DNA from: Marinoscillum furvescens DSM 4134
GTDB taxonomy: Bacteria > Bacteroidota > Bacteroidia > Cytophagales > Cyclobacteriaceae
Length of the DNA: 64,000 nt
Direction of reading: 5' to 3'
Assembly (NCBI RefSeq): GCF_003386095.1
Contig: NZ_QREG01000003.1
Coordinates: 1-64,000 of the forward strand
Positions 1 through 64,000 of this stretch are shown in pieces. The first letter of the stretch is position 1, and the number at the start of each line of letters is the position of its first letter. The notes below the pieces were generated by a model. That model did not search any database. It was not told the DNA's origin and was given only the letters and a program-made list of their open reading frames with translations. The translations under genes and the position numbers were made by a program.

Positions 1-451
1 TCGGCTTCCTTCATGCAGGTCTTCACAGACAATACACTTGCCGCTCAGCTAGTACTTCCCCTCATCGGGCGTACAGAGGACTTGTCCCTTTTTTTTTAAA
101 AAAAAAAACTCACCTCCAAGTATTTGCGCCCTGCCGGGCGCACGCTAAAAAAGGCCGATCCCTATGGAATCGGCCCACACTCCGAAAATGACTCAATTTC
201 CGGAGATCGCCCTAGGTTTTGACAGCCAAAAACTGCGCAATTATTTTTTATACCGGAGACAAAATGGAAGAAAACTTCCGTTATCGACAGATCAGATCAT
301 TCGTCAGTTAAAAGTCCAGAGCATTCATGGCATGAAGCTTTTCAAGTGATTTTTATACTTCTCAATTTCAGATATTCAGCTTTTTATCTACCTATCCTTT
401 AGGGGTAGTATTTATCCTACCCTTGCGGGTAGTTTTAATTCTCCATGTAGA
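1..451. other. Gene-free left edge with structured DNA
   Basis: I see no convincing gene here. The stretch holds a T9A11 homopolymer switch at 89-108, a GC-rich hairpin at 126-141 (GCGCCC, loop TGCC, GGGCGC), the minus-strand terminator listed separately, and a hairpin at 417-432 (CTACCC TTGC GGGTAG) that on the minus strand has a GCAA loop of the GNRA type. A second copy of GGGGTAGT lies just left of that hairpin. The region most likely carries the 3' untranslated part of the LuxR/TPR operon that ends at 452. A short ORF at 164-349 has no recognisable features and spans one arm of the terminator hairpin. Confidence 0.55.
146..175 (-). terminator. Intrinsic terminator, minus strand
   Basis: The arms GGCCGAT (153-159) and ATCGGCC (169-175) pair perfectly around a 9-nt loop. 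Read on the minus strand the stem is followed at once by six T (152-147). It would end a minus-strand transcript, presumably the TPR/LuxR operon whose last stop codon is about 280 nt upstream, or a short RNA starting in between. Confidence 0.65.
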
Positions 452-2080
452 TCATGAAGACACCTGAACCACAAACTTGAGTGCCTCCTTGCGGTTGGAC
501 ACGCCAAGCTTGGTGTAGATATTCTTTAAATGAAATTTCACCGTATTGATAGAAACGAACAACTCCTCGGCAATTTGCCCATTGCTTTTGTTGCTCAGCA
601 CGAGATTGAGAATCTCAAATTCACGATCACTAAGCGTTTCTTCCAGCGACTCATTGATTTGCTCCTTAGCCACACCTACCTGCTCTGGCTTAAAATCAAG
701 AATACCCCGAATCCGAGCGCGTAGTTCGTTCACCTCTGCTATGAGTAACTTTTCTTTCATTCGTGACCTACTGACTACCAGCCAGGCACCACCTGTGATT
801 AGCAAAAGCACCACAACCCCAATAGCCACTAGCAGCCGCATTTCCGACTCCCTGCGGGCTATTCGATTTTTTGCTACCGTATTTTCCAGCAGCAACACTT
901 GATTTTCACTTGCCACTTTTTCAGCATCATACCGCACCCGCATGGCCTCTGCCACCCGATCACGCTCCATTTGAGCAAGCGAGTCTGAGTATTGCTGTGC
1001 CATCTTATAAGCTGAAAGTGCTTCTTTATGGTTTTGCATACGCTCCAGGAGCTCAGATCGATCCAGATAAGCATCCCTCACCTGCTCTATGAGCCCAAGC
1101 TGAACAGCTAGCTCCAGCGATTGATCGTTGACACCCAGGGCCGATTGGAGCTTTCCCAACCCTTGATATGCCTGAAATCTGACCTCATTAGCCTTCAGCG
1201 TGTTGAGCCCTCTTGGGTAGTGCTCCAAGACATTTAATGCCTGATTTGCATAATCTAATGCGACCGAATGCCGCTGCTGCAGATTGGTAAGCTGACCGAG
1301 CGTGATCCATTGCTGGGCAATGTGCACACTATCACTGCCCTCCGAATAAATGGCCAGGGCTTTTTCTACATAGGCCTGCGCACTGTCCCACTCGGCATTA
1401 GCCATGTACGCTTGTGCCAGCATACTACATCGCTTAGCCATCGAATTGTAATTGCCGCTACTTACCAGTAGTAGCTCGATTGATTCCCTGTAATGCTTTA
1501 TGGCTTTTTCGGGATTTCCCGTTTTCATCATGGCACTACCCATCAGCGTAAGGTCAAAGCCAATGGCTGCTGTATCTTTCCTGGCCACGTCTATTTCATA
1601 AGCCTGCTGCAGCATATACATCGCACTATCTATAGCGCCTTGCTGGAGCATTACTGTACCGAGATTGTAGAAAGCTATCGCTTGCTCCACCGTATCATGT
1701 AGCTGCCGTGCCAATTGGAGACTTTCATTTATGTAGTGTTCCGCTTCTTGATCAAGTCCCAGCTCCCGATAGACAAAGCCTAAATAACTATAGGTTTCCT
1801 GTCTCAGGTTGTCATTTAATGGTGATGCCATCTGATCATCCTCTGCAGCCTGTAAGTAATACCGCAACGACTGTCGCAAATCACCAAGGTAGTAATAGAT
1901 ATCCCCCAGTCTGGACATATAAAATGCGGTATTAATCTCCTCAACATTTTCTACCAAAACCGATTCACAATAGGCTTTTGCATCCTGGTATTGCTCCTGC
2001 TGAATGAGGCTATCTACTGTTAGGTCCTGAGCCTCCAGACAAGACACGCTCAGAAATAGCACCACAGCCAGGTTACGCAT
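452..2080 (-). CDS. Membrane-anchored TPR / LuxR-type transcription regulator
   Basis: A one-component regulator of 542 residues. It has a signal peptide (1-18), tetratricopeptide helices over about residues 20-370 that should lie in the periplasm, a coiled-coil stretch, one membrane helix at about 416-437, and a LuxR/GerE helix-turn-helix at 482-542 (key segment SINTVKFHLKNIYTKLGVSN) in the cytoplasm. The likely job is to sense an envelope signal or protein partner through the TPRs and bind DNA from the membrane; the ligand is unknown. I chose the ATG at 2080 because it gives a clean signal peptide and overlaps the upstream stop as ATGCGTAA; an ATG at 2092 adds four residues. It is a tandem paralogue of the upstream gene and is probably translationally coupled to it. 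Confidence 0.85.
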   Translation of the reverse strand: MRNLAVVLFLSVSCLEAQDLTVDSLIQQEQYQDAKAYCESVLVENVEEINTAFYMSRLGDIYYYLGDLRQSLRYYLQAAEDDQMASPLNDNLRQETYSYLGFVYRELGLDQEAEHYINESLQLARQLHDTVEQAIAFYNLGTVMLQQGAIDSAMYMLQQAYEIDVARKDTAAIGFDLTLMGSAMMKTGNPEKAIKHYRESIELLLVSSGNYNSMAKRCSMLAQAYMANAEWDSAQAYVEKALAIYSEGSDSVHIAQQWITLGQLTNLQQRHSVALDYANQALNVLEHYPRGLNTLKANEVRFQAYQGLGKLQSALGVNDQSLELAVQLGLIEQVRDAYLDRSELLERMQNHKEALSAYKMAQQYSDSLAQMERDRVAEAMRVRYDAEKVASENQVLLLENTVAKNRIARRESEMRLLVAIGVVVLLLITGGAWLVVSRSRMKEKLLIAEVNELRARIRGILDFKPEQVGVAKEQINESLEETLSDREFEILNLVLSNKSNGQIAEELFVSINTVKFHLKNIYTKLGVSNRKEALKFVVQVSS

Positions 2081-3506
2081 TGCGGACCACATAGGCGATG
2101 GCTTCTTTTCTATTGGTCACTCCAAGCTTGGCATAGATGTTTCGCAAGTGAAACTTCACCGTACTCACCGACACAAAAAGTGTATCTGCTATTTCAGCAT
2201 TGGTTTTGTTAGCCAGGCTTAGTTTTAGTGTTTCATATTCCCGTTCTGTGAGCTGGTTATGCAGCATCCCATTGAGCACCTCCAAAGCAGGCAGTTCTTT
2301 GATAGCGCCAGTTTGCATGCGCAGGTCCAGCAATCGCTTTTGCAATGCCTCTATTCGCAACTCTCTTGCCTCGTGCTCTGCACGCTGCTTTCTACGGTAT
2401 AAAAAGTAGATGATGAGCAAAACGGTAATCACTGCAACGCCTCCAGCTATGGTGATGATCAACATGCGGCGTGTGCTTGCCAGGCGTACATCTTTCAGGC
2501 TGTTTTGGGCTTGCAACAGCTCGATCTGCTGCTGTTTACGCTCTGCGTCGTATTGGGCGTTGAGCTCACTGATTATTTGCTGCTTTTCCAGGTTAAAAAG
2601 TGAATCATTCAGCGCATGTGCCTGCTGCTGATAGGCATATGCCTGCCGATATGCTCCCAGTCCCTTATAAGCTTTTTGAATGAGCCCCAGCGAGTAAAGC
2701 ACATCCTGCATCACACTATTTTCGCGAGCTATTCGCAAAGCCTCCTGAGCTTTGTCCAGGGCCTGAGCATATCGACCCTGAGCAAGCAAATTTTCGCTCA
2801 TACTTTGCAGCGTTTGTTCCACTGGAATGGCAAAGCCTAGCTCCTGATATACCGCTAATGCCTGCTCAAAATAATGAGAAGCCTCCTCATACGCACCCAG
2901 CGTGGTGTGTACTGTACCAGCATTGAGCAAGGTATTGGCATATCCTTCCTGCTCGCCTATGGCGGCAAACACATCCCGAGCCTGTTCGTATAGGATGAGC
3001 TCCTGATCTAAATTTTCCAGGTAACCCACAACAAGCCCCTGATTATTGAGCGCATGTCCTAATCGCAAAGAATCACCAATGCGTACAGCCAGCTGCTGTA
3101 CTTCCTGAAAGTACCCGGCAGCTTTTGCATAATCTTCCTGATAAAAAAGGTCAATACCAATGCTATTCACCGCATCGATCAATGCAAGGGTATCTCCGTA
3201 TTCCCTTGCATACGCTGCTGCTTTCATAGAATGCTCAAGAGATTTTTCATAGTTGCCACGGTTGCTCCATGCCGCTCCAAGGGCGACATGCACTTTGGCA
3301 AGTAAAGTATCCAGATCTTGTTGCTCAGCGAGCATTAAGGCTTCCTGCGCAAAAGTGAGCGCACTATCGGGAGAGGATTCTTCGAGGCTTTTACTCTGCG
3401 AGAGGAGACGTAAGACGTCCTGTTTGGGTTGGGATTTGGCAAACAAAGCCAAAACAACCAGACAAACAGCGAGCAGGTGATTTCTTCGTGAGTAAAGCAG
3501 TGACAT
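2073..3506 (-). CDS. Membrane-anchored TPR / LuxR-type transcription regulator (paralogue)
   Basis: This 477-residue protein has the same plan as its downstream neighbour: signal peptide or anchor (about 8-25), TPR repeats (30-300), a glutamine-rich coiled coil, a membrane helix at about 348-370, a second coiled coil, and a C-terminal LuxR helix-turn-helix at 417-477 (SVSTVKFHLRNIYAKLGVTN). The DNA-binding domains of the two are closely alike, while the TPR parts have diverged, which suggests an old tandem duplication with different inputs. The genes overlap by 8 bp. It is the first gene of the pair and would carry the promoter in 3507-3584. No receiver domain is present, so control is not by an ordinary aspartate phosphorelay. 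Confidence 0.85.
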   Translation of the reverse strand: MSLLYSRRNHLLAVCLVVLALFAKSQPKQDVLRLLSQSKSLEESSPDSALTFAQEALMLAEQQDLDTLLAKVHVALGAAWSNRGNYEKSLEHSMKAAAYAREYGDTLALIDAVNSIGIDLFYQEDYAKAAGYFQEVQQLAVRIGDSLRLGHALNNQGLVVGYLENLDQELILYEQARDVFAAIGEQEGYANTLLNAGTVHTTLGAYEEASHYFEQALAVYQELGFAIPVEQTLQSMSENLLAQGRYAQALDKAQEALRIARENSVMQDVLYSLGLIQKAYKGLGAYRQAYAYQQQAHALNDSLFNLEKQQIISELNAQYDAERKQQQIELLQAQNSLKDVRLASTRRMLIITIAGGVAVITVLLIIYFLYRRKQRAEHEARELRIEALQKRLLDLRMQTGAIKELPALEVLNGMLHNQLTEREYETLKLSLANKTNAEIADTLFVSVSTVKFHLRNIYAKLGVTNRKEAIAYVVRNA

Positions 3507-3584
3507 TAGGCAAGGCGTAGCATAATTCTTATTTAAAATTAGATAAAAAGGAGCTGCCCACCTACAGAACTCAAAGGAAAGGAA

Positions 3585-3617
3585 GTCCAGAAACCAGATA
3601 TTCTCAAGTTTCCGGAC
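3585..3617 (-). terminator. Hairpin after rhodanese gene
   Basis: GTCCAGAAAC (3585-3594) and GTTTCCGGAC (3608-3617) pair with one mismatch around a 13-nt loop. On the minus strand it follows the rhodanese stop by 10 nt, and a T/C-rich stretch comes next rather than a clean T run. It may be a weak terminator or a processing hairpin. Confidence 0.4.
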
Positions 3618-3627
3618 ATAAAAATTC

Positions 3628-3945
3628 TTAATACTTAGCTACTCCGGGATCAATTTCGTCTGACCAGGCCAAGATTCCACCCTCAAGATTATAGAGGTTG
3701 TCAAAGCCATGCTGTTGCTCTAGAAACTGAATAGCATTGGCACTGCGCTTACCGCTGCGGCAGTGTACCACCACTTTTTTGTCTTTGGCAAACTTATCAG
3801 CATTTTGTGGCACAGTAGCCAGGGGAATGAGCTCACCACCAATTTCGGCTACTTCATATTCATTGGGCTCACGCACATCGATGAGCTGAAAATCCTCACC
3901 ACTGTCCTTCATGGACTTCAGTTCTTTTACAGTTATTGATTTCAT
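3628..3945 (-). CDS. Single-domain rhodanese
   Basis: A 105-residue cytoplasmic rhodanese. The active-site loop HCRSGKR places the persulfide-carrying cysteine at residue 62, and the typical DVREPNEY motif lies at 23-30. Single-domain rhodaneses carry sulfane sulfur or act in thiosulfate/cyanide sulfur transfer; the exact acceptor cannot be read from sequence. I chose the ATG at 3945 over a GTG at 3975, because the GTG version adds ten basic residues that are not part of the fold. It is divergent from metZ with about 170 bp between them, so the two sulfur-related genes may share a control region. Confidence 0.85.
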   Translation of the reverse strand: MKSITVKELKSMKDSGEDFQLIDVREPNEYEVAEIGGELIPLATVPQNADKFAKDKKVVVHCRSGKRSANAIQFLEQQHGFDNLYNLEGGILAWSDEIDPGVAKY

Positions 3946-4057
3946 AGATTTTGATTTCGTTTTTGCCAGTTTCACAAAATAACAGCCGCTACCTGGCTAA
4001 ATATCAGGTGGTTGTTTTTACTTCCAGCCTCCTGATTTAGCTTTAAGGCTTCGTTTT

Positions 4058-4080
4058 GGCTTTCAATGTTATAAAAAGCC
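4058..4080 (+). promoter_or_regulatory. Hairpin in the metZ leader
   Basis: GGCTTT (4058-4063) and AAAGCC (4075-4080) form a hairpin 38 bp before the metZ start. Upstream lie an inverted repeat ACCTG...CAGGT (3991-4009) and an AGCTTTAAGGCTT stretch (4039-4051). The placement before a methionine-pathway gene invites a SAM-responsive leader, but I could not fit a known riboswitch consensus with confidence. Confidence 0.25.
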
Positions 4081-4118
4081 ACGCCAATTAACCAGATCCA
4101 GCCACAAAGATAAATGTG

Positions 4119-5294
4119 ATGAGTGATAAAAAGTTCGAAACTGCCGCCATACGACATCAAATAGAGCGTTCTTCTCAAAAAGAGCACTCTGCACCCATCT
4201 ATATGACCTCTAGTTTCAAGTTTGAGGACGCAGAAGATGCCCGCGCACTTTTTGCTGAGGAGAAAGAAGGCAACATCTACTCCAGGTACTCTAACCCGAA
4301 CACGGACGAGTTTATCCAAAAACTTTGTCTGCTGGAAGGTGGCGAAACGGGCATGGCCATGGCCAGCGGGATGGCAGCAATGTTTACCAGCCTGGCTGCT
4401 TTTCTAAGCAGTGGAGACCATGTAGTGGCATCCCGTTCGCTTTTTGGGTCTACCCACCAGATCCTCACCAAACTACTACCAAAATGGGGCATCACCCATA
4501 CGTTTGTAGACACCACAGACGATGATGGATGGGAAAAGGCTATACAGCCCAATACGAAAATGATTTTCCTGGAGACTCCCAGCAATCCGGCGTTGGACCT
4601 GATAGACCTGGAGTTTATCTGTAAGCTGGGCAAGGAGAAAGGCATCATTGTCAATGTAGACAACTGCTTTGCTACGCCTTACGTGCAAAACCCAATCAAA
4701 TTCGGGGCGGATATCGTCACGCACTCAGCTACAAAATTCATCGACGGGCAGGGACGTGCTATTGGCGGGGCCATTGTGACCTCTGAGGAGCTATTTCCAG
4801 AGATAAAATTTATGGCTCGGCATACCGGGCCCTCCATGTCGCCGTTTAATGGCTGGCTGCTCTCCAAAAGCCTGGAAACACTGGCCGTGCGTATGGAAAA
4901 GCATAGTGAAAATGCACTAGCTCTTGCACAACACCTGGAAGGTAGCGCAGGACTCAAACAAGTGAGGTATCCGTTTTTAGCATCCTTCCCCCAATACGAG
5001 CTAGCCAAAAAACAAATGCGCACTGGTGGTGGAATCGTGACTTTCGAGCTGGAGGGTGGTATAGCGCAAGGCAGGCGCTTTTTGGATGCCCTGGAGATGA
5101 TTTCGCTATCTGCCAACCTGGGCGACACCCGCACCATAGCTACGCACCCGGCATCTACCACCCATAGTAAATTATCTGAAGAAGAACGCGAAGCTGTAGG
5201 CATCACTGCTGGACTAGTGCGCGTATCTGTAGGCCTGGAACACCTGGACGACATCATTGCTGATATAGAGCAGGCACTGAACAAGTCCAAATAA
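4119..5294 (+). CDS. metZ: O-succinylhomoserine sulfhydrylase / Cys-Met PLP enzyme
   Basis: A 391-residue fold-type I PLP enzyme of the Cys/Met metabolism family, probably making homocysteine from an acylated homoserine and sulfide in the cytoplasm. The cofactor lysine is K206 in HSATKFIDGQGR, the PLP-ring aspartate is D181 in NVDNCFATP, and YSRYSNP is the usual substrate-loop motif. The glycine-rich segment GQGRAIGGAI favours the sulfhydrylase (MetZ) branch over cystathionine gamma-synthase, but the family is easy to misassign. I use the ATG at 4119; a GTG three bases earlier is also in frame. The gene stands alone and faces aroC, with a shared terminator between them. Confidence 0.8.
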   Translation: MSDKKFETAAIRHQIERSSQKEHSAPIYMTSSFKFEDAEDARALFAEEKEGNIYSRYSNPNTDEFIQKLCLLEGGETGMAMASGMAAMFTSLAAFLSSGDHVVASRSLFGSTHQILTKLLPKWGITHTFVDTTDDDGWEKAIQPNTKMIFLETPSNPALDLIDLEFICKLGKEKGIIVNVDNCFATPYVQNPIKFGADIVTHSATKFIDGQGRAIGGAIVTSEELFPEIKFMARHTGPSMSPFNGWLLSKSLETLAVRMEKHSENALALAQHLEGSAGLKQVRYPFLASFPQYELAKKQMRTGGGIVTFELEGGIAQGRRFLDALEMISLSANLGDTRTIATHPASTTHSKLSEEEREAVGITAGLVRVSVGLEHLDDIIADIEQALNKSK

Positions 5295-5298
5295 AGGA

Positions 5299-5327
5299 AA
5301 AAGGCGCAACGATGATGTGCGCCTTTT
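5299..5327. terminator. Bidirectional terminator between metZ and aroC
   Basis: AAAAGGCGCA (5299-5308) and TGCGCCTTTT (5318-5327) form a perfect 10-bp stem with a 9-nt loop. It is A-rich on the left arm and T-rich on the right arm, so it works as an intrinsic terminator in either direction. It separates the convergent metZ and aroC genes. Confidence 0.85.
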
Positions 5328-5336
5328 GAGATGGAT

Positions 5337-6419
5337 TTAAAATTTTACCTTATTGGTACGGGCGATGAGTAAGTAGTCTGCAATGACCAGTGCCGACATG
5401 GCTTCCACAATAGGCACTGCTCTGGGCACCACACAGGGGTCATGACGGCCTTTGCCAGACACTACAGCTTTATTCCCATCCTTATCTATACTCGCCTGAT
5501 CTTGCATGATGGTGGCTACAGGCTTAAAAGCAACATTGAAGTAGATGTCCTGACCATTGGATATCCCTCCTTGTATACCGCCAGAATGATTGGTTTTGGT
5601 TTTTACCACCCCATCCTCTGTATAGAACGCATCGTTGTGTTCGGAGCCTTTCATTTGTACACCTTCAAAACCGCTTCCATACTCAAATCCTTTCACCGCA
5701 TTGATACTGAGCATGGCTTTGCCCAGCTCTGCATGCAGCTTATCAAAAGCAGGCTCTCCAAGTCCCGCAGGCACACCCTGAATCACTCCAGTGACTACTC
5801 CGCCCACGGTATCCTGTTGCTTTCTAATATCATCGATGTAATCAAACATCTGCTGTGCCACCTCCTGATCCGGGCAGCGCACGGCGTTTTCTTCCGCTTT
5901 TGGCAAGTCTAACTCCGTGTAGTGTTTGTCCAGCTTGAGTGTACCTACTTGTGATACATAGGCATGAAAAGTGATTCCAAATTCTTTGAGCATCAGCTTG
6001 GCAATGGCCCCTGCTGCTACACGAGCGGCCGTCTCTCTGGCTGAGCTTCTGCCGCCTCCCCGGTAATCGCGGATGCCATATTTGGTCTCGTAGGTGTAAT
6101 CTGCATGCGATGGACGAAACTTGTCGGCTATGTGGCTGTAATCTTTACTTTTCTGATCCTTGTTCCGAATCAAAAGCGCTATCGGTGTACCTGTGGTTTT
6201 GTCCTCAAAGACCCCCGAAAGTATTTCTACCTGATCCTCCTCTTTGCGCTGAGTAGTGATTTTGGACTGGCCGGGTTTGCGGCGTGCCAGCTCCTGCTGG
6301 ATAAACTCCAGATCTACTGGAATGCCCGCAGGACAGCCATTGATTGTGACACCTATCGCAGCACCATGTGACTCACCAAAGGTGGTGATGCTGAAGATTT
6401 TACCAAATATGTTTCCCAT
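5337..6419 (-). CDS. aroC: Chorismate synthase
   Basis: This 360-residue enzyme performs the last shikimate step, turning 5-enolpyruvylshikimate-3-phosphate into chorismate with reduced FMN in the cytoplasm. The full set of signatures is present: GESHGAAIG near the N-terminus, [14 protein letters not shown], the signature [18 protein letters not shown], and [10 protein letters not shown] towards the C-terminus. The length is normal for the family. It begins 4 bp after the stop of the BatD-like gene and is very probably cotranscribed with it, although the two functions have no evident link. Confidence 0.97.
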
Positions 6420-6423
6420 GAAA

Positions 6424-7872
6424 TTACTTTCGGATGAAGATAAATACTGTCAATGCCAGCATTGCCAGAATAAAGATGTTGGCAAATATCTTCATCCACG
6501 AGCTTCCATCCAAACTTGTGAGGGTATTGTCTTTAAATTCAATCCCATCATAAAAGGATCCCATGTCATTGGACAGAATGTACTCATTTTTGCGGCTCTC
6601 ACCAGTGACAGTAAGCACTTGCTGAGAGCGGAGTGTGTCGTATTGTTCTTTTTCAGGATTGAAAAAATACCACTGAAAAAAGTCTCCAAGGTTGTACTCT
6701 CCAGGCTCATTAGGGATGCCATAGTAGGCAAAACTCTTTGTTCCCTTCACGCGTCCGGCAGAGCGGGTAATATTCTGCTTTACATTGGGTGCATAAAAAT
6801 CAAAGACGTCTGTTTCCGGCAGAATGGGCTCTTCCACAGAGCTGATATTTCCTTCTCCCAGAATATTAAACTGGTAATTGAAGCTCTCCCCGGTTTTGAG
6901 CTGCAGACCTCCAATGCGCTCGGCAAGTCGGTAATCTCCCACCGCTACCCGATCACGCAGTGGGTGTGGTGGCAACTCACGCACCTCTACAGTCTTTGGC
7001 TTAGAATAGAACGTTTCAAAATCCTCTTTACGGTTTCTCCCAAAGAATGACGGATTCTTAGCCACTTTGTATTTGATCAGTTTCAGGCCTACGGAAGGAA
7101 AAGAAATAGCTTCTGCATTGAGTGGGTAAAATGCCGCCTGATAGATTTTATACTGTGTATAGCCACGATTGTTGATCGTGACGGGCTCACCGTTGATGTT
7201 GTCGATGTTGAAATTCTCTTCCCAGCAATTGGCCGGTTTGATGTTTTTGACGATTTCTGTGATCTGTTTGCCCAGGTCATAAAAGCGCATGTCCGCACGA
7301 TTGGACTCAGCCACGTAGAATGCCAGCGTAGTAGTAAAGCCCTCACCTACAAAAACGTCTTTCTTATCTGTAGTAAGTGCCAAAAATGCATCTGCCTCTA
7401 CATCTACAAATTCCGTAGGCTGGCTGTCACGATTTCTAAAACGATCAAAAGGATCCGCAAACGGATCGACAGAACGGCGCTGTTGCTGCTGCGCTGGAGG
7501 CCCCACGGTAATGGTAAAAGGCGGAGCGGAAACTTTTTCTCCATTGATGTCCATGATATAGTCACGCACCGTAAAAGTTCCCTCTCTGGATGGCTGATAG
7601 TTTTGGGTGATGCTTTGGGAGCTCGTCATGCGCCCGTTGATAAAGCTCGTGGAGGTGGAGGAAGAGGTGCCTCTCTTTACAAAACCCTCTATCTCAGGAA
7701 ACGGGCTGTAGTTTTTTAGTCGCTCATTCTCTACTGTAATGGTGACCTTAAAGTACTGATTCAGTGCCACTTTGGTGGGTCCTGTCTCTATACGCTTCTC
7801 CTGAGCCAGTGCCATTACTGAAAAAAGAAGCATAAAAATCAAACCCAACCCTACAACTCTCGTTTTAAACAT
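6424..7872 (-). CDS. BatD-like exported membrane protein
   Basis: A 482-residue protein of the BatD (Bacteroides aerotolerance) family. A signal peptide (about 1-23, ending ALAQ) leads into several beta-sandwich domains; the N-terminal part ([18 protein letters not shown]) is the typical start of BatD. The protein ends with a membrane helix (about 458-479) and a short basic tail, so it is anchored in the inner membrane with its bulk in the periplasm. BatD is usually found beside BatA, BatB and BatC with MoxR; none of these is next to it here, which makes it a solitary copy. It lies directly upstream of aroC. The molecular role of the family is not settled. Confidence 0.8.
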
Positions 7873-7912
7873 GTGTACGTTTTGAAATCGTTTGCAAGAA
7901 TTCGTTTTTACC

Positions 7913-7944
7913 TTGTGTCAAAGCTAAAAATTGTTTAACTTTTT
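7913..7944 (+). promoter_or_regulatory. Candidate promoter for the 63-residue gene
   Basis: TTG at 7913-7915 lies 20 bp before TAACTTTTT (7936-7944), close to the Bacteroidota pattern TTTG-N19-TAnnTTTG. The predicted start near 7951 gives a 65-nt leader. A competing AAAATTTG at 8003-8010 lies only 5 nt before the ATG. Confidence 0.35.
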
Positions 7945-8015
7945 GCTAATGACTTTTTCAAAGGAAAACGTCAAATTTACATTGTTAGTTAACCCTTTAA
8001 CAAAAATTTGCATTT

Positions 8016-8207
8016 ATGTTAGAGTACTTCAAAACCATCCTCTCGAAAGTGAGTTTTGATCGATGGCTGTTTGAAAAGGAGTTGAAAAAAGCAATAAACT
8101 CCTTAGTGCCCGATGAAATCTTAAATTTGAGAGACTGGTGCTATGAAAAATTTAGTCACATGTATGAGTCGATATTGGACAAGTGCTTCCCGCAAGCCTT
8201 GGTTTAA
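8016..8207 (+). CDS. Small protein of unknown function, 63 residues
   Basis: A short helical, cytoplasmic protein starting MLEYFKTILSKVSFDRWLFE. It has alternating charged and hydrophobic positions, two cysteines (43 and 58) and no signal peptide. I believe proteins of this look (a start like MLExFK...KVSFD, then LFEKELKKAI) recur in Cytophagales, but I cannot verify this. Reality is supported by the strong intrinsic terminator 8 bp after the stop codon and by its isolated position between divergent transcripts. No function can be assigned. Confidence 0.7.
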   Translation: MLEYFKTILSKVSFDRWLFEKELKKAINSLVPDEILNLRDWCYEKFSHMYESILDKCFPQALV

Positions 8208-8214
8208 GAGCCAG

Positions 8215-8241
8215 AAACCTCCACACCCCGGAGGTTTTTTT
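8215..8241 (+). terminator. Intrinsic terminator
   Basis: AAACCTCC (8215-8222) pairs perfectly with GGAGGTTT (8230-8237) around a 7-nt loop, followed by T continuing to 8241. It ends the transcript of the small gene just upstream. Confidence 0.9.
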
Positions 8242-8521
8242 ATGTCCGCTATGGTGCATTCGTTTTTTCTCAGATCAACCCAAAAACTCATGAATTAACA
8301 GGGATATTCGAAGATCGACCCGCCCTTTTCATGTTTTCCGAAATTGAAAAAATAATTAATCAATCGACAGTAAAACCCAAGCAGGACTTAACCCTAGCCT
8401 GTATACTTCATCTGGGATTAATGAAATCCAGGTAAAGTACAATTAGGATTATCATTTATCACTGTAAACCATTATTAGCATTAAGCAAAAACCTGTCAAG
8501 TAATTTTAGGACGGGTCCCCT

Positions 8522-9004
8522 GCCTGCCTCGCCGGCAGGCGGGCGTTCATATGGTGGACACCTGCGCTAAGACGGAAGATGCCTGCGTTCATATGGAAGG
8601 CAACCGCGTTGAGGCGGAAGGTAGTTGCATTCAAACGGGAGGTTTCTGCGTTCACTGGGTGGATACCTGCGTTCAGGCGGAAGATAGTTGCGCTGACAGG
8701 GAAGATAGCTGCGTTCAGACGGAAGACACCTGCGTTCACATGGTGGACACCTGCGCTAAGACGGAAGATACCTGCGTTCCTAGGGAAGGTAGTCGCGTTG
8801 AGGCGGAAGGTTTCTGCGTTCACCCGGAAGCTAGTTGCGTTAAGGTGGAAGGTTTCTGTGTTGAGAAAGTGGGAGCCTGCGTTCATTGGGTGAAAACCTG
8901 CGTTGAGGCGGAAGGTTTCTGCATGCCTCGCCAGCAGGCGGGCGTTGTAATGGGGGATTTCTGCGTTAAAGACAAAAATCGTTGCGTTCACCAGCAGGCG
9001 GCGC
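8522..9004. repeat. Tandem array, 23 units of exactly 21 bp
   Basis: From 8522 to 9004 the sequence divides into 23 units of exactly 21 bp with no insertion or deletion. The typical unit has GCGTT at positions 1-5, GGAAG at 11-15 and CT at 20-21, with the other positions variable. Units 1 and 20 (8522-8542, 8921-8941) are a different GC-rich type able to form a GCCTGCC/GGCAGGC hairpin, and the last unit (8984-9004) contains part of it. Units at 8543-8626 match those at 8732-8815, a 189-bp higher-order repeat. The array is open in several frames; the minus-strand frame reads as a heptad N-A-x-x-F-x-L. There is no ribosome binding site, signal peptide or plausible start, so I treat it as non-coding repeat DNA. 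Confidence 0.9.
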
Positions 9005-9101
9005 TCAGGTAGACGAAAGCTGATTATAGGTTAAAAATAGCTGCCTTTTGATCATCTGAATAATGTAGGAGCGAAAACATTCTAAGAGGCTCCTCTGCAG
9101 G

Positions 9102-9121
9102 GATCCAACTTCACTTGGATC
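9102..9121. repeat. Inverted repeat downstream of the MOSC gene
   Basis: GATCCAA (9102-9108) and TTGGATC (9115-9121) form a perfect 7-bp stem with a 6-nt loop. There is no T run on either side. It could protect the 3' end of the MOSC transcript or be a binding site. Confidence 0.35.
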
Positions 9122-9168
9122 AAGATCAACTGGTGCATTTTCTAAAGCAGTTCTTAAAAACGATTATT

Positions 9169-9798
9169 TCACAACAGCTGTTGCAGATGCTTTCGTGTAC
9201 TCTCTGCTAGTTTGGGCAAAGCAACCGCTCTTTCAATCTTTTGTTGGTCCTGTTCCTTTTTATAAATCATCTGAAACACATCCCAGATCGAAACATCACT
9301 ACCTTTTCTAACCAGGGTCATCTTATCACCAGCATGTACCTTCCCTTCTTTTATCACCCTGACATAAACGCCAGAGTGCCCATAGGCAATAAAGTCTTTG
9401 AGTACCTGCTGTGTCCCGAAACGAATACCGAGTTTGAAACAGGGCTGTCGGGGCTCTGAAACCTCCACTTCGGCCTCCCCGAGTTGGTAGACATCACCAA
9501 TACATACCTGATGTTCATCCAGGCCTTCTACGGTCAGGTTTTCACCAAACATACCCCAGTCCCAATCCAACGACGGGTACTTCTCTTTCCAAAAAGTATA
9601 AGTATCTGCCGAGTACAGATAGCAAGCTTTGTCTACTCCGCCATGATACTTTCTGTCCACCACTGCATCTCCTCGTACATCAGTAGTTTCCAGTGTCACA
9701 CCTGCTGACACCGGTTTTTTGAAAATGCCCGTTTCCACGGACTTTCCTTTCCACGCTACCGTTTGGCGCTCCCCTACATTAGTGGCTATTACTTCCAT
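9169..9798 (-). CDS. MOSC domain protein, YiiM-like
   Basis: This 209-residue protein has a MOSC domain over about residues 15-165 and a short helical C-terminal domain (about 170-209), the layout of the YiiM group. The conserved cysteine that carries sulfur or binds molybdenum cofactor in MOSC proteins is C120 in EPRQPCFKLG, and the usual RKYHGG (49-54), MFGENL and GHSGVY motifs are present. YiiM-type proteins reduce N-hydroxylated substrates with molybdenum cofactor, but no partner is visible here. Its ATG overlaps the stop of the PIN-PhoH gene as TGATG, so the two are translationally coupled. Confidence 0.85.
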   Translation of the reverse strand: MEVIATNVGERQTVAWKGKSVETGIFKKPVSAGVTLETTDVRGDAVVDRKYHGGVDKACYLYSADTYTFWKEKYPSLDWDWGMFGENLTVEGLDEHQVCIGDVYQLGEAEVEVSEPRQPCFKLGIRFGTQQVLKDFIAYGHSGVYVRVIKEGKVHAGDKMTLVRKGSDVSIWDVFQMIYKKEQDQQKIERAVALPKLAESTRKHLQQLL

Positions 9799-11138
9799 CA
9801 GAGCAGTTCGTTTGCCAGGTTAGCCAATTCGGAGCGTTCTCCTTTTTCCAAAGTGATGTGTGCATACATCGGGTGGTCCTGGATACGGTCTATCAGGTAA
9901 GAGAGCCCATTACTTTGTGAGTCCAGATAGGGCGTATCGATCTGATATATGTCTCCGGTAAAGATAATTTTACAGTTTTCTCCCGCCCGCGTAATGATCG
10001 TCTTGATCTCATGCGGGGTGAGGTTTTGGGCCTCATCTACGATGAAGAAAATATTGGACAAGCTCCGGCCCCTGATATATGCCAGCGGCGTGATCATGAG
10101 CTTCTCTTTGTTGACCATATCCGTGATATGCTTAAACTCCTTGTCGCTTTCTTTGAACTGGTGCTGAATAAATTTCAGGTTGTCCCAAAGCGGTTCCATG
10201 TACGGGTTTAGCTTGCTTTTGATATCTCCGGGCAGGTAACCAATGTCTTTGTTGCTCAGCGGAACGATGGGCCTGGCGAGGTAAATCTGCTTAAAGTTGC
10301 GGCGCTGCTCCAGGGCTGAGGCCAGAGCGAGGAGGGTTTTGCCAGTACCCGCCACACCATTGATACTCACGAGCTTGATCTCTGGATCCATCATGGCGTG
10401 GATGGCAAAGGTCTGCTCTGCATTGCGAGGCTTTATGCCATATACAGGATTTTTATCTACTTTATCTACAGTGTTTTCGGTGGGGTTGTAGTATGAAAGC
10501 ACACTGTTTTTCTCACTTTTCAGTATATAGTAAGAATTGGCAATGGCCTTCTTCCTGGGCAATACGGCTTTCTTTTCCACACGACCTTTCTTAAACAGCT
10601 CGTCGATCACTTCAGATGACACATTGTTGATCTCGTACTTGCCGGTATGCAGAGTGTTGACATTTTTGATCTTGCCTGTTTCGTAATCTTCTGCCGGCAG
10701 GTCTAGCGATTTGGCTTTAAGGCGGAGGTTGATATCCTTGCTCACCAGTATTACCTGCCGCTTTTTTTCTTGTTGTTTTAGCGTGAGGGCTGCATTGAGA
10801 ATGCTATGATCGTTTTTGCGTTCGCCAAATACCTTGTGGGCATCTACCTTGCTGTCCATCTCCATCAGCACTTTAAACTTGCCTTTGGTTTTTCCATTGA
10901 GCGGATTCCACTCCTGCAGCAGCTTGCCTTTTGCGAGCTTATCCAGCAAGCGCGTAAACTCACGCGCTTCAAAGTTTTTGGTGTCGTTGCCTTTTTTGAA
11001 CGTATCGAGCTCTTCCAGCACGGTTATGGGTATGCCCACATCGTGTTCAGCAAAGTTTAAAATGGAATCATGTGCATAAAGAATTACGGAGGTGTCGAGA
11101 ACAAAAATCTTTTTCTCTTTTGCGGTGGTTTTAGCCAT
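9798..11138 (-). CDS. PIN domain / PhoH-like ATPase
   Basis: A 446-residue cytoplasmic fusion of a PIN ribonuclease domain (about 1-150) and a PhoH-type ATPase (about 230-446). PIN acidic residues appear at D15 (FVLDTSVILYAHDS) and E42/E43; the ATPase has Walker A GVAGTGKT at 261-268 and Walker B FFIVDEAQ with D368 and E369. The family (YlaK/PhoH2 type) is thought to couple ATP-driven unwinding to RNA cleavage. Length and domain order are normal. The MOSC gene follows with a 1-bp overlap; upstream the AlbA_2 gene ends 91 bp away behind a weak hairpin, so this may be a separate transcript. Confidence 0.9.
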   Translation of the reverse strand: MAKTTAKEKKIFVLDTSVILYAHDSILNFAEHDVGIPITVLEELDTFKKGNDTKNFEAREFTRLLDKLAKGKLLQEWNPLNGKTKGKFKVLMEMDSKVDAHKVFGERKNDHSILNAALTLKQQEKKRQVILVSKDINLRLKAKSLDLPAEDYETGKIKNVNTLHTGKYEINNVSSEVIDELFKKGRVEKKAVLPRKKAIANSYYILKSEKNSVLSYYNPTENTVDKVDKNPVYGIKPRNAEQTFAIHAMMDPEIKLVSINGVAGTGKTLLALASALEQRRNFKQIYLARPIVPLSNKDIGYLPGDIKSKLNPYMEPLWDNLKFIQHQFKESDKEFKHITDMVNKEKLMITPLAYIRGRSLSNIFFIVDEAQNLTPHEIKTIITRAGENCKIIFTGDIYQIDTPYLDSQSNGLSYLIDRIQDHPMYAHITLEKGERSELANLANELL

Positions 11139-11193
11139 ATCTCAGTGCTTCGAGTGAAAAAAGTGACCTCTTGTAATATGATCAATCTGCACT

Positions 11194-11216
11194 AAAAACA
11201 CCACACCTACAGTGTG
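11194..11216 (-). terminator. Weak terminator after the AlbA_2 gene
   Basis: On the minus strand CACAC, a 5-nt loop and GTGTG (11216-11202) are followed by GTG and five T (11198-11194). The stem is short, so it may only partly separate the AlbA_2 gene from the PIN-PhoH gene. Confidence 0.35.
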
Positions 11217-11229
11217 AATTATCAAAAAT

Positions 11230-11874
11230 TTATTCTACAGCCATGTACCAATCCTCCTGCTCGCGAGGAATGATCCGAAGGGCATTGGCCAGCACCATTT
11301 GCACCATGGTAGATGAAGCCGACCGGTAGTCTAGCCCACTCATTTCACGAAATTCATTGACCGTCACCTTTTCATTTTGATCCAGATAATTGAAGAGCAG
11401 CTTTTCATTCGCCCCATATTGAAAATGCGTGTCTTTGGGGTCATTGTTGAATTTCAAAATCTTTCGAATCTCCGGGCTCGCCTGTATGGACCGATCTTCC
11501 ACCCTTACAAAGGCTTTTCCATACCGGTGGTACTTTTTCTCAAAAGCAAAATAAGGTTTGCGATTGCCCGCAAATATTTCATAATGCAGAATGGCACGTT
11601 TTTCATTTAGTGGTATCAGCTCTGCGGTATACTTCACCGCCGGACGTATCAGTTCCCTGATGGCCTTTTGCAATAAAAAATGCTCTTCGTCTGCATATTT
11701 ACATCCAACAATCGACTTGTCATCGTCTACTCCTACCAGCAGATGTCCTCCTCCGCTATTGGCAAAGGCCACCACCTCGCGGATGACCTTTTCGGGATGG
11801 TTGATTTTGCGTTTAAACTCTACTTGCGCACTCTCACCCCCATAGACCAACCTTTTGATCTCGCGCAGTTCCAT
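11230..11874 (-). CDS. AlbA_2 (Schlafen-like) domain protein
   Basis: A 214-residue cytoplasmic protein. The N-terminal AlbA_2 domain (about 1-135) is shown by ESAQVEFKRKI, the helix VIREVVAFANSGGGHLLVGV and DDDKSIVGC. A winged-helix-like C-terminal part (about 155-205, NEFREMSGLDYRSASSTMVQ) follows. Proteins of this family bind nucleic acid or ATP and are often annotated as ATP-binding or transcriptional regulators. It starts 12 bp after the ChlI-like ATPase gene and is likely cotranscribed with it and the VWA gene, so it may control or assist that pair. No direct evidence of its target is visible. Confidence 0.8.
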   Translation of the reverse strand: MELREIKRLVYGGESAQVEFKRKINHPEKVIREVVAFANSGGGHLLVGVDDDKSIVGCKYADEEHFLLQKAIRELIRPAVKYTAELIPLNEKRAILHYEIFAGNRKPYFAFEKKYHRYGKAFVRVEDRSIQASPEIRKILKFNNDPKDTHFQYGANEKLLFNYLDQNEKVTVNEFREMSGLDYRSASSTMVQMVLANALRIIPREQEDWYMAVE

Positions 11875-11886
11875 TTTGTTGTCCCA

Positions 11887-13407
11887 TTAATAGTCTTCAT
11901 CCTCTTCACCTCCATTTTCAGGCATGGAAAACATGCTACTCAGCAGGTCTTTAAACTGCATACCTCTTTCCAGAGAGTGCTTGCTAAGCATGCTGTATTC
12001 GGCCAGTCCATGAAGCGCAAATTCCATCAAAAATAGCTTGAATTCTTTGGACTGCTTCCCGTGCTGAGCAGTTATTAGTGCTTCCAGACCGGGTATTTGC
12101 ATGAGTTCTTTTTCGTATTCTTTCTCAGGAGCATCATGTAGCAGATCCACCATATTGCCATCTCCAAACCAATCTGTAATGGCCTGATACGGGTTTTTGG
12201 CCTGCTTATTTTTTCTGATCTGCTCCGGGTCGTCAAAATAATTGACAAACTGGCTTCTAATAGCTTTGCCTACCAGATTTTGAGCTACGATAGCGGGTCC
12301 TTCCTGCTCACCTTCATAGACGAGCTCTACTTTGCCTGTAATAGCCGGCAACACTCCTATCAAGTCCGCAATGCGCGTAAAAGTTTGTTTCTCACCACTT
12401 AGCAGTCTGCGGCGCTCTGCAGCAGCTATCAGGTTTTCAAAAGCGCTAATGGTAAGGCGTGCAGACACGCCACTTTTAGCATCTACATATTCACTATCAC
12501 GTGCCTCAAAAGCCACCTGCTCTATCAGGTCTTTCATCAGGTCAAATACCACCACTGATTCTTTCTGCACCGGCTCCAGCCTGGCCTCCTGCTCAGTGAT
12601 GCGCTTCCCTATCTCAATAGACTTGGGATAATGCGTAATGATCTGACTATCGATGCGGTCTTTGAGTGGTGTCACAATGCTCCCTCTATTGGTATAGTCT
12701 TCAGGGTTGGCAGTAAATACAAACTGCACATCCAGTGGCAGTCTCAGCTTGAAGCCTCGAATCTGAATATCACCTTCCTGCAAGATGTTAAACAAGGCCA
12801 CCTGAATGCGTGCCTGCAAATCAGGCAGTTCGTTGATCACAAAGATGCTGCGATGTGACCGAGGAATGAGTCCGTAGTGAATCACCCGGTAATCGGAATA
12901 GGGCAGTTTTAAGCTGGCTGCTTTGATAGGATCCACATCACCAATAAGGTCTGCAATGGTCACATCAGGTGTCGCGAGTTTCTCCGTATACCGCTCCGAC
13001 CTATGCCACCAGCTGATGGGCGTATGGTCGCCCTGCTCTTCCACTATAGCCTTTCCTTGCTGGCTGATGGGTTTTAAAGGGTCCTCGTTGAGGTCCGAGC
13101 CTGCTATTACCGGAATGTACTCATCCAACAGCTGGGTCATCATACGAGCTATACGGGTTTTGGCCTGCCCTCTCAGTCCCAGAAAGTTGATGTTGTGCCG
13201 TGCTAAAATGGCACGCTGAATATCAGGTATGACCGTATCTTCATAGCCCCATATTCCTTCAAACACATCTGTGCCTGCTTCCAGGTGTTTCACCAGGTTG
13301 TTGCGCAATTCGTTTTTGATACTCGTGGGCTGGTATCCGGCTTGCTTTAGCTCACCCAAAGTGGAAATTTTGATCAGCTTATCGGCTGGAATATCGTGAT
13401 AGTTCAT
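11887..13407 (-). CDS. ChlI/MoxR-like AAA+ ATPase
   Basis: A 506-residue AAA+ ATPase related to the magnesium-chelatase subunit I and MoxR group. Walker A reads GLRGQAKT (77-84). The Walker B position reads IFVINELPD, with asparagine (N192) where most relatives have aspartate, followed by the expected glutamate E193. Sensor 1 is VFTANPEDYTNRG, and a lid domain runs to about residue 385, with an extra C-terminal region. There is no porphyrin or chlorophyll pathway here, so a chaperone-like role on a protein complex is more likely. It sits 21 bp after the VWA gene; an AAA+ ATPase plus VWA partner is the usual MoxR/ChlI-type working pair. Confidence 0.85.
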   Translation of the reverse strand: MNYHDIPADKLIKISTLGELKQAGYQPTSIKNELRNNLVKHLEAGTDVFEGIWGYEDTVIPDIQRAILARHNINFLGLRGQAKTRIARMMTQLLDEYIPVIAGSDLNEDPLKPISQQGKAIVEEQGDHTPISWWHRSERYTEKLATPDVTIADLIGDVDPIKAASLKLPYSDYRVIHYGLIPRSHRSIFVINELPDLQARIQVALFNILQEGDIQIRGFKLRLPLDVQFVFTANPEDYTNRGSIVTPLKDRIDSQIITHYPKSIEIGKRITEQEARLEPVQKESVVVFDLMKDLIEQVAFEARDSEYVDAKSGVSARLTISAFENLIAAAERRRLLSGEKQTFTRIADLIGVLPAITGKVELVYEGEQEGPAIVAQNLVGKAIRSQFVNYFDDPEQIRKNKQAKNPYQAITDWFGDGNMVDLLHDAPEKEYEKELMQIPGLEALITAQHGKQSKEFKLFLMEFALHGLAEYSMLSKHSLERGMQFKDLLSSMFSMPENGGEEDEDY

Positions 13408-13428
13408 ACGTAATAAATCAGCTTTTTA

Positions 13429-14526
13429 TTAAAGGTTTTTCCTGCGATTACGTCGGTAATCTTCAAAAATCATATGGCCAAGCCCCTGCAAACTACTGTA
13501 GTAAGCATTGCCACTGTTTACTTCCGTAAACTCTTGCACAAACTGCTTTAGATAAGGGTCAGAGGCAATCATAAAGGTGGTAATCGGGATGTTGAGGCGC
13601 TTACACTGGGCCGCCAGGTTCAGGGTTTTATTCAGGATTTTTGGGTCTAGCCCAAAACTGTTTTTATAATACCGTATCCCCTCTTTCAAACATGTAGGCT
13701 TCCCATCGGTGATCATAAAAATCTGCTTGTTCTTATTTTTTCTGCGGCGGAGCAGATCCATGGCCAGCTCCAGGCCTGCCACGGTATTGGTATGATAGGG
13801 GCCTACGTTCAGATAGGGCAAGTCTTTGATCTGAATCTGCCAGGCATCATTACCAAACACAATCACATCCAGTGTATCTTTCGGGTATTTCTTGGTCACC
13901 AGCTCTGCCAATGCCATGGCTACCTTTTTGGCCGGAGTGATTCGATCTTCACCATAGAGGATCATAGAATGACTGATGTCAATCATCAGCACTGTGGAGG
14001 TCTGGGTTTTGTATTCTCGTTCGCGCACCTCCAGGTCATTTTCTGTAAGCGTAAAATCCCCGAATCCATGATTGATCTGAGCATTTTTAATGCTTTCGGT
14101 GAGCTCTATTTGCTCAGGGCTATCGCCAAACTGAAACTCGCGAAAATCTGAACTGAGCTCATCTCCCCTACCAGAATGCTGTGTGCGATGATCGCCTTTC
14201 CCGCCTTTGCGTAGTTTACCGAAAATTTCTTCCAGCGCACTTTTACGAATGGCCTGCTCGCTTTTGGCGGTAAGTTTAAACTCTCCGCCCGGGGTTTCTT
14301 CAGCAATGTACCCTTTAGCCTTCAAGTCCTCTATGAAATCGCCAATGCCGTATTCGTCGTTGCTGATGTTATACTGTCTGTCCAGGTTAGTAAGCCAGCT
14401 CAGGGCCTCTGACACATCGCCAGATGTGATGACCATGAGCTGCATAAAAACATTCATCAGGTTATCAAACGTGGATTTCTGACTGTCTTTCTCCGGAATA
14501 AACTCAGTAAAACGATATCCTATCAT
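13429..14526 (-). CDS. VWA domain protein, partner of the AAA+ ATPase
   Basis: A 365-residue protein with no signal peptide. A helical N-terminal half (1-165) contains a basic linker at 100-120, and a von Willebrand A domain fills about 175-350. The metal-binding MIDAS triad is intact: D183, S185 and S187 in MIDISHSM, with TNTVAG and MITDGKP further on. By analogy with ChlI-ChlD and MoxR-VWA pairs it should bind the neighbouring ATPase and recognise a client. It is the first gene of the three-gene cluster VWA - ATPase - AlbA_2. The client is unknown. Confidence 0.85.
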   Translation of the reverse strand: MIGYRFTEFIPEKDSQKSTFDNLMNVFMQLMVITSGDVSEALSWLTNLDRQYNISNDEYGIGDFIEDLKAKGYIAEETPGGEFKLTAKSEQAIRKSALEEIFGKLRKGGKGDHRTQHSGRGDELSSDFREFQFGDSPEQIELTESIKNAQINHGFGDFTLTENDLEVREREYKTQTSTVLMIDISHSMILYGEDRITPAKKVAMALAELVTKKYPKDTLDVIVFGNDAWQIQIKDLPYLNVGPYHTNTVAGLELAMDLLRRRKNKNKQIFMITDGKPTCLKEGIRYYKNSFGLDPKILNKTLNLAAQCKRLNIPITTFMIASDPYLKQFVQEFTEVNSGNAYYSSLQGLGHMIFEDYRRNRRKNL

Positions 14527-14679
14527 TGCGATGGGGCTTTAGGAGTAGTAAACTAATAATCTGGAGGAATGATTTCCATTATTCATGAAAATCAACACCT
14601 TTTTTCAAGGTAGGTGGTCCTAAAAATTCCAGTTTTAAAAATTAACCTGTAAATTTAGTAAACGCCACACCACCTAGAC

Positions 14680-14826
14680 ATGCCCGGACGTAAACCCATA
14701 TTCGCCAATTTAATTGTCACAGTCTTTACTTTCTTACGTGACAATCTATACAAAGCTATTTTGGAGCCGGCTTCCCCTGCAGAACGCAGAGCCAAGCGTA
14801 TGAAAAAAAGAAAGGATTCCAAATAG
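14680..14826 (+). CDS. Possible small membrane-associated protein, 48 residues
   Basis: An ATG-to-TAG ORF of 48 codons starting MPGRKPIFANLIVTVFTFLR. A hydrophobic segment (8-19) leads to a proline-containing middle and a very basic tail (RRAKRMKKRKDSK). A -7-like TAAATTTA (14651-14658) lies 21 bp upstream. Against it, the last codons coincide with the terminator of the convergent hydroxylase gene, so the lysine-rich end could be an accident of the A-rich terminator. I do not recognise a family. Confidence 0.35.
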   Translation: MPGRKPIFANLIVTVFTFLRDNLYKAILEPASPAERRAKRMKKRKDSK

Positions 14827-14834
14827 GAATCCTT
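14803..14834 (-). terminator. Terminator of the fatty acid hydroxylase gene
   Basis: AAGGATTCC (14812-14820) and GGAATCCTT (14826-14834) form a perfect 9-bp stem with a 5-nt loop. On the minus strand it is followed by TTTCTTTTTTT. It lies 24 bp after the hydroxylase stop codon and overlaps the 3' end of the small plus-strand ORF. Confidence 0.8.
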
Positions 14835-14858
14835 CGAGGTGATAAGTGTCTTTTACTT

Positions 14859-15473
14859 TTATTTTTTAGGCATTGTGCGGAAGATCACATCCCAAAATGG
14901 GGAAGATACTCCGAAAGCATTGTGTGGATCCTTATAGTGGTGGATTCCATGATGCACCCACAGCACTTTGAAAAAGTTTTTTGGTGGCTTGAATGCATGT
15001 ACCATGTAGTGAACCCACAAATAGGAGGCATAGCCCATCAAAAATCCTGGGAGAAATGCGTAAACCAAATTGCCCATCATTAAGTAGAAAATACCAAAGA
15101 ACAACGCGCTGAGCAGCAAACTCAATGGCGGTGGCATGGCCAACCGGTCTTTGTCTTTTGGGTAGTCGTGATGGACCCCGTGTACTGTATAAGCAAATTT
15201 TTCTTGCTTCTCCGTCTTAGGCTGAAGGTGAAACACAAATCGGTGCATGATGTACTCTATCAGTGTAAAAGCCAACAACCCTCCGATGAAAAGAAGTGGG
15301 GCATTGACCGCCGTGATATAGTCATGCTGAAAGCCGTAGACCATCAGACCGGTAGATATAACACTAAATAATATCAAAGGAACGGCAATATGCGTTCTGG
15401 TAAGTTTTTCCAAAAAAGGGTTTTTGAAAAGTGACTTAGTACCTTTTGTATGTGGTTTGTTTTTGAGTTCCAT
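14859..15473 (-). CDS. Fatty acid hydroxylase superfamily membrane enzyme
   Basis: A 204-residue integral membrane di-iron enzyme, like the catalytic domain of fatty acid 2-hydroxylase. The histidine clusters are complete: H77 and H82 (HRFVFH), H98, H101 and H102 (HGVHHDYPKD), H155 and H159 (HYMVH), and H174, H175, H178 and H179 (HHGIHHYKDPHNAFG). Four hydrophobic segments surround them (about 29-49, 56-76, 114-135, 136-155). It probably hydroxylates lipid acyl chains, for example those of sphingolipids or sulfonolipids known in Bacteroidota; the substrate is inferred. It has its own promoter and terminator and appears to be a single-gene transcript. Confidence 0.88.
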   Translation of the reverse strand: MELKNKPHTKGTKSLFKNPFLEKLTRTHIAVPLILFSVISTGLMVYGFQHDYITAVNAPLLFIGGLLAFTLIEYIMHRFVFHLQPKTEKQEKFAYTVHGVHHDYPKDKDRLAMPPPLSLLLSALFFGIFYLMMGNLVYAFLPGFLMGYASYLWVHYMVHAFKPPKNFFKVLWVHHGIHHYKDPHNAFGVSSPFWDVIFRTMPKK

Positions 15474-15495
15474 ACCTGTTTTTACCTGTTCGCCA

Positions 15496-15503
15496 CAAAT
15501 TTA
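15496..15503 (-). promoter_or_regulatory. -7 element of the hydroxylase promoter
   Basis: The minus strand reads TAAATTTG (15503-15496), an exact TAnnTTTG match 22 bp before the ATG. A TTTTG lies 12 bp further upstream. It shares the stretch TCAAATTAAATT with the region before the promoter at 19152. Confidence 0.5.
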
Positions 15504-15530
15504 AATTTAATTTGACAAAACGACCTTTCT

Positions 15531-16679
15531 CTATGCAATAGAAGTAATGTTTTTATTAACGTTTTCTAACGTTTGCTGATAAAATCCTACATAAATCGGT
15601 AAAATATTGGAGACGTCAAAATCTTTGGCTCTGCTAAGGGCCCCATCTTTGAATCTATCCAAATTGGCATCATCCAGTACATGAATGGCTTTTTCGGCCA
15701 TGGTTTCAGTATCACCCACATTGCACACAAACCCAGAGGTACCATCCAGGTTGAGTTCTGGCAATCCTCCAGCGTTGGTAGAAATCACTGGCACTTCACA
15801 GGCCATGGCTTCCAGGGCTGCCAAGCCGAAACTTTCTTTTTCAGATGTCATCAAAAATAAGTCAGCAACTGAGAGCACTTCTTCTACTGCCTCCAACTTA
15901 CCAAGAAACCTTACGTCATCAATGTTGCAAAGGTTCCGGCAAAGTTCTTCCATGTGAAATCGCTCTGGCCCATCCCCTACCAATAGCAGCTTAGATGGCA
16001 CTACTTTGCGCACGCGGTTAAACACATCGATCACATCTTGCACCCGCTTTACCTTTCGGAAATTGGACGTGTGAACGATCAACTTTTCATCGTTGGGGCA
16101 GATGGCTTTCTTGAAATGGTCCTTCTTCTGTTTTTTAAACCGCTCCAGGTCTATGAAATTGGGTATCACTTCTATTTTGGTGGTGATATCAAACAAGTTC
16201 ATGGTGTCCTTACGCAGATCATTTGATACTGCTGTTACTCCGTCTGACTGATTGATGGAGAAAGTCACCACAGGCTCATAGGTAGCATCTTTTCCCACCA
16301 GGGTAATGTCTGTACCGTGCAGCGTGGTAATCACTGGTATATGAATCCCCTTGGTTTTTAGGATTTGCTTGGCCATGTATCCTGCTGAAGCATGCGGTAT
16401 GGCATAGTGTACGTGCAGAATATCAATTTTTTCGTGCTCCACTACGTCCACCATCTTACTAGCAAGTGCCAGCTCATAAGGTGGGTAGTCGAAAAGCGGG
16501 TATGATTTTACGGAAACTTCGTGGTAAAAGAGGTTTTCGCTGAAAAAATCCAACCTCGTAGGCTGTGAGTAAGTGATGAAGTGAATTTCATGCCCTTCTT
16601 TGGCCAGCGCCTTTCCCAGCTCTGTAGCTACCACGCCACTCCCTCCATAGGTGGGATAACATACTATTCCTATTTTCAT
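15531..16679 (-). CDS. bshA: Bacillithiol glycosyltransferase BshA
   Basis: A 382-residue GT4-family enzyme that joins N-acetylglucosamine to L-malate, the first step of bacillithiol synthesis, in the cytoplasm. The N-terminal segment MKIGIVCYPTYGGSGVVATE and the motifs HVHYAIPHA and VTTLHGTDITLVG are characteristic of BshA; the GT4 nucleotide-sugar motif is EKESFGLAALEAMACEVPVI. Length is normal. The other bsh genes are not in the window. A -7 element at 16735-16742 gives a leader of about 50 nt. Confidence 0.93.
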   Translation of the reverse strand: MKIGIVCYPTYGGSGVVATELGKALAKEGHEIHFITYSQPTRLDFFSENLFYHEVSVKSYPLFDYPPYELALASKMVDVVEHEKIDILHVHYAIPHASAGYMAKQILKTKGIHIPVITTLHGTDITLVGKDATYEPVVTFSINQSDGVTAVSNDLRKDTMNLFDITTKIEVIPNFIDLERFKKQKKDHFKKAICPNDEKLIVHTSNFRKVKRVQDVIDVFNRVRKVVPSKLLLVGDGPERFHMEELCRNLCNIDDVRFLGKLEAVEEVLSVADLFLMTSEKESFGLAALEAMACEVPVISTNAGGLPELNLDGTSGFVCNVGDTETMAEKAIHVLDDANLDRFKDGALSRAKDFDVSNILPIYVGFYQQTLENVNKNITSIA

Positions 16680-16734
16680 GAATATGGACCGTTTAAGTCA
16701 CCGCAAGGTTTAAAAATAACAATGCGTAAGGTGG

Positions 16735-16742
16735 CAAAGTTA
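16735..16742 (-). promoter_or_regulatory. -7 element of the bshA promoter
   Basis: The minus strand reads TAACTTTG (16742-16735), an exact TAnnTTTG match 55 bp before the bshA ATG. No clear TTTG is visible at the -33 position. Confidence 0.5.
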
Positions 16743-16766
16743 ATCGGCTGAAGGAACCTTTCGGTG

Positions 16767-19136
16767 TTAGTTCATCCATTTAGCCAACAATGCCTCGTAC
16801 ACGACATCCTGAATTCTTGTACGGATATCACGCGTAATAAGTTGATAATTGTCGGCATTGGGATGTATCCTGTTAGACAAAAACACAAAGATGAGGTTGT
16901 ATGCAGGGTCTGCCCACACCATGGTACCTGTGAAGCCCGTATGGCCAAAACTTTGCTCTGTAGCCAGCCTGGAAGCATTGCCTAATCGATCGTCTTTTTT
17001 ATCCCAGCCCAGTGCACGTCGGTTGTCTGGAAAAAAGCGTCGGTTGAAATAATCGATGGTAGTGGGTGAGAGCAGTTGCTGCTCTGCATAACTTCCCCCT
17101 TGCAGCAGCGTCTGTAGCACTACCAGTAGTTCGTGGGCATTGGCGAAAAGCCCAGCATGGCCTGCTACTCCTCCAAATACCGCAGCATTGCGATCGTGCA
17201 CTACGCCCCATACGAGCTCATCCCTAAAATAATAGTCGTATTCCGTTGGAGCTATTTCAAATAAATCAAATCCTTTTTCGAGTGGGTTAAAAGCAAGGCG
17301 GGTTAAGCCCAGTGGCTGATAAAAATGTTTGGTAAGGAAAGACTCCATCGATTCACCAGAGACTGCCTCCACCACCTGGTGCAGCACCATAAAGCCTATA
17401 TCACTGTAACTGTAATGCGGCACACTATCGTAGTTGAGCAACCGTGACTGAACAATCCAGTTTTTCAAGGAGTCTATGAGGACTGGTGTTGGCCGAATGC
17501 CATAGCTCCTTTTATCTGACAGCAGATCTGCCTCCGTTTCATAATAAAAAGCCTCCAATCTATCCGCACTCAAGGCTTTTTGCCAAAAAGGCACGTACGG
17601 ACGCAATCCGGCATTGTGCGCCAGCAGGGCACGAATGGTAATATCAGACTTATTGGACTCCTGATACGCCGGCAAATAGTGACTCAAACTGCTGTCCAGG
17701 TGGATTTTACCTTGTTCGTAGAGCTTCATCACGGCCAGCAGCGTAGCACTTACCTTGGTGACAGAAGCCAGATCATACAATGTGGAGCGGTCTACAGGCA
17801 ATAAGCTGTCATAGGTCAGAAAGCCATACGCCTCATCCAGCACGATGGACCCATCCACTGCTATGGCTAGCTGAGCACCGGGAGTACTACCCGTCTGGAT
17901 CGCTTCTCCAACGATGGCTTCTATCTTATCACGAGCTTCTTTATCCAGCCCCGACATCTCCGGATGGGCATAGCCCAGTTTCAGTTTGCCAGCTACAGGT
18001 TCATTGCTAAAGCCTGCGAGTTCTGGAAAATCATAAGGCAACTTGCCTGTAGCCTCTGTAGCTCCAAACAACTGCTGTGGTATAAGGTAGTTATAGATGT
18101 CACTTTCCAAACTGTAGAGCAGGGCGGCATCCAGTTGTGAGAGCAAATCTTTGGCATGGCTTATTTCGCCTATAAATATCAGTTGGCGCCCCTCCGTGCT
18201 CAAGCCTTCAGGCACAAACGCATTGTTATCCAGCACGATGGGAGCCTTAGCGTGATTGATGCCTACATACTCTGTGATCACGTAAGCATATTTCCGCAGC
18301 ATGTTGGCCGTAGCGCCATAGGGCTCATTGGTCAAAAAGCAAACTGTATCTACCTCTAAAGGAAGGACCCCATGCTCCCGCTGTAGAGGCACTACCGAAG
18401 CCCTACTCATCGCCATCCCCAGTTGATTGGGCAGCGGGCGGGCAGGCTTCAGTGTTCTTGGCTCATGACGCAGCCTCAGCATACGCTTCACCCTCACCTC
18501 TACGGGGGTTTCATCTAATAACCTTTCTGCATATCTGGACAATTTCCTTTGAACTTCAGACTGCTCCTCTGTGCTCATTACCCAAAACAAGTTTTCTTGT
18601 AGCAGCTGAGCCATTTCTTTGCGCTTGCGCACAGGCTCAAAAGCCAACTGCTCTCTGGCTAGAAAAAACGCGGGATCATGCGCCTGCATCTGTCGCAAGA
18701 CCAGTGCCGATCTATTGAGCGTGTCGGGCATGGGTGGCAACACTAGAAAATCAATACCCCGATCCTGACTGACAGATTTGAGGTAATGAAAATAGGTGCT
18801 CAACAGGTCTGATCTCGAAAGAGAAGCAAGCGTATACAGGTCTGGTAAGTTATGCAGCTCATTAAGAAGAGGGTTGAGCCGATCATCTAGCTGTACGGCA
18901 ATCAGTTGGTTGGCCCGGGTGACAGCCGTCTGGAGCGGTTTGTCAAAATATATACCGGCAAAGTCACGCTCATAGATGGGGCTCTGGCTTTGGCTATAAT
19001 CTGCCCACAAGAGCTGCTGCACGCGCTCCACATCGGATAGTTGCCGATAGAGACTGTCCACGGATTCGGATGCCTGAACACCTCCAAGGAGTATCACGGA
19101 ACTAAACACTGACAATATGCTTTTAAGAAAATGCAT
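16767..19136 (-). CDS. Serine beta-lactamase-family protein with degenerate GH3 half
   Basis: A 789-residue exported protein (signal peptide about 1-22). Residues 395-789 form a class C beta-lactamase/penicillin-binding esterase domain with S458-V-T-K461, Y577-S-D579 and H732-T-G734 as the three active-site motifs. Residues 25-390 look like a shrunken family 3 glycosidase: GIDFLVLPP resembles a barrel strand, and IPQQLFGATEATGKLPYDF resembles the end of a GH3 C-terminal domain, but the KHFPGHG catalytic motif of NagZ-type enzymes is missing. Full GH3-beta-lactamase fusions of about 1000 residues occur in Bacteroidota; this one appears to have lost the sugar-cutting half. The likely role is peptidoglycan recycling or D-amino-acid peptide hydrolysis in the periplasm. 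Confidence 0.8.
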   Translation of the reverse strand: MHFLKSILSVFSSVILLGGVQASESVDSLYRQLSDVERVQQLLWADYSQSQSPIYERDFAGIYFDKPLQTAVTRANQLIAVQLDDRLNPLLNELHNLPDLYTLASLSRSDLLSTYFHYLKSVSQDRGIDFLVLPPMPDTLNRSALVLRQMQAHDPAFFLAREQLAFEPVRKRKEMAQLLQENLFWVMSTEEQSEVQRKLSRYAERLLDETPVEVRVKRMLRLRHEPRTLKPARPLPNQLGMAMSRASVVPLQREHGVLPLEVDTVCFLTNEPYGATANMLRKYAYVITEYVGINHAKAPIVLDNNAFVPEGLSTEGRQLIFIGEISHAKDLLSQLDAALLYSLESDIYNYLIPQQLFGATEATGKLPYDFPELAGFSNEPVAGKLKLGYAHPEMSGLDKEARDKIEAIVGEAIQTGSTPGAQLAIAVDGSIVLDEAYGFLTYDSLLPVDRSTLYDLASVTKVSATLLAVMKLYEQGKIHLDSSLSHYLPAYQESNKSDITIRALLAHNAGLRPYVPFWQKALSADRLEAFYYETEADLLSDKRSYGIRPTPVLIDSLKNWIVQSRLLNYDSVPHYSYSDIGFMVLHQVVEAVSGESMESFLTKHFYQPLGLTRLAFNPLEKGFDLFEIAPTEYDYYFRDELVWGVVHDRNAAVFGGVAGHAGLFANAHELLVVLQTLLQGGSYAEQQLLSPTTIDYFNRRFFPDNRRALGWDKKDDRLGNASRLATEQSFGHTGFTGTMVWADPAYNLIFVFLSNRIHPNADNYQLITRDIRTRIQDVVYEALLAKWMN

Positions 19137-19151
19137 TGTGTCAAATTAAAT

Positions 19152-19159
19152 TAACTTTG
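19152..19159 (+). promoter_or_regulatory. -7 element before the mutL operon
   Basis: TAACTTTG matches TAnnTTTG exactly. A TTG at 19136-19138 is closer than the usual 19-bp spacing. The predicted transcript start near 19166 serves the small membrane protein, mutL and the rhomboid genes. Confidence 0.5.
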
Positions 19160-19274
19160 TTCAACTGGTAGAGCTGGCGGGTAGATTTCTGGGATCAAAG
19201 TGGCAAATACCATACCGGATGCGTTGCCATCTCAAGACAAACCAGCCTTTTCAAGACAAACACAACTATTCTCT

Positions 19275-19625
19275 ATGAGATTCCCTTCATTCATAAAGGT
19301 ATCAAAATATAGGCGATTTGGGATAGAACCCCGCTACTATGACCCCATAAAGGAGGAAATAGAAGAGCGAACTGCTCGAATCAAACAAGAAATGAAAGCT
19401 GGTGAAAGCACCCCTGGTTATGTGCCCGGGCGCATCAACTTTGAGCGCAAAACGGAATCCATACCTAATTCTTCTTTTCTACAGCTTCTGATTGCTGCCG
19501 TACTCGGTACTACAGTGATCGGCTGGTTATACTTTGGCAACCAGGTGTTTTACGCACTCTGGCTGGTGGTGCCCGTTTACTTATACTTTAGATTGAAAAA
19601 AAAGAACTCACGTAGCGCACAATAG
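19275..19625 (+). CDS. Small membrane protein upstream of mutL
   Basis: A 116-residue protein of unknown function. It starts MRFPSFIKVSKYRRFGIEPR, has a charged central part (28-70) and two hydrophobic helices (about 73-90 and 93-108), then a basic end KKKNSRSAQ. The KYRRFxIEPRYYDPxKEE pattern is, as far as I recall, shared by small proteins next to mutL in other Bacteroidota. I use the ATG at 19275; a GTG at 19200 would add 25 residues of a different character. The stop codon TAG is directly followed by the mutL ATG, so the two genes are coupled. Confidence 0.75.
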   Translation: MRFPSFIKVSKYRRFGIEPRYYDPIKEEIEERTARIKQEMKAGESTPGYVPGRINFERKTESIPNSSFLQLLIAAVLGTTVIGWLYFGNQVFYALWLVVPVYLYFRLKKKNSRSAQ

Positions 19626-21473
19626 ATGGAGGACATAGTTCACTTGCTGCCAGACAGCATCGCGAACCAGATAGCAGCAGGAGAGGTAGTACAGCGGCCC
19701 GCGTCGGTGGTAAAAGAGTTGCTGGAAAACAGCATAGATGCCGGTGCTACGGACATTCGGCTGGTTATCAAAGATGCAGGCAAAACACACATCCAGGTCA
19801 TAGACAATGGCAAAGGGATGAGTGTGACCGATGCCCGCATGAGTTTTGAGCGCCATGCTACCTCCAAAATCCAAAAGGCAGAAGATCTGTTTAAAATCCG
19901 GACCATGGGCTTCCGAGGAGAGGCACTGGCCTCTATAGCTGCGGTAGCGCAGGTGGAGATGAAAACCAAGCGCCAGCAGGATGAGCTCGGCACGCAGCTA
20001 CACGCTGAAGCTTCCGAGATCAAAAAGCAGGAGCCTACGGCCACCAAAGACGGCACTTCTATCTGTGTGAAAAACCTCTTCTACAATGTACCCGCCCGTA
20101 GGAATTTTCTCAAGTCTAATCCGGTGGAGCTTCGCCACATTACCGATGAGTTTATCCGCGTGGCGCTGGCCAATGCGGAGATCGGGATGACGATGCTCAA
20201 CAACGACCTGGAAATGTATCAACTGGACGGGGGCAAACTGAGCAAGCGCATCGTGCAGCTTTTTGGCAAAAACTACCAGCAGCAGCTTATCCCCTGTCAG
20301 GAAGAAACCCCCCACGTGAAAATTGAGGGGTATCTGGGCAAGCCCGAATTTTCAAAAAAAACCCGCGGGGAGCAGTTCTTCTTCGTAAACGGACGCTACA
20401 TCAAAAACCACTACCTCAATCATGCGGTGACTACTGCTTACCAGGGGTTGCTCAAAGAGGATTACCACCCTTTTTACGTGCTTTTTATCGAAATGGACCC
20501 GCTCCATGTGGATATCAATGTACACCCGACGAAGACTGAGGTGAAGTTTGACGATGACCGCATGCTCTATGGTGTGATCAGCTCCGCAGTGCGCCAGGCC
20601 CTGGGCTCATTCAACGTGACCCCCTCGCTGGACTTTGACACAGATGTAAACTTCGAGCAGTTTACCTCCCCCGACCGACCAAGACCTGCTACCACCAGTG
20701 CGCAGGACAGCAACTATGCACAGTTTAAAAACATCGACAAGCGCGAAAAAGCCAAAAACTGGGAGGCCCTGTATGATTTTGCCAAGCGAGAGGACATCAT
20801 TCCCGATGAACAGCTAGAGCGAGAAGCTCCTACTTTCAACCCTAATCCACAAGAAAACACCCTCACGTTTTCGAGCAAGATCAACGAAAACGAATCTCCA
20901 GAAATGGGACCGAGCAAGATTTATCGCTTGCACCATCAGTACCTCATTCGGCAGGTGAAGTCTGGCATGACCATCATCGATGAGCGGGCGGCCTTTGAGC
21001 GCATCTTGTTTGAGAGATATGAAACACGCCTCGGCAGCCAGTCGCGCGCTTCGCAGAGTACGCTTTTCCCACAGCAGCTTTCGCTAAACCCTTCGGACTA
21101 CTCCCTCGTTATGGAGATAAAGTCGGAGATCCAGCAGCTGGGTTTTGAGTTTGAGGAGATGGGGCAGCACATGATTGTGATCCAGGGAGTACCTGCCGAG
21201 CTGAGCAACTGTAACGAAAAGGAAGTATTTGAAGAGCTGCTGGAGCAGTACAAATACAACCAAAAAGAGCTTGGCCTCAGCCAAAAAGACAATATTTGCC
21301 GGGCACTGGCCAAACGTACCGCCAGTATCAAGTGCAAAAACATGAGTGACCAGGAAGCAGAGCAGCTTATTGAGCAGCTTTTTGCCTGCAAGCAGCCCAA
21401 CTATACGCCTGATGGCACTCCGACTTATAAATTGATTAGTTTAGACAAAATAAAAAGCTGGTTTAGCTCATGA
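19626..21473 (+). CDS. mutL: DNA mismatch repair protein MutL
   Basis: A 615-residue GHKL-ATPase mismatch-repair protein that links MutS to downstream steps. The N-terminal ATPase shows VVKELLENSIDAGAT, DNGKGM and GFRGEALASI, and the transducer domain runs to about residue 330. The C-terminal dimerisation domain starts near 430. Its endonuclease site is altered: the DQHAxxE motif reads D452-E-R-A-A-F-E458, with arginine in place of the metal-binding histidine, and the CPHGRPT motif reads YTPDGTPTY. It therefore resembles a MutL without nicking activity. It overlaps the next gene by 4 bp (ATGA). Confidence 0.96.
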   Translation: MEDIVHLLPDSIANQIAAGEVVQRPASVVKELLENSIDAGATDIRLVIKDAGKTHIQVIDNGKGMSVTDARMSFERHATSKIQKAEDLFKIRTMGFRGEALASIAAVAQVEMKTKRQQDELGTQLHAEASEIKKQEPTATKDGTSICVKNLFYNVPARRNFLKSNPVELRHITDEFIRVALANAEIGMTMLNNDLEMYQLDGGKLSKRIVQLFGKNYQQQLIPCQEETPHVKIEGYLGKPEFSKKTRGEQFFFVNGRYIKNHYLNHAVTTAYQGLLKEDYHPFYVLFIEMDPLHVDINVHPTKTEVKFDDDRMLYGVISSAVRQALGSFNVTPSLDFDTDVNFEQFTSPDRPRPATTSAQDSNYAQFKNIDKREKAKNWEALYDFAKREDIIPDEQLEREAPTFNPNPQENTLTFSSKINENESPEMGPSKIYRLHHQYLIRQVKSGMTIIDERAAFERILFERYETRLGSQSRASQSTLFPQQLSLNPSDYSLVMEIKSEIQQLGFEFEEMGQHMIVIQGVPAELSNCNEKEVFEELLEQYKYNQKELGLSQKDNICRALAKRTASIKCKNMSDQEAEQLIEQLFACKQPNYTPDGTPTYKLISLDKIKSWFSS

Positions 21474-22264
21474 TGAGACTTACACCAATGGTGAAAAACA
21501 TCCTGATTGCGAACGTCGGGATTTTTTTTATTCAAGCCATATTATCACTGCCACTATCCGACATATTTGGTCTACGGGTCATCTTCGGGGATGAATTTGC
21601 GCCCTATCAGTTTGTGACCTACATGTGGATTCACGGGAGCTTTGGCCATATTTTGGGCAATATGTTTGCCGTATTCATTTTCGGGCCTATGCTGGAGCAC
21701 GTGTGGGGGTCCAAGCGTTTTCTGACCTTTTACCTCATCTGTGGTATTGGTGCCGGAGTGCTCTACGGAGCTATTGATTTTGCGGAAACGCTCGATCTGA
21801 AAAATGACACAGAAGCTTACCTGCAAGACCCGAATCCAGAAGATTTCGAAATCTTCATCATGGAGCACAAGCTACCAGGCATGAACGTAGGAGGGCTCGC
21901 CGGGCTGGCAGATGAGTTTCATGAAAATGCCAACAACGCAGCATATATCAATGAAACCAAGAGTGTGGTAATGACCATCTACGACCGCCTGACCAACATC
22001 CCTATGGTGGGTGCCTCAGGAGCAGTATTTGGCATTTTGATGGCCTTCGGCATGCTTTTTCCAAACACTCAGCTCATGCTGCTGTTTCCTCCTATACCGA
22101 TCAAGGCGAAATATTTGGTGCTATTTTATGGTCTGTATGAACTTTATGCCGAATTTAGCCGCATGCCGGGAGACAACATTGCCCATCTGGCGCACCTCGG
22201 AGGAATGCTCATAGCATTCATTCTGCTAAAAATATGGCAGAAAAACGATCGACGATTTTACTAG
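21470..22264 (+). CDS. Rhomboid-family intramembrane serine protease
   Basis: A 264-residue membrane protease. The catalytic serine is S183 in GASGAVFG and the catalytic histidine lies in NIAHLAHLGG (H239 or H242); the conserved HGSFGHILGNMF loop follows the first membrane helix. It should cut membrane proteins inside the bilayer. A soluble insertion of about 75 residues (roughly 105-180) sits before the catalytic serine helix, which is unusual for short bacterial rhomboids. Its start overlaps the mutL stop as ATGA, and a second rhomboid gene follows after 3 bp. An alternative ATG lies at 21473. Confidence 0.9.
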   Translation: MMRLTPMVKNILIANVGIFFIQAILSLPLSDIFGLRVIFGDEFAPYQFVTYMWIHGSFGHILGNMFAVFIFGPMLEHVWGSKRFLTFYLICGIGAGVLYGAIDFAETLDLKNDTEAYLQDPNPEDFEIFIMEHKLPGMNVGGLAGLADEFHENANNAAYINETKSVVMTIYDRLTNIPMVGASGAVFGILMAFGMLFPNTQLMLLFPPIPIKAKYLVLFYGLYELYAEFSRMPGDNIAHLAHLGGMLIAFILLKIWQKNDRRFY

Positions 22265-22267
22265 GAT

Positions 22268-23179
22268 ATGAACAATAGCATACTCGACGATTTTAAGAAC
22301 GCCTGGAACAAACCGAACAATGCTCCAGCTCAGCTGATCATCATCAATGTGATCGTATTCCTGTTTTTGGGAGTACTGATGGTGGTAAGCCGTCTAGCAA
22401 ACTTTGAGGTGTTGTTTGATGTCGTGTATGACCAGTTTTCCATCCCCCCACTGCTTTCCGATTTTATACTGCGTCCCTGGACACTGTTCACATATGCTTT
22501 TGCACATAGCCTGAGCGGCATATTTCACATCTTGTTCAACATGCTGGTGTTTTACTGGTTTAGCCGGTTGATACTAGAATTTTTGGGCAACAACAAAGTC
22601 ATTGCCATCTATGTACTCGGTGCACTGGCTGGAGGAGTGGCCTATTTGTTGGTTTACAACCTCATCCCATTTTATCAGGATACTGCACCAGGTATTACTG
22701 GCATGGTGGGTGCTTCGGCAGCTGTATATGCCACGGTGGTAGCTGCGGCGGTTTTTATGCCCAACTATACGTTCTTCCTACTCTTTCTAGGTCCCGTGCG
22801 TATCAAATATATTGCAGCGTTTTATGTGGTAATCTCCTTTTTGGGAAGTACTGGCGGCAATGCCGGTGGCAACATTGCCCACCTGGGTGGAGCGCTAATG
22901 GGCTGGCTCTACATCGCGCAGCTGCGCAATGGCACCGATCTGGGCACCTGGATCATCGCCACCATGAACTGGTTCAAGAGCTTTTTTGTGCCCTCACCAA
23001 AAATCAAGGTAACGCACCGCTCTGCACCCAAGCAGTCGAAGGCTCGTAAGTCAGCTGCAAGTAGTGCCAAAACCGAGCAAGAAGAAATAGACGCTATCCT
23101 GGATAAAATCTCCCAATCTGGCTACGACAGCCTCACCAAAGAAGAGAAGCAAAAACTCTTCAACGCAAGCAAAAAGTAA
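22268..23179 (+). CDS. Rhomboid-family intramembrane serine protease with C-terminal tail
   Basis: A 303-residue second rhomboid with catalytic S150 in GASAAVYA and the histidine in GNIAHLGGALMGW. The loop HSLSGIFHILFNMLVFYWF is typical. After the membrane core (to about 225) comes a basic cytoplasmic tail with a short helical domain (EEIDAILDKISQSGYDSLTK, a DUF6576-like end) found in many Bacteroidota rhomboids. The glycine after the catalytic serine is replaced by alanine. It forms a pair with the preceding rhomboid, sharing a transcript with mutL. Substrates are unknown. Confidence 0.9.
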   Translation: MNNSILDDFKNAWNKPNNAPAQLIIINVIVFLFLGVLMVVSRLANFEVLFDVVYDQFSIPPLLSDFILRPWTLFTYAFAHSLSGIFHILFNMLVFYWFSRLILEFLGNNKVIAIYVLGALAGGVAYLLVYNLIPFYQDTAPGITGMVGASAAVYATVVAAAVFMPNYTFFLLFLGPVRIKYIAAFYVVISFLGSTGGNAGGNIAHLGGALMGWLYIAQLRNGTDLGTWIIATMNWFKSFFVPSPKIKVTHRSAPKQSKARKSAASSAKTEQEEIDAILDKISQSGYDSLTKEEKQKLFNASKK

Positions 23180-23450
23180 AAATCCCATTTTCTGCCAGCG
23201 TCATTCACCCACGCATAAGTAGGCCTTTACCCCAAATACAGGTACACTCACCACAAGCATGCCTCTAAAGCGCCTCTCCCGGGCCTTTCAAACTTACTTT
23301 TACTACAGGCTTTATGCCGCTCAGGCAGCAATACGTTGTAGTGAAATTAACTAATGAAATATAGGTGAGGCGCCGCCTGCTCGCCTACAGTCGAAGCTCT
23401 AACTGCACATCTACTCGCAGAGCTTCATGTCGTACCATACCGCTAAACCT

Positions 23451-26400
23451 ATGAAAGACTCCAAGACCTTCAAAAATAGCCTACTGATTTTCGCATGGCT
23501 ATGCTGCACCACACTGAGCGCTCAGACGCAAGATGACTGGGCGCGTATCACCTCGGCCCTGCCAAAAGCCGAAGCTTCAAACACCTATGATTACTTTGGG
23601 TACTCCGTAGACATGGGAGATGATTACTATGCCGCTATTGGCGCATACTACGACTCCAGATATGCAAACAGAGCCGGAGCTGCCTACGTGGTAAACACGA
23701 GCTATTCAATGGCTACGGCCACCCGTGTAGATCCGGAGGACCCCAAGGCCTCCAATGCTTTTGGTAAAAGTGTAGCGATCTACAATAACTGGCTGGTGGT
23801 AGGAGCTCCCGGTGATGATGACGGTGGGAATTCCGCAGGGGCTATTTATATTTTTAAAAGAGTGGCCGGAAGCTGGAGACAGCATCAGAAAATCGCCGGA
23901 ACCTCCGCTGGAGGCAGGCTTGGAGAAAGTATAGATATAGATGGTGACTTTATAGTGGTAGGCTCGCCCAATTACAATTCTGATCATGGCAGAGCCACTT
24001 TTTATGAATACAATAGCTCTACAGATTCCTGGAGCGTAGATAAAAACTTTGCTTCGTCTTACTCTAATGTGCCCGATCGCTTCGGCTGTGCCGTAGCAAT
24101 TCATGGCAACTATGCGGTTATCGGTGCTTTTGATGATGACAAAGACGTGCCAAATACTCCTGAAGGTGCTGCCTATATATACTATTTCAATGGATCGTCG
24201 TGGAGCTATTCTGTGCGACTTAAAGCCAGTGACGGAGCCAAAGACGACCATTTTGGTGATGCAGTAGCGATTTACAACCAGACAGTAGTGGTGGGGGCAT
24301 TGTATAACGACCATACGAAATCGAATGCTGGAGCCGCTTATGTTTTTAACACCAGCGGAACTCAACTACACAAGTATACGGCATCCGATGCGAGTACATC
24401 CGACTACTTTGGGAGCTCAGTAGCCATCAACAGCAACACCATTCTGATAGGAGCTTCAGGATTTGATGGACCTTCCATCAATGGCACGGGAAAGGTTTAT
24501 AGTTACTACTACCTACCCTACAGCAACAACCATCACTTCACCTATGAGACCAGCACATCAAACGGCAGTGCGTCTTTTGGTAACTCCGTGGCGCTAAGTA
24601 AAAACAATCTGGCCCTAATCATGGGCGGATACCGAGCCGATCGCTCGTCGGACAAGCCCATGGCGGGAATTGCCATTAGCAGAAGAAGATCGAGCTCAAA
24701 CGGATCTTGGGTCAATGGCCTTACCTTCTATCCGGGCAGCTACTATACCGTAGTGGAAGACTTTCGGCATGGGTATGCCGTGGCAATGGACGGAGACCTG
24801 GCCGTAGTGGGCACTTACTACCACGACCATGATGGCAATTATCTGAATTCCTCCGGTGCGGCTCACGTCTACAGCAAACACACTAACGGCACCTGGATAC
24901 ATCGTACGATTTTGACCGCAAGTGACCGGGAAGCCAGTGACTATTTTGGTCAGTCGGTGGCTATTTCAGGTAATACGATCCTGGTAGGGTGCCCTAGAAA
25001 GTCTTCAAATGATGGCGCCGTATATGTTTATGAAGGGTCGGGCTCTAGCTGGAGCCAAACACAGAAACTTACTCCGTCTGTAGCTGACAGTGAATTTGGT
25101 GATGCCGTAGCCATACATGGAGACCAACTGGTGGTAGGAGCTTACAAACACACTGGATCTCTGACTTATGAAGGAGCTGCCTATATCTATGAAAGAAGCG
25201 GTGGCAGCTGGTCACAAACAGCCACCCTCAATTCCCCCAATGCCGTAACCAGCGGCTATTTTGGTAATAGTGTAGCCATAGACGCAAACACGGTAGCAAT
25301 CGGCGCAGAACAGCATGCTGTCAACGGGACCAGAAATGGTGCGATTTATGTGTACACCAAATCAGCCAGCACCTGGGGGCTATCTGCAACGCTCACTCAT
25401 AATGCTACCAGCACATCTGAATACCTCGGCACCTCTGTAAGTATAGACGGAGACTGGATTGCAGCCGGAGCGAGAAGTGGCTACAACACTTCCAACACCA
25501 GGTCGGGAGCGGTTTTCGTCTACCAAAAGCCGCAAACAGGATGGGCAGACGCCACAGAAACGGCCAAAATGTATCCTTCTGATGGAAACGCTTCGGACTA
25601 CTTTGGGCAGAGTGTCTCCATAACCGGCGATCAGCTCATCGTGGGAGCGTATGGACACGACCTCACCGGCTCCAACCAGGGAGCAGCTTATATCTTTGAG
25701 CGCCCGACAGGAGGCTGGGTAACCGCGTCTGAAACGAAAAAAATCACACATGAAACTCCAGAAGACTCAGACTACTTTGGCTATGCGGTAGCCGGTGATG
25801 GAGCGACGGTATTAGTTGGTGCTTATCTGGATGATAACAATGATTTGAGCAATACTGGCTCCGTTTTCTTCTACGAGCGTGACATCAACTATGCTCCGGT
25901 TTTCACAAAAGGTGCTGATCAGCAACTCCGACAATGGGACACCACAGCCCAAACCATCCAAAACTGGGCCACAGGCATTGCTGATGGAGATGACGGTTCA
26001 CAAACTTTACACTTTGAAGTGACTACCGATCGGGAAGAGCTTTTCACTACCCTACCAAGTCTAAGCACGAACGGCACACTTAACTACACCATCGCCGGGG
26101 ATACCGGGACTGCCACCGTCAGCATTGTCCTCAAAGACAATGGAGGCACCTTGTTTGGCGGAGTGGATTCATCGGCTGTAGCAACTTTTGAGATCGAGGT
26201 GCAGCCCTACTTTGAGGTCTTGACGCAAATAGATGCAGATGAAGGCCATAGTCATGATTACCTGATAGGCGATATAAATGGCAATGGTCGTCATGATGCT
26301 ATCGTATTCACTCAAACTGGCAACACCACTGGCAACACAAAGATTTATTTAAGAAACAACGATCAGACGTATTCACCCTTGATTTCTCCACTAGTTACGC

Positions 26401-29400
26401 TCCGTCCGGTGAGCTGGAGTTGGATTGATTTAAATTCTGATGGCGCTCTGGACTTGTTCATATGTGAAGCAGATGAACAAGCCAACTATTCCTCCGCTGT
26501 TCACATCAATCGAGGCGATGGTGTATTTGAGGAGAAATACGATTTGAACTTAGATATTTACATTGGCAATCCGCTAGCTGGTGATTTCGACAATGATGGA
26601 GATCAGGATTTGGCGCTTTACGGTGGAAATACAATAGGCTATATCCTTTTTGAAAATAGCTCTGGAAACTTAGTGGAGCATTCAGTTTTAGAAAACTCAA
26701 CCAGCCTCTTCTTATCATTAGCAGTTTCTGACTTCAACAAAAACGGAGCGATTGATTTTATCACCGGAACCAGATTTTACATTAATAAGCAGGGATTGAC
26801 TTTTGAAATTCAACATTCCGGATTCGCAGACGCACCGAGCCCTGACCAACCATTAGTTGCTGATTGGAATGCCGACGGGTATGCAGACATACTTTACAGT
26901 GGACATTCAAAAACTATCGGATCATCTACCCAGCCCGACAAATTCTTAAAACTATTTAAGGGAACGTCCACTGCTGAATTTATTGATGTTACGCCCTCAA
27001 ATCTTCCAGCATTAACACTGAAGGCATCCAATCACGGTGACATCAACAATGATGGCTATGCTGATATCCTCTTCCATGGCTATGATTTCGATTCCCAATA
27101 TTTGCCAGGCATTTACCTCAATGAAGGTGATTTTCAGTTCTCAGACAAATACATGTCCATATTTGATATTGGCACTGAGGTGATCGACGACCCGTATTTG
27201 CATGATATTGACAATGATAACGATCTAGACATTCTGTTTTTTCAAGGAGGAAAACTAAAATCATTTGTCAATACCACGACTCCAAACACCGCTCCCGCGC
27301 TACCTAGCAACCTTTTGGCCACCATAACCACACCCGGCGAGGTAGCCTTTAGCTGGACTTCTGCTACAGATGTAGAAACTCCCGATGCAGCACTCACCTA
27401 TGACCTGGTCATTGCTAAAGGGACCTTCGCAGCACCAGATACCATCATCAAAATAACTCCAGCGGATTTAACAACAGGGTTTAGAAGACTTGCAAAACCC
27501 GGAGACATCCGAACTACTTCCTGGACACTGCGTGGCATTTTACCAGAAGGTGACTATGAGTGGGGCGTACAAGCCATTGATGCAGGATTTGTAGGGGGTG
27601 CTTTCGCTAAAGGAAATTTCAGTGTTTCAGCTGCTAAAGCAATCACCTCGTATAGCATCCCGGGCGCGAAAAACCCTGAAGCAGTAATTGACACTGCGCA
27701 TCATTCCATCCATGTGGAAATGCCACTAAATGCAGACCTATCTGCCCTGACAGCATCTTTCACCTTATCCGCTAAGGCCACGGCTGCCGTAGCAGAGGTT
27801 GCTCAGGAAAGTGGAGTCACCCCAAACAACTTTATCGATACCGTCACCTACACGGTAACTGCCGAAAATGGAAGTACGCAAGACTGGAAAATCATCCTGA
27901 GCTACCCTCCGTTTTCCAAAGTAGAAAAAGGTCTTATGGCCGTACACAGTGGAAGCGCTTCTTGGGCAGACTATAACGGCGATGGCTACATGGACCTACT
28001 CCTATCTGGCACAGACGCTAGTTCTTCGCCACAAACATCACTCTACACTAATGATGGCAGTGGCATCTTCACCGAGTCTAGCACTTCTTTCTCATCGCTG
28101 GGCGTGGCAGAAAGCCATAGCTCCTGGGCAGATTACGATCATGATGGTGATCTGGATCTACTCCTCACCGGAACTTCCAACGCCAGTCAGGCCAAACTTC
28201 TGAAGAACAATGGAGGCACTTTTGAACTGCAAACCACAGCCATTGAAAGCGTACGCAATGGCACGTCAGCCTGGGCAGACTTTGACCTGGACGGAGATCT
28301 GGATGTAGTAGTAGCAGGGTTGTCTAGCTTCGGAATCAAAACCACATTATACCAAAACGATGCAGGAACTTTTGCAGCAGTACAAGCTGGACTAACGCCT
28401 GTCTACAATGGCGATTTGGCATGGGGGGATTATGACCTGGACGGAGATCCTGATCTATTGCTTACAGGAACTACCACAGGTGAAGAGCCCGCCTCTACAC
28501 TTTTCACCAACAATGGAGATGGAACTTTTACCGAAGTAAACGCCGGGCTGGCAGCGCTGGCAGAGAGCGCCGCAGCATTTGTTGATTTTGACAATGATGG
28601 TGATCTGGATATTGCCTTGAGTGGAAATGTGGAAGTCAGCATCAATGCCACCAGAATCTACCTCAACGATGCAGGCACTTTTACTGAAAGCACTATGGAA
28701 CTCATGGAGCTAAACGAGGGATCAATGGCATGGGCAGACCTCAACCATGACGGGTACCCAGACCTTACCCTCACTGGAACAGACGACAACAACCAGGGCT
28801 TTTCTTTGCTGTATTACAACCAAAAGGACGAATCTCTTCGAAAAGCGCATTTTACAGATTTTGAAGGGTTGAAAAAATCATCTGTAACCATAGCTGATGC
28901 AGATGGAGATGCGGACCTGGATGTGGTGATTTCGGGATTGGGCAAAGACCCGGCTACTCATTATTTCGAAAACAATGATACCCTAAGCAACACCGCTCCT
29001 CAGGCTCCTGAAACGCTTTTGGTCAACTCTGAAGAAGACGGAATGCTGAAGCTCAGCTGGTCGATGGGAACTGACGCTGAGACCGCTTCTGCTGGACTGT
29101 CTTATGATTATTATGTGAAAAAAGACGGGCAGCTGCTGATTTCGGCACCAGCCAACACCGACTCAGGTGTACGCATGCTAACCACTGCTGGAGCGCAAAA
29201 ACACACGAGTGTCAACATTCACCTGACGCTGGATTCATTGTCAGTGTATGAAGTGGGTGTTCAGACAATAGATGCCGGAATGGCTGGATCAGCATTTAAG
29301 ACCTATACATTTACTTATGGCGCACCATCGGCTACCATCGAGCTGAGCGACACCCAATTGATTTCTGGAGAGTCCACCACACTTACCATAACCTTCACAG

Positions 29401-32400
29401 AAGAAGTTAAAGGCTTTGATCTATCGGGCATTAGCGGTGCAGACGGAGTAGTTGGCGATTTGCAAACCAATGACAACATCACCTTTACGGCCAGTTTCGT
29501 ACCAACGGCTAATCAGGAAACCACTCAAAACACGCTGATCATCGACCTGACCCAACTCACGGATCTGGAAGACAACCCGGGAGTAGGCACGAGTACTTCA
29601 CCTGAGTTTTCCATAGACACTAAAGCTCCGGAACTATCCGTGACCATCAGTGACCTGCTGATCAATGGCACTGAAACAGCTGAGGTAACCTTCAGCTTTA
29701 CGGAAGAGGTGCGAGGGTTTGGCATAGAGCAGGTGACTGCTACGGGGGGCACACTTAGTGATGTAACTTCCGCCGATGAAGGAATGACTTATACCAGCAC
29801 TTACACACCGGCATCAGACCTGGACAAAGACAGCCTATTCATCGCAGTAAATTTTGATGTAAGTGATGTAGCCGGCAACCTGGCTACAGGCCTGGTGCAT
29901 TCGGACACTTTTAGAGTAGATAGCCAGGGGCCTACCGTTAGTATCGCTGTAGCTAAAAACTTGTTGCTAATAGATGACTCGACGCTTGTGACCATTACCT
30001 TTTCAGAGGCAGTTTCAGGTTTTGACAAGAGCGACATCACCTTCTCCAAAGGTGAGCTACTGGACATGACCACTCAGGACAGCATCGTTTTCGAAACCAT
30101 TTTTGTGCCTGCTCGAGAGACTGCATCCGCAGAAAACCAAATTTCAATCACTTCCCAAGGCTACACCGATGTAGCCGGAAACATTGGGTCTGTGATCGCT
30201 TTGTCGAACACCTTTGAAATAAATACGGTCACTCCTACAATCACCTTTGATGAGCTGGTGACTAAAACGTATGGTGACGCAGCTTTCGATCTCGAAGCGA
30301 GTGCATCGTCAGGGCTGGAAGTGACGTTCCAAAGCCTGAATACTGATGTGGCTACCATTGAGGGTAAGACAGTCACCATTTTGGCTGCAGGGACAGCAGA
30401 AATTCTCGCCACACAGGATGGGGATACCCAAAACAACCCTGCACAATCGGTGAGCAGAATACTGACTGTAAACAAAGCTACCCTGAATGTTTCCGTGAGA
30501 GACACCACCCGGGAGTATGGAGAAAGCAATCCAGTATATACGCTGGAGTATGCTGGCTTCCAAAACGGAGAAGATCAACAATCGCTTGCCGCTATTCCTA
30601 CAGCCTCTTCTGATGCTTTGCCTGCTAGCCCGGTTGGGAGCTATGACATCAACCTATCTGGTGGGTCAGCAGATAATTATGAGCTAAACTTAACCGGGGC
30701 CACGCTGACGATTACCAAAGCTCCGCTGACGATTACCGCTGTGAACAGGTCACTTGCTTATGGCGTAGAAAACCCAGAACTGTTTCTGGAAGCGACAGGT
30801 TTTAAAAACGAAGATACGGGCGATGACATCACACTCCCGACCATTTCCACAACAGCCACTGTTACAAGCGATGTAGGCATATATCCAATAGCGCTGACCG
30901 GTGGAGCGGCAACCAACTACGAAATCGAATTGATCCCCGGCGAACTGGAAATCATCCAAAGAACGGCAGTAATCAGTATTGGAGATGCTCAGCGCATTTA
31001 CGGTGAGGAAAACCCCGAGTTTAGCTTCCAGTTCTCCTTGTTTGTAAACGGAGATGACAGCACTGTACTCATCACCCAGCCGGAACTTACAACTACAGCC
31101 ACTACCTCCAGCGATGTAGGCACTTACCCGATCACTGCAAGTGGTGCTACGGCCAAAAACTATCAGTTTGAGTATCAATCGGGAACGCTGACCATCGAAA
31201 AAGCCACGCAAAGTATCGTACTAGAACCGATCGATGGAAAGGACGTATCCGATGCACCATTTACTGTGACTGCCTCTGCCACTTCAGGTCTGGAGGTAAC
31301 TCTTGACGTGTCTGGCCCGGCTACTGTTTCTGGACATACACTGACCCTTACCGGAGAAACCGGATATGTGACCGTCACCGCCACACAAGCCGGTAATGGA
31401 AACTATTATGCTTCCGATGCAGTATCGACCGGCTTTGAAGTGACAGACAAAACGAAAAGCGACCAGACTATCAGCATCGTGTCTATTGCAAATCAGATTT
31501 ACGGCGCAGGACCTATCGTTATCGATGCCTCCTCGGATTCTGATTTGGACGTAAGTCTGGAAGTATCAGGGCCAGCCATCTTGAGTGACGACACACTGAA
31601 AATCACCGGGGTAGGACTAGTTGAAGTGATCGGTATTCAGCAAGGGAATGAGCAGTACAACCCTGCAAGCGCTACCATTTCTTTTACGGTTAGTCAAGCC
31701 ACCCTCGAGGTGACCGTAGAAAATCACACGATCACTTACGGTGATGCTTTACCGACACTGACCTATGAGATTTCGGGATACATCTATGGAGAGTCTGAAA
31801 GCAATCTTTTGGAACTCCCGGAAATCAGTACGGAAGCCACGGCGAGTAGTGATGCAGGTAGTTATGTGATCACCACCGCTGGTGGAAAAGCCGATAATTA
31901 CCTTTTTGAAACTGTAGATGGCACCCTCACCATAGAAAAGGCCGACCAGACAATTTCGCTAGCTCCTATAGCCGATCAAACTACAGATCAGAGTGAAATA
32001 ACCATTTCTGGAAGCGCAAGCTCAGGACTGGAGCTTCAGTACTCAGTGGAAGGTCCAGCCACGGTTTCAGGGTCTACGCTCACACTAGATGGCAACACGG
32101 GCATCGTGGTACTCACCGCCGCCCAACCAGGTAATGTCAACTTCAATGCGGCGGCATCCGTATCAGTCAGCTTTATGGTCACATCAAAGGACAAAACAGA
32201 CCAATCCATCACTTTTGACAGCATCGCAGATCAGCCCTACGGTCATGTTTACAGTTTGGTGGCTACTGCTTCATCAGGCCTGCCGGTGAGCTTTGAACTG
32301 ATAGATGGTCCGGCCACACTTTCAGGTAATGACCTCACTATGTTGGATATCGGGCTTGTGACGGTAAAAGCATCACAGGCTGGAGACGCCACACATAACC

Positions 32401-33137
32401 CGGCCGTAAGTGTCACTCGATCTTTTAATGTAAGCCCGGCGAAACTCAAGGTAATCGCCAATGACCTGACGAAAGTCTATGGCACACCTAACCCCGAACT
32501 TACCTGGATGTACGAAGGGTTTGTTTTTGATGACTCAGAAGCAATCCTAGACCAACTACCAACTGCAAGCACGGACGCTACGACTACCAGTGATGCCGGC
32601 ACATATGCCATCAGCTTGAGTGGAGGTCAGGACAGTCACTATACGTTTGAATATTTGAGTGGGAAACTGACCATCACCAAAGCACCAGCTACGATCACGC
32701 TGAGTGATCTTGAGCACATGGCAGATGGTACTGAGAAGTTACCAGTAGCTGTTACCAGCCCTGAAGGACTGGCAGTAACCTTCACGTTCGAAGGATTGGA
32801 AGGTGCTCCTGTGCTGTCCGGCTCTTATCCCTTCACTGCTACGATAGCGGATAAAAACTATGAAGGATCAGCCGATGGCACATTGGTAATTGCTGAGGTA
32901 TTGGAGGCGGTGATTGCCGCAGGCTTACAAGCCTACCCTAACCCAACCCTGGACTATCTGAATTTCTCCAACCACCTACCAGAAGCTCAGGTGCGAGTGG
33001 TAAGTCTGGATGGACGCATGGTGCTCGAGCAGCCATTCACCGATCGACTGGATGTTCGCCAGCTACCTGAAGGACACTATGTCCTCATCATTCAGACTGA
33101 TGAAAAACAGGTATCCTTACGATTTGTGAAACAATAA
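23451..33137 (+). CDS. Giant T9SS-secreted FG-GAP / Ig-like / MBG protein
   Basis: A 3228-residue secreted protein. I use the ATG at 23451, which gives the signal peptide (1-25, ending LSAQ); an ATG at 23427 adds eight residues. Order of parts: 14 integrin-like FG-GAP repeats (about 35-810, pattern DYFGxSVAIxGDxxxVGA); a cadherin-like domain (812-915); a VCBS-like block with DxNxDGxxD calcium loops (920-1280); a fibronectin III-like domain; a DUF5018-like domain (1398-1485); a second VCBS block (1485-1846); a second Fn3-like domain; three Ig-like domains (1958-2260); five MBG domains alternating with five Ig-like units (2260-3147); and a T9SS type A sorting domain (3152-3228, starting YPNPTLDYLNF). 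No catalytic domain is visible. The likely role is surface adhesion or gliding. Confidence 0.93.
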   Translation: MKDSKTFKNSLLIFAWLCCTTLSAQTQDDWARITSALPKAEASNTYDYFGYSVDMGDDYYAAIGAYYDSRYANRAGAAYVVNTSYSMATATRVDPEDPKASNAFGKSVAIYNNWLVVGAPGDDDGGNSAGAIYIFKRVAGSWRQHQKIAGTSAGGRLGESIDIDGDFIVVGSPNYNSDHGRATFYEYNSSTDSWSVDKNFASSYSNVPDRFGCAVAIHGNYAVIGAFDDDKDVPNTPEGAAYIYYFNGSSWSYSVRLKASDGAKDDHFGDAVAIYNQTVVVGALYNDHTKSNAGAAYVFNTSGTQLHKYTASDASTSDYFGSSVAINSNTILIGASGFDGPSINGTGKVYSYYYLPYSNNHHFTYETSTSNGSASFGNSVALSKNNLALIMGGYRADRSSDKPMAGIAISRRRSSSNGSWVNGLTFYPGSYYTVVEDFRHGYAVAMDGDLAVVGTYYHDHDGNYLNSSGAAHVYSKHTNGTWIHRTILTASDREASDYFGQSVAISGNTILVGCPRKSSNDGAVYVYEGSGSSWSQTQKLTPSVADSEFGDAVAIHGDQLVVGAYKHTGSLTYEGAAYIYERSGGSWSQTATLNSPNAVTSGYFGNSVAIDANTVAIGAEQHAVNGTRNGAIYVYTKSASTWGLSATLTHNATSTSEYLGTSVSIDGDWIAAGARSGYNTSNTRSGAVFVYQKPQTGWADATETAKMYPSDGNASDYFGQSVSITGDQLIVGAYGHDLTGSNQGAAYIFERPTGGWVTASETKKITHETPEDSDYFGYAVAGDGATVLVGAYLDDNNDLSNTGSVFFYERDINYAPVFTKGADQQLRQWDTTAQTIQNWATGIADGDDGSQTLHFEVTTDREELFTTLPSLSTNGTLNYTIAGDTGTATVSIVLKDNGGTLFGGVDSSAVATFEIEVQPYFEVLTQIDADEGHSHDYLIGDINGNGRHDAIVFTQTGNTTGNTKIYLRNNDQTYSPLISPLVTLRPVSWSWIDLNSDGALDLFICEADEQANYSSAVHINRGDGVFEEKYDLNLDIYIGNPLAGDFDNDGDQDLALYGGNTIGYILFENSSGNLVEHSVLENSTSLFLSLAVSDFNKNGAIDFITGTRFYINKQGLTFEIQHSGFADAPSPDQPLVADWNADGYADILYSGHSKTIGSSTQPDKFLKLFKGTSTAEFIDVTPSNLPALTLKASNHGDINNDGYADILFHGYDFDSQYLPGIYLNEGDFQFSDKYMSIFDIGTEVIDDPYLHDIDNDNDLDILFFQGGKLKSFVNTTTPNTAPALPSNLLATITTPGEVAFSWTSATDVETPDAALTYDLVIAKGTFAAPDTIIKITPADLTTGFRRLAKPGDIRTTSWTLRGILPEGDYEWGVQAIDAGFVGGAFAKGNFSVSAAKAITSYSIPGAKNPEAVIDTAHHSIHVEMPLNADLSALTASFTLSAKATAAVAEVAQESGVTPNNFIDTVTYTVTAENGSTQDWKIILSYPPFSKVEKGLMAVHSGSASWADYNGDGYMDLLLSGTDASSSPQTSLYTNDGSGIFTESSTSFSSLGVAESHSSWADYDHDGDLDLLLTGTSNASQAKLLKNNGGTFELQTTAIESVRNGTSAWADFDLDGDLDVVVAGLSSFGIKTTLYQNDAGTFAAVQAGLTPVYNGDLAWGDYDLDGDPDLLLTGTTTGEEPASTLFTNNGDGTFTEVNAGLAALAESAAAFVDFDNDGDLDIALSGNVEVSINATRIYLNDAGTFTESTMELMELNEGSMAWADLNHDGYPDLTLTGTDDNNQGFSLLYYNQKDESLRKAHFTDFEGLKKSSVTIADADGDADLDVVISGLGKDPATHYFENNDTLSNTAPQAPETLLVNSEEDGMLKLSWSMGTDAETASAGLSYDYYVKKDGQLLISAPANTDSGVRMLTTAGAQKHTSVNIHLTLDSLSVYEVGVQTIDAGMAGSAFKTYTFTYGAPSATIELSDTQLISGESTTLTITFTEEVKGFDLSGISGADGVVGDLQTNDNITFTASFVPTANQETTQNTLIIDLTQLTDLEDNPGVGTSTSPEFSIDTKAPELSVTISDLLINGTETAEVTFSFTEEVRGFGIEQVTATGGTLSDVTSADEGMTYTSTYTPASDLDKDSLFIAVNFDVSDVAGNLATGLVHSDTFRVDSQGPTVSIAVAKNLLLIDDSTLVTITFSEAVSGFDKSDITFSKGELLDMTTQDSIVFETIFVPARETASAENQISITSQGYTDVAGNIGSVIALSNTFEINTVTPTITFDELVTKTYGDAAFDLEASASSGLEVTFQSLNTDVATIEGKTVTILAAGTAEILATQDGDTQNNPAQSVSRILTVNKATLNVSVRDTTREYGESNPVYTLEYAGFQNGEDQQSLAAIPTASSDALPASPVGSYDINLSGGSADNYELNLTGATLTITKAPLTITAVNRSLAYGVENPELFLEATGFKNEDTGDDITLPTISTTATVTSDVGIYPIALTGGAATNYEIELIPGELEIIQRTAVISIGDAQRIYGEENPEFSFQFSLFVNGDDSTVLITQPELTTTATTSSDVGTYPITASGATAKNYQFEYQSGTLTIEKATQSIVLEPIDGKDVSDAPFTVTASATSGLEVTLDVSGPATVSGHTLTLTGETGYVTVTATQAGNGNYYASDAVSTGFEVTDKTKSDQTISIVSIANQIYGAGPIVIDASSDSDLDVSLEVSGPAILSDDTLKITGVGLVEVIGIQQGNEQYNPASATISFTVSQATLEVTVENHTITYGDALPTLTYEISGYIYGESESNLLELPEISTEATASSDAGSYVITTAGGKADNYLFETVDGTLTIEKADQTISLAPIADQTTDQSEITISGSASSGLELQYSVEGPATVSGSTLTLDGNTGIVVLTAAQPGNVNFNAAASVSVSFMVTSKDKTDQSITFDSIADQPYGHVYSLVATASSGLPVSFELIDGPATLSGNDLTMLDIGLVTVKASQAGDATHNPAVSVTRSFNVSPAKLKVIANDLTKVYGTPNPELTWMYEGFVFDDSEAILDQLPTASTDATTTSDAGTYAISLSGGQDSHYTFEYLSGKLTITKAPATITLSDLEHMADGTEKLPVAVTSPEGLAVTFTFEGLEGAPVLSGSYPFTATIADKNYEGSADGTLVIAEVLEAVIAAGLQAYPNPTLDYLNFSNHLPEAQVRVVSLDGRMVLEQPFTDRLDVRQLPEGHYVLIIQTDEKQVSLRFVKQ

Positions 33138-33161
33138 AAACTAGCGGTTTATATTGGCAGG

Positions 33162-33188
33162 GCGGCCCCATTTGGGGTCGCTTTTTTT
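33162..33188 (+). terminator. Intrinsic terminator after the giant gene
   Basis: GCGGCCCC (33162-33169) pairs with GGGGTCGC (33174-33181) around a 4-nt loop with one G-U pair, followed by seven T. It lies 24 bp after the stop codon. Confidence 0.9.
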
Positions 33189-33251
33189 ATGTTAGCCTCT
33201 GGCGAATACAGAGAATTTTGAACCTCAAAGCGTTGAATTGGTTCCGTATAG

Positions 33252-34634
33252 ATGAAACCGACTGTAGCCATAGCAGGAGCCACCGGATTTATCGGAAGGT
33301 GGTTCATAGAAAAATACGCCGACACCTATCAGATCATCGCGCTAAGCCGCCGCGAAATGGAAAGCTCCATTCGCGAAAAAGTCACCTGGAGAAAAGTAGA
33401 CATGTACTCCCTCTCCAGCACCGTAAAAGCACTGGAGGGTTCCGATTATGCGCTATACCTCGTACATAGCATGCAGCCGTCCACTCGCCTCAATCAGGGC
33501 TCTTTCGAAGACACAGACCTGCTACTGGCGGATAATTTTGCTCGTGCTGCTGAGCAAGTGGGCATTCAGCAGATCATTTTTATGGGGGGCATATTACCAA
33601 AAGAAAAGTCAGACTTTTCGCGGCACCTAAGGAGTCGCTACGAAACCGAAGTAACGCTTGGTGCTCGCAAACCGGCACTCACCGCACTACGTGCAGGAAT
33701 TGTCGTGGGACCCGGAGGTTCTTCTTTTCAGATTGTTGAAAAACTAGTCAAACGGCTACCAGTGATGCTTTGCCCCAAATGGACCAAATCAGAAACTCAG
33801 CCAATAGCCCTGGACGATGTATTAAAAATTACTGACTACTGTCTCGGCAACAGTGAAGCTTATGACGAAGCGATCGAAATCGGTGGAGGAAGCGTAACCA
33901 CTTACATGGAAATGATGCAAACCACCGCTCGGCTGATGGGTAAAAACCGAGCCATTTTTCCTGTACCTTTTTTCTCATTAGGATTGTCCAAGCTTTGGGT
34001 AGCGCTTTTCTCTGACAGCAGCACCACTTTTGTATCACCGCTGATCGAAAGCTTACGTCACACCATGACTGTAAGTGAGCATCCGCTGATCAAAAAAATG
34101 GGCATCAACTACCAACCTTTCGAGGATGCAGTAAAAGATGCGATTCAAAACAGCAACAACCTACCCAAATTACCAAAAGGCAAGCCTACACGCAAAACCG
34201 CCAATACCGTTCGCAGCGTCCAGCGCCTGCCAAACCCCTCTCGTAAAACAGCTATCGAAGTAGCAGAAGAATACCTGGATTGGCTACCGAAATCATTTAA
34301 ACACCTGCTCTCAGTGTCTAAAAAAGGCGAGTTTGTGACTTTTAAACTGATCGGAATTTCACTACTCACCTTGCAGTATGTGCATGACAGGAGTGACGAA
34401 AAACGACAAGTCTTCTATATCACTGGTGGGGCACTTGCGCGGCGAACAGACTATGGCTGGTTGGAGTTTCGAAGTGTACTGGATGGCGAATACATTATCG
34501 GGGCCATTCATGAATTTGTACCTCGACTCCCATGGTTTATTTATCGCTACACCCAGGCGATTCTTCACCTGTGGGTGATGAAGCGTTTTGCCAAACACTT
34601 AGGAAGCTTCAGCAAGGAAACACAGGTAGCCTAA
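33252..34634 (+). CDS. Atypical SDR oxidoreductase with DUF2867 domain
   Basis: A 460-residue cytoplasmic protein. The N-terminal half (1-290) is an extended/atypical short-chain dehydrogenase with the dinucleotide motif GATGFIG (about 8-14), and FMGGILP and LRAGIVVGPG in the expected order. The C-terminal part (about 315-460) resembles DUF2867. Such fusions are annotated as NAD(P)-binding or YbjT-like proteins, and the substrate is not known. The classical catalytic YxxxK is not evident, so it may bind rather than reduce a ligand. Its last 36 bp overlap the end of the convergent 4-TM gene. Confidence 0.82.
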   Translation: MKPTVAIAGATGFIGRWFIEKYADTYQIIALSRREMESSIREKVTWRKVDMYSLSSTVKALEGSDYALYLVHSMQPSTRLNQGSFEDTDLLLADNFARAAEQVGIQQIIFMGGILPKEKSDFSRHLRSRYETEVTLGARKPALTALRAGIVVGPGGSSFQIVEKLVKRLPVMLCPKWTKSETQPIALDDVLKITDYCLGNSEAYDEAIEIGGGSVTTYMEMMQTTARLMGKNRAIFPVPFFSLGLSKLWVALFSDSSTTFVSPLIESLRHTMTVSEHPLIKKMGINYQPFEDAVKDAIQNSNNLPKLPKGKPTRKTANTVRSVQRLPNPSRKTAIEVAEEYLDWLPKSFKHLLSVSKKGEFVTFKLIGISLLTLQYVHDRSDEKRQVFYITGGALARRTDYGWLEFRSVLDGEYIIGAIHEFVPRLPWFIYRYTQAILHLWVMKRFAKHLGSFSKETQVA

Positions 34635-35018
34635 AAGTAAAGTGCGCAGCGTCCAGGAGGCAGTTCTATACCAGTTTACCTTCACCAAACGACCTATACC
34701 CTTTACATTTTTCCCTCCTGTAAGGTTGCGATGTATGGGTACAGCACCAAATATTGTCGTCAGCCATATTATCCCCAAAAGCCCCAGGGAAACAAAATAA
34801 GGCAGAGAAGCAAGATACCAAATGGCTATGATGCTCAAAGCAAGCTCCAACACCATGGATGGCATGACAATCCAGCTAATGGTCCGCATGTGGTGCGCCT
34901 GATAGGCGGCATACTCCCGATCTCCCACCTCCGCAAACCCGGGGTAGTGCACCAGTTGCACCATCCAAATCAATCCCATGTGAAAGGCGGAAATCCCAAA
35001 CAAAGCAATTAAGAGCAT
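34599..35018 (-). CDS. Four-helix membrane protein of unknown function
   Basis: A 139-residue inner-membrane protein with four hydrophobic segments (about 3-23, 48-67, 70-90 and 118-135). Conserved-looking residues are MVQLVHYPGF near the first helix, HHMRTISWIVMPSM before the second, and NWYRTASWTLRTLLL in the last. The arrangement resembles an uncharacterised bacterial membrane family, but I cannot name it. It is convergent with the SDR gene and overlaps it by 36 bp, so both transcripts must cross. Confidence 0.7.
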   Translation of the reverse strand: MLLIALFGISAFHMGLIWMVQLVHYPGFAEVGDREYAAYQAHHMRTISWIVMPSMVLELALSIIAIWYLASLPYFVSLGLLGIIWLTTIFGAVPIHRNLTGGKNVKGIGRLVKVNWYRTASWTLRTLLLGYLCFLAEAS

Positions 35019-35136
35019 ATCAAAATCGGTTAATCAGCCTATAAAACCTCGCCAGGTGATTTAAGTTTCTGGTTTTCAGCAATTCATGTATCACAAATAT
35101 CCGCCGAAGTGTCTAAATTGACACATAATCACCACT

Positions 35137-35799
35137 ATGAAACGCCTCCCTATCCTCCTCTTGGCTATGCTGATCCTGGGGACAGCATGTAGCCCCCTGC
35201 GCAACTGCCCGGACCTATCTGTAAGCTACGAGCCAGCAAAACCTCGACTCAAGCAGCATAAAGCAGCATTGCCATCGACTAGCTATACTAAGCCCACAAC
35301 CAATCCTGTGCAAGAAGCTCTCCCGCTTGTAGCAAGCCTGGAAACAAATCCAAAGCAGCAGCAGCCGGCACAGTTCACCTCGCCCGCGCTGGCGCCTGAA
35401 CTCCCTTCCTTTTCAAAAAAAGAGCAAAAGCAATTCGATCGTATTAAGAAAAAGCTGTCACGAAACATACCTGAACTACCCCCGGTTGTTGCAGATAGCC
35501 TGATCATTACTCAGGAGGATATTACTTATGAAAAAGCACGAAAGCTTGGAAGGGCTAGTCTGGGACTAGGCATCGGGTCAGTGGCAGCCTTACTGGTTCC
35601 GGTACTCATTTTTCCTCTAGCTTTAGCTTCCCTCATTACAGGGAGCATGTCCTTGAAACGCTACCGTAAGGTCACGAATAAGGAAGGGCGCGGGGTGGCC
35701 CTCACTGGAGTAATCATCTCCAGTGTGTGGATGGCGCTTATTATTCTATTTGTTGCCCTGTTGATCATCTTGATCGCAAGTGTAAACGGCGGTTTTTAG
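35137..35799 (+). CDS. Lipoprotein with DUF4190-like membrane tail
   Basis: A 220-residue protein with a lipoprotein signal (LILGTAC, acylated cysteine at 18). A proline- and glutamine-rich low-complexity linker (about 30-100) and a basic segment follow. The C-terminal region (about 135-220) has two long hydrophobic helices around a GSMSLKRYRK loop, similar to the small DUF4190 membrane domain. A lipid anchor plus membrane helices suggests a protein tethered at one end and embedded at the other. It is convergent with rlmN and their stop codons overlap by 4 bp. Confidence 0.7.
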   Translation: MKRLPILLLAMLILGTACSPLRNCPDLSVSYEPAKPRLKQHKAALPSTSYTKPTTNPVQEALPLVASLETNPKQQQPAQFTSPALAPELPSFSKKEQKQFDRIKKKLSRNIPELPPVVADSLIITQEDITYEKARKLGRASLGLGIGSVAALLVPVLIFPLALASLITGSMSLKRYRKVTNKEGRGVALTGVIISSVWMALIILFVALLIILIASVNGGF

Positions 35800-36839
35800 G
35801 CTACTTTGTTCTTATTCGCCAGCTGACCACATGCCGCATCAATGTCTTTGCCTCTGCTACGACGCACATTTACCGTCACGCCATGCTTTTTCAGGTAGTT
35901 GGCAAAAGTATCTAAGCGATCCGCTTCGGTATTTTGAAAATCCGCCTCAGCAATAGGGTTGTACTCGATGATGTTGATCTTGGAAGGAATCTGGCGCATA
36001 AACTTCAATAGCTTTTCGGCATCTTCCAGCGTATCGTTGAAGTTGTAAAACAGGATGTATTCGAACGTGATCTTGTTTCTGGTCTTGTCATAAAAATACA
36101 TCAAAGCCTCTTTCAGCGCCTCCAGCGTGTTGGTTTCGTTGATAGGCATGATGCGGTCCCGCTTTTCATCATCTGCGGCATGTAGTGACAAGGCCAGGTT
36201 AAACTTCACCTCATCGTCTGCCAGTTTTTTGATCATCTTCGCAATCCCAGCTGTGGAGACAGTGATGCGCTTTGGTGACATATTCAATCCATCTTCAGCC
36301 GTGATGCGCTCAATGCTTTCCAGTACGTTTTTGTAATTGAGTAGCGGCTCGCCCATCCCCATGTAGACAATGTTGGTCAGGGGGTGGTTGAAATTCTTTC
36401 GCGCCTGCTCATCAATGGCTACTACCTGATCATAAATTTCGGCGGGATCCAGGTTGCGCTTACGGTCCATATATCCTGTAGCACAAAACTTACAAGTAAG
36501 CGAACATCCAACTTGCGAAGACACACATGCCGTCATGCGGTCATCGGCGGGGATCAGTACACCTTCGATCAGCTCATCATCATAAAGTTTAAATGCTGAT
36601 TTGATGGTACCATCATTAGAGCGCTGTGCTGTAGCAGTAGTGATCGGACGAATGACAAATTCCGCCTCCAGCTTCTCACGAAGCGCTTTAGAGAGGTTGG
36701 TCATTTCAGAAAAACTCTTCGCAGACTTTTGCCACAACCACTCCCAAACCTGACGGGCCCGAAAGGCCTTTTCTCCGTTTTCGGTAAAGTAAGTCGTTAG
36801 TTTTTCCAGATTGAGTTTTCTGATGTCCTTCTTCTCCAT
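35796..36839 (-). CDS. rlmN: Dual-specificity 23S rRNA / tRNA methyltransferase RlmN
   Basis: A 347-residue radical SAM enzyme that methylates C2 of adenine 2503 in 23S rRNA and adenine 37 in some tRNAs. The cluster-binding cysteines are C112, C116 and C119 (GCSLTCKFCATG), and the methyl-carrying C-terminal cysteine is C337 (DIDAACGQLA). MGMGEPLLNY is the SAM-contact motif. Length is normal. The -7 box TAACTTTG lies only 4 nt before the ATG, so the message may be leaderless or nearly so. Confidence 0.96.
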   Translation of the reverse strand: MEKKDIRKLNLEKLTTYFTENGEKAFRARQVWEWLWQKSAKSFSEMTNLSKALREKLEAEFVIRPITTATAQRSNDGTIKSAFKLYDDELIEGVLIPADDRMTACVSSQVGCSLTCKFCATGYMDRKRNLDPAEIYDQVVAIDEQARKNFNHPLTNIVYMGMGEPLLNYKNVLESIERITAEDGLNMSPKRITVSTAGIAKMIKKLADDEVKFNLALSLHAADDEKRDRIMPINETNTLEALKEALMYFYDKTRNKITFEYILFYNFNDTLEDAEKLLKFMRQIPSKINIIEYNPIAEADFQNTEADRLDTFANYLKKHGVTVNVRRSRGKDIDAACGQLANKNKVA

Positions 36840-36843
36840 GGTG

Positions 36844-36851
36844 CAAAGTTA
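36844..36851 (-). promoter_or_regulatory. -7 element abutting the rlmN start
   Basis: The minus strand reads TAACTTTG (36851-36844), an exact TAnnTTTG match. Only four bases separate it from the ATG, which places the expected transcription start at the start codon. Confidence 0.45.
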
Positions 36852-36918
36852 GCGTAAGGTTTTGTACTTAAGCACTTTCCCCAACACCGTGAGGTAAAAA
36901 TGGTTCCAATCGGGGAAA

Positions 36919-39117
36919 TTACTGATCCAGCGGTTGGTTTACCTCGAGCAGCCCTTTCATCTGAATGAGCGTGCCATCGGGTGCTACTCCCGCCACTCGC
37001 ACTTCGTAGCTGCCTGCAACATCCGCGGTATAAAAAGTCACCATTTGATCCTTGCTGGCCGTAATGCACGGCTCCCAGAAAAGCTGCTGCCGGTAATCTG
37101 GCGTGCGACCTGCTTGCTCTTTATCGTAATCGGGAAATTGGTAAGTCTTGCGAGCTTCCAGGCCCTGATATGTAAATGAACCCGTATGTGCACCCGGCTC
37201 AAAACCCTGCAAGTTGCCCTCAAACGTATGAAAAGCCACTACTCCATCTGCCACGAGACCACCCCAGAAAAAGCGATTATTGATTACACCGATACTCTCC
37301 ACCTTGTAGGGGTTAAAGTCCAAAATCTCCTTAGCAGTAACAGGCACACCGTCTAGTAAGAGTAGAGCAGGAAAATCTGCCCCCAGTTGATGGGAAAGAA
37401 ATACTTTGATTTTCGAACGATTTTCGTTTTTACGCGCCGCTACCACAGGTATGTATTCTATAAAGTGCTCATACATTTCCTTAAAGCGGTTATAATCGTC
37501 CATCATGTAGAAATAATCAAAATCAGCCAATTGCGGCTGCCAGGTCACTTGCTTCACGGTATCCTTCCACACTTCGTAGTAGGCATTGGTAATTTGGTTG
37601 TGCACACTGCGTGTGGCCAGCCGGGCTGCCGTGGCAGAATCCAACACAGGCGGCGTGTAGTCAAAAGCCGGATACTCGGATAAGAAAGGGTCATCCAACT
37701 TTACCTCAATCGGGGCGGCGTAAAAAGGAGCAGCCACAAAGGCTTCCTGGTCTTCAAAGGTAGGATCAAGCTGCAGGGTGAACTGCCCTTTATCGTTGGT
37801 GTGTCCAGCTTGTAGTTGATAGTGCTTCCCAACGAGTGAAAAAGTAACTGATTGCTGAGCCAGTGGATTTCCCTGGTCGTCCAGCAGTTTACCAGAAATC
37901 AAAGGCCCTCGTGTTTCAGGCAAAAGATCCACTTGTTTAGTAAGCGCAACGTCTTTCCATTGGCTGGCGAGTAGCCGAACATCGAGCTCTTCTTTACCCA
38001 ATTTCGTACTCAATCCAAGTGCTTGTTTATTTGTGATTCGGTGAAATAGTACCTGGTCCAGCATTGTCTCCGGTGATTCATGTTCATCTAATTTTCGGAC
38101 GGAAACAGAGAGCCTGGACCCTTCAGGTACTTTCAATGGAAACATCACTTTATCCCTGACAGACGCCTCCATTGGCGCCAAGTTTACCGGCTTTGCTTCA
38201 AGGTCCACTCCAAAGACTCTGTACGTGAGCAACGCTCCAGCTGCATTGGTGACAGTTGCCCGATAAAGGCCGGATTTCAACCCTTTTTTGATCAGAGTAT
38301 AAGTGTTGCCCACTGCTACCTGCTGCTGCAACACTGTATTTTGCCCATCGGTGACCTGTAAGTTTGCCAACTCCTCTGACGATCCGATGATTTTGAACTG
38401 GTAGCCCGCAACAATCTTCTTGAGTTGGATGCCGATTCCTTCTTCCGGTGCGGGTAACTGATGAAAACTCAGCGAACCATCCTGACGCTCAGCGATTAGC
38501 TGCAATTCGGCTCCTTTATCTACTTGCACAGCCACCGACCCCCAGTTTTCACTAAAAGTGATCGTTGCCAGCGTTGTTCCCTGTTCGTCCACAATCCTTC
38601 CCTTTGCACCCAGCCAGGCGTCTGTCACGCGATAGGCAAGTCGGTTTTCTGCTCCAGCTACCAATGCGCCTCCTTCCGGGTACCACTTGAAGGCCTTAGA
38701 GGCTTGTACCGCTGGTGGCTCATAAGCCTCGAAAGGGTTGATTATGGAAATTTTGGTACTGGTATAAGTATCAAAGTTGCGCATCCAGCGCGTGTAGGCG
38801 ATGAGCTGATACGTTCCTGTGGGCACGAGAGAAGAAATGAAAAAGTCTCCTTGTCCCTGCCCTTTATCAAGCCCGATTTTATGTTGAAATACCGGTTTTT
38901 GATCTGCTCCGATCAATTCTACATAGGCCACACTACTCAAATTGGAAGGCATCCCTGTAGCTACACTTGTACAGTACGTGGCATATTGCAGAGTTTCACC
39001 AGCAAGCAGCAGGTCTGTATTTAGGTGGACAGCCACCTGCTCCAATACATCGGATTTTTGTGCCTTGACACTTGTAATCAGGCAAAAGCATATTGCTATG
39101 GTATAAAGTCTATTCAT
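36919..39117 (-). CDS. Secreted macroglobulin-like protein with plug-like motif
   Basis: A 732-residue exported protein (signal peptide 1-20, ending SVKAQ). The N-terminal part (about 25-120, HLNTDLLLAGETLQYATY, SLVPTGTYQLIAYTRWM) is an MG2-like beta sandwich. A carboxypeptidase-regulatory-like domain lies at about 395-460 (ISGKLLDDQGNPLAQ). A TonB-plug-like segment (LLLDGVPVTAKEILDFNPYK and GLVADGVVAFHTF) lies at about 595-655. It probably sits at the outer membrane with the TonB receptor of the same operon. I use the ATG at 39117, which overlaps the upstream stop as TAATG; the reading frame is open further upstream. It is the last gene of the four-gene unit. Confidence 0.78.
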   Translation of the reverse strand: MNRLYTIAICFCLITSVKAQKSDVLEQVAVHLNTDLLLAGETLQYATYCTSVATGMPSNLSSVAYVELIGADQKPVFQHKIGLDKGQGQGDFFISSLVPTGTYQLIAYTRWMRNFDTYTSTKISIINPFEAYEPPAVQASKAFKWYPEGGALVAGAENRLAYRVTDAWLGAKGRIVDEQGTTLATITFSENWGSVAVQVDKGAELQLIAERQDGSLSFHQLPAPEEGIGIQLKKIVAGYQFKIIGSSEELANLQVTDGQNTVLQQQVAVGNTYTLIKKGLKSGLYRATVTNAAGALLTYRVFGVDLEAKPVNLAPMEASVRDKVMFPLKVPEGSRLSVSVRKLDEHESPETMLDQVLFHRITNKQALGLSTKLGKEELDVRLLASQWKDVALTKQVDLLPETRGPLISGKLLDDQGNPLAQQSVTFSLVGKHYQLQAGHTNDKGQFTLQLDPTFEDQEAFVAAPFYAAPIEVKLDDPFLSEYPAFDYTPPVLDSATAARLATRSVHNQITNAYYEVWKDTVKQVTWQPQLADFDYFYMMDDYNRFKEMYEHFIEYIPVVAARKNENRSKIKVFLSHQLGADFPALLLLDGVPVTAKEILDFNPYKVESIGVINNRFFWGGLVADGVVAFHTFEGNLQGFEPGAHTGSFTYQGLEARKTYQFPDYDKEQAGRTPDYRQQLFWEPCITASKDQMVTFYTADVAGSYEVRVAGVAPDGTLIQMKGLLEVNQPLDQ

Positions 39118-40295
39118 TAGTCTATCCAATAATCTGGTGGCGTAGGATCTGCCCAAAACGAACAGTCTGTGCAGCTTCTAAAGTGAATAGAAACTGTAGG
39201 AGGCATGGGTGGTATTTCTTCGAATGCAAAAATATTACCCCCAGTGTAATTGAGATAGTATTTTGCGCTATCCAGCGGTGCGGTGACGATATTTTGTGAG
39301 CTGCACGTGTAGAGAAACCCAGCTACGTCCAATCCGTCATCCAGTTCGCTTCGGTTGAAGAATGCTCTTTTTTCACTAACCCCCGAAACTTCAAAGTAGC
39401 CCAAAACCGCCTGATCCGGGTTCTCTTCCGCATAGATATTCCCAAACACTGAACCCGTCTGTTTGTCAAACAAAGACCCTCCTGAATCATTGTTTTCGCG
39501 CAGACGCTTGTAAAACAAGTAAGCAGCCTCACTGATGGCAAACTGTCTCACCAAAATAGAATACCGCACTCGGAGCGCCTGATCCTCTTCGCTAACAAAG
39601 CGAACGGGAAATTCCGCCAACCGATTCTGAGAAGAACCGATAGTAGTCCCATATATCAGTTCGCTTGATTGATTCTCAGTATAGCAAATCCCCGGAGAAT
39701 CTATCAGATAGGTCAGCGTGGTGTCATTTTCCAAAACAAACCGCTTTGGATAAGGCACGCGGATTTTATAGCCTTCCTCCCACTCATAGCGAAAATATTT
39801 TGCCTTGCCTGACTCGTCGTGGGTGTCTATAAAAAACTGTATACCTCCCACGGTGCGATCACCGAGCGTGGTAGGTAAGCGAGCATACTGATCATAGATG
39901 CTATCTATGGCCGGAGCTGCTACCAGAGCTTCTGGCCTGGAGATATAGCGGTCACCACCGGGAAGCTCCAGGTACAGCCGGTAAGATTTGCCCTCGGCAG
40001 CCGCAAATCCGGCAGGAGACACATAGGTTCCCTGCTCGTGATAAGTATAATCTGTTTGGTTTCCGTCCTCGTCCTCTACCCATACACTGGCTCCGGCGAC
40101 TACCTGGTTGAGCGTAGTATCTAGCGGGTAGGTATAAGAGACCTTCACCTCATGCTGGCCGACTCGATCGGTGAGCACACCATCTACCACCAGTACTTTC
40201 TCAAAGTTTTGTGCCTCAAACTCGTAGGGCTTTACGCAGCCTACCAAAGCCAGGCACAGCCCGATGAAGAGGAATTGTATTTTATGCATAGCCAT
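39117..40295 (-). CDS. DUF4249 lipoprotein
   Basis: A 392-residue lipoprotein (lipobox LALVGC) of the DUF4249 family. The N-terminal half holds a beta-sandwich with VVDGVLTDRVGQHEVKVSYT and the typical VWVEDEDGNQTDY and LYLELPGGDRYIS strands. DUF4249 proteins are usually encoded after a TonB-dependent receptor and are thought to sit at the cell surface, possibly taking a SusD-like substrate-capture place. That is the situation here: the ATG overlaps the receptor stop as TGATG. A TTG at 40298 and an ATG at 40289 are alternative starts. Confidence 0.85.
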   Translation of the reverse strand: MAMHKIQFLFIGLCLALVGCVKPYEFEAQNFEKVLVVDGVLTDRVGQHEVKVSYTYPLDTTLNQVVAGASVWVEDEDGNQTDYTYHEQGTYVSPAGFAAAEGKSYRLYLELPGGDRYISRPEALVAAPAIDSIYDQYARLPTTLGDRTVGGIQFFIDTHDESGKAKYFRYEWEEGYKIRVPYPKRFVLENDTTLTYLIDSPGICYTENQSSELIYGTTIGSSQNRLAEFPVRFVSEEDQALRVRYSILVRQFAISEAAYLFYKRLRENNDSGGSLFDKQTGSVFGNIYAEENPDQAVLGYFEVSGVSEKRAFFNRSELDDGLDVAGFLYTCSSQNIVTAPLDSAKYYLNYTGGNIFAFEEIPPMPPTVSIHFRSCTDCSFWADPTPPDYWID

Positions 40296-43072
40296 CAAAA
40301 CTTGAAATTATAGGAGAGTGTAGGAATCGGGTTGCCAAAAACAATGAGCTGCGAGCCGACCACTTCTCCATCCCGAACATCGAAAAACACGGAAAAAGGA
40401 TTGTCCCGCCCTGTAAGGTTATAAATCGAAAGGGACCAAAAAGAATGGGACAGCTTCTCTATTTTATGATTTCCTTCGAGGTTGATGCCTAAATCCAACC
40501 GGAAGTAATCCGGTATCCTAAAGGCATTGCGATCTGAGAAATGAATGTTTTGTGCACCTTTGAAATCAAACGCTGCAACCGGAAATGTAACAGGTCGGCC
40601 GGTATTGTAAGAGCCATTCAGTGAAAAGCTCAGCCTTCTGGTAAGTTTATAGTTGGCCACCAAATTCACCGTATGGGGCTTGTCATAGGCCGTAGGAAAA
40701 TACTGACCGCCGTTGACGCGCTCTTCAGCAAACTCCCCATCCAGGCGAATAAAGGTCCGGGCATAGGCATAGTTAAACCAGCCATTGAGTCTGCCGGATT
40801 TTTTAAGCGAAAGCTCTACGCCATAGGATTTTCCAGGCCCTTGCAGCGTTTCGCGCTCTATGTTTTGGTTGAGCAGGAAAGTAGATCCAGTTTTGAAGTC
40901 TACCAAATCTTGTAGCCATTTGTAGTACGTTTCCACAGAGAGCTCCACCGTGCTGCCTCTGAGATTTCGATAGTAGCCAGCACTCACCTGATCGGCTGTC
41001 TGAGGCCTGAGGTGATAGCTACTGAGTCTCCAGGTATCGGTAGGACTCAGCGAGGCGGAGTTGGACATGGAATGCACATATTGCCGGGTGCGAGACGCGC
41101 TCAGCTTCACCGAACTATCATCGCCCAGCCCAAAACGTGCAGAGGCCCTCCACTCAGGCCCATGGTAGGTTTTGATGACCTGGCCGGCGGCAAACTCTTC
41201 GCTACCTGTCTGAGTGTCGCTATTTTTTGGAAGCCCCTCCTCATAGTAGTTTACAGTCTCTGGGCCAAAAGCCTGGAAAACAGTATAACGCACACCACCA
41301 TAAACGCTGAGTCGCTCATTGATTTCATATTTTTCAGATAAATAAACAGACGTTTCCAGCCCGCTCTCTTCATCCACCTTTGTATTCAGCACCAGCGATT
41401 CCTCTCCCAATGGCAACTTCTGCCCGGGGTTGATGGTGTACAGCTTGCTTACTGCACCGAAGCTAAATTTTTGGGTTTCCTCCCGGTAATAGTCAAAATG
41501 CGCTTTGAGGCTTGACTCTACTATACCAAAATCCTGTGTAAACGAATTAGGCGCTGATTCGTCATAGGTAAGGTCGTACTGATAGCGCGCATGAACGGCC
41601 GAAAACTGTGCATCAAACTGGTCGTTGAACCTATGCTTCCACTTCAACGAACCATTGGTATTTCGAAAAGAAAAGTTAGAAAAGGAAAAAAGGGTGTCTG
41701 ACGAAAGTCGAAATTTATCATTACTCATATAAGCCGAGAACGTCAGCTCATTTTTGTCATTGATTTGATGGTCCAGCTGAGTAATAAGGTCATAAAAGGA
41801 AACACGGTTGTCGCGAAACTGCGCACTGTTCACATTGGAGAGCACCCAATTGGAGTAAGTAGTACGCCCTCCCACCAGCAGGCTGGTTTGTTCTTTGACC
41901 AGTGGGATTTCTAGTGTGAGCCTACTCGTAATGGGACTCACCCCACCAGATCCAGAAAACTGCTCTTTGGAAGGAGCCTTTGCCTGGATATCAAACACGG
42001 ACGACAGTCTGCCTCCAAACCGAGCTGGAATGCCACTTTTGTACAACTCCATATTTTGGATAGCATCCGAATTGAAGACGGAGAAAAACCCAAAAAAGTG
42101 TGAGGCATTGTATACGGGTGCATCATTGATCAATATCAGGTTTTGATCTGCCTTTCCTCCGCGCACGTTAAATCCCGCAGCGCCTTCCCCCACTGTCTGG
42201 ACCCCCGCTTTGGTGGAGGCTATTTTTAGGATGTCATTTTCACCCAGCACAATAGGCACGGTTTTCACTTCCTCCACATTGATCTTGCTTACGCCCATTT
42301 GTACAGCTTTAATGTTTTTATCTCGATCAGACTCCACCGTGACCTCATTGAGGGCGATCACATCCACGTCCATATCTATATGAAGTGTACCATTGGCAAA
42401 CAGAACCACCTTTCTCTGGGTGGTTTTCATCCCCACGAACTGAATTTGAATCGTATGTCGGCCTGAGGGAATGGTGAGCGAGTAAAACCCACTTTCATCC
42501 GTGCTGGTCGCCGTAAAAGGGCTTTCGATATAAACCAGCGCCCCCGTGATGGGTTCCTGATTTTCACTATTGCGCACATAGCCGGCAATAGTAGCTTTGC
42601 CATTAGGCGCCAGGTCATTTCTGTTTCCTATTTCAAAGACATAGTTCTCCAAATCCGACTCATCACTAGATTGGCCCTGATATTCGCGAGCAAAGACCAG
42701 CCCTTTGGCCACCTCCTGAGTTTTCTTTTTCTCTTGAAAAGCCTTGAGCATAGGCAAATCCTCCACAATCACACTGTTGTAGGTAAGGATCACCCGGTTT
42801 TTCATCAGGTGATACCCCAAAGCCGTGCCTTGAAACAACTCCGGCAATACCTGCTGGATAGAGGCATCGGTGTAACTCCCTCTGGCCTCAAGACTGTCCA
42901 GCCAGACGTCCTGATAATAAAACTTGAAACCAGTCTTATCTTCCAGGACGGTTATCGCCTGGCGCATTGACTTTCCGGTGAGATCACCGGTAAATCTAAC
43001 TTCAGACTGAGCCATCGCGCTAAGCAGCACCATCATCAAAAGTGCTACACTTAGTATTGTTCCTTTTTTCAT
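40295..43072 (-). CDS. TonB-dependent receptor with STN domain
   Basis: A 925-residue outer-membrane transporter. After the signal peptide (1-21) come an STN secretin/TonB domain (about 24-100), a carboxypeptidase-regulatory-like domain (about 160-250, ATIAGYVRNSENQEPITGAL), the plug (about 250-370, including VGEGAAGFNVRGGKADQNLI) and a 22-strand-type barrel ending NPIPTLSYNFKF. STN domains usually relay a signal to a FecR anti-sigma factor, but no FecR or ECF sigma gene lies in the window. It starts inside the stop of the upstream gene (ATGA). The substrate is unknown; no SusD homologue accompanies it. Confidence 0.93.
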   Translation of the reverse strand: MKKGTILSVALLMMVLLSAMAQSEVRFTGDLTGKSMRQAITVLEDKTGFKFYYQDVWLDSLEARGSYTDASIQQVLPELFQGTALGYHLMKNRVILTYNSVIVEDLPMLKAFQEKKKTQEVAKGLVFAREYQGQSSDESDLENYVFEIGNRNDLAPNGKATIAGYVRNSENQEPITGALVYIESPFTATSTDESGFYSLTIPSGRHTIQIQFVGMKTTQRKVVLFANGTLHIDMDVDVIALNEVTVESDRDKNIKAVQMGVSKINVEEVKTVPIVLGENDILKIASTKAGVQTVGEGAAGFNVRGGKADQNLILINDAPVYNASHFFGFFSVFNSDAIQNMELYKSGIPARFGGRLSSVFDIQAKAPSKEQFSGSGGVSPITSRLTLEIPLVKEQTSLLVGGRTTYSNWVLSNVNSAQFRDNRVSFYDLITQLDHQINDKNELTFSAYMSNDKFRLSSDTLFSFSNFSFRNTNGSLKWKHRFNDQFDAQFSAVHARYQYDLTYDESAPNSFTQDFGIVESSLKAHFDYYREETQKFSFGAVSKLYTINPGQKLPLGEESLVLNTKVDEESGLETSVYLSEKYEINERLSVYGGVRYTVFQAFGPETVNYYEEGLPKNSDTQTGSEEFAAGQVIKTYHGPEWRASARFGLGDDSSVKLSASRTRQYVHSMSNSASLSPTDTWRLSSYHLRPQTADQVSAGYYRNLRGSTVELSVETYYKWLQDLVDFKTGSTFLLNQNIERETLQGPGKSYGVELSLKKSGRLNGWFNYAYARTFIRLDGEFAEERVNGGQYFPTAYDKPHTVNLVANYKLTRRLSFSLNGSYNTGRPVTFPVAAFDFKGAQNIHFSDRNAFRIPDYFRLDLGINLEGNHKIEKLSHSFWSLSIYNLTGRDNPFSVFFDVRDGEVVGSQLIVFGNPIPTLSYNFKF

Positions 43073-43809
43073 TGCGGTGTGGTGGCTAATAGGTCTTCTA
43101 AAAATCGAGTGAGCTCAAGGAGGTGCAGCTCATAGTCTGGGTGAACGCGAATTTTGTTTTGACGGATAAAATCCTTTATCTCTTTACGATGGGCCTTGAA
43201 AAGACTAAGTACCGATCCTTTCCTTCGAATCCGATGGTACTCATCGCCCACATGTAGCAAGTACCTGTCATAAGCCTTATATTCGATGGTGGTGCCGGTC
43301 TCTTTTTGCAAAACTCGCTTAGCGATCAACTCAATCTGATCCCCAGAGAAGAGCACCTCCACAAATCCTTCTTTATAGATGAGTATATCATCGGTCGTAT
43401 ACCTAAAAAAGTGATTTCCAATAGTGAACCACTCGATCTGTGACTGATTGGGGCGGATGGCCTGTGCATGAAACTGAAAAGAGGTGGGGTGACGGATCAC
43501 CAATACATCCTCATGAATGTCGTACATCATGGCTACAGAATCATACTGTCTACCACGATATTTGAAAGCCCCAGTCTTCCACTGATCTGTGAGAAAAAAC
43601 TGATGCGTAGTATTGGAAACACGCTGAATGGGATAGTAGGCCCCTAGTAAAACACCAGTGAGCTCCTTACCTATCTGCTGGTCATACCAGGATGTGGTGC
43701 TAGCTGAAACTGTAAGCTGGTCTGTGCTCACCTGACCGAATGAATGAAGTAAAATGAAGGCTATAAAAAAAGTGGATAACCCAAATTTTCGGCAATGATT
43801 GGAAAACAT
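43069..43809 (-). CDS. Exported protein of unknown function, first gene of the TonB operon
   Basis: A 246-residue protein with a signal peptide (about 1-25, ending HSFGQ) and no recognised domain. The middle is rich in beta strands and aromatic residues (TTDDILIYKEGFVEVLFSGD), and the C-terminal third is helical and charged (FKAHRKEIKDFIRQNKIRVH). It lies upstream of the TonB receptor with a 4-bp ATGA overlap, so it probably belongs to the same envelope system and may be periplasmic. I use the ATG at 43809; a GTG at 43815 is in frame. Confidence 0.75.
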   Translation of the reverse strand: MFSNHCRKFGLSTFFIAFILLHSFGQVSTDQLTVSASTTSWYDQQIGKELTGVLLGAYYPIQRVSNTTHQFFLTDQWKTGAFKYRGRQYDSVAMMYDIHEDVLVIRHPTSFQFHAQAIRPNQSQIEWFTIGNHFFRYTTDDILIYKEGFVEVLFSGDQIELIAKRVLQKETGTTIEYKAYDRYLLHVGDEYHRIRRKGSVLSLFKAHRKEIKDFIRQNKIRVHPDYELHLLELTRFLEDLLATTPQ

Positions 43810-43861
43810 AGTCACAATAATATTCTGTACAACTCACATTAAATAGTGTTTACGCGCACAA

Positions 43862-43891
43862 TTTGACAAATCGCCATATATTTTTACTTTG
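43862..43891 (+). promoter_or_regulatory. Promoter of the TRAP transporter genes
   Basis: TTTG at 43862-43865 and TTACTTTG at 43884-43891 fit the Bacteroidota -33/-7 pattern with 18 bp between them. Transcription should start near 43898, about 57 nt before the ATG at 43955. A TTG at 43889 lies inside the promoter and so is not the real start. Confidence 0.55.
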
Positions 43892-43954
43892 TTCGATATA
43901 TTGCGGGCTGAAATTCAGGTTTTCTTCAAAATCTCTTCAGAATTGAGCGAAAAA

Positions 43955-44446
43955 ATGACCAATAATGCAATCGATAAAATCAATGGGTTTATAGGCAAGT
44001 CCGTCAGTTGGCTGAGTTTGGCGTTGGTGCTCATCATTGTTGTAGACGTAGCTATGCGCTACCTCTTTTCGATCACTTCGTCGGCAAGTTTTGAATTGGA
44101 ATGGCACTTGTTCGCCGCTCTTTTTATGCTGTCTGCAGGGTGGGCCTTTGGTCAGGACAAGCATGTGCGTGTAGATGTCTTTTACCAAAACTTTTCACCA
44201 CGCCAGCAAGCTACTGTCAACCTGATTGGGTGTATTTTTTTACTACTTCCACTGGCGGTAGTAGGTACCTGGCAGGGCGTTATTTTCACAGCCAATTCGT
44301 TTGCCCTGGGTGAAACCAGTCCGGACCCTGGTGGGCTTCCTGCTCGCTACCTGATCAAATCCACCATACCACTAGGCTTTGCGCTACTTGGCCTTCAGGG
44401 CTTATCCGAAATTTTTAAATCGCTCCAAACACTTTTTTCAAAATGA
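43955..44446 (+). CDS. TRAP transporter small membrane subunit (DctQ)
   Basis: A 163-residue four-helix membrane protein of the DctQ family, which together with DctM forms the transport core of TRAP transporters. The segments ALVLIIVVDVAMRYLF, ELEWHLFAALFMLSAGWAFG and HVRVDVFY are typical of this subunit. I start at the ATG at 43955 for the promoter reason given in the neighbouring entry. It overlaps dctM by 4 bp. The periplasmic binding protein DctP, normally the first gene, is absent from both sides. Confidence 0.9.
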   Translation: MTNNAIDKINGFIGKSVSWLSLALVLIIVVDVAMRYLFSITSSASFELEWHLFAALFMLSAGWAFGQDKHVRVDVFYQNFSPRQQATVNLIGCIFLLLPLAVVGTWQGVIFTANSFALGETSPDPGGLPARYLIKSTIPLGFALLGLQGLSEIFKSLQTLFSK

Positions 44447-45747
44447 TGGAATACCTCCCGGTCATTCTGTTTGCGACCATTTTTTTACTAATTCTTTTTG
44501 GTTTCCCGGTGGCTTTCACGCTGGGAGGGCTCTCTGTACTTGTAGGCGTACTGGTTTTTGACGTAGACTTTTTCTATCTGCTTTCGCTCAGGGTCTATGG
44601 CACCATGCAAAACTTTGTGTTGCTGGCCGTACCTCTATTTGTCTTTATGGGGATCATGCTGGAAAAATCCGGAATCGCCGAACGGCTCCTCGAAACCATG
44701 GCGCTGCTTTTCGGACGCTTTCGAGGTGGACTGGCCATCTCTGTAGTGATAGTGGGCGCTATGCTCGCCGCTTCTACAGGTATAGTAGGTGCTACTGTGG
44801 TGACTATGGGGCTTATTTCGCTTCCTACCATGCTCAAGCGGGGCTATGGACCAAGACTATCTACCGGAGTGATTGCCTCCTCTGGTACCTTAGGACAAAT
44901 CATCCCCCCATCGGTAGTGTTGGTACTGCTGGGCAGTGTGCTCAATGTCTCAGTTGGAGATCTGTTCCTGGCGGCGATTGTCCCCGGTGTGGGATTGGTG
45001 GGCTGCTACCTGCTGTATGTAATCGGCTATTCGATCATTTTTCCTGATCGTGCTCCGGCTATGCCTCGTGAAGAGGTAGAAGCTTTTCGCAAAAAGGGCT
45101 TTACTGGCGATGTGATCAAATCCTTTGTATTTCCATTTATGCTAATCCTTGCAGTGCTGGGATCCATTTTTGCAGGTATCGCTTCACCAACAGAAGCCGC
45201 AGGAGTGGGGGCATTTGGAGCACTCATTCTTACCGCCGCCCAAGGCAAACTCAAGTTTCAAATCCTCAAAGAAGTCACCCGCGAAACCACCATGCTCACA
45301 AGTATGGTATTCATGATTTTGGTAGGCGCTACAGCTTTTTCACTCGTCTTCCGTGGGCTCGAAGGTGATAAAATCTTCCTCCAGCTCATCGAAAATGCCA
45401 ACATGAGTCCTTATGCGTTCTTGTTTGTGGTCATGCTCATTGTGTTCGTCGCTGGATTTTTCATAGACTTTATAGAAATCGTCTTCATCATCGTACCGGT
45501 GGTGGCTCCGCTTTTTGTGGCCATGGGCATCGATCTAATATGGGTAGGCATCTTGCTGGCTATCAACTTACAGACCTCTTTTCTCACACCGCCGTTTGGT
45601 TTTGCACTCTTTTACCTCAAAGGCGTAGCCCCACCGGAAGTGAAAACGAAACACCTCTATCAGGGCATCATCCCCTTTGTACTGATACAAATCTTATTTC
45701 TGGTGCTCATCGTACTCTTCCCCGAAATGACCCGGATATTGCTTTGA
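44443..45747 (+). CDS. TRAP transporter large permease (DctM)
   Basis: A 434-residue permease with about twelve membrane helices, the channel-forming subunit of a TRAP transporter driven by the sodium gradient. Family motifs include GIVGATVVTMGLISLPTML, GTLGQIIPPSVVLVLLG, SPTEAAGVGAFGAL and LQTSFLTPPFGFALFYLKGV. It follows DctQ with an ATGA overlap. The substrate, often a dicarboxylate, amino acid or sialic acid, depends on the missing DctP protein and cannot be told from here. Confidence 0.93.
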   Translation: MMEYLPVILFATIFLLILFGFPVAFTLGGLSVLVGVLVFDVDFFYLLSLRVYGTMQNFVLLAVPLFVFMGIMLEKSGIAERLLETMALLFGRFRGGLAISVVIVGAMLAASTGIVGATVVTMGLISLPTMLKRGYGPRLSTGVIASSGTLGQIIPPSVVLVLLGSVLNVSVGDLFLAAIVPGVGLVGCYLLYVIGYSIIFPDRAPAMPREEVEAFRKKGFTGDVIKSFVFPFMLILAVLGSIFAGIASPTEAAGVGAFGALILTAAQGKLKFQILKEVTRETTMLTSMVFMILVGATAFSLVFRGLEGDKIFLQLIENANMSPYAFLFVVMLIVFVAGFFIDFIEIVFIIVPVVAPLFVAMGIDLIWVGILLAINLQTSFLTPPFGFALFYLKGVAPPEVKTKHLYQGIIPFVLIQILFLVLIVLFPEMTRILL

Positions 45748-45831
45748 GGTGTTAGTGGTGTAACTATTGGTAGAGGTCATCGGCATGGAACCGATTAATG
45801 GTTAAATTAGCGATCTCAACAAATAACCTAT

Positions 45832-47238
45832 ATGAAAAATCTACCCCTGCACGTCAAAATCATCATTGGTCTGGTACTAGGTATTGGTTATGCTTTTTTG
45901 TCTAGTGCCGTAGGCTGGAACGAATTCACAATCAATTACATCGATCCCTTCGGACAGATTTTCATTCGTCTGTTGAAGTTTATTGCAGTGCCACTGGTAC
46001 TATTTTCGATCATCGATGGAGTGTCCAGTCTCAACGATACCTCAAGCCTGGGACGCATGGGGCTCAAAACCCTGGGCATGTATCTGGTCTCCACGGTTAC
46101 AGCCATCACGGTAGGGCTGCTAATTGTAAACTTCGTAGACCCGGGTAGCCACATAGATGAAAACCAGCGGGTAAAAAACCGTATCTCCTATGAGCTCTGG
46201 GCTCAGGATGCCGGGGTGGAAGTAAAAGACGGTAAAAATTTCCTCAACGATGATCAATACAAAGCCATCGCTGACGATCTGATTGCAAGTGGAGCCCTGG
46301 AAGAAAATCAGCAGAGCGTGGAGGACAAAGTGGCCGTAGCGAAACAGCAGAAAGAAGAGCCGCCGCTTCAATTTGTGGTGGACATGGTGCCCGAAAACAT
46401 CATCCTGTCCATCTCTAACAACAAGCTCATGCTGCAGGTGATCTTCTTCGCGATATTTTTTGGCATCACCCTGGCAGTCATTCCTGATGAAAAGGGTGGC
46501 CCAGTTAAAAAATTTATCAGTTCCATCAACGAAGTATTTCTCCGTATGGTGGACACCATCATGAAGGCTGCTCCATTTTTTGTGTTTGCCTTGCTTGCCG
46601 GCGTGGTAGCCAAAATGGCCAATAGTCCTGGTGAAGTGTTTGAGATATTCAAAAGCCTTGGGTCTTATACCATTACCGTGTTGGTAGGCCTCTGTGCCAT
46701 GCTATTTGGCTTCTATCCTTTTGTAGCCCGTACGTTTATCAAAAAACTGTCTTACAAAAAATTCTTCAAGAAAATGAGTCCAGCGCAGTTTCTGGCATTT
46801 TCTACCAGTTCTAGTGCTGCCACGCTTCCAGTAACCATGGAGTGTGTGGAAGACAACATGGGTGTATCCAAAAATGTCTCCAGCTTTGTGCTACCAATCG
46901 GTGCCACTGTAAACATGGACGGAACCAGTCTTTACCTGGCAATCGCTACGGTATTCTTAGCCCAACTGCACTTTGTAGACCTTTCGCTTGCTCAGCAGCT
47001 GACCATTGTACTCACCGCCACCATGGGCTCTATAGGTACGGCAGCTGTCCCTGGCGCGAGTCTGGTAATGCTCATCATCATCATGCAGACTGTCGGGCTA
47101 AACCCGGCCTGGGTAGCCATTATCTTTCCTGTAGATCGACTGCTGGATATGACCCGCACAGTAGCGAATATCACTGGAGATGCGACAGTAGCTACCCTCG
47201 TAGCGAGCACCGAAGGGGAGCTAGACATGAAGGATTAA
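45832..47238 (+). CDS. Dicarboxylate/amino acid:cation symporter (SDF family)
   Basis: A 468-residue inner-membrane symporter of the glutamate/dicarboxylate family. The serine-rich hairpin motif FSTSSSAATLPVT, the NMDGTSLY motif in helix 7 and GTAAVPGASLVML in hairpin 2 are intact. Between the early helices lies a hydrophilic insertion of roughly 80 residues (about 105-185, many D, E, K and Q), larger than in the E. coli-type proteins. It lies 84 bp after dctM on the same strand and takes up a similar class of substrates, so the two transporters may serve the same carbon source. Confidence 0.93.
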   Translation: MKNLPLHVKIIIGLVLGIGYAFLSSAVGWNEFTINYIDPFGQIFIRLLKFIAVPLVLFSIIDGVSSLNDTSSLGRMGLKTLGMYLVSTVTAITVGLLIVNFVDPGSHIDENQRVKNRISYELWAQDAGVEVKDGKNFLNDDQYKAIADDLIASGALEENQQSVEDKVAVAKQQKEEPPLQFVVDMVPENIILSISNNKLMLQVIFFAIFFGITLAVIPDEKGGPVKKFISSINEVFLRMVDTIMKAAPFFVFALLAGVVAKMANSPGEVFEIFKSLGSYTITVLVGLCAMLFGFYPFVARTFIKKLSYKKFFKKMSPAQFLAFSTSSSAATLPVTMECVEDNMGVSKNVSSFVLPIGATVNMDGTSLYLAIATVFLAQLHFVDLSLAQQLTIVLTATMGSIGTAAVPGASLVMLIIIMQTVGLNPAWVAIIFPVDRLLDMTRTVANITGDATVATLVASTEGELDMKD

Positions 47239-47292
47239 GTCAGCAAAAAGACATCCAGCTTAAGCATATTTTCTAGTGGAGATAATGCAGTG

Positions 47293-47337
47293 GCAGTATC
47301 TTTGAGGGGTAACTCTTAGCAACAGAACAGATACTGC
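47293..47337 (+). promoter_or_regulatory. Promoter and inverted repeat before the histidine kinase
   Basis: TATCTTTG (47297-47304) matches TAnnTTTG, giving a leader of about 27 nt. GCAGTATC (47293-47300) overlaps this box and is the exact inverse of GATACTGC (47330-47337), which touches the ATG. This could be a repressor operator spanning the promoter or a start-occluding hairpin. Confidence 0.45.
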
Positions 47338-49347
47338 ATGACATCATTTTTTAGCAGAGTACTCCTAACGGGGTATCTCTGCATAGCAATTAGCAGCGTA
47401 TCCGTGGCGCAGGTAGACTCACTGCTAGCCACTCTCCAAAGCGCTTCACCCTCTGATAGCATACTTTCGCTCAAAGCACTCACCGAGTACTATCTCTACA
47501 ACGACACGCAGGCTGCCAGGGACTATTTTGACCAGATGAATGAGGCTGCACACCGAACCAGTGACAGCTCCCAAATAGCCGATGCAGCACTCATGGAAGG
47601 AAAGCTCCTGGCATTTGAAGGAAATTTTGAGGCTTCCAAAAACCGTATCAAATCCATTGAAAGTTATGCACTCAGACACCAGTTTTCGCTGGATAATGTA
47701 GGCAACTACCTGGGCAATATATACGCGTCCCTCGGAAACATGGACTCTGCCGTACACTACTATGACCTGGGCATGCGGCATACCGCAGACTCTGTGAGCA
47801 AAGGAATCATCCTCTCCAACATGGCTACTATTTATGAAGCCTTAGGACAAAGCGTAAAAGCTGTGGATGCCAACCTACGCTCTATTCGAATGGTAGAAAA
47901 CCTGCCTAACGGAACTAAATACCTCCCGGGATTTTACCTCAACACGGGAGCACTCTACAGCAACCTCAACAAACATGAGGAGTCCGTTCGCTGCTACAGG
48001 GAGTCGATCAAGTATGCCCGACAAGCCCAAATGAACTACTGGGAAGGTTTTGCATCCATCAACCTGGCAGGAAAACTAGAAGACCAGGAAGCTCCGCGAG
48101 ACTCGATCATGAAGTATTATACTACTGCGCAGCGCATTTTCGAAAAAATCGAAGACCCCAAAATGCGGGCACTGCTCTGGTCACGTCTGGGGCACTACTA
48201 CCTCAGCCAAAGTGAAACAGACGAAGCCTTTTTGTACTTGCAAAAAGCGGAAGCACTGATCGATGAACTCCAGGAGGTAGATCGCAAGGCGCTGCTCATA
48301 CACGATCTTGCTTTCTTGCACCACCTCCAAAACGACATGTCTGAAGCGCTAGCTCTAGCCAGGAAACTCGAAGTGCTTCTCAGCCAAAAACAAAATCTGA
48401 CCTATCAGGCAGAAATGCATAAAACCTTGTCAGCCATATACGAATCAGCGGGCCAACCCCTGGCAGCCCTCAAACACCTGAAAAAGCATCAGGATATAAG
48501 CGATAGCGTTATGGACAGGGAATATCAAAACAAAATCTCTGAGTTGGAAATAGCTTTCCAGACCGAGCAAAAAGACCGGGAGATCGAAAGCTTATCGCAG
48601 CAGGCACAAATTCAGACACTCAAAATCAGCCAACGAAATACCCAGATTGTAGGCTTGGCCATAGTCATCCTGGTGGTCATCCTGGCAGGCATACTTTGGT
48701 ATCAGCGAAAGGCCTTTAAGCACAGACAATCGGTATCTGACTTGCAGCAACGCATGCTGCGCTTGCAAATGAATCCACATTTCATATTCAATGCACTTGC
48801 GGCCATACAGCATTATATCCTACAAAATCAGGTAAAAGAATCCATCAAATACCTGTCGATGTTTGGTAAGCTCATGCGACAAATACTGGAGCACAGCCGA
48901 GAAGAAAGCATTACCCTGGAGGAGGAAATTGACATGCTCGACAATTACATTAAAATTCAAAAAGTACGATTCAAAGAGCAGTTTACCTATACCATAGAAG
49001 TGGATCCGAATTTGGATCAATCAGAAATAAAACTTCCGCCACTTTTCGCTCAACCATTTGTAGAAAATGCAATAGAGCATGGTCTGAAAGACGAGACAAA
49101 CGGCCAACTCTGGGTGCGTTTTTTATCTACAGACGGAAAACTCACTATTGAGGTGGAAGACTCGGGCAAAGGAATGTCCACCGCAAGTCAGGAGGCAGAT
49201 ACTGACCACCGTTCCATGGCCACACAAATTACGCTGGACCGGCTTGGTCTTCTTTCACAAGAGCTCAAAAGCAGGTTTTCGCTCAACTACACAGCTGGTA
49301 AAACCGGCAAAGGCACCCGAGTGGCTATGATCCTTCCAGGCATGTAA
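47338..49347 (+). CDS. TPR sensor histidine kinase, LytS type
   Basis: A 669-residue sensor. A signal peptide (1-25, SVAQ) and periplasmic TPR repeats (about 30-400) lead to a coiled coil, a membrane helix (about 436-459) and a LytS-type kinase. The phosphorylated histidine is H481 in LQMNPHFIFNALAAIQ; the ATP-binding N box is PFVENAIEHGL and the G box is DSGKGM. It pairs with the LytTR response regulator 66 bp downstream. The periplasmic part has the same plan as the two LuxR-type regulators at the left end of the window. The signal is unknown. Confidence 0.93.
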   Translation: MTSFFSRVLLTGYLCIAISSVSVAQVDSLLATLQSASPSDSILSLKALTEYYLYNDTQAARDYFDQMNEAAHRTSDSSQIADAALMEGKLLAFEGNFEASKNRIKSIESYALRHQFSLDNVGNYLGNIYASLGNMDSAVHYYDLGMRHTADSVSKGIILSNMATIYEALGQSVKAVDANLRSIRMVENLPNGTKYLPGFYLNTGALYSNLNKHEESVRCYRESIKYARQAQMNYWEGFASINLAGKLEDQEAPRDSIMKYYTTAQRIFEKIEDPKMRALLWSRLGHYYLSQSETDEAFLYLQKAEALIDELQEVDRKALLIHDLAFLHHLQNDMSEALALARKLEVLLSQKQNLTYQAEMHKTLSAIYESAGQPLAALKHLKKHQDISDSVMDREYQNKISELEIAFQTEQKDREIESLSQQAQIQTLKISQRNTQIVGLAIVILVVILAGILWYQRKAFKHRQSVSDLQQRMLRLQMNPHFIFNALAAIQHYILQNQVKESIKYLSMFGKLMRQILEHSREESITLEEEIDMLDNYIKIQKVRFKEQFTYTIEVDPNLDQSEIKLPPLFAQPFVENAIEHGLKDETNGQLWVRFLSTDGKLTIEVEDSGKGMSTASQEADTDHRSMATQITLDRLGLLSQELKSRFSLNYTAGKTGKGTRVAMILPGM

Positions 49348-49413
49348 TTGTTCAGAACAAGAATTCTTACAAGCCAACCATTAACATTCTGTAAATCGAA
49401 GTAAATTTACCCC

Positions 49414-50157
49414 GTGCGAATAGCTATTATCGATGACGAACCGGATCTAAGGGCCACCACCAAAGCACTTCTGGAGCTTTACTGTCCAGAGACTATATTG
49501 GTGGGTGAAGCTGACGGAGTAAAATCAGGCATTGTTTTACTCCAGGAAACCAAACCTGACCTGGTTTTTCTAGATGTAGAAATCAACGAAGGCACGGGTT
49601 TTGACATAGTCAAGGCATTTCCTCAGCGAAACTTTTCAGTGATTTTCGTCACCGGTCACAACGAATACGCCGTGCGGGCATTTAAATTTTCTGCAGTGGA
49701 CTACCTGCTAAAACCCATCGACCCGGACGAACTAGTGCAGGCGGTAGCTAAAGCCAAAAGCACCTATGAGCAAGGCATCAGTGGGTTGCCACTTCAAGCG
49801 CTAGAAACGAACCTCAATCCGAAAGCGGACCTGAAACATGTCATACTCAAAGACGCAGAAAAAGTCTATCTGGTAAAGCTCGAAGAAATCATCCGGTGTG
49901 AGTCCAGCGATAATTATACACGTTTTCATCTGACCGAAAATCGCTCCATTTTGGTGTCCACCACTTTGAAAGAGTACGAAACACTTTTCAACGGACATCA
50001 TTTCCTCAGATGCCATCAGTCACACCTGATTAACCTTCAGCACTTTGATTTTTTTGATAAGCGTGAGGGAGGAAGCGTACGCATGAAAGATCAAAGTGTA
50101 CTACCCGTATCCACCCGAAAAAAAGACACCTTGCTGAAAGCTCTTGAGCAGCTTTAA
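49414..50157 (+). CDS. LytTR-family response regulator
   Basis: A 247-residue cytoplasmic regulator. The receiver domain (1-120) has acidic residues D7, D8 and E9, the phosphorylated D54 in LVFLDVEI and the conserved lysine in LLKPIDPDE. The LytTR DNA-binding domain follows (about 135-247), including VYLVKLEEIIRCESSDNYTR and FLRCHQSHLINL. The start is a GTG at 49414; no better ATG exists. It is the partner of the kinase upstream, and the next gene is a giant secreted adhesin, whose upstream region holds repeated boxes that may be its binding sites. Confidence 0.93.
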   Translation: MRIAIIDDEPDLRATTKALLELYCPETILVGEADGVKSGIVLLQETKPDLVFLDVEINEGTGFDIVKAFPQRNFSVIFVTGHNEYAVRAFKFSAVDYLLKPIDPDELVQAVAKAKSTYEQGISGLPLQALETNLNPKADLKHVILKDAEKVYLVKLEEIIRCESSDNYTRFHLTENRSILVSTTLKEYETLFNGHHFLRCHQSHLINLQHFDFFDKREGGSVRMKDQSVLPVSTRKKDTLLKALEQL

Positions 50158-50161
50158 AAGG

Positions 50162-50222
50162 CAAATTCACCTACATCTAAAAGTGGCTTTTACAAATTCT
50201 CACTGAGCTACTGCAAATTCTC
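50162..50222 (+). promoter_or_regulatory. Repeated CAAATTC boxes, candidate LytTR operator
   Basis: CAAATTCTCA occurs at 50193-50202 and again at 50213-50222, exactly 20 bp apart, and a related CAAATTCAC lies at 50162-50170, 31 bp before. These distances put all three on one face of the helix. LytTR proteins bind direct repeats about two turns apart, so this is a reasonable operator for the regulator encoded immediately upstream. Confidence 0.5.
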
Positions 50223-50306
50223 ATATGTAGGAAGCACAACCTCATTGCGTCTGCAACCAACCAGGAATGTATTGGATTTTTGGGGCAAACAAATTTGAAA
50301 ACCGCA

Positions 50307-53300
50307 ATGAAAAAATCAATACTTCTGAGCATTTTGATCCTCACAGGAATCGTTGCTTATGCCCAACGATCCTGCACGGACGGCTACCAGGGAGGCACAG
50401 GATTTATGTCTTACCAGGGGCTTTCGTCGTATGCCATTGGACAGACTTTCACTGCATGCCGCAGTGGTCTACTCCAATCCATTTCTTTTGAGCTCACTGG
50501 AGCTCACCCTACCGCCATGACGGTCTACCTGAAAGACGGAGCAGTGAATGGCTCTACCCTTGAGACCTTGTACCTCTCGCCACACTACGGCAAAAACACC
50601 ATTGACGTAGCTAACAAAGGAGTGATGTTGACCGCTGGCCAAACATACGCCTTGCGTTTTGGTGGCAACAATGAATACTACCTCAAGGCAGGCTCCAATG
50701 CCAATGATTACCCCAATGGTAGTGCATGGCAATCCTCCCCTACTGGCGTCACAGCTCAAAACTTTGACCTGTCGTTTGAATACACCGTAAAAATCCCGGC
50801 CATAGAAGTTTTAGCTGAAGACTTCAATTCCTTTTCACCATCTGGCAATGAAGTGCCTGAGGGCTGGGAAGCAGACAACCTGACAAACATACATGTAGCT
50901 ACGGGTCTGGGTACGGCATCTAGCAATGCGCTTGTATTTTCATCAGCCACTTCAGACCAACACTACGTAACGCTTCCGGAGTTTAAAGACCTGCACACTC
51001 GGGTCGTCAGCTTTCAGGTATCTACCACAGATGATACCGGAGCAGGACCATCCAATGGTACAGTGAGACTTTACCAAAGCGTGTCGGGTGATCCAGACTT
51101 ACAATCTACAAATACCCTTTTGAAGGAAATCACCCTTAACTCTAATGAGGCCTTCCATGAAGTGTCGGTAAATGTGGCCCAACTCGGAGGAAGTGGACTA
51201 GGTGAATTTTTCCGTTTAGGATTCCAGTCTACCCATGAAAATGTAGACTCCAAAATCATCCTGGATGATTTTCAGTCTAGGGACAACACCGCACCAACAG
51301 GCATCAGCTTGTCTGACAACATCCTGGATGAAAATGTAGCGGCCGGCACTGTAGTGGGCACACTCACCACCACAGACCCTACTTCTGGAGATACATTCAC
51401 GTACACGCTTGGCGGATTTGATGCTGCGGCATTCACCGTGGCCAACAACAATGAACTACAGATTGTAGCTTCCCCAGACTTTGAAACCCAAAGCAGCTAC
51501 GCTTTTGACATCACTTCTACCGACGCACTAGGCGAATCGATCACCAGGTCGTTTAGCGTTACCATCAACGATCTATATGAAAATGGACCCAATGAGGAAG
51601 TGACTACCTATGCTTTTAGCAATGGCGACATCAGTGATGGGATCAACAACAATGACCTGACTGATCATGGCACAACACCTCAGCCGGACCGCTTTGGTGC
51701 TGCCGACAGTGCCCGTCAGTTTGGAGACGGCACCTACCTTACTATCATCGATCCTATCATTGACATTACCGAAGACTTTACTATCAATTTTTGGTTTAAG
51801 CGAGAAGGTGACAGCCCCACCAATACGTACCTGCTAGACAGCAGACACTCTGCTGTCAATCACGGTGGTGAAGTAGGTGGCCTGTCTATCTACATGTCTC
51901 CCTCATCCGCTCTGAATGTAGCCGCTTATAAAACGGCAGGAGGTTTTGGGAATACCCTAGGTATGGGGTCCCCTATCACCACTAACCTGGACGAATGGTA
52001 CATGGCCACCATCGTACATGCCAATGACTCCATCTACCTCTACCAGGATGGTGCTCTACAAAGTCAGGCAAAACCTTCTCAACTGCAGAACGGTGACGGC
52101 TGGATTTTTGGAGGTATTTCTCAGTCTGGAAGCAGAGACTGGCAGGAATTCCCAGGTGATCAGGATGATTTCACATTTTTTGCCAAAGCACTTGATGTAA
52201 CAGAAATCACTGCTCTTTTTCATGAAAACAACTTTAACAAGAGCAAAGCGCCTACAGACGTCACTTTAAGTGATAGTACTGTTTATGAAAACCTACCTTC
52301 TGGCACAGCAATAGGCAAACTAATCGCTGTGGACCCTGATGCTTCTGAAGCTCACACGTTTACAATCAGCGGATCAGATGCCTCAAATTTTGATGTGCGA
52401 AATGACAGTCTGGTTACAGCTGCTGTATTGGATTTTGAAGTAAAAGACTCTTTCGAAATAGCCATTACGGCGAAAGACCCTTTTGACAAAAGTTTTACAA
52501 AAAGCTTTCTGATAGCAGTACTGGACACCAATGATGCACCGACAGACATTCAACTAACCGCACAGTCTGTAGCTGAAAACCTACCAGCAGGTACTGTGGT
52601 GGGCACCCTCTCTGGTACAGACCAGGATGTAGATGATGTACTGTCCTTTGCGCTTTCCAGCTCGGATTTTGAGATTGAAGGCAATCAACTGAAAACAGCT
52701 ACTACGTTTGACTTTGAAAGCGAAAGTAGCCATACCATCAACATCTCAGTAATCGATAGCGATAGCGCGTACTTCTCCAAAGACTTCACCATCGACATAG
52801 AAGACGTAACGGCACCTCAGGTTATCGACTCCTTAGAAAACATGGTCAAAGCCTCTGGATTTGACTCGTATAGCATAGATCTTACAGATGTATTTTTCCA
52901 TGACCAGGGTGATCCATTGGTGTTCACGGCTTCATCGAACGAAACTACAGTAGCAACAACCAGCGTTTCCGGGTCAAACCTGATAGTCACTGAAGCAGGT
53001 GAAGGCACAACGACCATCACGGTCACTGCGGATGACCAAAGTGGATCTGCGTTGGCTACTACATCATTCGAGCTGAAAGTAGCAGACCTGCAGTCTGACC
53101 TGATTGCCTATTATCCCACTCCAGATGCGCAAGATGCCAGTGGCACAGGAAATGATGCTACTGCGTATAGCCTCCTGAGCACTTCCGACAGGTTTGGAAA
53201 CGAAGATCAGGCGATGCTTTTTGATGGCTCCGTAGTGGACATGCCTAAAAACCTTTTAACCAAAAATGCAGTCTCCATCTCTCTTTGGTTTAAAACAGAC

Positions 53301-56300
53301 CAAACTGGTGGAATCCTGGGGTATCAGCAAACCAGCTTTACCTCTACGCCCAGCGCGTATGTCCCTATCATTTATATTGGAAACAATAACGAACTAAAAG
53401 CAAGTTTCTGGGAAGGCATGGTTACGTCCATGCCCGGTGGCAGCCTAAATGACGACTCCTGGCACCACCTGGTGCTTACCGCCACTACCGGCCAACAAAA
53501 ACTTTACATTGATGATGTGCTCGTAGCCACCACCAATCGCTATAATAATCTATCTACACTGGCTTTCAACCAACTGGGAGCAGCCTATACAGATGGCAGT
53601 TGGCCTCATGGAAATGGAGAGTGGTTTTACTACGACGGTGCCATGGACGACATCCGTATCTATGAGCGGGTACTTACCGCTGACCAGGTACATGCACTTC
53701 ATCATGAGCCAGCTCCTGAGCAACCAGAAGTGATCACTCCTTTGGCGGATGTCACCCTCGATGAAGATGCTCCAGCTCAAGTACTGGTAGCGGATCTTTC
53801 TGAGGTATTTAGCAACCCCAACAATGGAGACATGACCTTCGCTGTTTCTCACACCTTTGGTTCTGAAGTAGACTTTAGCATAGTAGACGGGAGTTCTTTA
53901 CGCCTCGACACCCTGGCAGCAAACTTTAACGGCACAGGTGAAGTCATCATTACTGCTTCAGAAGGCATATTCACTATTGCAGACACTTTCGCACTGACGA
54001 TTGCTGCTGTAAATGACGCTCCGCTCTTCGAACTCGACGAAAAAGAGCTCTACTTGCCGATAGACTTCAGCAAAACCGTGCTTGTGGAGGTAAACGCAGC
54101 GGCAGTTCCTACAGACGAAACTTCACAGACAATAAGCTACAGCATAGCTCCGACGGTCACTTTTGCTAATGTGTCTATAGATGCTACCACAGGAGAAATC
54201 ACGATAACATCAGTGGCTGGTGCTACAGGCAGCGAAACACTTACCGTGTCGGCAGACGATGGACAAGCTGAAAACAACCTGGCAACAGCTACTTTAACAC
54301 TCACTGTTTCTGACAACAGCGCCCCAACAGTGGAAAACCCGATAGCCAACCAAAGTATGGACGAAGATGGCACGTTGATCATCTCTGGAGACATCACGTC
54401 GGTATTTGATGACGCAGATGGTGACCCGCTCACATATTCAGCAGCAGCAGACACCTCTGCAGTGACACCTACCATCACCGATGGAGAGCTTGCTATCGCA
54501 CTTGCAGCAAACTACCACGGCACAGCTACTATTACTTTGACGGCTGATGATGGCCAAACCACCACTGACCATGAAATAACTTTGGTGGTAAACCCTGTGA
54601 ATGACGCGCCAGAAGTAACTATGACCATTGCCGACATGTCTGTAGCAGAAGATGCTGCCTTCAACTATGAAATCCCCAGCACGTTGTTTTGGGATGTAGA
54701 CGGTGACGACACCAGCATAGAATCTGTAGAAATGATAGGCCTGGAGCGTACTGAAGCCAGCTGGCTAAACTATAATGCCAAAACCAATACTTTGTCTGGC
54801 ACTCCCCTTCAGGAAAACATCGGCACAGTAGAGGTAACAATTACAGGCAGCGATGATGAACTGAGCAGCTCTACAGCGTTTTTGATTACTGTCACAAATA
54901 CGAACGACCTGCCTGTAATCAGTCAGGAGCTCAGCATCAATGCTGATGAAGATGACGCACCACAGACAATCGACCTGAATGAAATCTTTAGTGATGAAGA
55001 TGGTGATGACCTCACTTATACCATCCTTACTTCAGGTGAGAAATCCCTGGAAATTTCTCAAGGTATCATTAGCGCTTCTATCCAGGAGCATCAGCTCACA
55101 GTGGCTTTCACTGCCAATGCCTACGGAACTACGCACATTGCTATACAGGCTGCTGATGCACAGGGAAGCATTACCTATCAGCTTCCGGTAACTGTAGCTG
55201 CAGTAAATGATGCACCAGAAATTGTCAGCACTCCAGTGATACAGTTAGCTGAAGATGGAAATAGCTATTCATTCTCGCTATCGGAACACTTTAGAGATAT
55301 AGAAAAAGATCCATTGAGTTATACTTTGGCAGAAAACACATCGAGTCTCTTTACCGCCTCGTTAGAAGCCAACACATTGACAATCACTCCACTTCCCAAC
55401 CAATTTGGAACAGGTGAAGTGACGGTGGTTGCCAATGACGGCTCAGACCAAACGAACATGACCATAACCGTTACAGTCATCGAGGTAAATGACTTACCAG
55501 TAATTGTAAGCGAACCAGTGATCAATCTAATGGAAGATGCTGCATCAGCTGTGCTTGACCTGTCCGCTGTATTTTCTGATCCCGAGGGCAGTGAGATCAG
55601 CTACTCAATTCTCGTAAACGATGCCTCTAGCGAGCTTTTCAGCATCGCACTCAATGAGCAGTCGCTGGAGATCACTCCACTAGCAGATGCCTTTGGCTCG
55701 GGCGAGATCACGATCACTGCTTATGACAGTCCTTCGGCTGAAATCGGCACGACCTATACGCTTCCTGTAGCCATATCCAGTGTAAATGATGCCCCTGCTT
55801 TCCAACTAAGCACTTCAGTACTCGAACTGGAAGTAGACTTTGCGGGGACTACTCTGGTGGATATCCTCATGGATGTACCAGCCAACGAGTCCGATGAGGA
55901 TATAACATTTACCGTAAGTACAGACGAAGAACTGGTAAACATCACCGTGAATGGACAGGCACTGGAAATCACCGCTATTGCGGGTGCAATTGGTGAAGCC
56001 ACAGTAACGGTGACTGCCAACGACGGTCAAAAAGAAAATGCCTCCTACACTCAGTCTTTTGTAGTGACGGTAAGCGCTCCTCTAGCGGGTGCCACCAATC
56101 AGGTGAAAATTTTCCCGAACCCTGCCTCTTCATACTTGATGGTGGAGTTGCCAGCTGCTACTACAGTCTCAGTTTTGGACTTAAATGGCTCCATCGTATT
56201 ACAAGGACTAAGTAATCAAAAGTTGGACATCAGCAAGCTTCCTGAAGGTATTTACCTCCTTCGTTTTGAAGCCAATAGCGAGATGACCTCCAGAAAAATA

Positions 56301-56315
56301 CTGATTAGACACTAA
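50307..56315 (+). CDS. Giant T9SS-secreted cadherin / LamG adhesin
   Basis: A 2002-residue secreted protein. I use the ATG at 50307, giving signal peptide 1-20 (ending AYAQ); an upstream TTG is less likely. In order: a carbohydrate-binding-like N-terminal beta sandwich (about 22-325); a cadherin domain (327-430); a LamG/concanavalin-like domain (431-644); two cadherin domains (648-831) and one Ig-like domain; a second LamG domain (929-1138); eight cadherin-like or Ig-like repeats with NDAP/NDLP linkers (1138-1923); and a T9SS sorting domain (1929-2002, from IFPNPASSYLMVEL). Calcium ligands (DxNDAP, DxDGD) recur. The likely role is calcium-stiffened adhesion to polysaccharide or cells. It ends with a strong terminator. 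Confidence 0.93.
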   Translation: MKKSILLSILILTGIVAYAQRSCTDGYQGGTGFMSYQGLSSYAIGQTFTACRSGLLQSISFELTGAHPTAMTVYLKDGAVNGSTLETLYLSPHYGKNTIDVANKGVMLTAGQTYALRFGGNNEYYLKAGSNANDYPNGSAWQSSPTGVTAQNFDLSFEYTVKIPAIEVLAEDFNSFSPSGNEVPEGWEADNLTNIHVATGLGTASSNALVFSSATSDQHYVTLPEFKDLHTRVVSFQVSTTDDTGAGPSNGTVRLYQSVSGDPDLQSTNTLLKEITLNSNEAFHEVSVNVAQLGGSGLGEFFRLGFQSTHENVDSKIILDDFQSRDNTAPTGISLSDNILDENVAAGTVVGTLTTTDPTSGDTFTYTLGGFDAAAFTVANNNELQIVASPDFETQSSYAFDITSTDALGESITRSFSVTINDLYENGPNEEVTTYAFSNGDISDGINNNDLTDHGTTPQPDRFGAADSARQFGDGTYLTIIDPIIDITEDFTINFWFKREGDSPTNTYLLDSRHSAVNHGGEVGGLSIYMSPSSALNVAAYKTAGGFGNTLGMGSPITTNLDEWYMATIVHANDSIYLYQDGALQSQAKPSQLQNGDGWIFGGISQSGSRDWQEFPGDQDDFTFFAKALDVTEITALFHENNFNKSKAPTDVTLSDSTVYENLPSGTAIGKLIAVDPDASEAHTFTISGSDASNFDVRNDSLVTAAVLDFEVKDSFEIAITAKDPFDKSFTKSFLIAVLDTNDAPTDIQLTAQSVAENLPAGTVVGTLSGTDQDVDDVLSFALSSSDFEIEGNQLKTATTFDFESESSHTINISVIDSDSAYFSKDFTIDIEDVTAPQVIDSLENMVKASGFDSYSIDLTDVFFHDQGDPLVFTASSNETTVATTSVSGSNLIVTEAGEGTTTITVTADDQSGSALATTSFELKVADLQSDLIAYYPTPDAQDASGTGNDATAYSLLSTSDRFGNEDQAMLFDGSVVDMPKNLLTKNAVSISLWFKTDQTGGILGYQQTSFTSTPSAYVPIIYIGNNNELKASFWEGMVTSMPGGSLNDDSWHHLVLTATTGQQKLYIDDVLVATTNRYNNLSTLAFNQLGAAYTDGSWPHGNGEWFYYDGAMDDIRIYERVLTADQVHALHHEPAPEQPEVITPLADVTLDEDAPAQVLVADLSEVFSNPNNGDMTFAVSHTFGSEVDFSIVDGSSLRLDTLAANFNGTGEVIITASEGIFTIADTFALTIAAVNDAPLFELDEKELYLPIDFSKTVLVEVNAAAVPTDETSQTISYSIAPTVTFANVSIDATTGEITITSVAGATGSETLTVSADDGQAENNLATATLTLTVSDNSAPTVENPIANQSMDEDGTLIISGDITSVFDDADGDPLTYSAAADTSAVTPTITDGELAIALAANYHGTATITLTADDGQTTTDHEITLVVNPVNDAPEVTMTIADMSVAEDAAFNYEIPSTLFWDVDGDDTSIESVEMIGLERTEASWLNYNAKTNTLSGTPLQENIGTVEVTITGSDDELSSSTAFLITVTNTNDLPVISQELSINADEDDAPQTIDLNEIFSDEDGDDLTYTILTSGEKSLEISQGIISASIQEHQLTVAFTANAYGTTHIAIQAADAQGSITYQLPVTVAAVNDAPEIVSTPVIQLAEDGNSYSFSLSEHFRDIEKDPLSYTLAENTSSLFTASLEANTLTITPLPNQFGTGEVTVVANDGSDQTNMTITVTVIEVNDLPVIVSEPVINLMEDAASAVLDLSAVFSDPEGSEISYSILVNDASSELFSIALNEQSLEITPLADAFGSGEITITAYDSPSAEIGTTYTLPVAISSVNDAPAFQLSTSVLELEVDFAGTTLVDILMDVPANESDEDITFTVSTDEELVNITVNGQALEITAIAGAIGEATVTVTANDGQKENASYTQSFVVTVSAPLAGATNQVKIFPNPASSYLMVELPAATTVSVLDLNGSIVLQGLSNQKLDISKLPEGIYLLRFEANSEMTSRKILIRH

Positions 56316-56345
56316 GGCGGTTTTCACTTTCGTGAAAACAAATCA

Positions 56346-56374
56346 GGGTGGCTCGAGGAGTCACCCTTTTTTTT
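56346..56374 (+). terminator. Intrinsic terminator after the adhesin gene
   Basis: GGGTGGCTC (56346-56354) pairs with GAGTCACCC (56358-56366), one G-U pair, with a 3-nt loop, followed by eight T. It lies 30 bp after the stop codon. Confidence 0.92.
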
Positions 56375-56496
56375 GCTCATTAGCTCCCTTTATGACCGTA
56401 TAAGCAGGGGCTATGCAATCGCTTGCCAAAAACTCAGGCTTTTCCGAACTTTTCCAGCAATTTTGCTTTTTACAAGGAAGCAAAAGAAAAACTATT

Positions 56497-57081
56497 ATGG
56501 ACGCTGCGATCAAACAACCCATCAACATATACACGGAAAGCAATCCCAATCCTAACTCTCTCAAATTTGTAGTGAATTTCATGCTACTCCCTGAGGGCGT
56601 AAGTCGGGATTTTCCTGACAAGGAAAATGCAGCCAATGCACCGCTTGCTGCAGAACTATTCGATTTTCCGTATGTGAAGCGCGTGTTTTACATGAGCAAC
56701 TTCATCACCGTGACCAAGTCAGATGACAAGGAGTGGATGGAAGTAAAAGGTGAAATCCAGCAGCACATCAAAGCGTTTTTGGAGGCTGGCAAGCAAATCT
56801 TAATAGAAGAAAACGTAGAAGAAGATCATGCGGTAAAAGACACTGATACTGATCTGGAAGCCAAAATCAAAGGCGTATTGGATGAGTACATCCGACCAGC
56901 AGTAGAAATGGACGGTGGGGCAATCACCTTCGACTCTTTCCAGGATGGCAAAGTAAAAGTACTTCTACAGGGTGCTTGTAGTGGCTGCCCATCTTCTACT
57001 ATCACGCTCAAGGCCGGTATCGAAAACTTGCTGAAGCGCATGGTACCTGAGGTACAAGAAGTAGAAGCAGAAGGCGTATAA
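56497..57081 (+). CDS. Nfu-type iron-sulfur carrier protein
   Basis: A 194-residue cytoplasmic protein with an Nfu N-terminal domain (about 10-95, YTESNPNPNSLKFVVNFML) and a NifU-like C-terminal domain (about 120-190). The cluster-holding cysteines are C161 and C164 in GACSGCPSST. It should receive or deliver Fe-S clusters to target enzymes. The ATG at 56497 fits the family start; an ATG at 56413 would add 28 atypical residues. It has its own terminator and faces the EF-hand gene. Confidence 0.92.
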   Translation: MDAAIKQPINIYTESNPNPNSLKFVVNFMLLPEGVSRDFPDKENAANAPLAAELFDFPYVKRVFYMSNFITVTKSDDKEWMEVKGEIQQHIKAFLEAGKQILIEENVEEDHAVKDTDTDLEAKIKGVLDEYIRPAVEMDGGAITFDSFQDGKVKVLLQGACSGCPSSTITLKAGIENLLKRMVPEVQEVEAEGV

Positions 57082-57111
57082 GCTAAAAAATACCTTAAAA
57101 ATATTTGCACG

Positions 57112-57138
57112 ATGGCAGGCTTTTAGCCTGCCATTTTT
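57112..57138 (+). terminator. Terminator of the nfu gene, overlapping the EF-hand gene
   Basis: ATGGCAGGC (57112-57120) pairs perfectly with GCCTGCCAT (57126-57134) around a 5-nt loop, followed by T to 57138. The right arm and loop also encode the last codons and the stop of the convergent EF-hand gene. Confidence 0.88.
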
Positions 57139-57695
57139 GCATTCTGGCATTTCCAGTTTCCAAAAATGTAATTACCCGGAGCATCTGGATCAGGTGACAG
57201 CAAAAAATCTTTGAAGCCTTGAGTCATCTCTTCCATGGAAACCAGACCATCCCCATTGGCATCCAGCCCGGCAAATCCTTTCTCGGAATACGACATGTCG
57301 ATGTTATAAATCTCGAACATCGCCAGGTACTCGAGCTTGGAGATGACACGGTCTCTATTCTGGTCAAAAAGGCTAAACACATAGGAAGCTATCCGGTAAA
57401 TGTACTTTTTGGCACTGGCAGGGTGAATGATCTCCCACGACCCAAAAAGCTGCAACCACTCATCTAGCGATATAGACACCTCCTCTTTTTCCATGTCGGT
57501 AAGCAGCTGCACATAAAGCCTCAAGGCATGTGATTTCAGGTCCAGACGCTCCTTCGATTCCGCTCCATATTGTAGCTTATCAGAAATCTTTTCGGCTACT
57601 GCCGTAAAATCGTCAGGCTGTAAAAGGGCGTTTTTGTTCGTATCCAAAATATTGAAAAGATGGACAAGCTTTTGCTTTCTCACTTCAGGTATCAT
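57123..57695 (-). CDS. EF-hand calcium-binding protein
   Basis: A 190-residue protein without a signal peptide that resembles sarcoplasmic calcium-binding protein/calerythrin. Three EF-hand loops are visible: residues 18-29 (DTNKNALLQPDD, aspartate at the last ligand place), 111-122 (DQNRDRVISKLE) and 145-156 (DANGDGLVSMEE); the last two are canonical. A fourth site near residue 75 has lost its ligands. It is probably a cytoplasmic calcium buffer or sensor. Its final residues (KMAG) are encoded within the terminator hairpin of the convergent nfu gene. Confidence 0.88.
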   Translation of the reverse strand: MIPEVRKQKLVHLFNILDTNKNALLQPDDFTAVAEKISDKLQYGAESKERLDLKSHALRLYVQLLTDMEKEEVSISLDEWLQLFGSWEIIHPASAKKYIYRIASYVFSLFDQNRDRVISKLEYLAMFEIYNIDMSYSEKGFAGLDANGDGLVSMEEMTQGFKDFLLSPDPDAPGNYIFGNWKCQNAKMAG

Positions 57696-57836
57696 GTCTG
57701 TCTGGCAAGGTTAAAAAAGCGTAAAATAATAAGCTTTTTGGCAAAATGCCAGCCTGCCGACGTGAGCAAAAACAAACCTGTAGGGAAAGCTGATTATACC
57801 ACGTTATACATCAGCTGATTAGCCAAAAGATGTCCC

Positions 57837-57844
57837 TATCTTTG
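57837..57844 (+). promoter_or_regulatory. -7 element abutting the FAD dehydrogenase start
   Basis: TATCTTTG is an exact TAnnTTTG match and ends 5 nt before the ATG at 57850. The expected transcription start falls at the start codon, so the message may be leaderless. No clear -33 TTTG is visible. Confidence 0.45.
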
Positions 57845-57849
57845 CGCCC

Positions 57850-59412
57850 ATGCGAGAGTTTAATACGGTAGTAGCACCGGAAGTGGGATTTGAAGAGGAG
57901 GAGTTGCGGGCACACCTGGTAGCCAAGAAGCTAATCAGCCAGGAAGAGCACATCCAGGTGCTTCGGCGGTCCATCGATGCACGCCAACGCCAGATTAAGA
58001 TCAACCTGCGCATAGCTGCTGACACAGCTCCAATCTCGCTTGAGTTTGTGGAATACCAACCACGCGAGTGGGATGTTCGCAGCTGTCCGCCTGTACTCAT
58101 TGTAGGTGCCGGACCCGCTGGGCTCTTTGCAGCGCTGCGAGCCATCGAAAACGGGCTGAAGCCTATCGTGCTGGAGCGTGGCAAAGACGTGAGAAGCCGG
58201 CGCAGAGATCTGGCCGCCATCAACAAAGACCATATCGTAAATCCCGAAAGCAACTATTGTTTCGGAGAAGGAGGTGCAGGCACTTACTCCGACGGTAAGC
58301 TTTACACCCGATCTAAAAAGCGCGGTAGTGTGCGACGGGTTTTCGAGATACTCGTAGCGCATGGCGCACCTGAAGATATTCTCATAGAAGCACACCCGCA
58401 CATAGGCACCAACAAACTACCGAAGATCGTGACCGCTCTGCGAAAGACGGTCATAGCTGCTGGCGGTGAGGTCCGCTTCGACAGCAAAGTGACGGATTTT
58501 CTGCTGGAGGGAGATGAAATAAAAGGCGTCACGCTCGCTGATGGCACCAAGCTCGAAGGAGTGGCTACTGTGCTGGCGACAGGCCATAGCGCTCGCGATA
58601 TTTTTCAGCTGTGCCAACAGCGAAATATTCTAATTGAGGCAAAGCCTTTCGCCCTGGGTGTGCGTGTAGAGCACCCTCAGCAAATCATTGACCAGATCCA
58701 GTACAAATGCGCTGATAGAGGTCCATACTTACCCGCTTCCTCCTACGGGCTGGTCGCTCAAACCACCTTCCAACAGGCGGAGCGAGGTGTTTTTTCCTTC
58801 TGCATGTGCCCGGGGGGATTCATTGTTCCAGCTGCTACGGCGCCAGGTGAAGTAGTTGTCAATGGCATGAGCCCCTCACGCCGAGATAGCAAATATGCCA
58901 ACTCAGGAATAGTGGTAGCTGTCGAGCTGGAGGACATTCCAGCATTTGCCAAACATGGTCCGCTGGCAGCTCTGGAGTTTCAGGCCGCGGTGGAGCGCGA
59001 GGCTTGGCAGTATGGCGGCAAAACCCAGCAGGCTCCTGCTCAGCGCCTTGTCGATTTTGTAGATGGTAAAGTGAGCACCAGCCTCAATGAGACCTCTTAT
59101 CAACCTGGGCTAGCGAGCATAGACATGCACGACATGCTGCCAGACTTTATTGCAGACCGATTGCGACAGGGATTTAAGGCCTTTGGCAAGAAAATGAAAG
59201 GCTACCTTAGCAACGAAGCACAGATCGTAGGTGTAGAGAGCCGCACTTCATCTCCTGTACGCATCCCACGTGAAGCTGAAACATTGGCACACCCGCAGAT
59301 CAAAAACCTCTACCCCTGTGGTGAAGGAGCTGGATATGCCGGAGGCATTGCCTCTGCAGCCATGGATGGGGAGAAAGTAATGGAAGCAGTAGTCAGGAGC
59401 TGGAAAAAGTAA
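57850..59412 (+). CDS. FAD-dependent dehydrogenase (COG2509 type)
   Basis: A 520-residue cytoplasmic flavoprotein. An N-terminal domain of about 85 residues (ferredoxin-like, VVAPEVGFEEEELRAHL) precedes an FAD-binding Rossmann fold with GAGPAGLFAAL at about 84-94. Then come the family-typical CFGEGGAGTYSDGKLYTR, ATGHSARDIF and the C-terminal CGEGAGYAGGI that closes on the FAD. The group is annotated as uncharacterised FAD-dependent dehydrogenases, and its substrate is unknown. The length is right for the family. It is convergent with the GH-like gene, 35 bp apart, with no terminator in between. Confidence 0.88.
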   Translation: MREFNTVVAPEVGFEEEELRAHLVAKKLISQEEHIQVLRRSIDARQRQIKINLRIAADTAPISLEFVEYQPREWDVRSCPPVLIVGAGPAGLFAALRAIENGLKPIVLERGKDVRSRRRDLAAINKDHIVNPESNYCFGEGGAGTYSDGKLYTRSKKRGSVRRVFEILVAHGAPEDILIEAHPHIGTNKLPKIVTALRKTVIAAGGEVRFDSKVTDFLLEGDEIKGVTLADGTKLEGVATVLATGHSARDIFQLCQQRNILIEAKPFALGVRVEHPQQIIDQIQYKCADRGPYLPASSYGLVAQTTFQQAERGVFSFCMCPGGFIVPAATAPGEVVVNGMSPSRRDSKYANSGIVVAVELEDIPAFAKHGPLAALEFQAAVEREAWQYGGKTQQAPAQRLVDFVDGKVSTSLNETSYQPGLASIDMHDMLPDFIADRLRQGFKAFGKKMKGYLSNEAQIVGVESRTSSPVRIPREAETLAHPQIKNLYPCGEGAGYAGGIASAAMDGEKVMEAVVRSWKK

Positions 59413-59447
59413 ACTTCAGACTTCTTCCATAAATACTTAACACCTTC

Positions 59448-61529
59448 TCATTCATACTCAAACACCACACCTGTATGCATGGAAAACTTAGGCACTTCCA
59501 CTTCTATGGTACTCCCAAGCTGAGTAAAAGCTAATGAACGCTCACCGGGGATGGCGTAGACTTTATTGACCTTTTTGGCCACAGCCAAAGTCACTTTCAC
59601 TCCAGAAACAGGAGGCATATCTTCGATTACCTGGACCTCCTCACCTCGCAACAGTGCAGGTGCAAATAGCAAGTGCGCTACGTAGCGTTTTTTGGATGCC
59701 TGATGAAGCAAGCTCAGCCTTCCGCTACTCGGCAGACCACTAACCTCCACGATTGGGCTTTCATACAATCGATCGATAGCGTTGGCTACCAACTGCCGAT
59801 GAAGGCGCACTCCATGCTCGAAGTAGAGCTTATCCAAATCATGGGCAAAATAGATGATGTTTCCTTTTTGCAGTACGGCAGCATACTCAGAGTCTTCGAG
59901 CTTGTAAGGGGTCTCTCGGTGGCTGCTGTACTTTTCATACGTCCGATTGAAATACGGCTCGCGAACCTTGCCAAGAACTTTACCATCGGTGGCTTTCACG
60001 CGCATCCCAGACTCATAGTTGAGAAACGGGCTACGTACCACAGCCTCGCTGAGTTCATCCCCAATCACCGTATAGTCAAAATCAAACTCCGATTTTCCGC
60101 CAAATTCACCACCAATATCAAACGCCATGCGCTGGTCATCACCCAATACAGACGCTCCAAACAGGATCAGTTTTCCGCCTTTTGCCACCCAGCTGGACAA
60201 CTGACTGACTTCTGCCTTGCTCAACTTTGCAGCACTGGGAACAAGGATCAGCTCTAGCTCCTCCAGGTTACCGGGCTCTGCCACCACAAAATCTTTGTGT
60301 GTTTGGAGTAGCATATTCACCAGCCCATGATCAGCGGCATGGTCCAGCGAAAGCCAGAGGCCCAGCTTTGATACAGGTACTCCGCCGGGACCATAATCTT
60401 CGATTTTTTCTACATAGGCAAACGCCTCACCAATGGAGCGATAGGTTTCCATATCCATTTCACCCGAAGGGTGCAGTTGATCACCAAAATTGCAGGCTGC
60501 CCCCCACGAAATCATGGCTGCTGCTTCATACTTGATCGCATCCGGGTGCTTAAACCCACCAAATTCTCCCCACGCTTTGTGAAACTTCCCACTCATAGCC
60601 ACTACAGGTGTGCCTTGCTGCAAATGGTATTTGGCCTCCAATGGCAGCTTGTCATAGCCTCCCCAGGTGGTAGGCAAATCCTCTAACTCAGCCTGCGTAT
60701 TCATTTCAAAAAGTCGCTCCGTGAAAATTGCCTTATTTTCCACATGGGTAGCAGTGTTAAAATATACCGTAGCGTCTGGATGGTAAGAAGCTACCAGCTC
60801 ACGGAGCGCCTTCATATGGGCTTTTAGGGCCTGGGCATAGCTCCTTTCCACGGCTTGCCGATCGGAAAGATCCACTCCCTCACGTCGCATCCGCGCCAGA
60901 GAATAGTCTGTATAGCTTGCAGGGATGATGTGATAGATATCAAACCAAAAACCATCCAGCTCACTATACCGCTCGCAAATTTCGGTGACATTTTGCACGA
61001 TGTACTCATGATAGCCACCCCCTATGGTCGGGTCCAGGCAGTACCACGAGTAGTGCGGCCGCACTTCATCGAGCGCCGCATCATCGTCAAGGTTTAAGCT
61101 GGCAGGCGAACCATCTGCATTTTTGATGACCCACTCCGGGTGCTGCTCAGCATCCAACACACTCCAGCCCACGGTAAAATACAGCGGCGCTTTTACACCT
61201 ATTTCACGGCAAGCCTCAAGCTGCTTCCCCAGTAAATCAAGATCAAGATTTGGGTGAACTACGCCCACTTTTGTAGGGTAGTACGAGTAGCCATGATGCC
61301 CTTTTGCAAAAATATTGATGTGATTTACTCGTCCGGTTTGCAGCGCCTCTTGAAATTGCTTTTTGTCAAAGCGGGCGCCTATTTCAGGGATAAAAGGTGA
61401 GGTATGAAAATCCAAATGCACCTGACGTGTGGGTAGCGGCTGGTCAGTGGCACGTTGGAACTGAGCGGAGGATTCGTGGATCATCAGAAAAATGAAAAGG
61501 ATCGAAAATACTTGTCTCATGGTAGTCAT
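59448..61529 (-). CDS. Secreted glycoside-hydrolase-like protein (GHL6/GH151-like)
   Basis: A 693-residue exported protein (signal peptide about 4-22, ending ESSAQ). The first half (about 30-370) is a TIM-barrel of the hypothetical glycosyl hydrolase 6 type: HINIFAKGHHGYSYYPTKVG, then ELDGFWFDIYH, where the aspartate is a good nucleophile candidate. A beta-galactosidase-like trimerisation domain (about 385-590) and a C-terminal beta domain follow. This layout resembles GH151 alpha-L-fucosidases, so fucose-containing glycans are a reasonable but unproved substrate. It starts 5 bp after the sulfatase stop, so the two genes form one operon. An ATG at 61520 is an equally good start. Confidence 0.75.
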   Translation of the reverse strand: MTTMRQVFSILFIFLMIHESSAQFQRATDQPLPTRQVHLDFHTSPFIPEIGARFDKKQFQEALQTGRVNHINIFAKGHHGYSYYPTKVGVVHPNLDLDLLGKQLEACREIGVKAPLYFTVGWSVLDAEQHPEWVIKNADGSPASLNLDDDAALDEVRPHYSWYCLDPTIGGGYHEYIVQNVTEICERYSELDGFWFDIYHIIPASYTDYSLARMRREGVDLSDRQAVERSYAQALKAHMKALRELVASYHPDATVYFNTATHVENKAIFTERLFEMNTQAELEDLPTTWGGYDKLPLEAKYHLQQGTPVVAMSGKFHKAWGEFGGFKHPDAIKYEAAAMISWGAACNFGDQLHPSGEMDMETYRSIGEAFAYVEKIEDYGPGGVPVSKLGLWLSLDHAADHGLVNMLLQTHKDFVVAEPGNLEELELILVPSAAKLSKAEVSQLSSWVAKGGKLILFGASVLGDDQRMAFDIGGEFGGKSEFDFDYTVIGDELSEAVVRSPFLNYESGMRVKATDGKVLGKVREPYFNRTYEKYSSHRETPYKLEDSEYAAVLQKGNIIYFAHDLDKLYFEHGVRLHRQLVANAIDRLYESPIVEVSGLPSSGRLSLLHQASKKRYVAHLLFAPALLRGEEVQVIEDMPPVSGVKVTLAVAKKVNKVYAIPGERSLAFTQLGSTIEVEVPKFSMHTGVVFEYE

Positions 61530-61534
61530 ATTAG

Positions 61535-62953
61535 TTAGCGCTGTTCGGACTGCTCTAGCGATTTAGACCAGGTGTTGTGTAGTGAGGTGAGTGCTGATAC
61601 TAGCTCAGGATGGTCTTGGGCATAATTCATCTGCTCAGGATTAGGATCAGCCAAATTGGCCAGGTAGATACTGTCTAGCAAGTACTCGGGACCACCTTTC
61701 AATTCCTTTTTACCATTGACAATTAGCTTCCAATCACCCTGACGAACCGCCCATTGATCTTGCCACTGAAAATGTAAAGTCTCGTAACGTAGAGCATCTG
61801 CATTGTCGTCAATTACAGTAAGCAAACTCTTGCCATCTATTTCCTTTTCCGGCAAAGGCACTTCCAATAGTTCACAGACTGTAGGCATCACATCCATAAG
61901 CGTAACGATCTGATCCCTCGACTCATTTTCTGGAAATCTACCCGGCAAAGAGACAATCATAGGCACTCGAACGCCCCCTTCCAGAAAGCTCCCTTTGCTG
62001 CCAATCCATTTGCCCGTATTGCCTCCACCTCCTTTGGCACCATAAGCCTCGCCTTGAGGTTTGCCGCTAGGGTGATCCACAGACTTGATCTGGTAGCTCT
62101 CCGTGGAGTGTCCATTGTCGCTGGCAAATACCACCAGCGTATTGTCCAACAATCCTAATTGCTGCAGATGGCCCATCAGACGCCCAACCTCCTCATCCAA
62201 ACTGGAGATCGTTTGCGCATAGGATTTTCTGGGCTCAGGCATCTGGCCATAGTGCTCTTCGTACTCCCGGGCCGCTTCCTCGGGGTAGTGGGGAATGTTG
62301 TAGCCCAAGTAAACCAGAAAAGGCTCGTCCCGATGCGTCTCGACAAATTCCATAGCCTTGTTGGTAATGAGAGATGGGAAATAATTACCGGGTTCGAAGA
62401 CCTCTTTCTGGTTATGCCACAAATCATGATATCCGGGCTCGTGTAAAAAGTAATGGTTGTAGTTATCTATAAATCCATTTCGGATGCCAAAAAACTCATC
62501 AAATCCCTGAGCAAGCGGACCATGCTCCATGCTGCCTCCTACATGCCATTTACCAAATAGTCCTGTATGATAGCCCAATGGCTTCACCACCTCTGCCAGA
62601 GTCACTTCGCTGAGATACATGTTTCTGTCCGTAACACCTTCCCTAGGGTTGCCCTGCGTCCAGGTGTTGATATTGGCACGCTGAGGATAGCGCCCGGTGA
62701 GCAATGATGCCCTGGCCGGACAGCAAACGGCATGTGCATACGCCTGGGTGAATTTTACACCCCGTGAAGCCAGCGCATCGATATGTGGAGTATATAAATC
62801 CGCTGATCCAAAGGACCTCAAATCCAAAGTACCCTGATCATCGGTAAGGATGATGAGGATATTGGGCCGTTCCTGACGTGAGCTGGTATCGGTGCAGCCA
62901 GTAATCAGCAGGGTTGCTGTGCAAAGAAGTGTGAGCAGACTAGCGGTTTTCAT
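61535..62953 (-). CDS. Sulfatase (family S1), lipoprotein
   Basis: A 472-residue lipoprotein (LLITGC, cysteine 20) of the type I sulfatase family. The CxPxR motif reads C77-C-P-A-R81 followed by ASLLTGRYP, so C77 should be converted to formylglycine by an anaerobic-type or FGE maturase not encoded in the window. Metal ligands appear as D38 and D39 (ILTDDQG) and in FASDNGHS. It should remove sulfate from a polysaccharide outside the cytoplasm. The GH-like gene follows in the same operon, which points to a sulfated glycan. A 17-bp palindrome lies 48 bp upstream. Confidence 0.92.
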   Translation of the reverse strand: MKTASLLTLLCTATLLITGCTDTSSRQERPNILIILTDDQGTLDLRSFGSADLYTPHIDALASRGVKFTQAYAHAVCCPARASLLTGRYPQRANINTWTQGNPREGVTDRNMYLSEVTLAEVVKPLGYHTGLFGKWHVGGSMEHGPLAQGFDEFFGIRNGFIDNYNHYFLHEPGYHDLWHNQKEVFEPGNYFPSLITNKAMEFVETHRDEPFLVYLGYNIPHYPEEAAREYEEHYGQMPEPRKSYAQTISSLDEEVGRLMGHLQQLGLLDNTLVVFASDNGHSTESYQIKSVDHPSGKPQGEAYGAKGGGGNTGKWIGSKGSFLEGGVRVPMIVSLPGRFPENESRDQIVTLMDVMPTVCELLEVPLPEKEIDGKSLLTVIDDNADALRYETLHFQWQDQWAVRQGDWKLIVNGKKELKGGPEYLLDSIYLANLADPNPEQMNYAQDHPELVSALTSLHNTWSKSLEQSEQR

Positions 62954-63000
62954 AGGCTAAAAAAATCGGTCAGCTCACATAATTAGCACATAGTAGTGAG

Positions 63001-63017
63001 AATCAAAAACTTTGATT
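63001..63017 (-). promoter_or_regulatory. Palindrome upstream of the sulfatase gene
   Basis: AATCAAA (63001-63007) and TTTGATT (63011-63017) form a perfect palindrome with a 3-bp centre, 48 bp before the sulfatase ATG. A tandem GTTAAAC pair follows at 63027-63040. It is a candidate operator for the sulfatase operon. Confidence 0.35.
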
Positions 63018-63058
63018 AAAGTATTAGTTAAACGTTAAACCAATTTAGTCCCTGCTGC

Positions 63059-64000
63059 TTAACGCAAAAACCTGAGAAAGGGAAATACCGTGTTGAGGGC
63101 GACCATGAGTATAACTACCAATATGACGGCACTGATGATTTTACCACCCAGGCCCATTCCCCACCCTGGCAGTAGGTTTTTGAGTCCAAAGCTACGGCTG
63201 TAAGCTTCTGGCGGATTCCACTCAGCAAGCAATTCCGACGGCAGCACTACATCCAGACTTCCCACCACAAAAAGCGGCATCAGAAACTCCAAATTGATCT
63301 GATCATCCTGTTTCTTGAGCCCTAAATTTTGTTTGCGCGATCCAAAGTTCTGGGTAATCAGTCGTGCATAGTACGGCCGATCCCATATGTTTTGCTCACT
63401 AAGTGTGCGTAGTTGGCTGAGGACCTGAGCCGTACGTGATTCGATTCCCCCTACCCATTGCGCAGTATCTGTCTGCTCAAAAGGCGTGTAGTACAGCGGA
63501 CTGGCCTTGCCGGCAAACGCATTGAAATCCACCCTACCTTCCTCCAGTGATTTTTTCTCAAAGTGCTGACAGAAAAGCCCTGCAATGGCAATCTTGGGCC
63601 TCAGTGTCTCGTTTTCCCCAGTCTTGATGTACCAGGGAGAAGCATTTGGGTTTAGCTTCAGCGCAAAAGTCAGATTGCTATACAGCCATTCCTGATATTC
63701 TTCCTTTTTTGCTCCCAGATCGTTTACACTGATGCGTCCTGGCTCAGTGCTCCCGTACCAGTAGCGAGGATAGCGCTTTCGCGAAAGCTCCTGATCCGAA
63801 AGGTTTAGATTGGGCTTATCATGGTCTGCACGGATCGTCAGCGTCACATTAAATCGGGTCAACCACAGCTCCATGGCAAACTTTTTTAGGGTCGTATTCC
63901 CAAGACTATCGGTGTGAAGCAGTTGCTTTTCGTAAGTGCGAAAGGGGCCCGTTTCCTCCTTAGCACCCATCCACTTCATAAAGTTAGCAAGGGCTCCTTG
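63059..64000 (-). CDS. Unknown membrane-anchored protein, 5' end outside the window
   Basis: The last 313 codons of a gene that runs off the right edge; the frame is open to 64000, so the ATG at 63979 is probably internal. The visible part is mostly hydrophilic (NVTLTIRADHDKPNLNLSDQ, then WYGSTEPGRISVNDLG) and ends with a membrane helix (about 20 residues before the C-terminus, KIISAVILVVILMVALNTV) and a short basic tail. It would be held in a membrane by its C-terminus. I recognise no family. It is followed by the sulfatase gene after 105 bp. Confidence 0.7.
   Translation of the reverse strand, partial: QGALANFMKWMGAKEETGPFRTYEKQLLHTDSLGNTTLKKFAMELWLTRFNVTLTIRADHDKPNLNLSDQELSRKRYPRYWYGSTEPGRISVNDLGAKKEEYQEWLYSNLTFALKLNPNASPWYIKTGENETLRPKIAIAGLFCQHFEKKSLEEGRVDFNAFAGKASPLYYTPFEQTDTAQWVGGIESRTAQVLSQLRTLSEQNIWDRPYYARLITQNFGSRKQNLGLKKQDDQINLEFLMPLFVVGSLDVVLPSELLAEWNPPEAYSRSFGLKNLLPGWGMGLGGKIISAVILVVILMVALNTVFPFLRFLR

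Follow-up and report, generated by a model that had tools for sequence, protein, structure and literature searches.

Helically phased repeat arrays adjoining an IS3-like element end in the genome of Marinoscillum furvescens

Introduction

Tandem direct repeats placed about one or two helical turns apart are characteristic of plasmid iterons and ParR/parC-type sites, which are bound cooperatively on one face of the DNA, and such iterons and partition sites adjoin replication or partition genes on a replicon. For the chromosomal arrays described here, the closest known kind, and the nearest published system that was found, is the BrickBuilt minisatellite-MITE of Porphyromonas gingivalis; in the passages of its description considered here it has a 23-nt unit with 0–6% indels per element, a single consensus family, a leader and a tail, and IS5-like inverted ends (PMC4596501). 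The same passages describe MITE464/PgRS of P. gingivalis, which consists of 41-nt tandem repeats with IS5-like ends (PMC4596501), and excerpts from another study deal with insertion sequences targeting REP repeats, i.e., mobile elements for which dispersed intergenic repeats are preferred sites (PMC1525189). In the open-access literature that was searched, no description of arrays such as those reported below was found, and the passages considered from PMC6344855 held nothing relevant to them.

The array which forms the starting point of this work lies in a stretch of 64,000 nucleotides (referred to as the window; contig NZ_QREG01000003.1, positions 1 to 64,000) from Marinoscillum furvescens DSM 4134 (family Cyclobacteriaceae, order Cytophagales). 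The genome of this species (5.96 Mb in 62 contigs, denoted C below) is labelled G000 among the genomes that were compared.

Results

The 21-bp array in the window

The features of the window that are of importance here are as follows.

8016..8207, + strand: 63-aa ORF beside BatD, the left neighbour bounding the insertion; conserved in the same-genus genome G005, no Pfam match
8355..8519, + strand: dispersed mobile-element end of ~165 bp (the leader), ending in CCTGTCAAGTAATTTTAGGACGGG; recognized from its copies in the same genome
8522 to about 8544–8546, + strand: hairpin unit variant GCCTGCCTCGCCGGCAGGCGGGC at the left array edge, in the 21-bp register
8543..9010, + strand: 21-bp array of about 22 units; TRF, lag identity and profile fit
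8921..8943, + strand: second hairpin unit, with 2 mismatches, in the 21-bp register
9169..9798, − strand: MOSC-domain gene (Pfam), the right neighbour, outside the array

Within 8501–9030, the sequence is identical to itself at 0.53–0.57 of positions at lags of 21, 42, 63, 84, and 105, and at no more than 0.36 at all other lags from 5 to 109; at lags 10 and 11 the identity is 0.23, and the array is thus without a half-unit repeat. TRF applied to 8560–8841 gave a period of 21 with 0% indels. A cyclic profile fit resolves the array into 22.9 units, in which 29% of positions mismatch the family consensus (TGCGTTCAGGCGGAAGATAGC, of which TGCGTT and GG..G are the best-kept parts) and which contain at least 38 substitutions. 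In contrast to CRISPR-type spacing, the units abut, with one 21-bp period, graded conservation and no unique spacers. An earlier note on this DNA had reported 23 strictly phased units of exactly 21 bp, varying in sequence at about half of the positions and standing alone in a gene-free region. The array itself is real; two of its units, at 8526 and 8925, are GCCTGCCTCGCCGGCAGGCGGGC-like hairpin variants which remain in register. Loss of net phase is confined to the last ~1.5 units, past about 8990. The array does not stand alone in the genome, which contains a further seven members of its family, a remnant among them, as well as five families of different consensus, and the left flank (8355–8519) is itself a dispersed repeat. 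Arrays on C4, C14, and C2 likewise carry this hairpin unit close to their edges. Copies of GCCTGCCTCGCCGGCAGGCGGGC in the BLAST lists were mainly within arrays of the window family near their edges, with about three outside arrays, on C7, C45, and C32.

The neighborhood of the array was compared with that in related genomes. In G005 the order BatD, 63-aa ORF, MOSC, and PhoH is retained (the 63-aa ORF lying within ~430 aligned columns of 76% DNA identity), but the segment spanning element end and array is lacking, with 47 bp separating the small-ORF match from the MOSC match. From this comparison, the window locus reflects either insertion or loss. In G002, MOSC and PhoH adjoin each other and BatD falls outside the examined stretch; of these genes, that stretch contains PhoH alone in G001, G003, and G004. 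When array DNA was searched against 59 genomes (M. furvescens included), matches were limited to G000 itself and a 31-bp stretch in G010, and TRF detected no arrays in 399 kb of the same-genus genomes G005 and G001.

Other assignments of the locus were also considered. The neighbors BatD, MOSC, and PhoH include no rep or par gene as would be found beside plasmid iterons, and a plasmid or phage origin was rejected, as blastn with 8290–9010 gave no match in either collection. A known RNA was rejected as well: the one match listed for 7900–9300 and the three listed for leader loci L093, L097, L102, L107, L110, and L112 were all below the gathering scores of their families.

Other arrays in the genome

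Some two dozen arrays are scattered over the M. furvescens genome in all. Twenty-two of those analyzed have a 21-bp lag, and they form six consensus families. The window family (family 1) also includes C4:195k, C14:171k, C2:394k, C2:366k, C5:302k, C7:141k, and C20:10.8k, the last a four-unit remnant of weak periodicity (0.33). The consensus sequences of the other five families are CGGAAGCCTCCAACCAACGCA (5 arrays), TTGCACGGGTGTAAAAGTCAA (3), CATCCGCACCCGGCAATCATC (3), TTTGCA with a variable remainder (2), and one beginning CTAAAAGGTGCAA (1). Identity at lags of 21 to 147 is, for most of the 22, far above that at adjacent lags. All of them are intergenic by the ORF map, some having no called gene on one side in the examined stretch, and the orientation of the flanking genes showed no pattern. 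Block duplications are indicated by higher-order TRF periods of 105 bp in C4 (82% match) and 126 bp in C14 (85%) and C5 (90%). Beside the C5 array, a 115-bp tandem repeat of 5.1 copies (97% match) reaches the contig end (L056:5720-6309, i.e., C5:302719-303308). With the period unrestricted, TRF placed all five arrays detected in 864 kb of this genome at period 21; this set includes the window, C4, C27, and C20, where arrays had been found before, and C3:316k, also in the set, in truth alternates between 20 and 21.

Helical spacing and maintenance of phase

In five additional arrays, conserved anchors are 10, 20, 21, 31, or 41 bp apart. The AGCTAC anchors of C3:316k are spaced by 21, 20, 21, 20, 21, 21, 20, 21, and 20 bp, and in C13:9.7k, which was missed by TRF and by an initial motif filter, eight CCTGCG anchors follow one another at 20, 21, 21, 20, 21, 20, and 21 bp, directly beside an element end (L109), and there is little conservation outside the anchors. 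In C32 (1715–2087), C1:357k (357.2k), and C4:282k (282.6k) the anchors stand at mixed distances of 10, 20, 21, 31, and 41 bp. The pitch fitted to the five arrays is 10.29, 10.29, 10.34, 10.31, and 10.29 bp per turn, with a largest residual of 0.65 bp. As the last three arrays had surfaced through a pattern that looks for TGCGTT pairs spaced by 21 bp, and the choice of their anchors followed a reading of the sequence, a motif-free retest was made. The strongest lags in it were 41, 62, 82–83, and 20–21, with the same lags at C13:9.7k, and the identity at whole turns versus half turns was 0.36/0.26, 0.36/0.24, 0.38/0.27, and 0.38/0.22 in four arrays. With TGCRTT as the fixed anchor, no spacing in C32, C1, or C4:282k departs from whole turns by more than 0.07 turn. 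In C32, C4:282k, and C3:316k, the strongest short lag is 41 bp. The lengths in the sister arrays match the helix and not the codon. Of the two readings offered earlier for the constant unit length, helical phase gains support, both from the 21-bp lag that is common to unrelated families and from the coherence of five arrays at 10.29–10.34 bp per turn.

The 22 arrays with a 21-bp lag total 6,530 bp, in which there are 1,564 mismatches to the family consensus and at least 547 substitutions, this minimum being the number of distinct bases minus one in each column, summed. In bacteria, substitutions usually outnumber small indels about ten to one, and dozens of indels would hence be expected in these arrays. 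The net phase shift is 0 in 18 of the 22 arrays and 4, 1, 1, and −2 bp in the other four. There are 20 local breaks in the profile fit, and 14 of these constitute seven cancelling pairs at hairpin units (hand count). The indels reported by TRF at period 21, using its own consensus, are 6% in C4, 3% in C14, and 9% in C27:14.7k.

The conservation profile has its largest harmonic at 10.5 bp in four of the six families (permutation P = 0.011, 0.008, 0.030, and 0.022), and the mean power of this periodicity across the six was reached in none of 4000 permutations. Under a null which keeps 3-bp blocks the signal is weaker (P = 0.045, 0.039, 0.079, and 0.053; 0.57 and 0.23 in families 5 and 6), and it is low in five arrays of other genomes (0.22, 0.16, 0.08, 0.22, and 0.00).

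Linkage to a mobile-element end

The leader is present in 12 long copies in the genome, that of the window included, to which the other 11 show 82–95% identity; by eye, its homology may extend left to about 8295. Its terminal motif, GTCAAGTAATTTTAGGACGG, has 17 matches in the genome with at most one mismatch to a degenerate pattern. In 16 of the 17, or 15 of 16 loci when a doublet on C27 is counted as one, the motif (..GTCAAGTAATTTTAGGACGGGTCC) is followed by a phased array; 14 of these loci, including the window, have a 21-bp array and C13:9.7k has the CCTGCG-anchor array. The sole exception, on C46, lies at a contig end with 99 bp of sequence. Within each 21-bp family, the orientation of the array relative to the element end is constant (14/14 loci, by eye).

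Among 58 other genomes, the terminal motif was detected in G017, G024, and G025 alone, and the G017 match looks unrelated. In a scan of named genomes, 43 loci contained the degenerate motif, and 40 of these are titled as Cyclobacteriaceae. A 21-bp array was seen behind none of 44 motif sites in other species (three of which had <300 bp of outer flank), the top lag-21 identity being 0.35 in the first 400 bp. At three loci of Litoribacter populi (L203, L228, and L231), an ORF of 128 codons is followed by one of 308 codons, which ends 81 bp before a near-identical motif. At L231, the longer ORF matches the Pfam rve domain (integrase core), while the 128-aa ORF has no Pfam match. This order is the OrfA and OrfB layout of the IS3 family. 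With the L. populi OrfB as query, no copy was found in the M. furvescens assembly; contig ends C27 and C41 have DNA in common, by eye a possible OrfB tail, and the element of this genome is filed only as IS3-like.

No common sequence was seen by eye after the arrays, and the right flank in the window has a best other match of 20 bp and no long second copy. An offset scan flagged one family-3 pair with a common unit order (C27:74k and C15, z 2.8); C2:6.5k resembles C27:74k by eye and was not flagged. That the element end and the array move together is, from these data, weakly shown.

Two further observations concern the vicinity of element ends. Near a leader-array locus on C2 there are two ORFs for IS200-like Y1 transposases (L118:2436-3137 and L118:4065-4616), possibly REP-associated transposases. 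Among the other Cyclobacteriaceae, in Belliella (L192, L190, and L205), heptamer repeats of 7/14 bp are found just inside several copies of the element end.

Occurrence in other Cytophagales

Two pattern searches, each covering 390 genomes (M. furvescens included), were carried out. TTGCA-anchored 21-bp arrays, seemingly intergenic and each with its own consensus, were found in G385, G189, G138, G303, G331, and G268; because the searches require 21-bp spacing, these arrays do not by themselves mark 21 as special. The first search, which gave these arrays, had matches in 42 genomes, many of them resembling coiled-coil genes, against about 29 for a backwards control (by eye). The second had matches in 46 genomes, those in the 45 besides G000 being isolated one-mismatch matches, against about 47 for its control (by eye). 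TRF placed two of nine arrays in 400 kb of G331 at period 21, and one of two, with a coding-like unit, in 400 kb of G385. Dyad symmetry was significant in 4 of 11 profiles, namely family 6, G189, and G303 (P ≤ 0.002) and family 2 (P = 0.018); dyad operators were rejected as a general rule, since the window family lacks a dyad (P = 0.66). In G331, which belongs to another family of the order, a partly palindromic array on C22 (L320:720-971) has TGTATAC-like cores that are mostly 21–22 bp apart.

Coding potential of the arrays

The earlier note had also observed that the array is open in several frames, and had suggested selection for a reading phase with the minus-strand heptad N-A-x-x-F-x-L. 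The openness is confirmed, as the window array has one stop-free frame per strand and 2 to 15 stops in each of the remaining four, and it follows from a stop-free 21-bp consensus being equal to seven codons. The reading phase, in contrast, finds no support in the codon-position, stop, and lag tests. The proposed check for codon-position bias gave even conservation over the three positions in the window family (6.8/6.3/6.4); in families 2, 4, 5, and 6 the raw values are unequal (e.g., 9.7/7.8/10.0). Zero-stop frames in families 2, 3, 4, and 6 are expected from column shuffles (P = 0.15 to 1.0). Fewer stops than in shuffles were found in frame −2 of family 1, frame +0 of family 3, and frames +1 and −0 of family 5, and even so these frames contain 27, 8, 4, and 8 stops, respectively; raw slicing mis-phases C2:366k and C5 of family 1, for which the counts per array are not frame-true. 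The two long open frames of the window array have no Pfam match at the cut-off. For the window family, these results do not support a gene for a heptad-repeat protein. Units whose length is no multiple of 21, which had been named as evidence against the earlier proposals, do exist in the sister arrays, where they tell against coding but leave helical phasing intact.

Discussion

The linkage of the arrays to an element end and their helical phase are apparent from the genomic sequence. On balance, we are inclined to regard them as mobile-element-linked rows of candidate binding sites for a cooperative DNA-binding protein. Along each array a short anchor, which is TGCRTT for the window family and TTGCA, CCTGCG, or another sequence in the remaining ones, recurs at intervals of whole helical turns, in nearly all cases two (20–21 bp), and the putative protein would bind cooperatively along one face of the DNA, which would be the reason that the spacing is kept. 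An uncorrected indel of 1–2 bp would rotate all later sites out of line, whereas substitutions outside the anchor would be tolerated. The array may be carried by an IS3-type element or its short derivatives, or such an element may insert beside a bound array as a preferred target.

The main rival to this reading, to which we attach a clearly smaller but still appreciable likelihood, is that the arrays are selfish or neutral minisatellites linked to the element, with units duplicated beside element ends by a machinery that favors whole-turn steps, and with no present function. This agrees with the visible block duplications (periods of 105 bp in C4 and 126 bp in C14 and C5), with the lack of the window locus between conserved neighbors in G005 and of any array in the 399 kb covered from two genomes of the same genus, and with the comparable BrickBuilt of P. 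gingivalis, which is without proven function in the passages considered. However, a bias in duplication alone would leave later small indels in place, yet units of the window family hold their register at 22–38% mismatch, and hairpin units within the fitted arrays are in register in 7 of 8 cases (hand count). The constant pitch of C13:9.7k and C3:316k, where steps of 20 and 21 alternate (in an order that is weakly non-random for C3:316k, P = 0.042), also speaks against it, and the finding of the C13:9.7k array weakened the neutral explanation and strengthened that of binding rows.

Two other explanations were weighed. We think it improbable that the phased units act through intrinsic DNA shape, as a curved or flexible segment with no need for a sequence-specific protein: T-tracts repeated at 10 bp, a classic curvature signal, do occur in arrays of the C32 type, but the 21-bp families are very different in sequence, most have no phased A/T tracts by eye, and the conservation of a 5–6 bp anchor suggests that sequence is being read. 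Far less credible is that the array encodes a protein of seven-residue repeats, such as the minus-strand N-A-x-x-F-x-L. In keeping with such a protein, the window array has two open frames, of 161 and 153 codons, and codon positions are unequally conserved in some families, but codon-position bias is absent from the window family, none of the six frames is free of stops in the most diverged family, the lags of 41, 62, and 83 bp in sister arrays are no codon multiples, and neither open frame of the window has a Pfam match at the cut-off.

Extending the binding-row reading beyond this genome, we would tentatively propose, as a speculation for which the chances are rather low, that several Cytophagales genomes carry an undescribed class of chromosomal nucleoprotein scaffolds. 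These would be intergenic rows of helically phased anchors in many unrelated families with the two-turn pitch as their sole common trait, bound cooperatively on one face, with an anchor specificity that varies by family and a mobile element docking at the array edge. If the phasing is functional, the arrays would be DNA-binding platforms of a bacterial class that easily escapes notice, because the consensus varies from array to array and the pitch alone is conserved, and the insertion choice of the element would be tied to a phased protein array. The arrays also provide a natural test of whether selection or copying keeps the unit length of a minisatellite.

In comparison with the known systems, the arrays differ from iterons and parC in that about two dozen of them, of unrelated sequence families, lie between ordinary genes. 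REPs are palindromes, whereas these are phased direct repeats which have an element end at the array edge in a fixed orientation (PMC1525189, in the parts considered). The likeness to MITE464/PgRS, compared by period alone and from the passages considered, lies in the 41-nt period, as in C32, C4:282k, and C3:316k. BrickBuilt, as far as those passages describe it, is similar in being a multi-copy intergenic array of a Bacteroidota species, with short imperfect units, no spacers, and a conserved one-sided leader with an insertion-sequence-like end, in that some copies are leaderless, and in its limitation to a species group (PMC4596501). Its plan of an intergenic multi-copy array with a conserved leader is found at 15 of the 16 terminal-motif loci. 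Its 23-nt unit is not; the lag is 21 bp in the 22 arrays (weak in C20:10.8k). The M. furvescens arrays are further distinguished from BrickBuilt, on the same passages, by units of 21 bp, or of alternating 20 and 21 bp, which stay in register, by having no common tail that could be seen by eye, by their six or more unrelated families, and by an IS3-like terminal motif.
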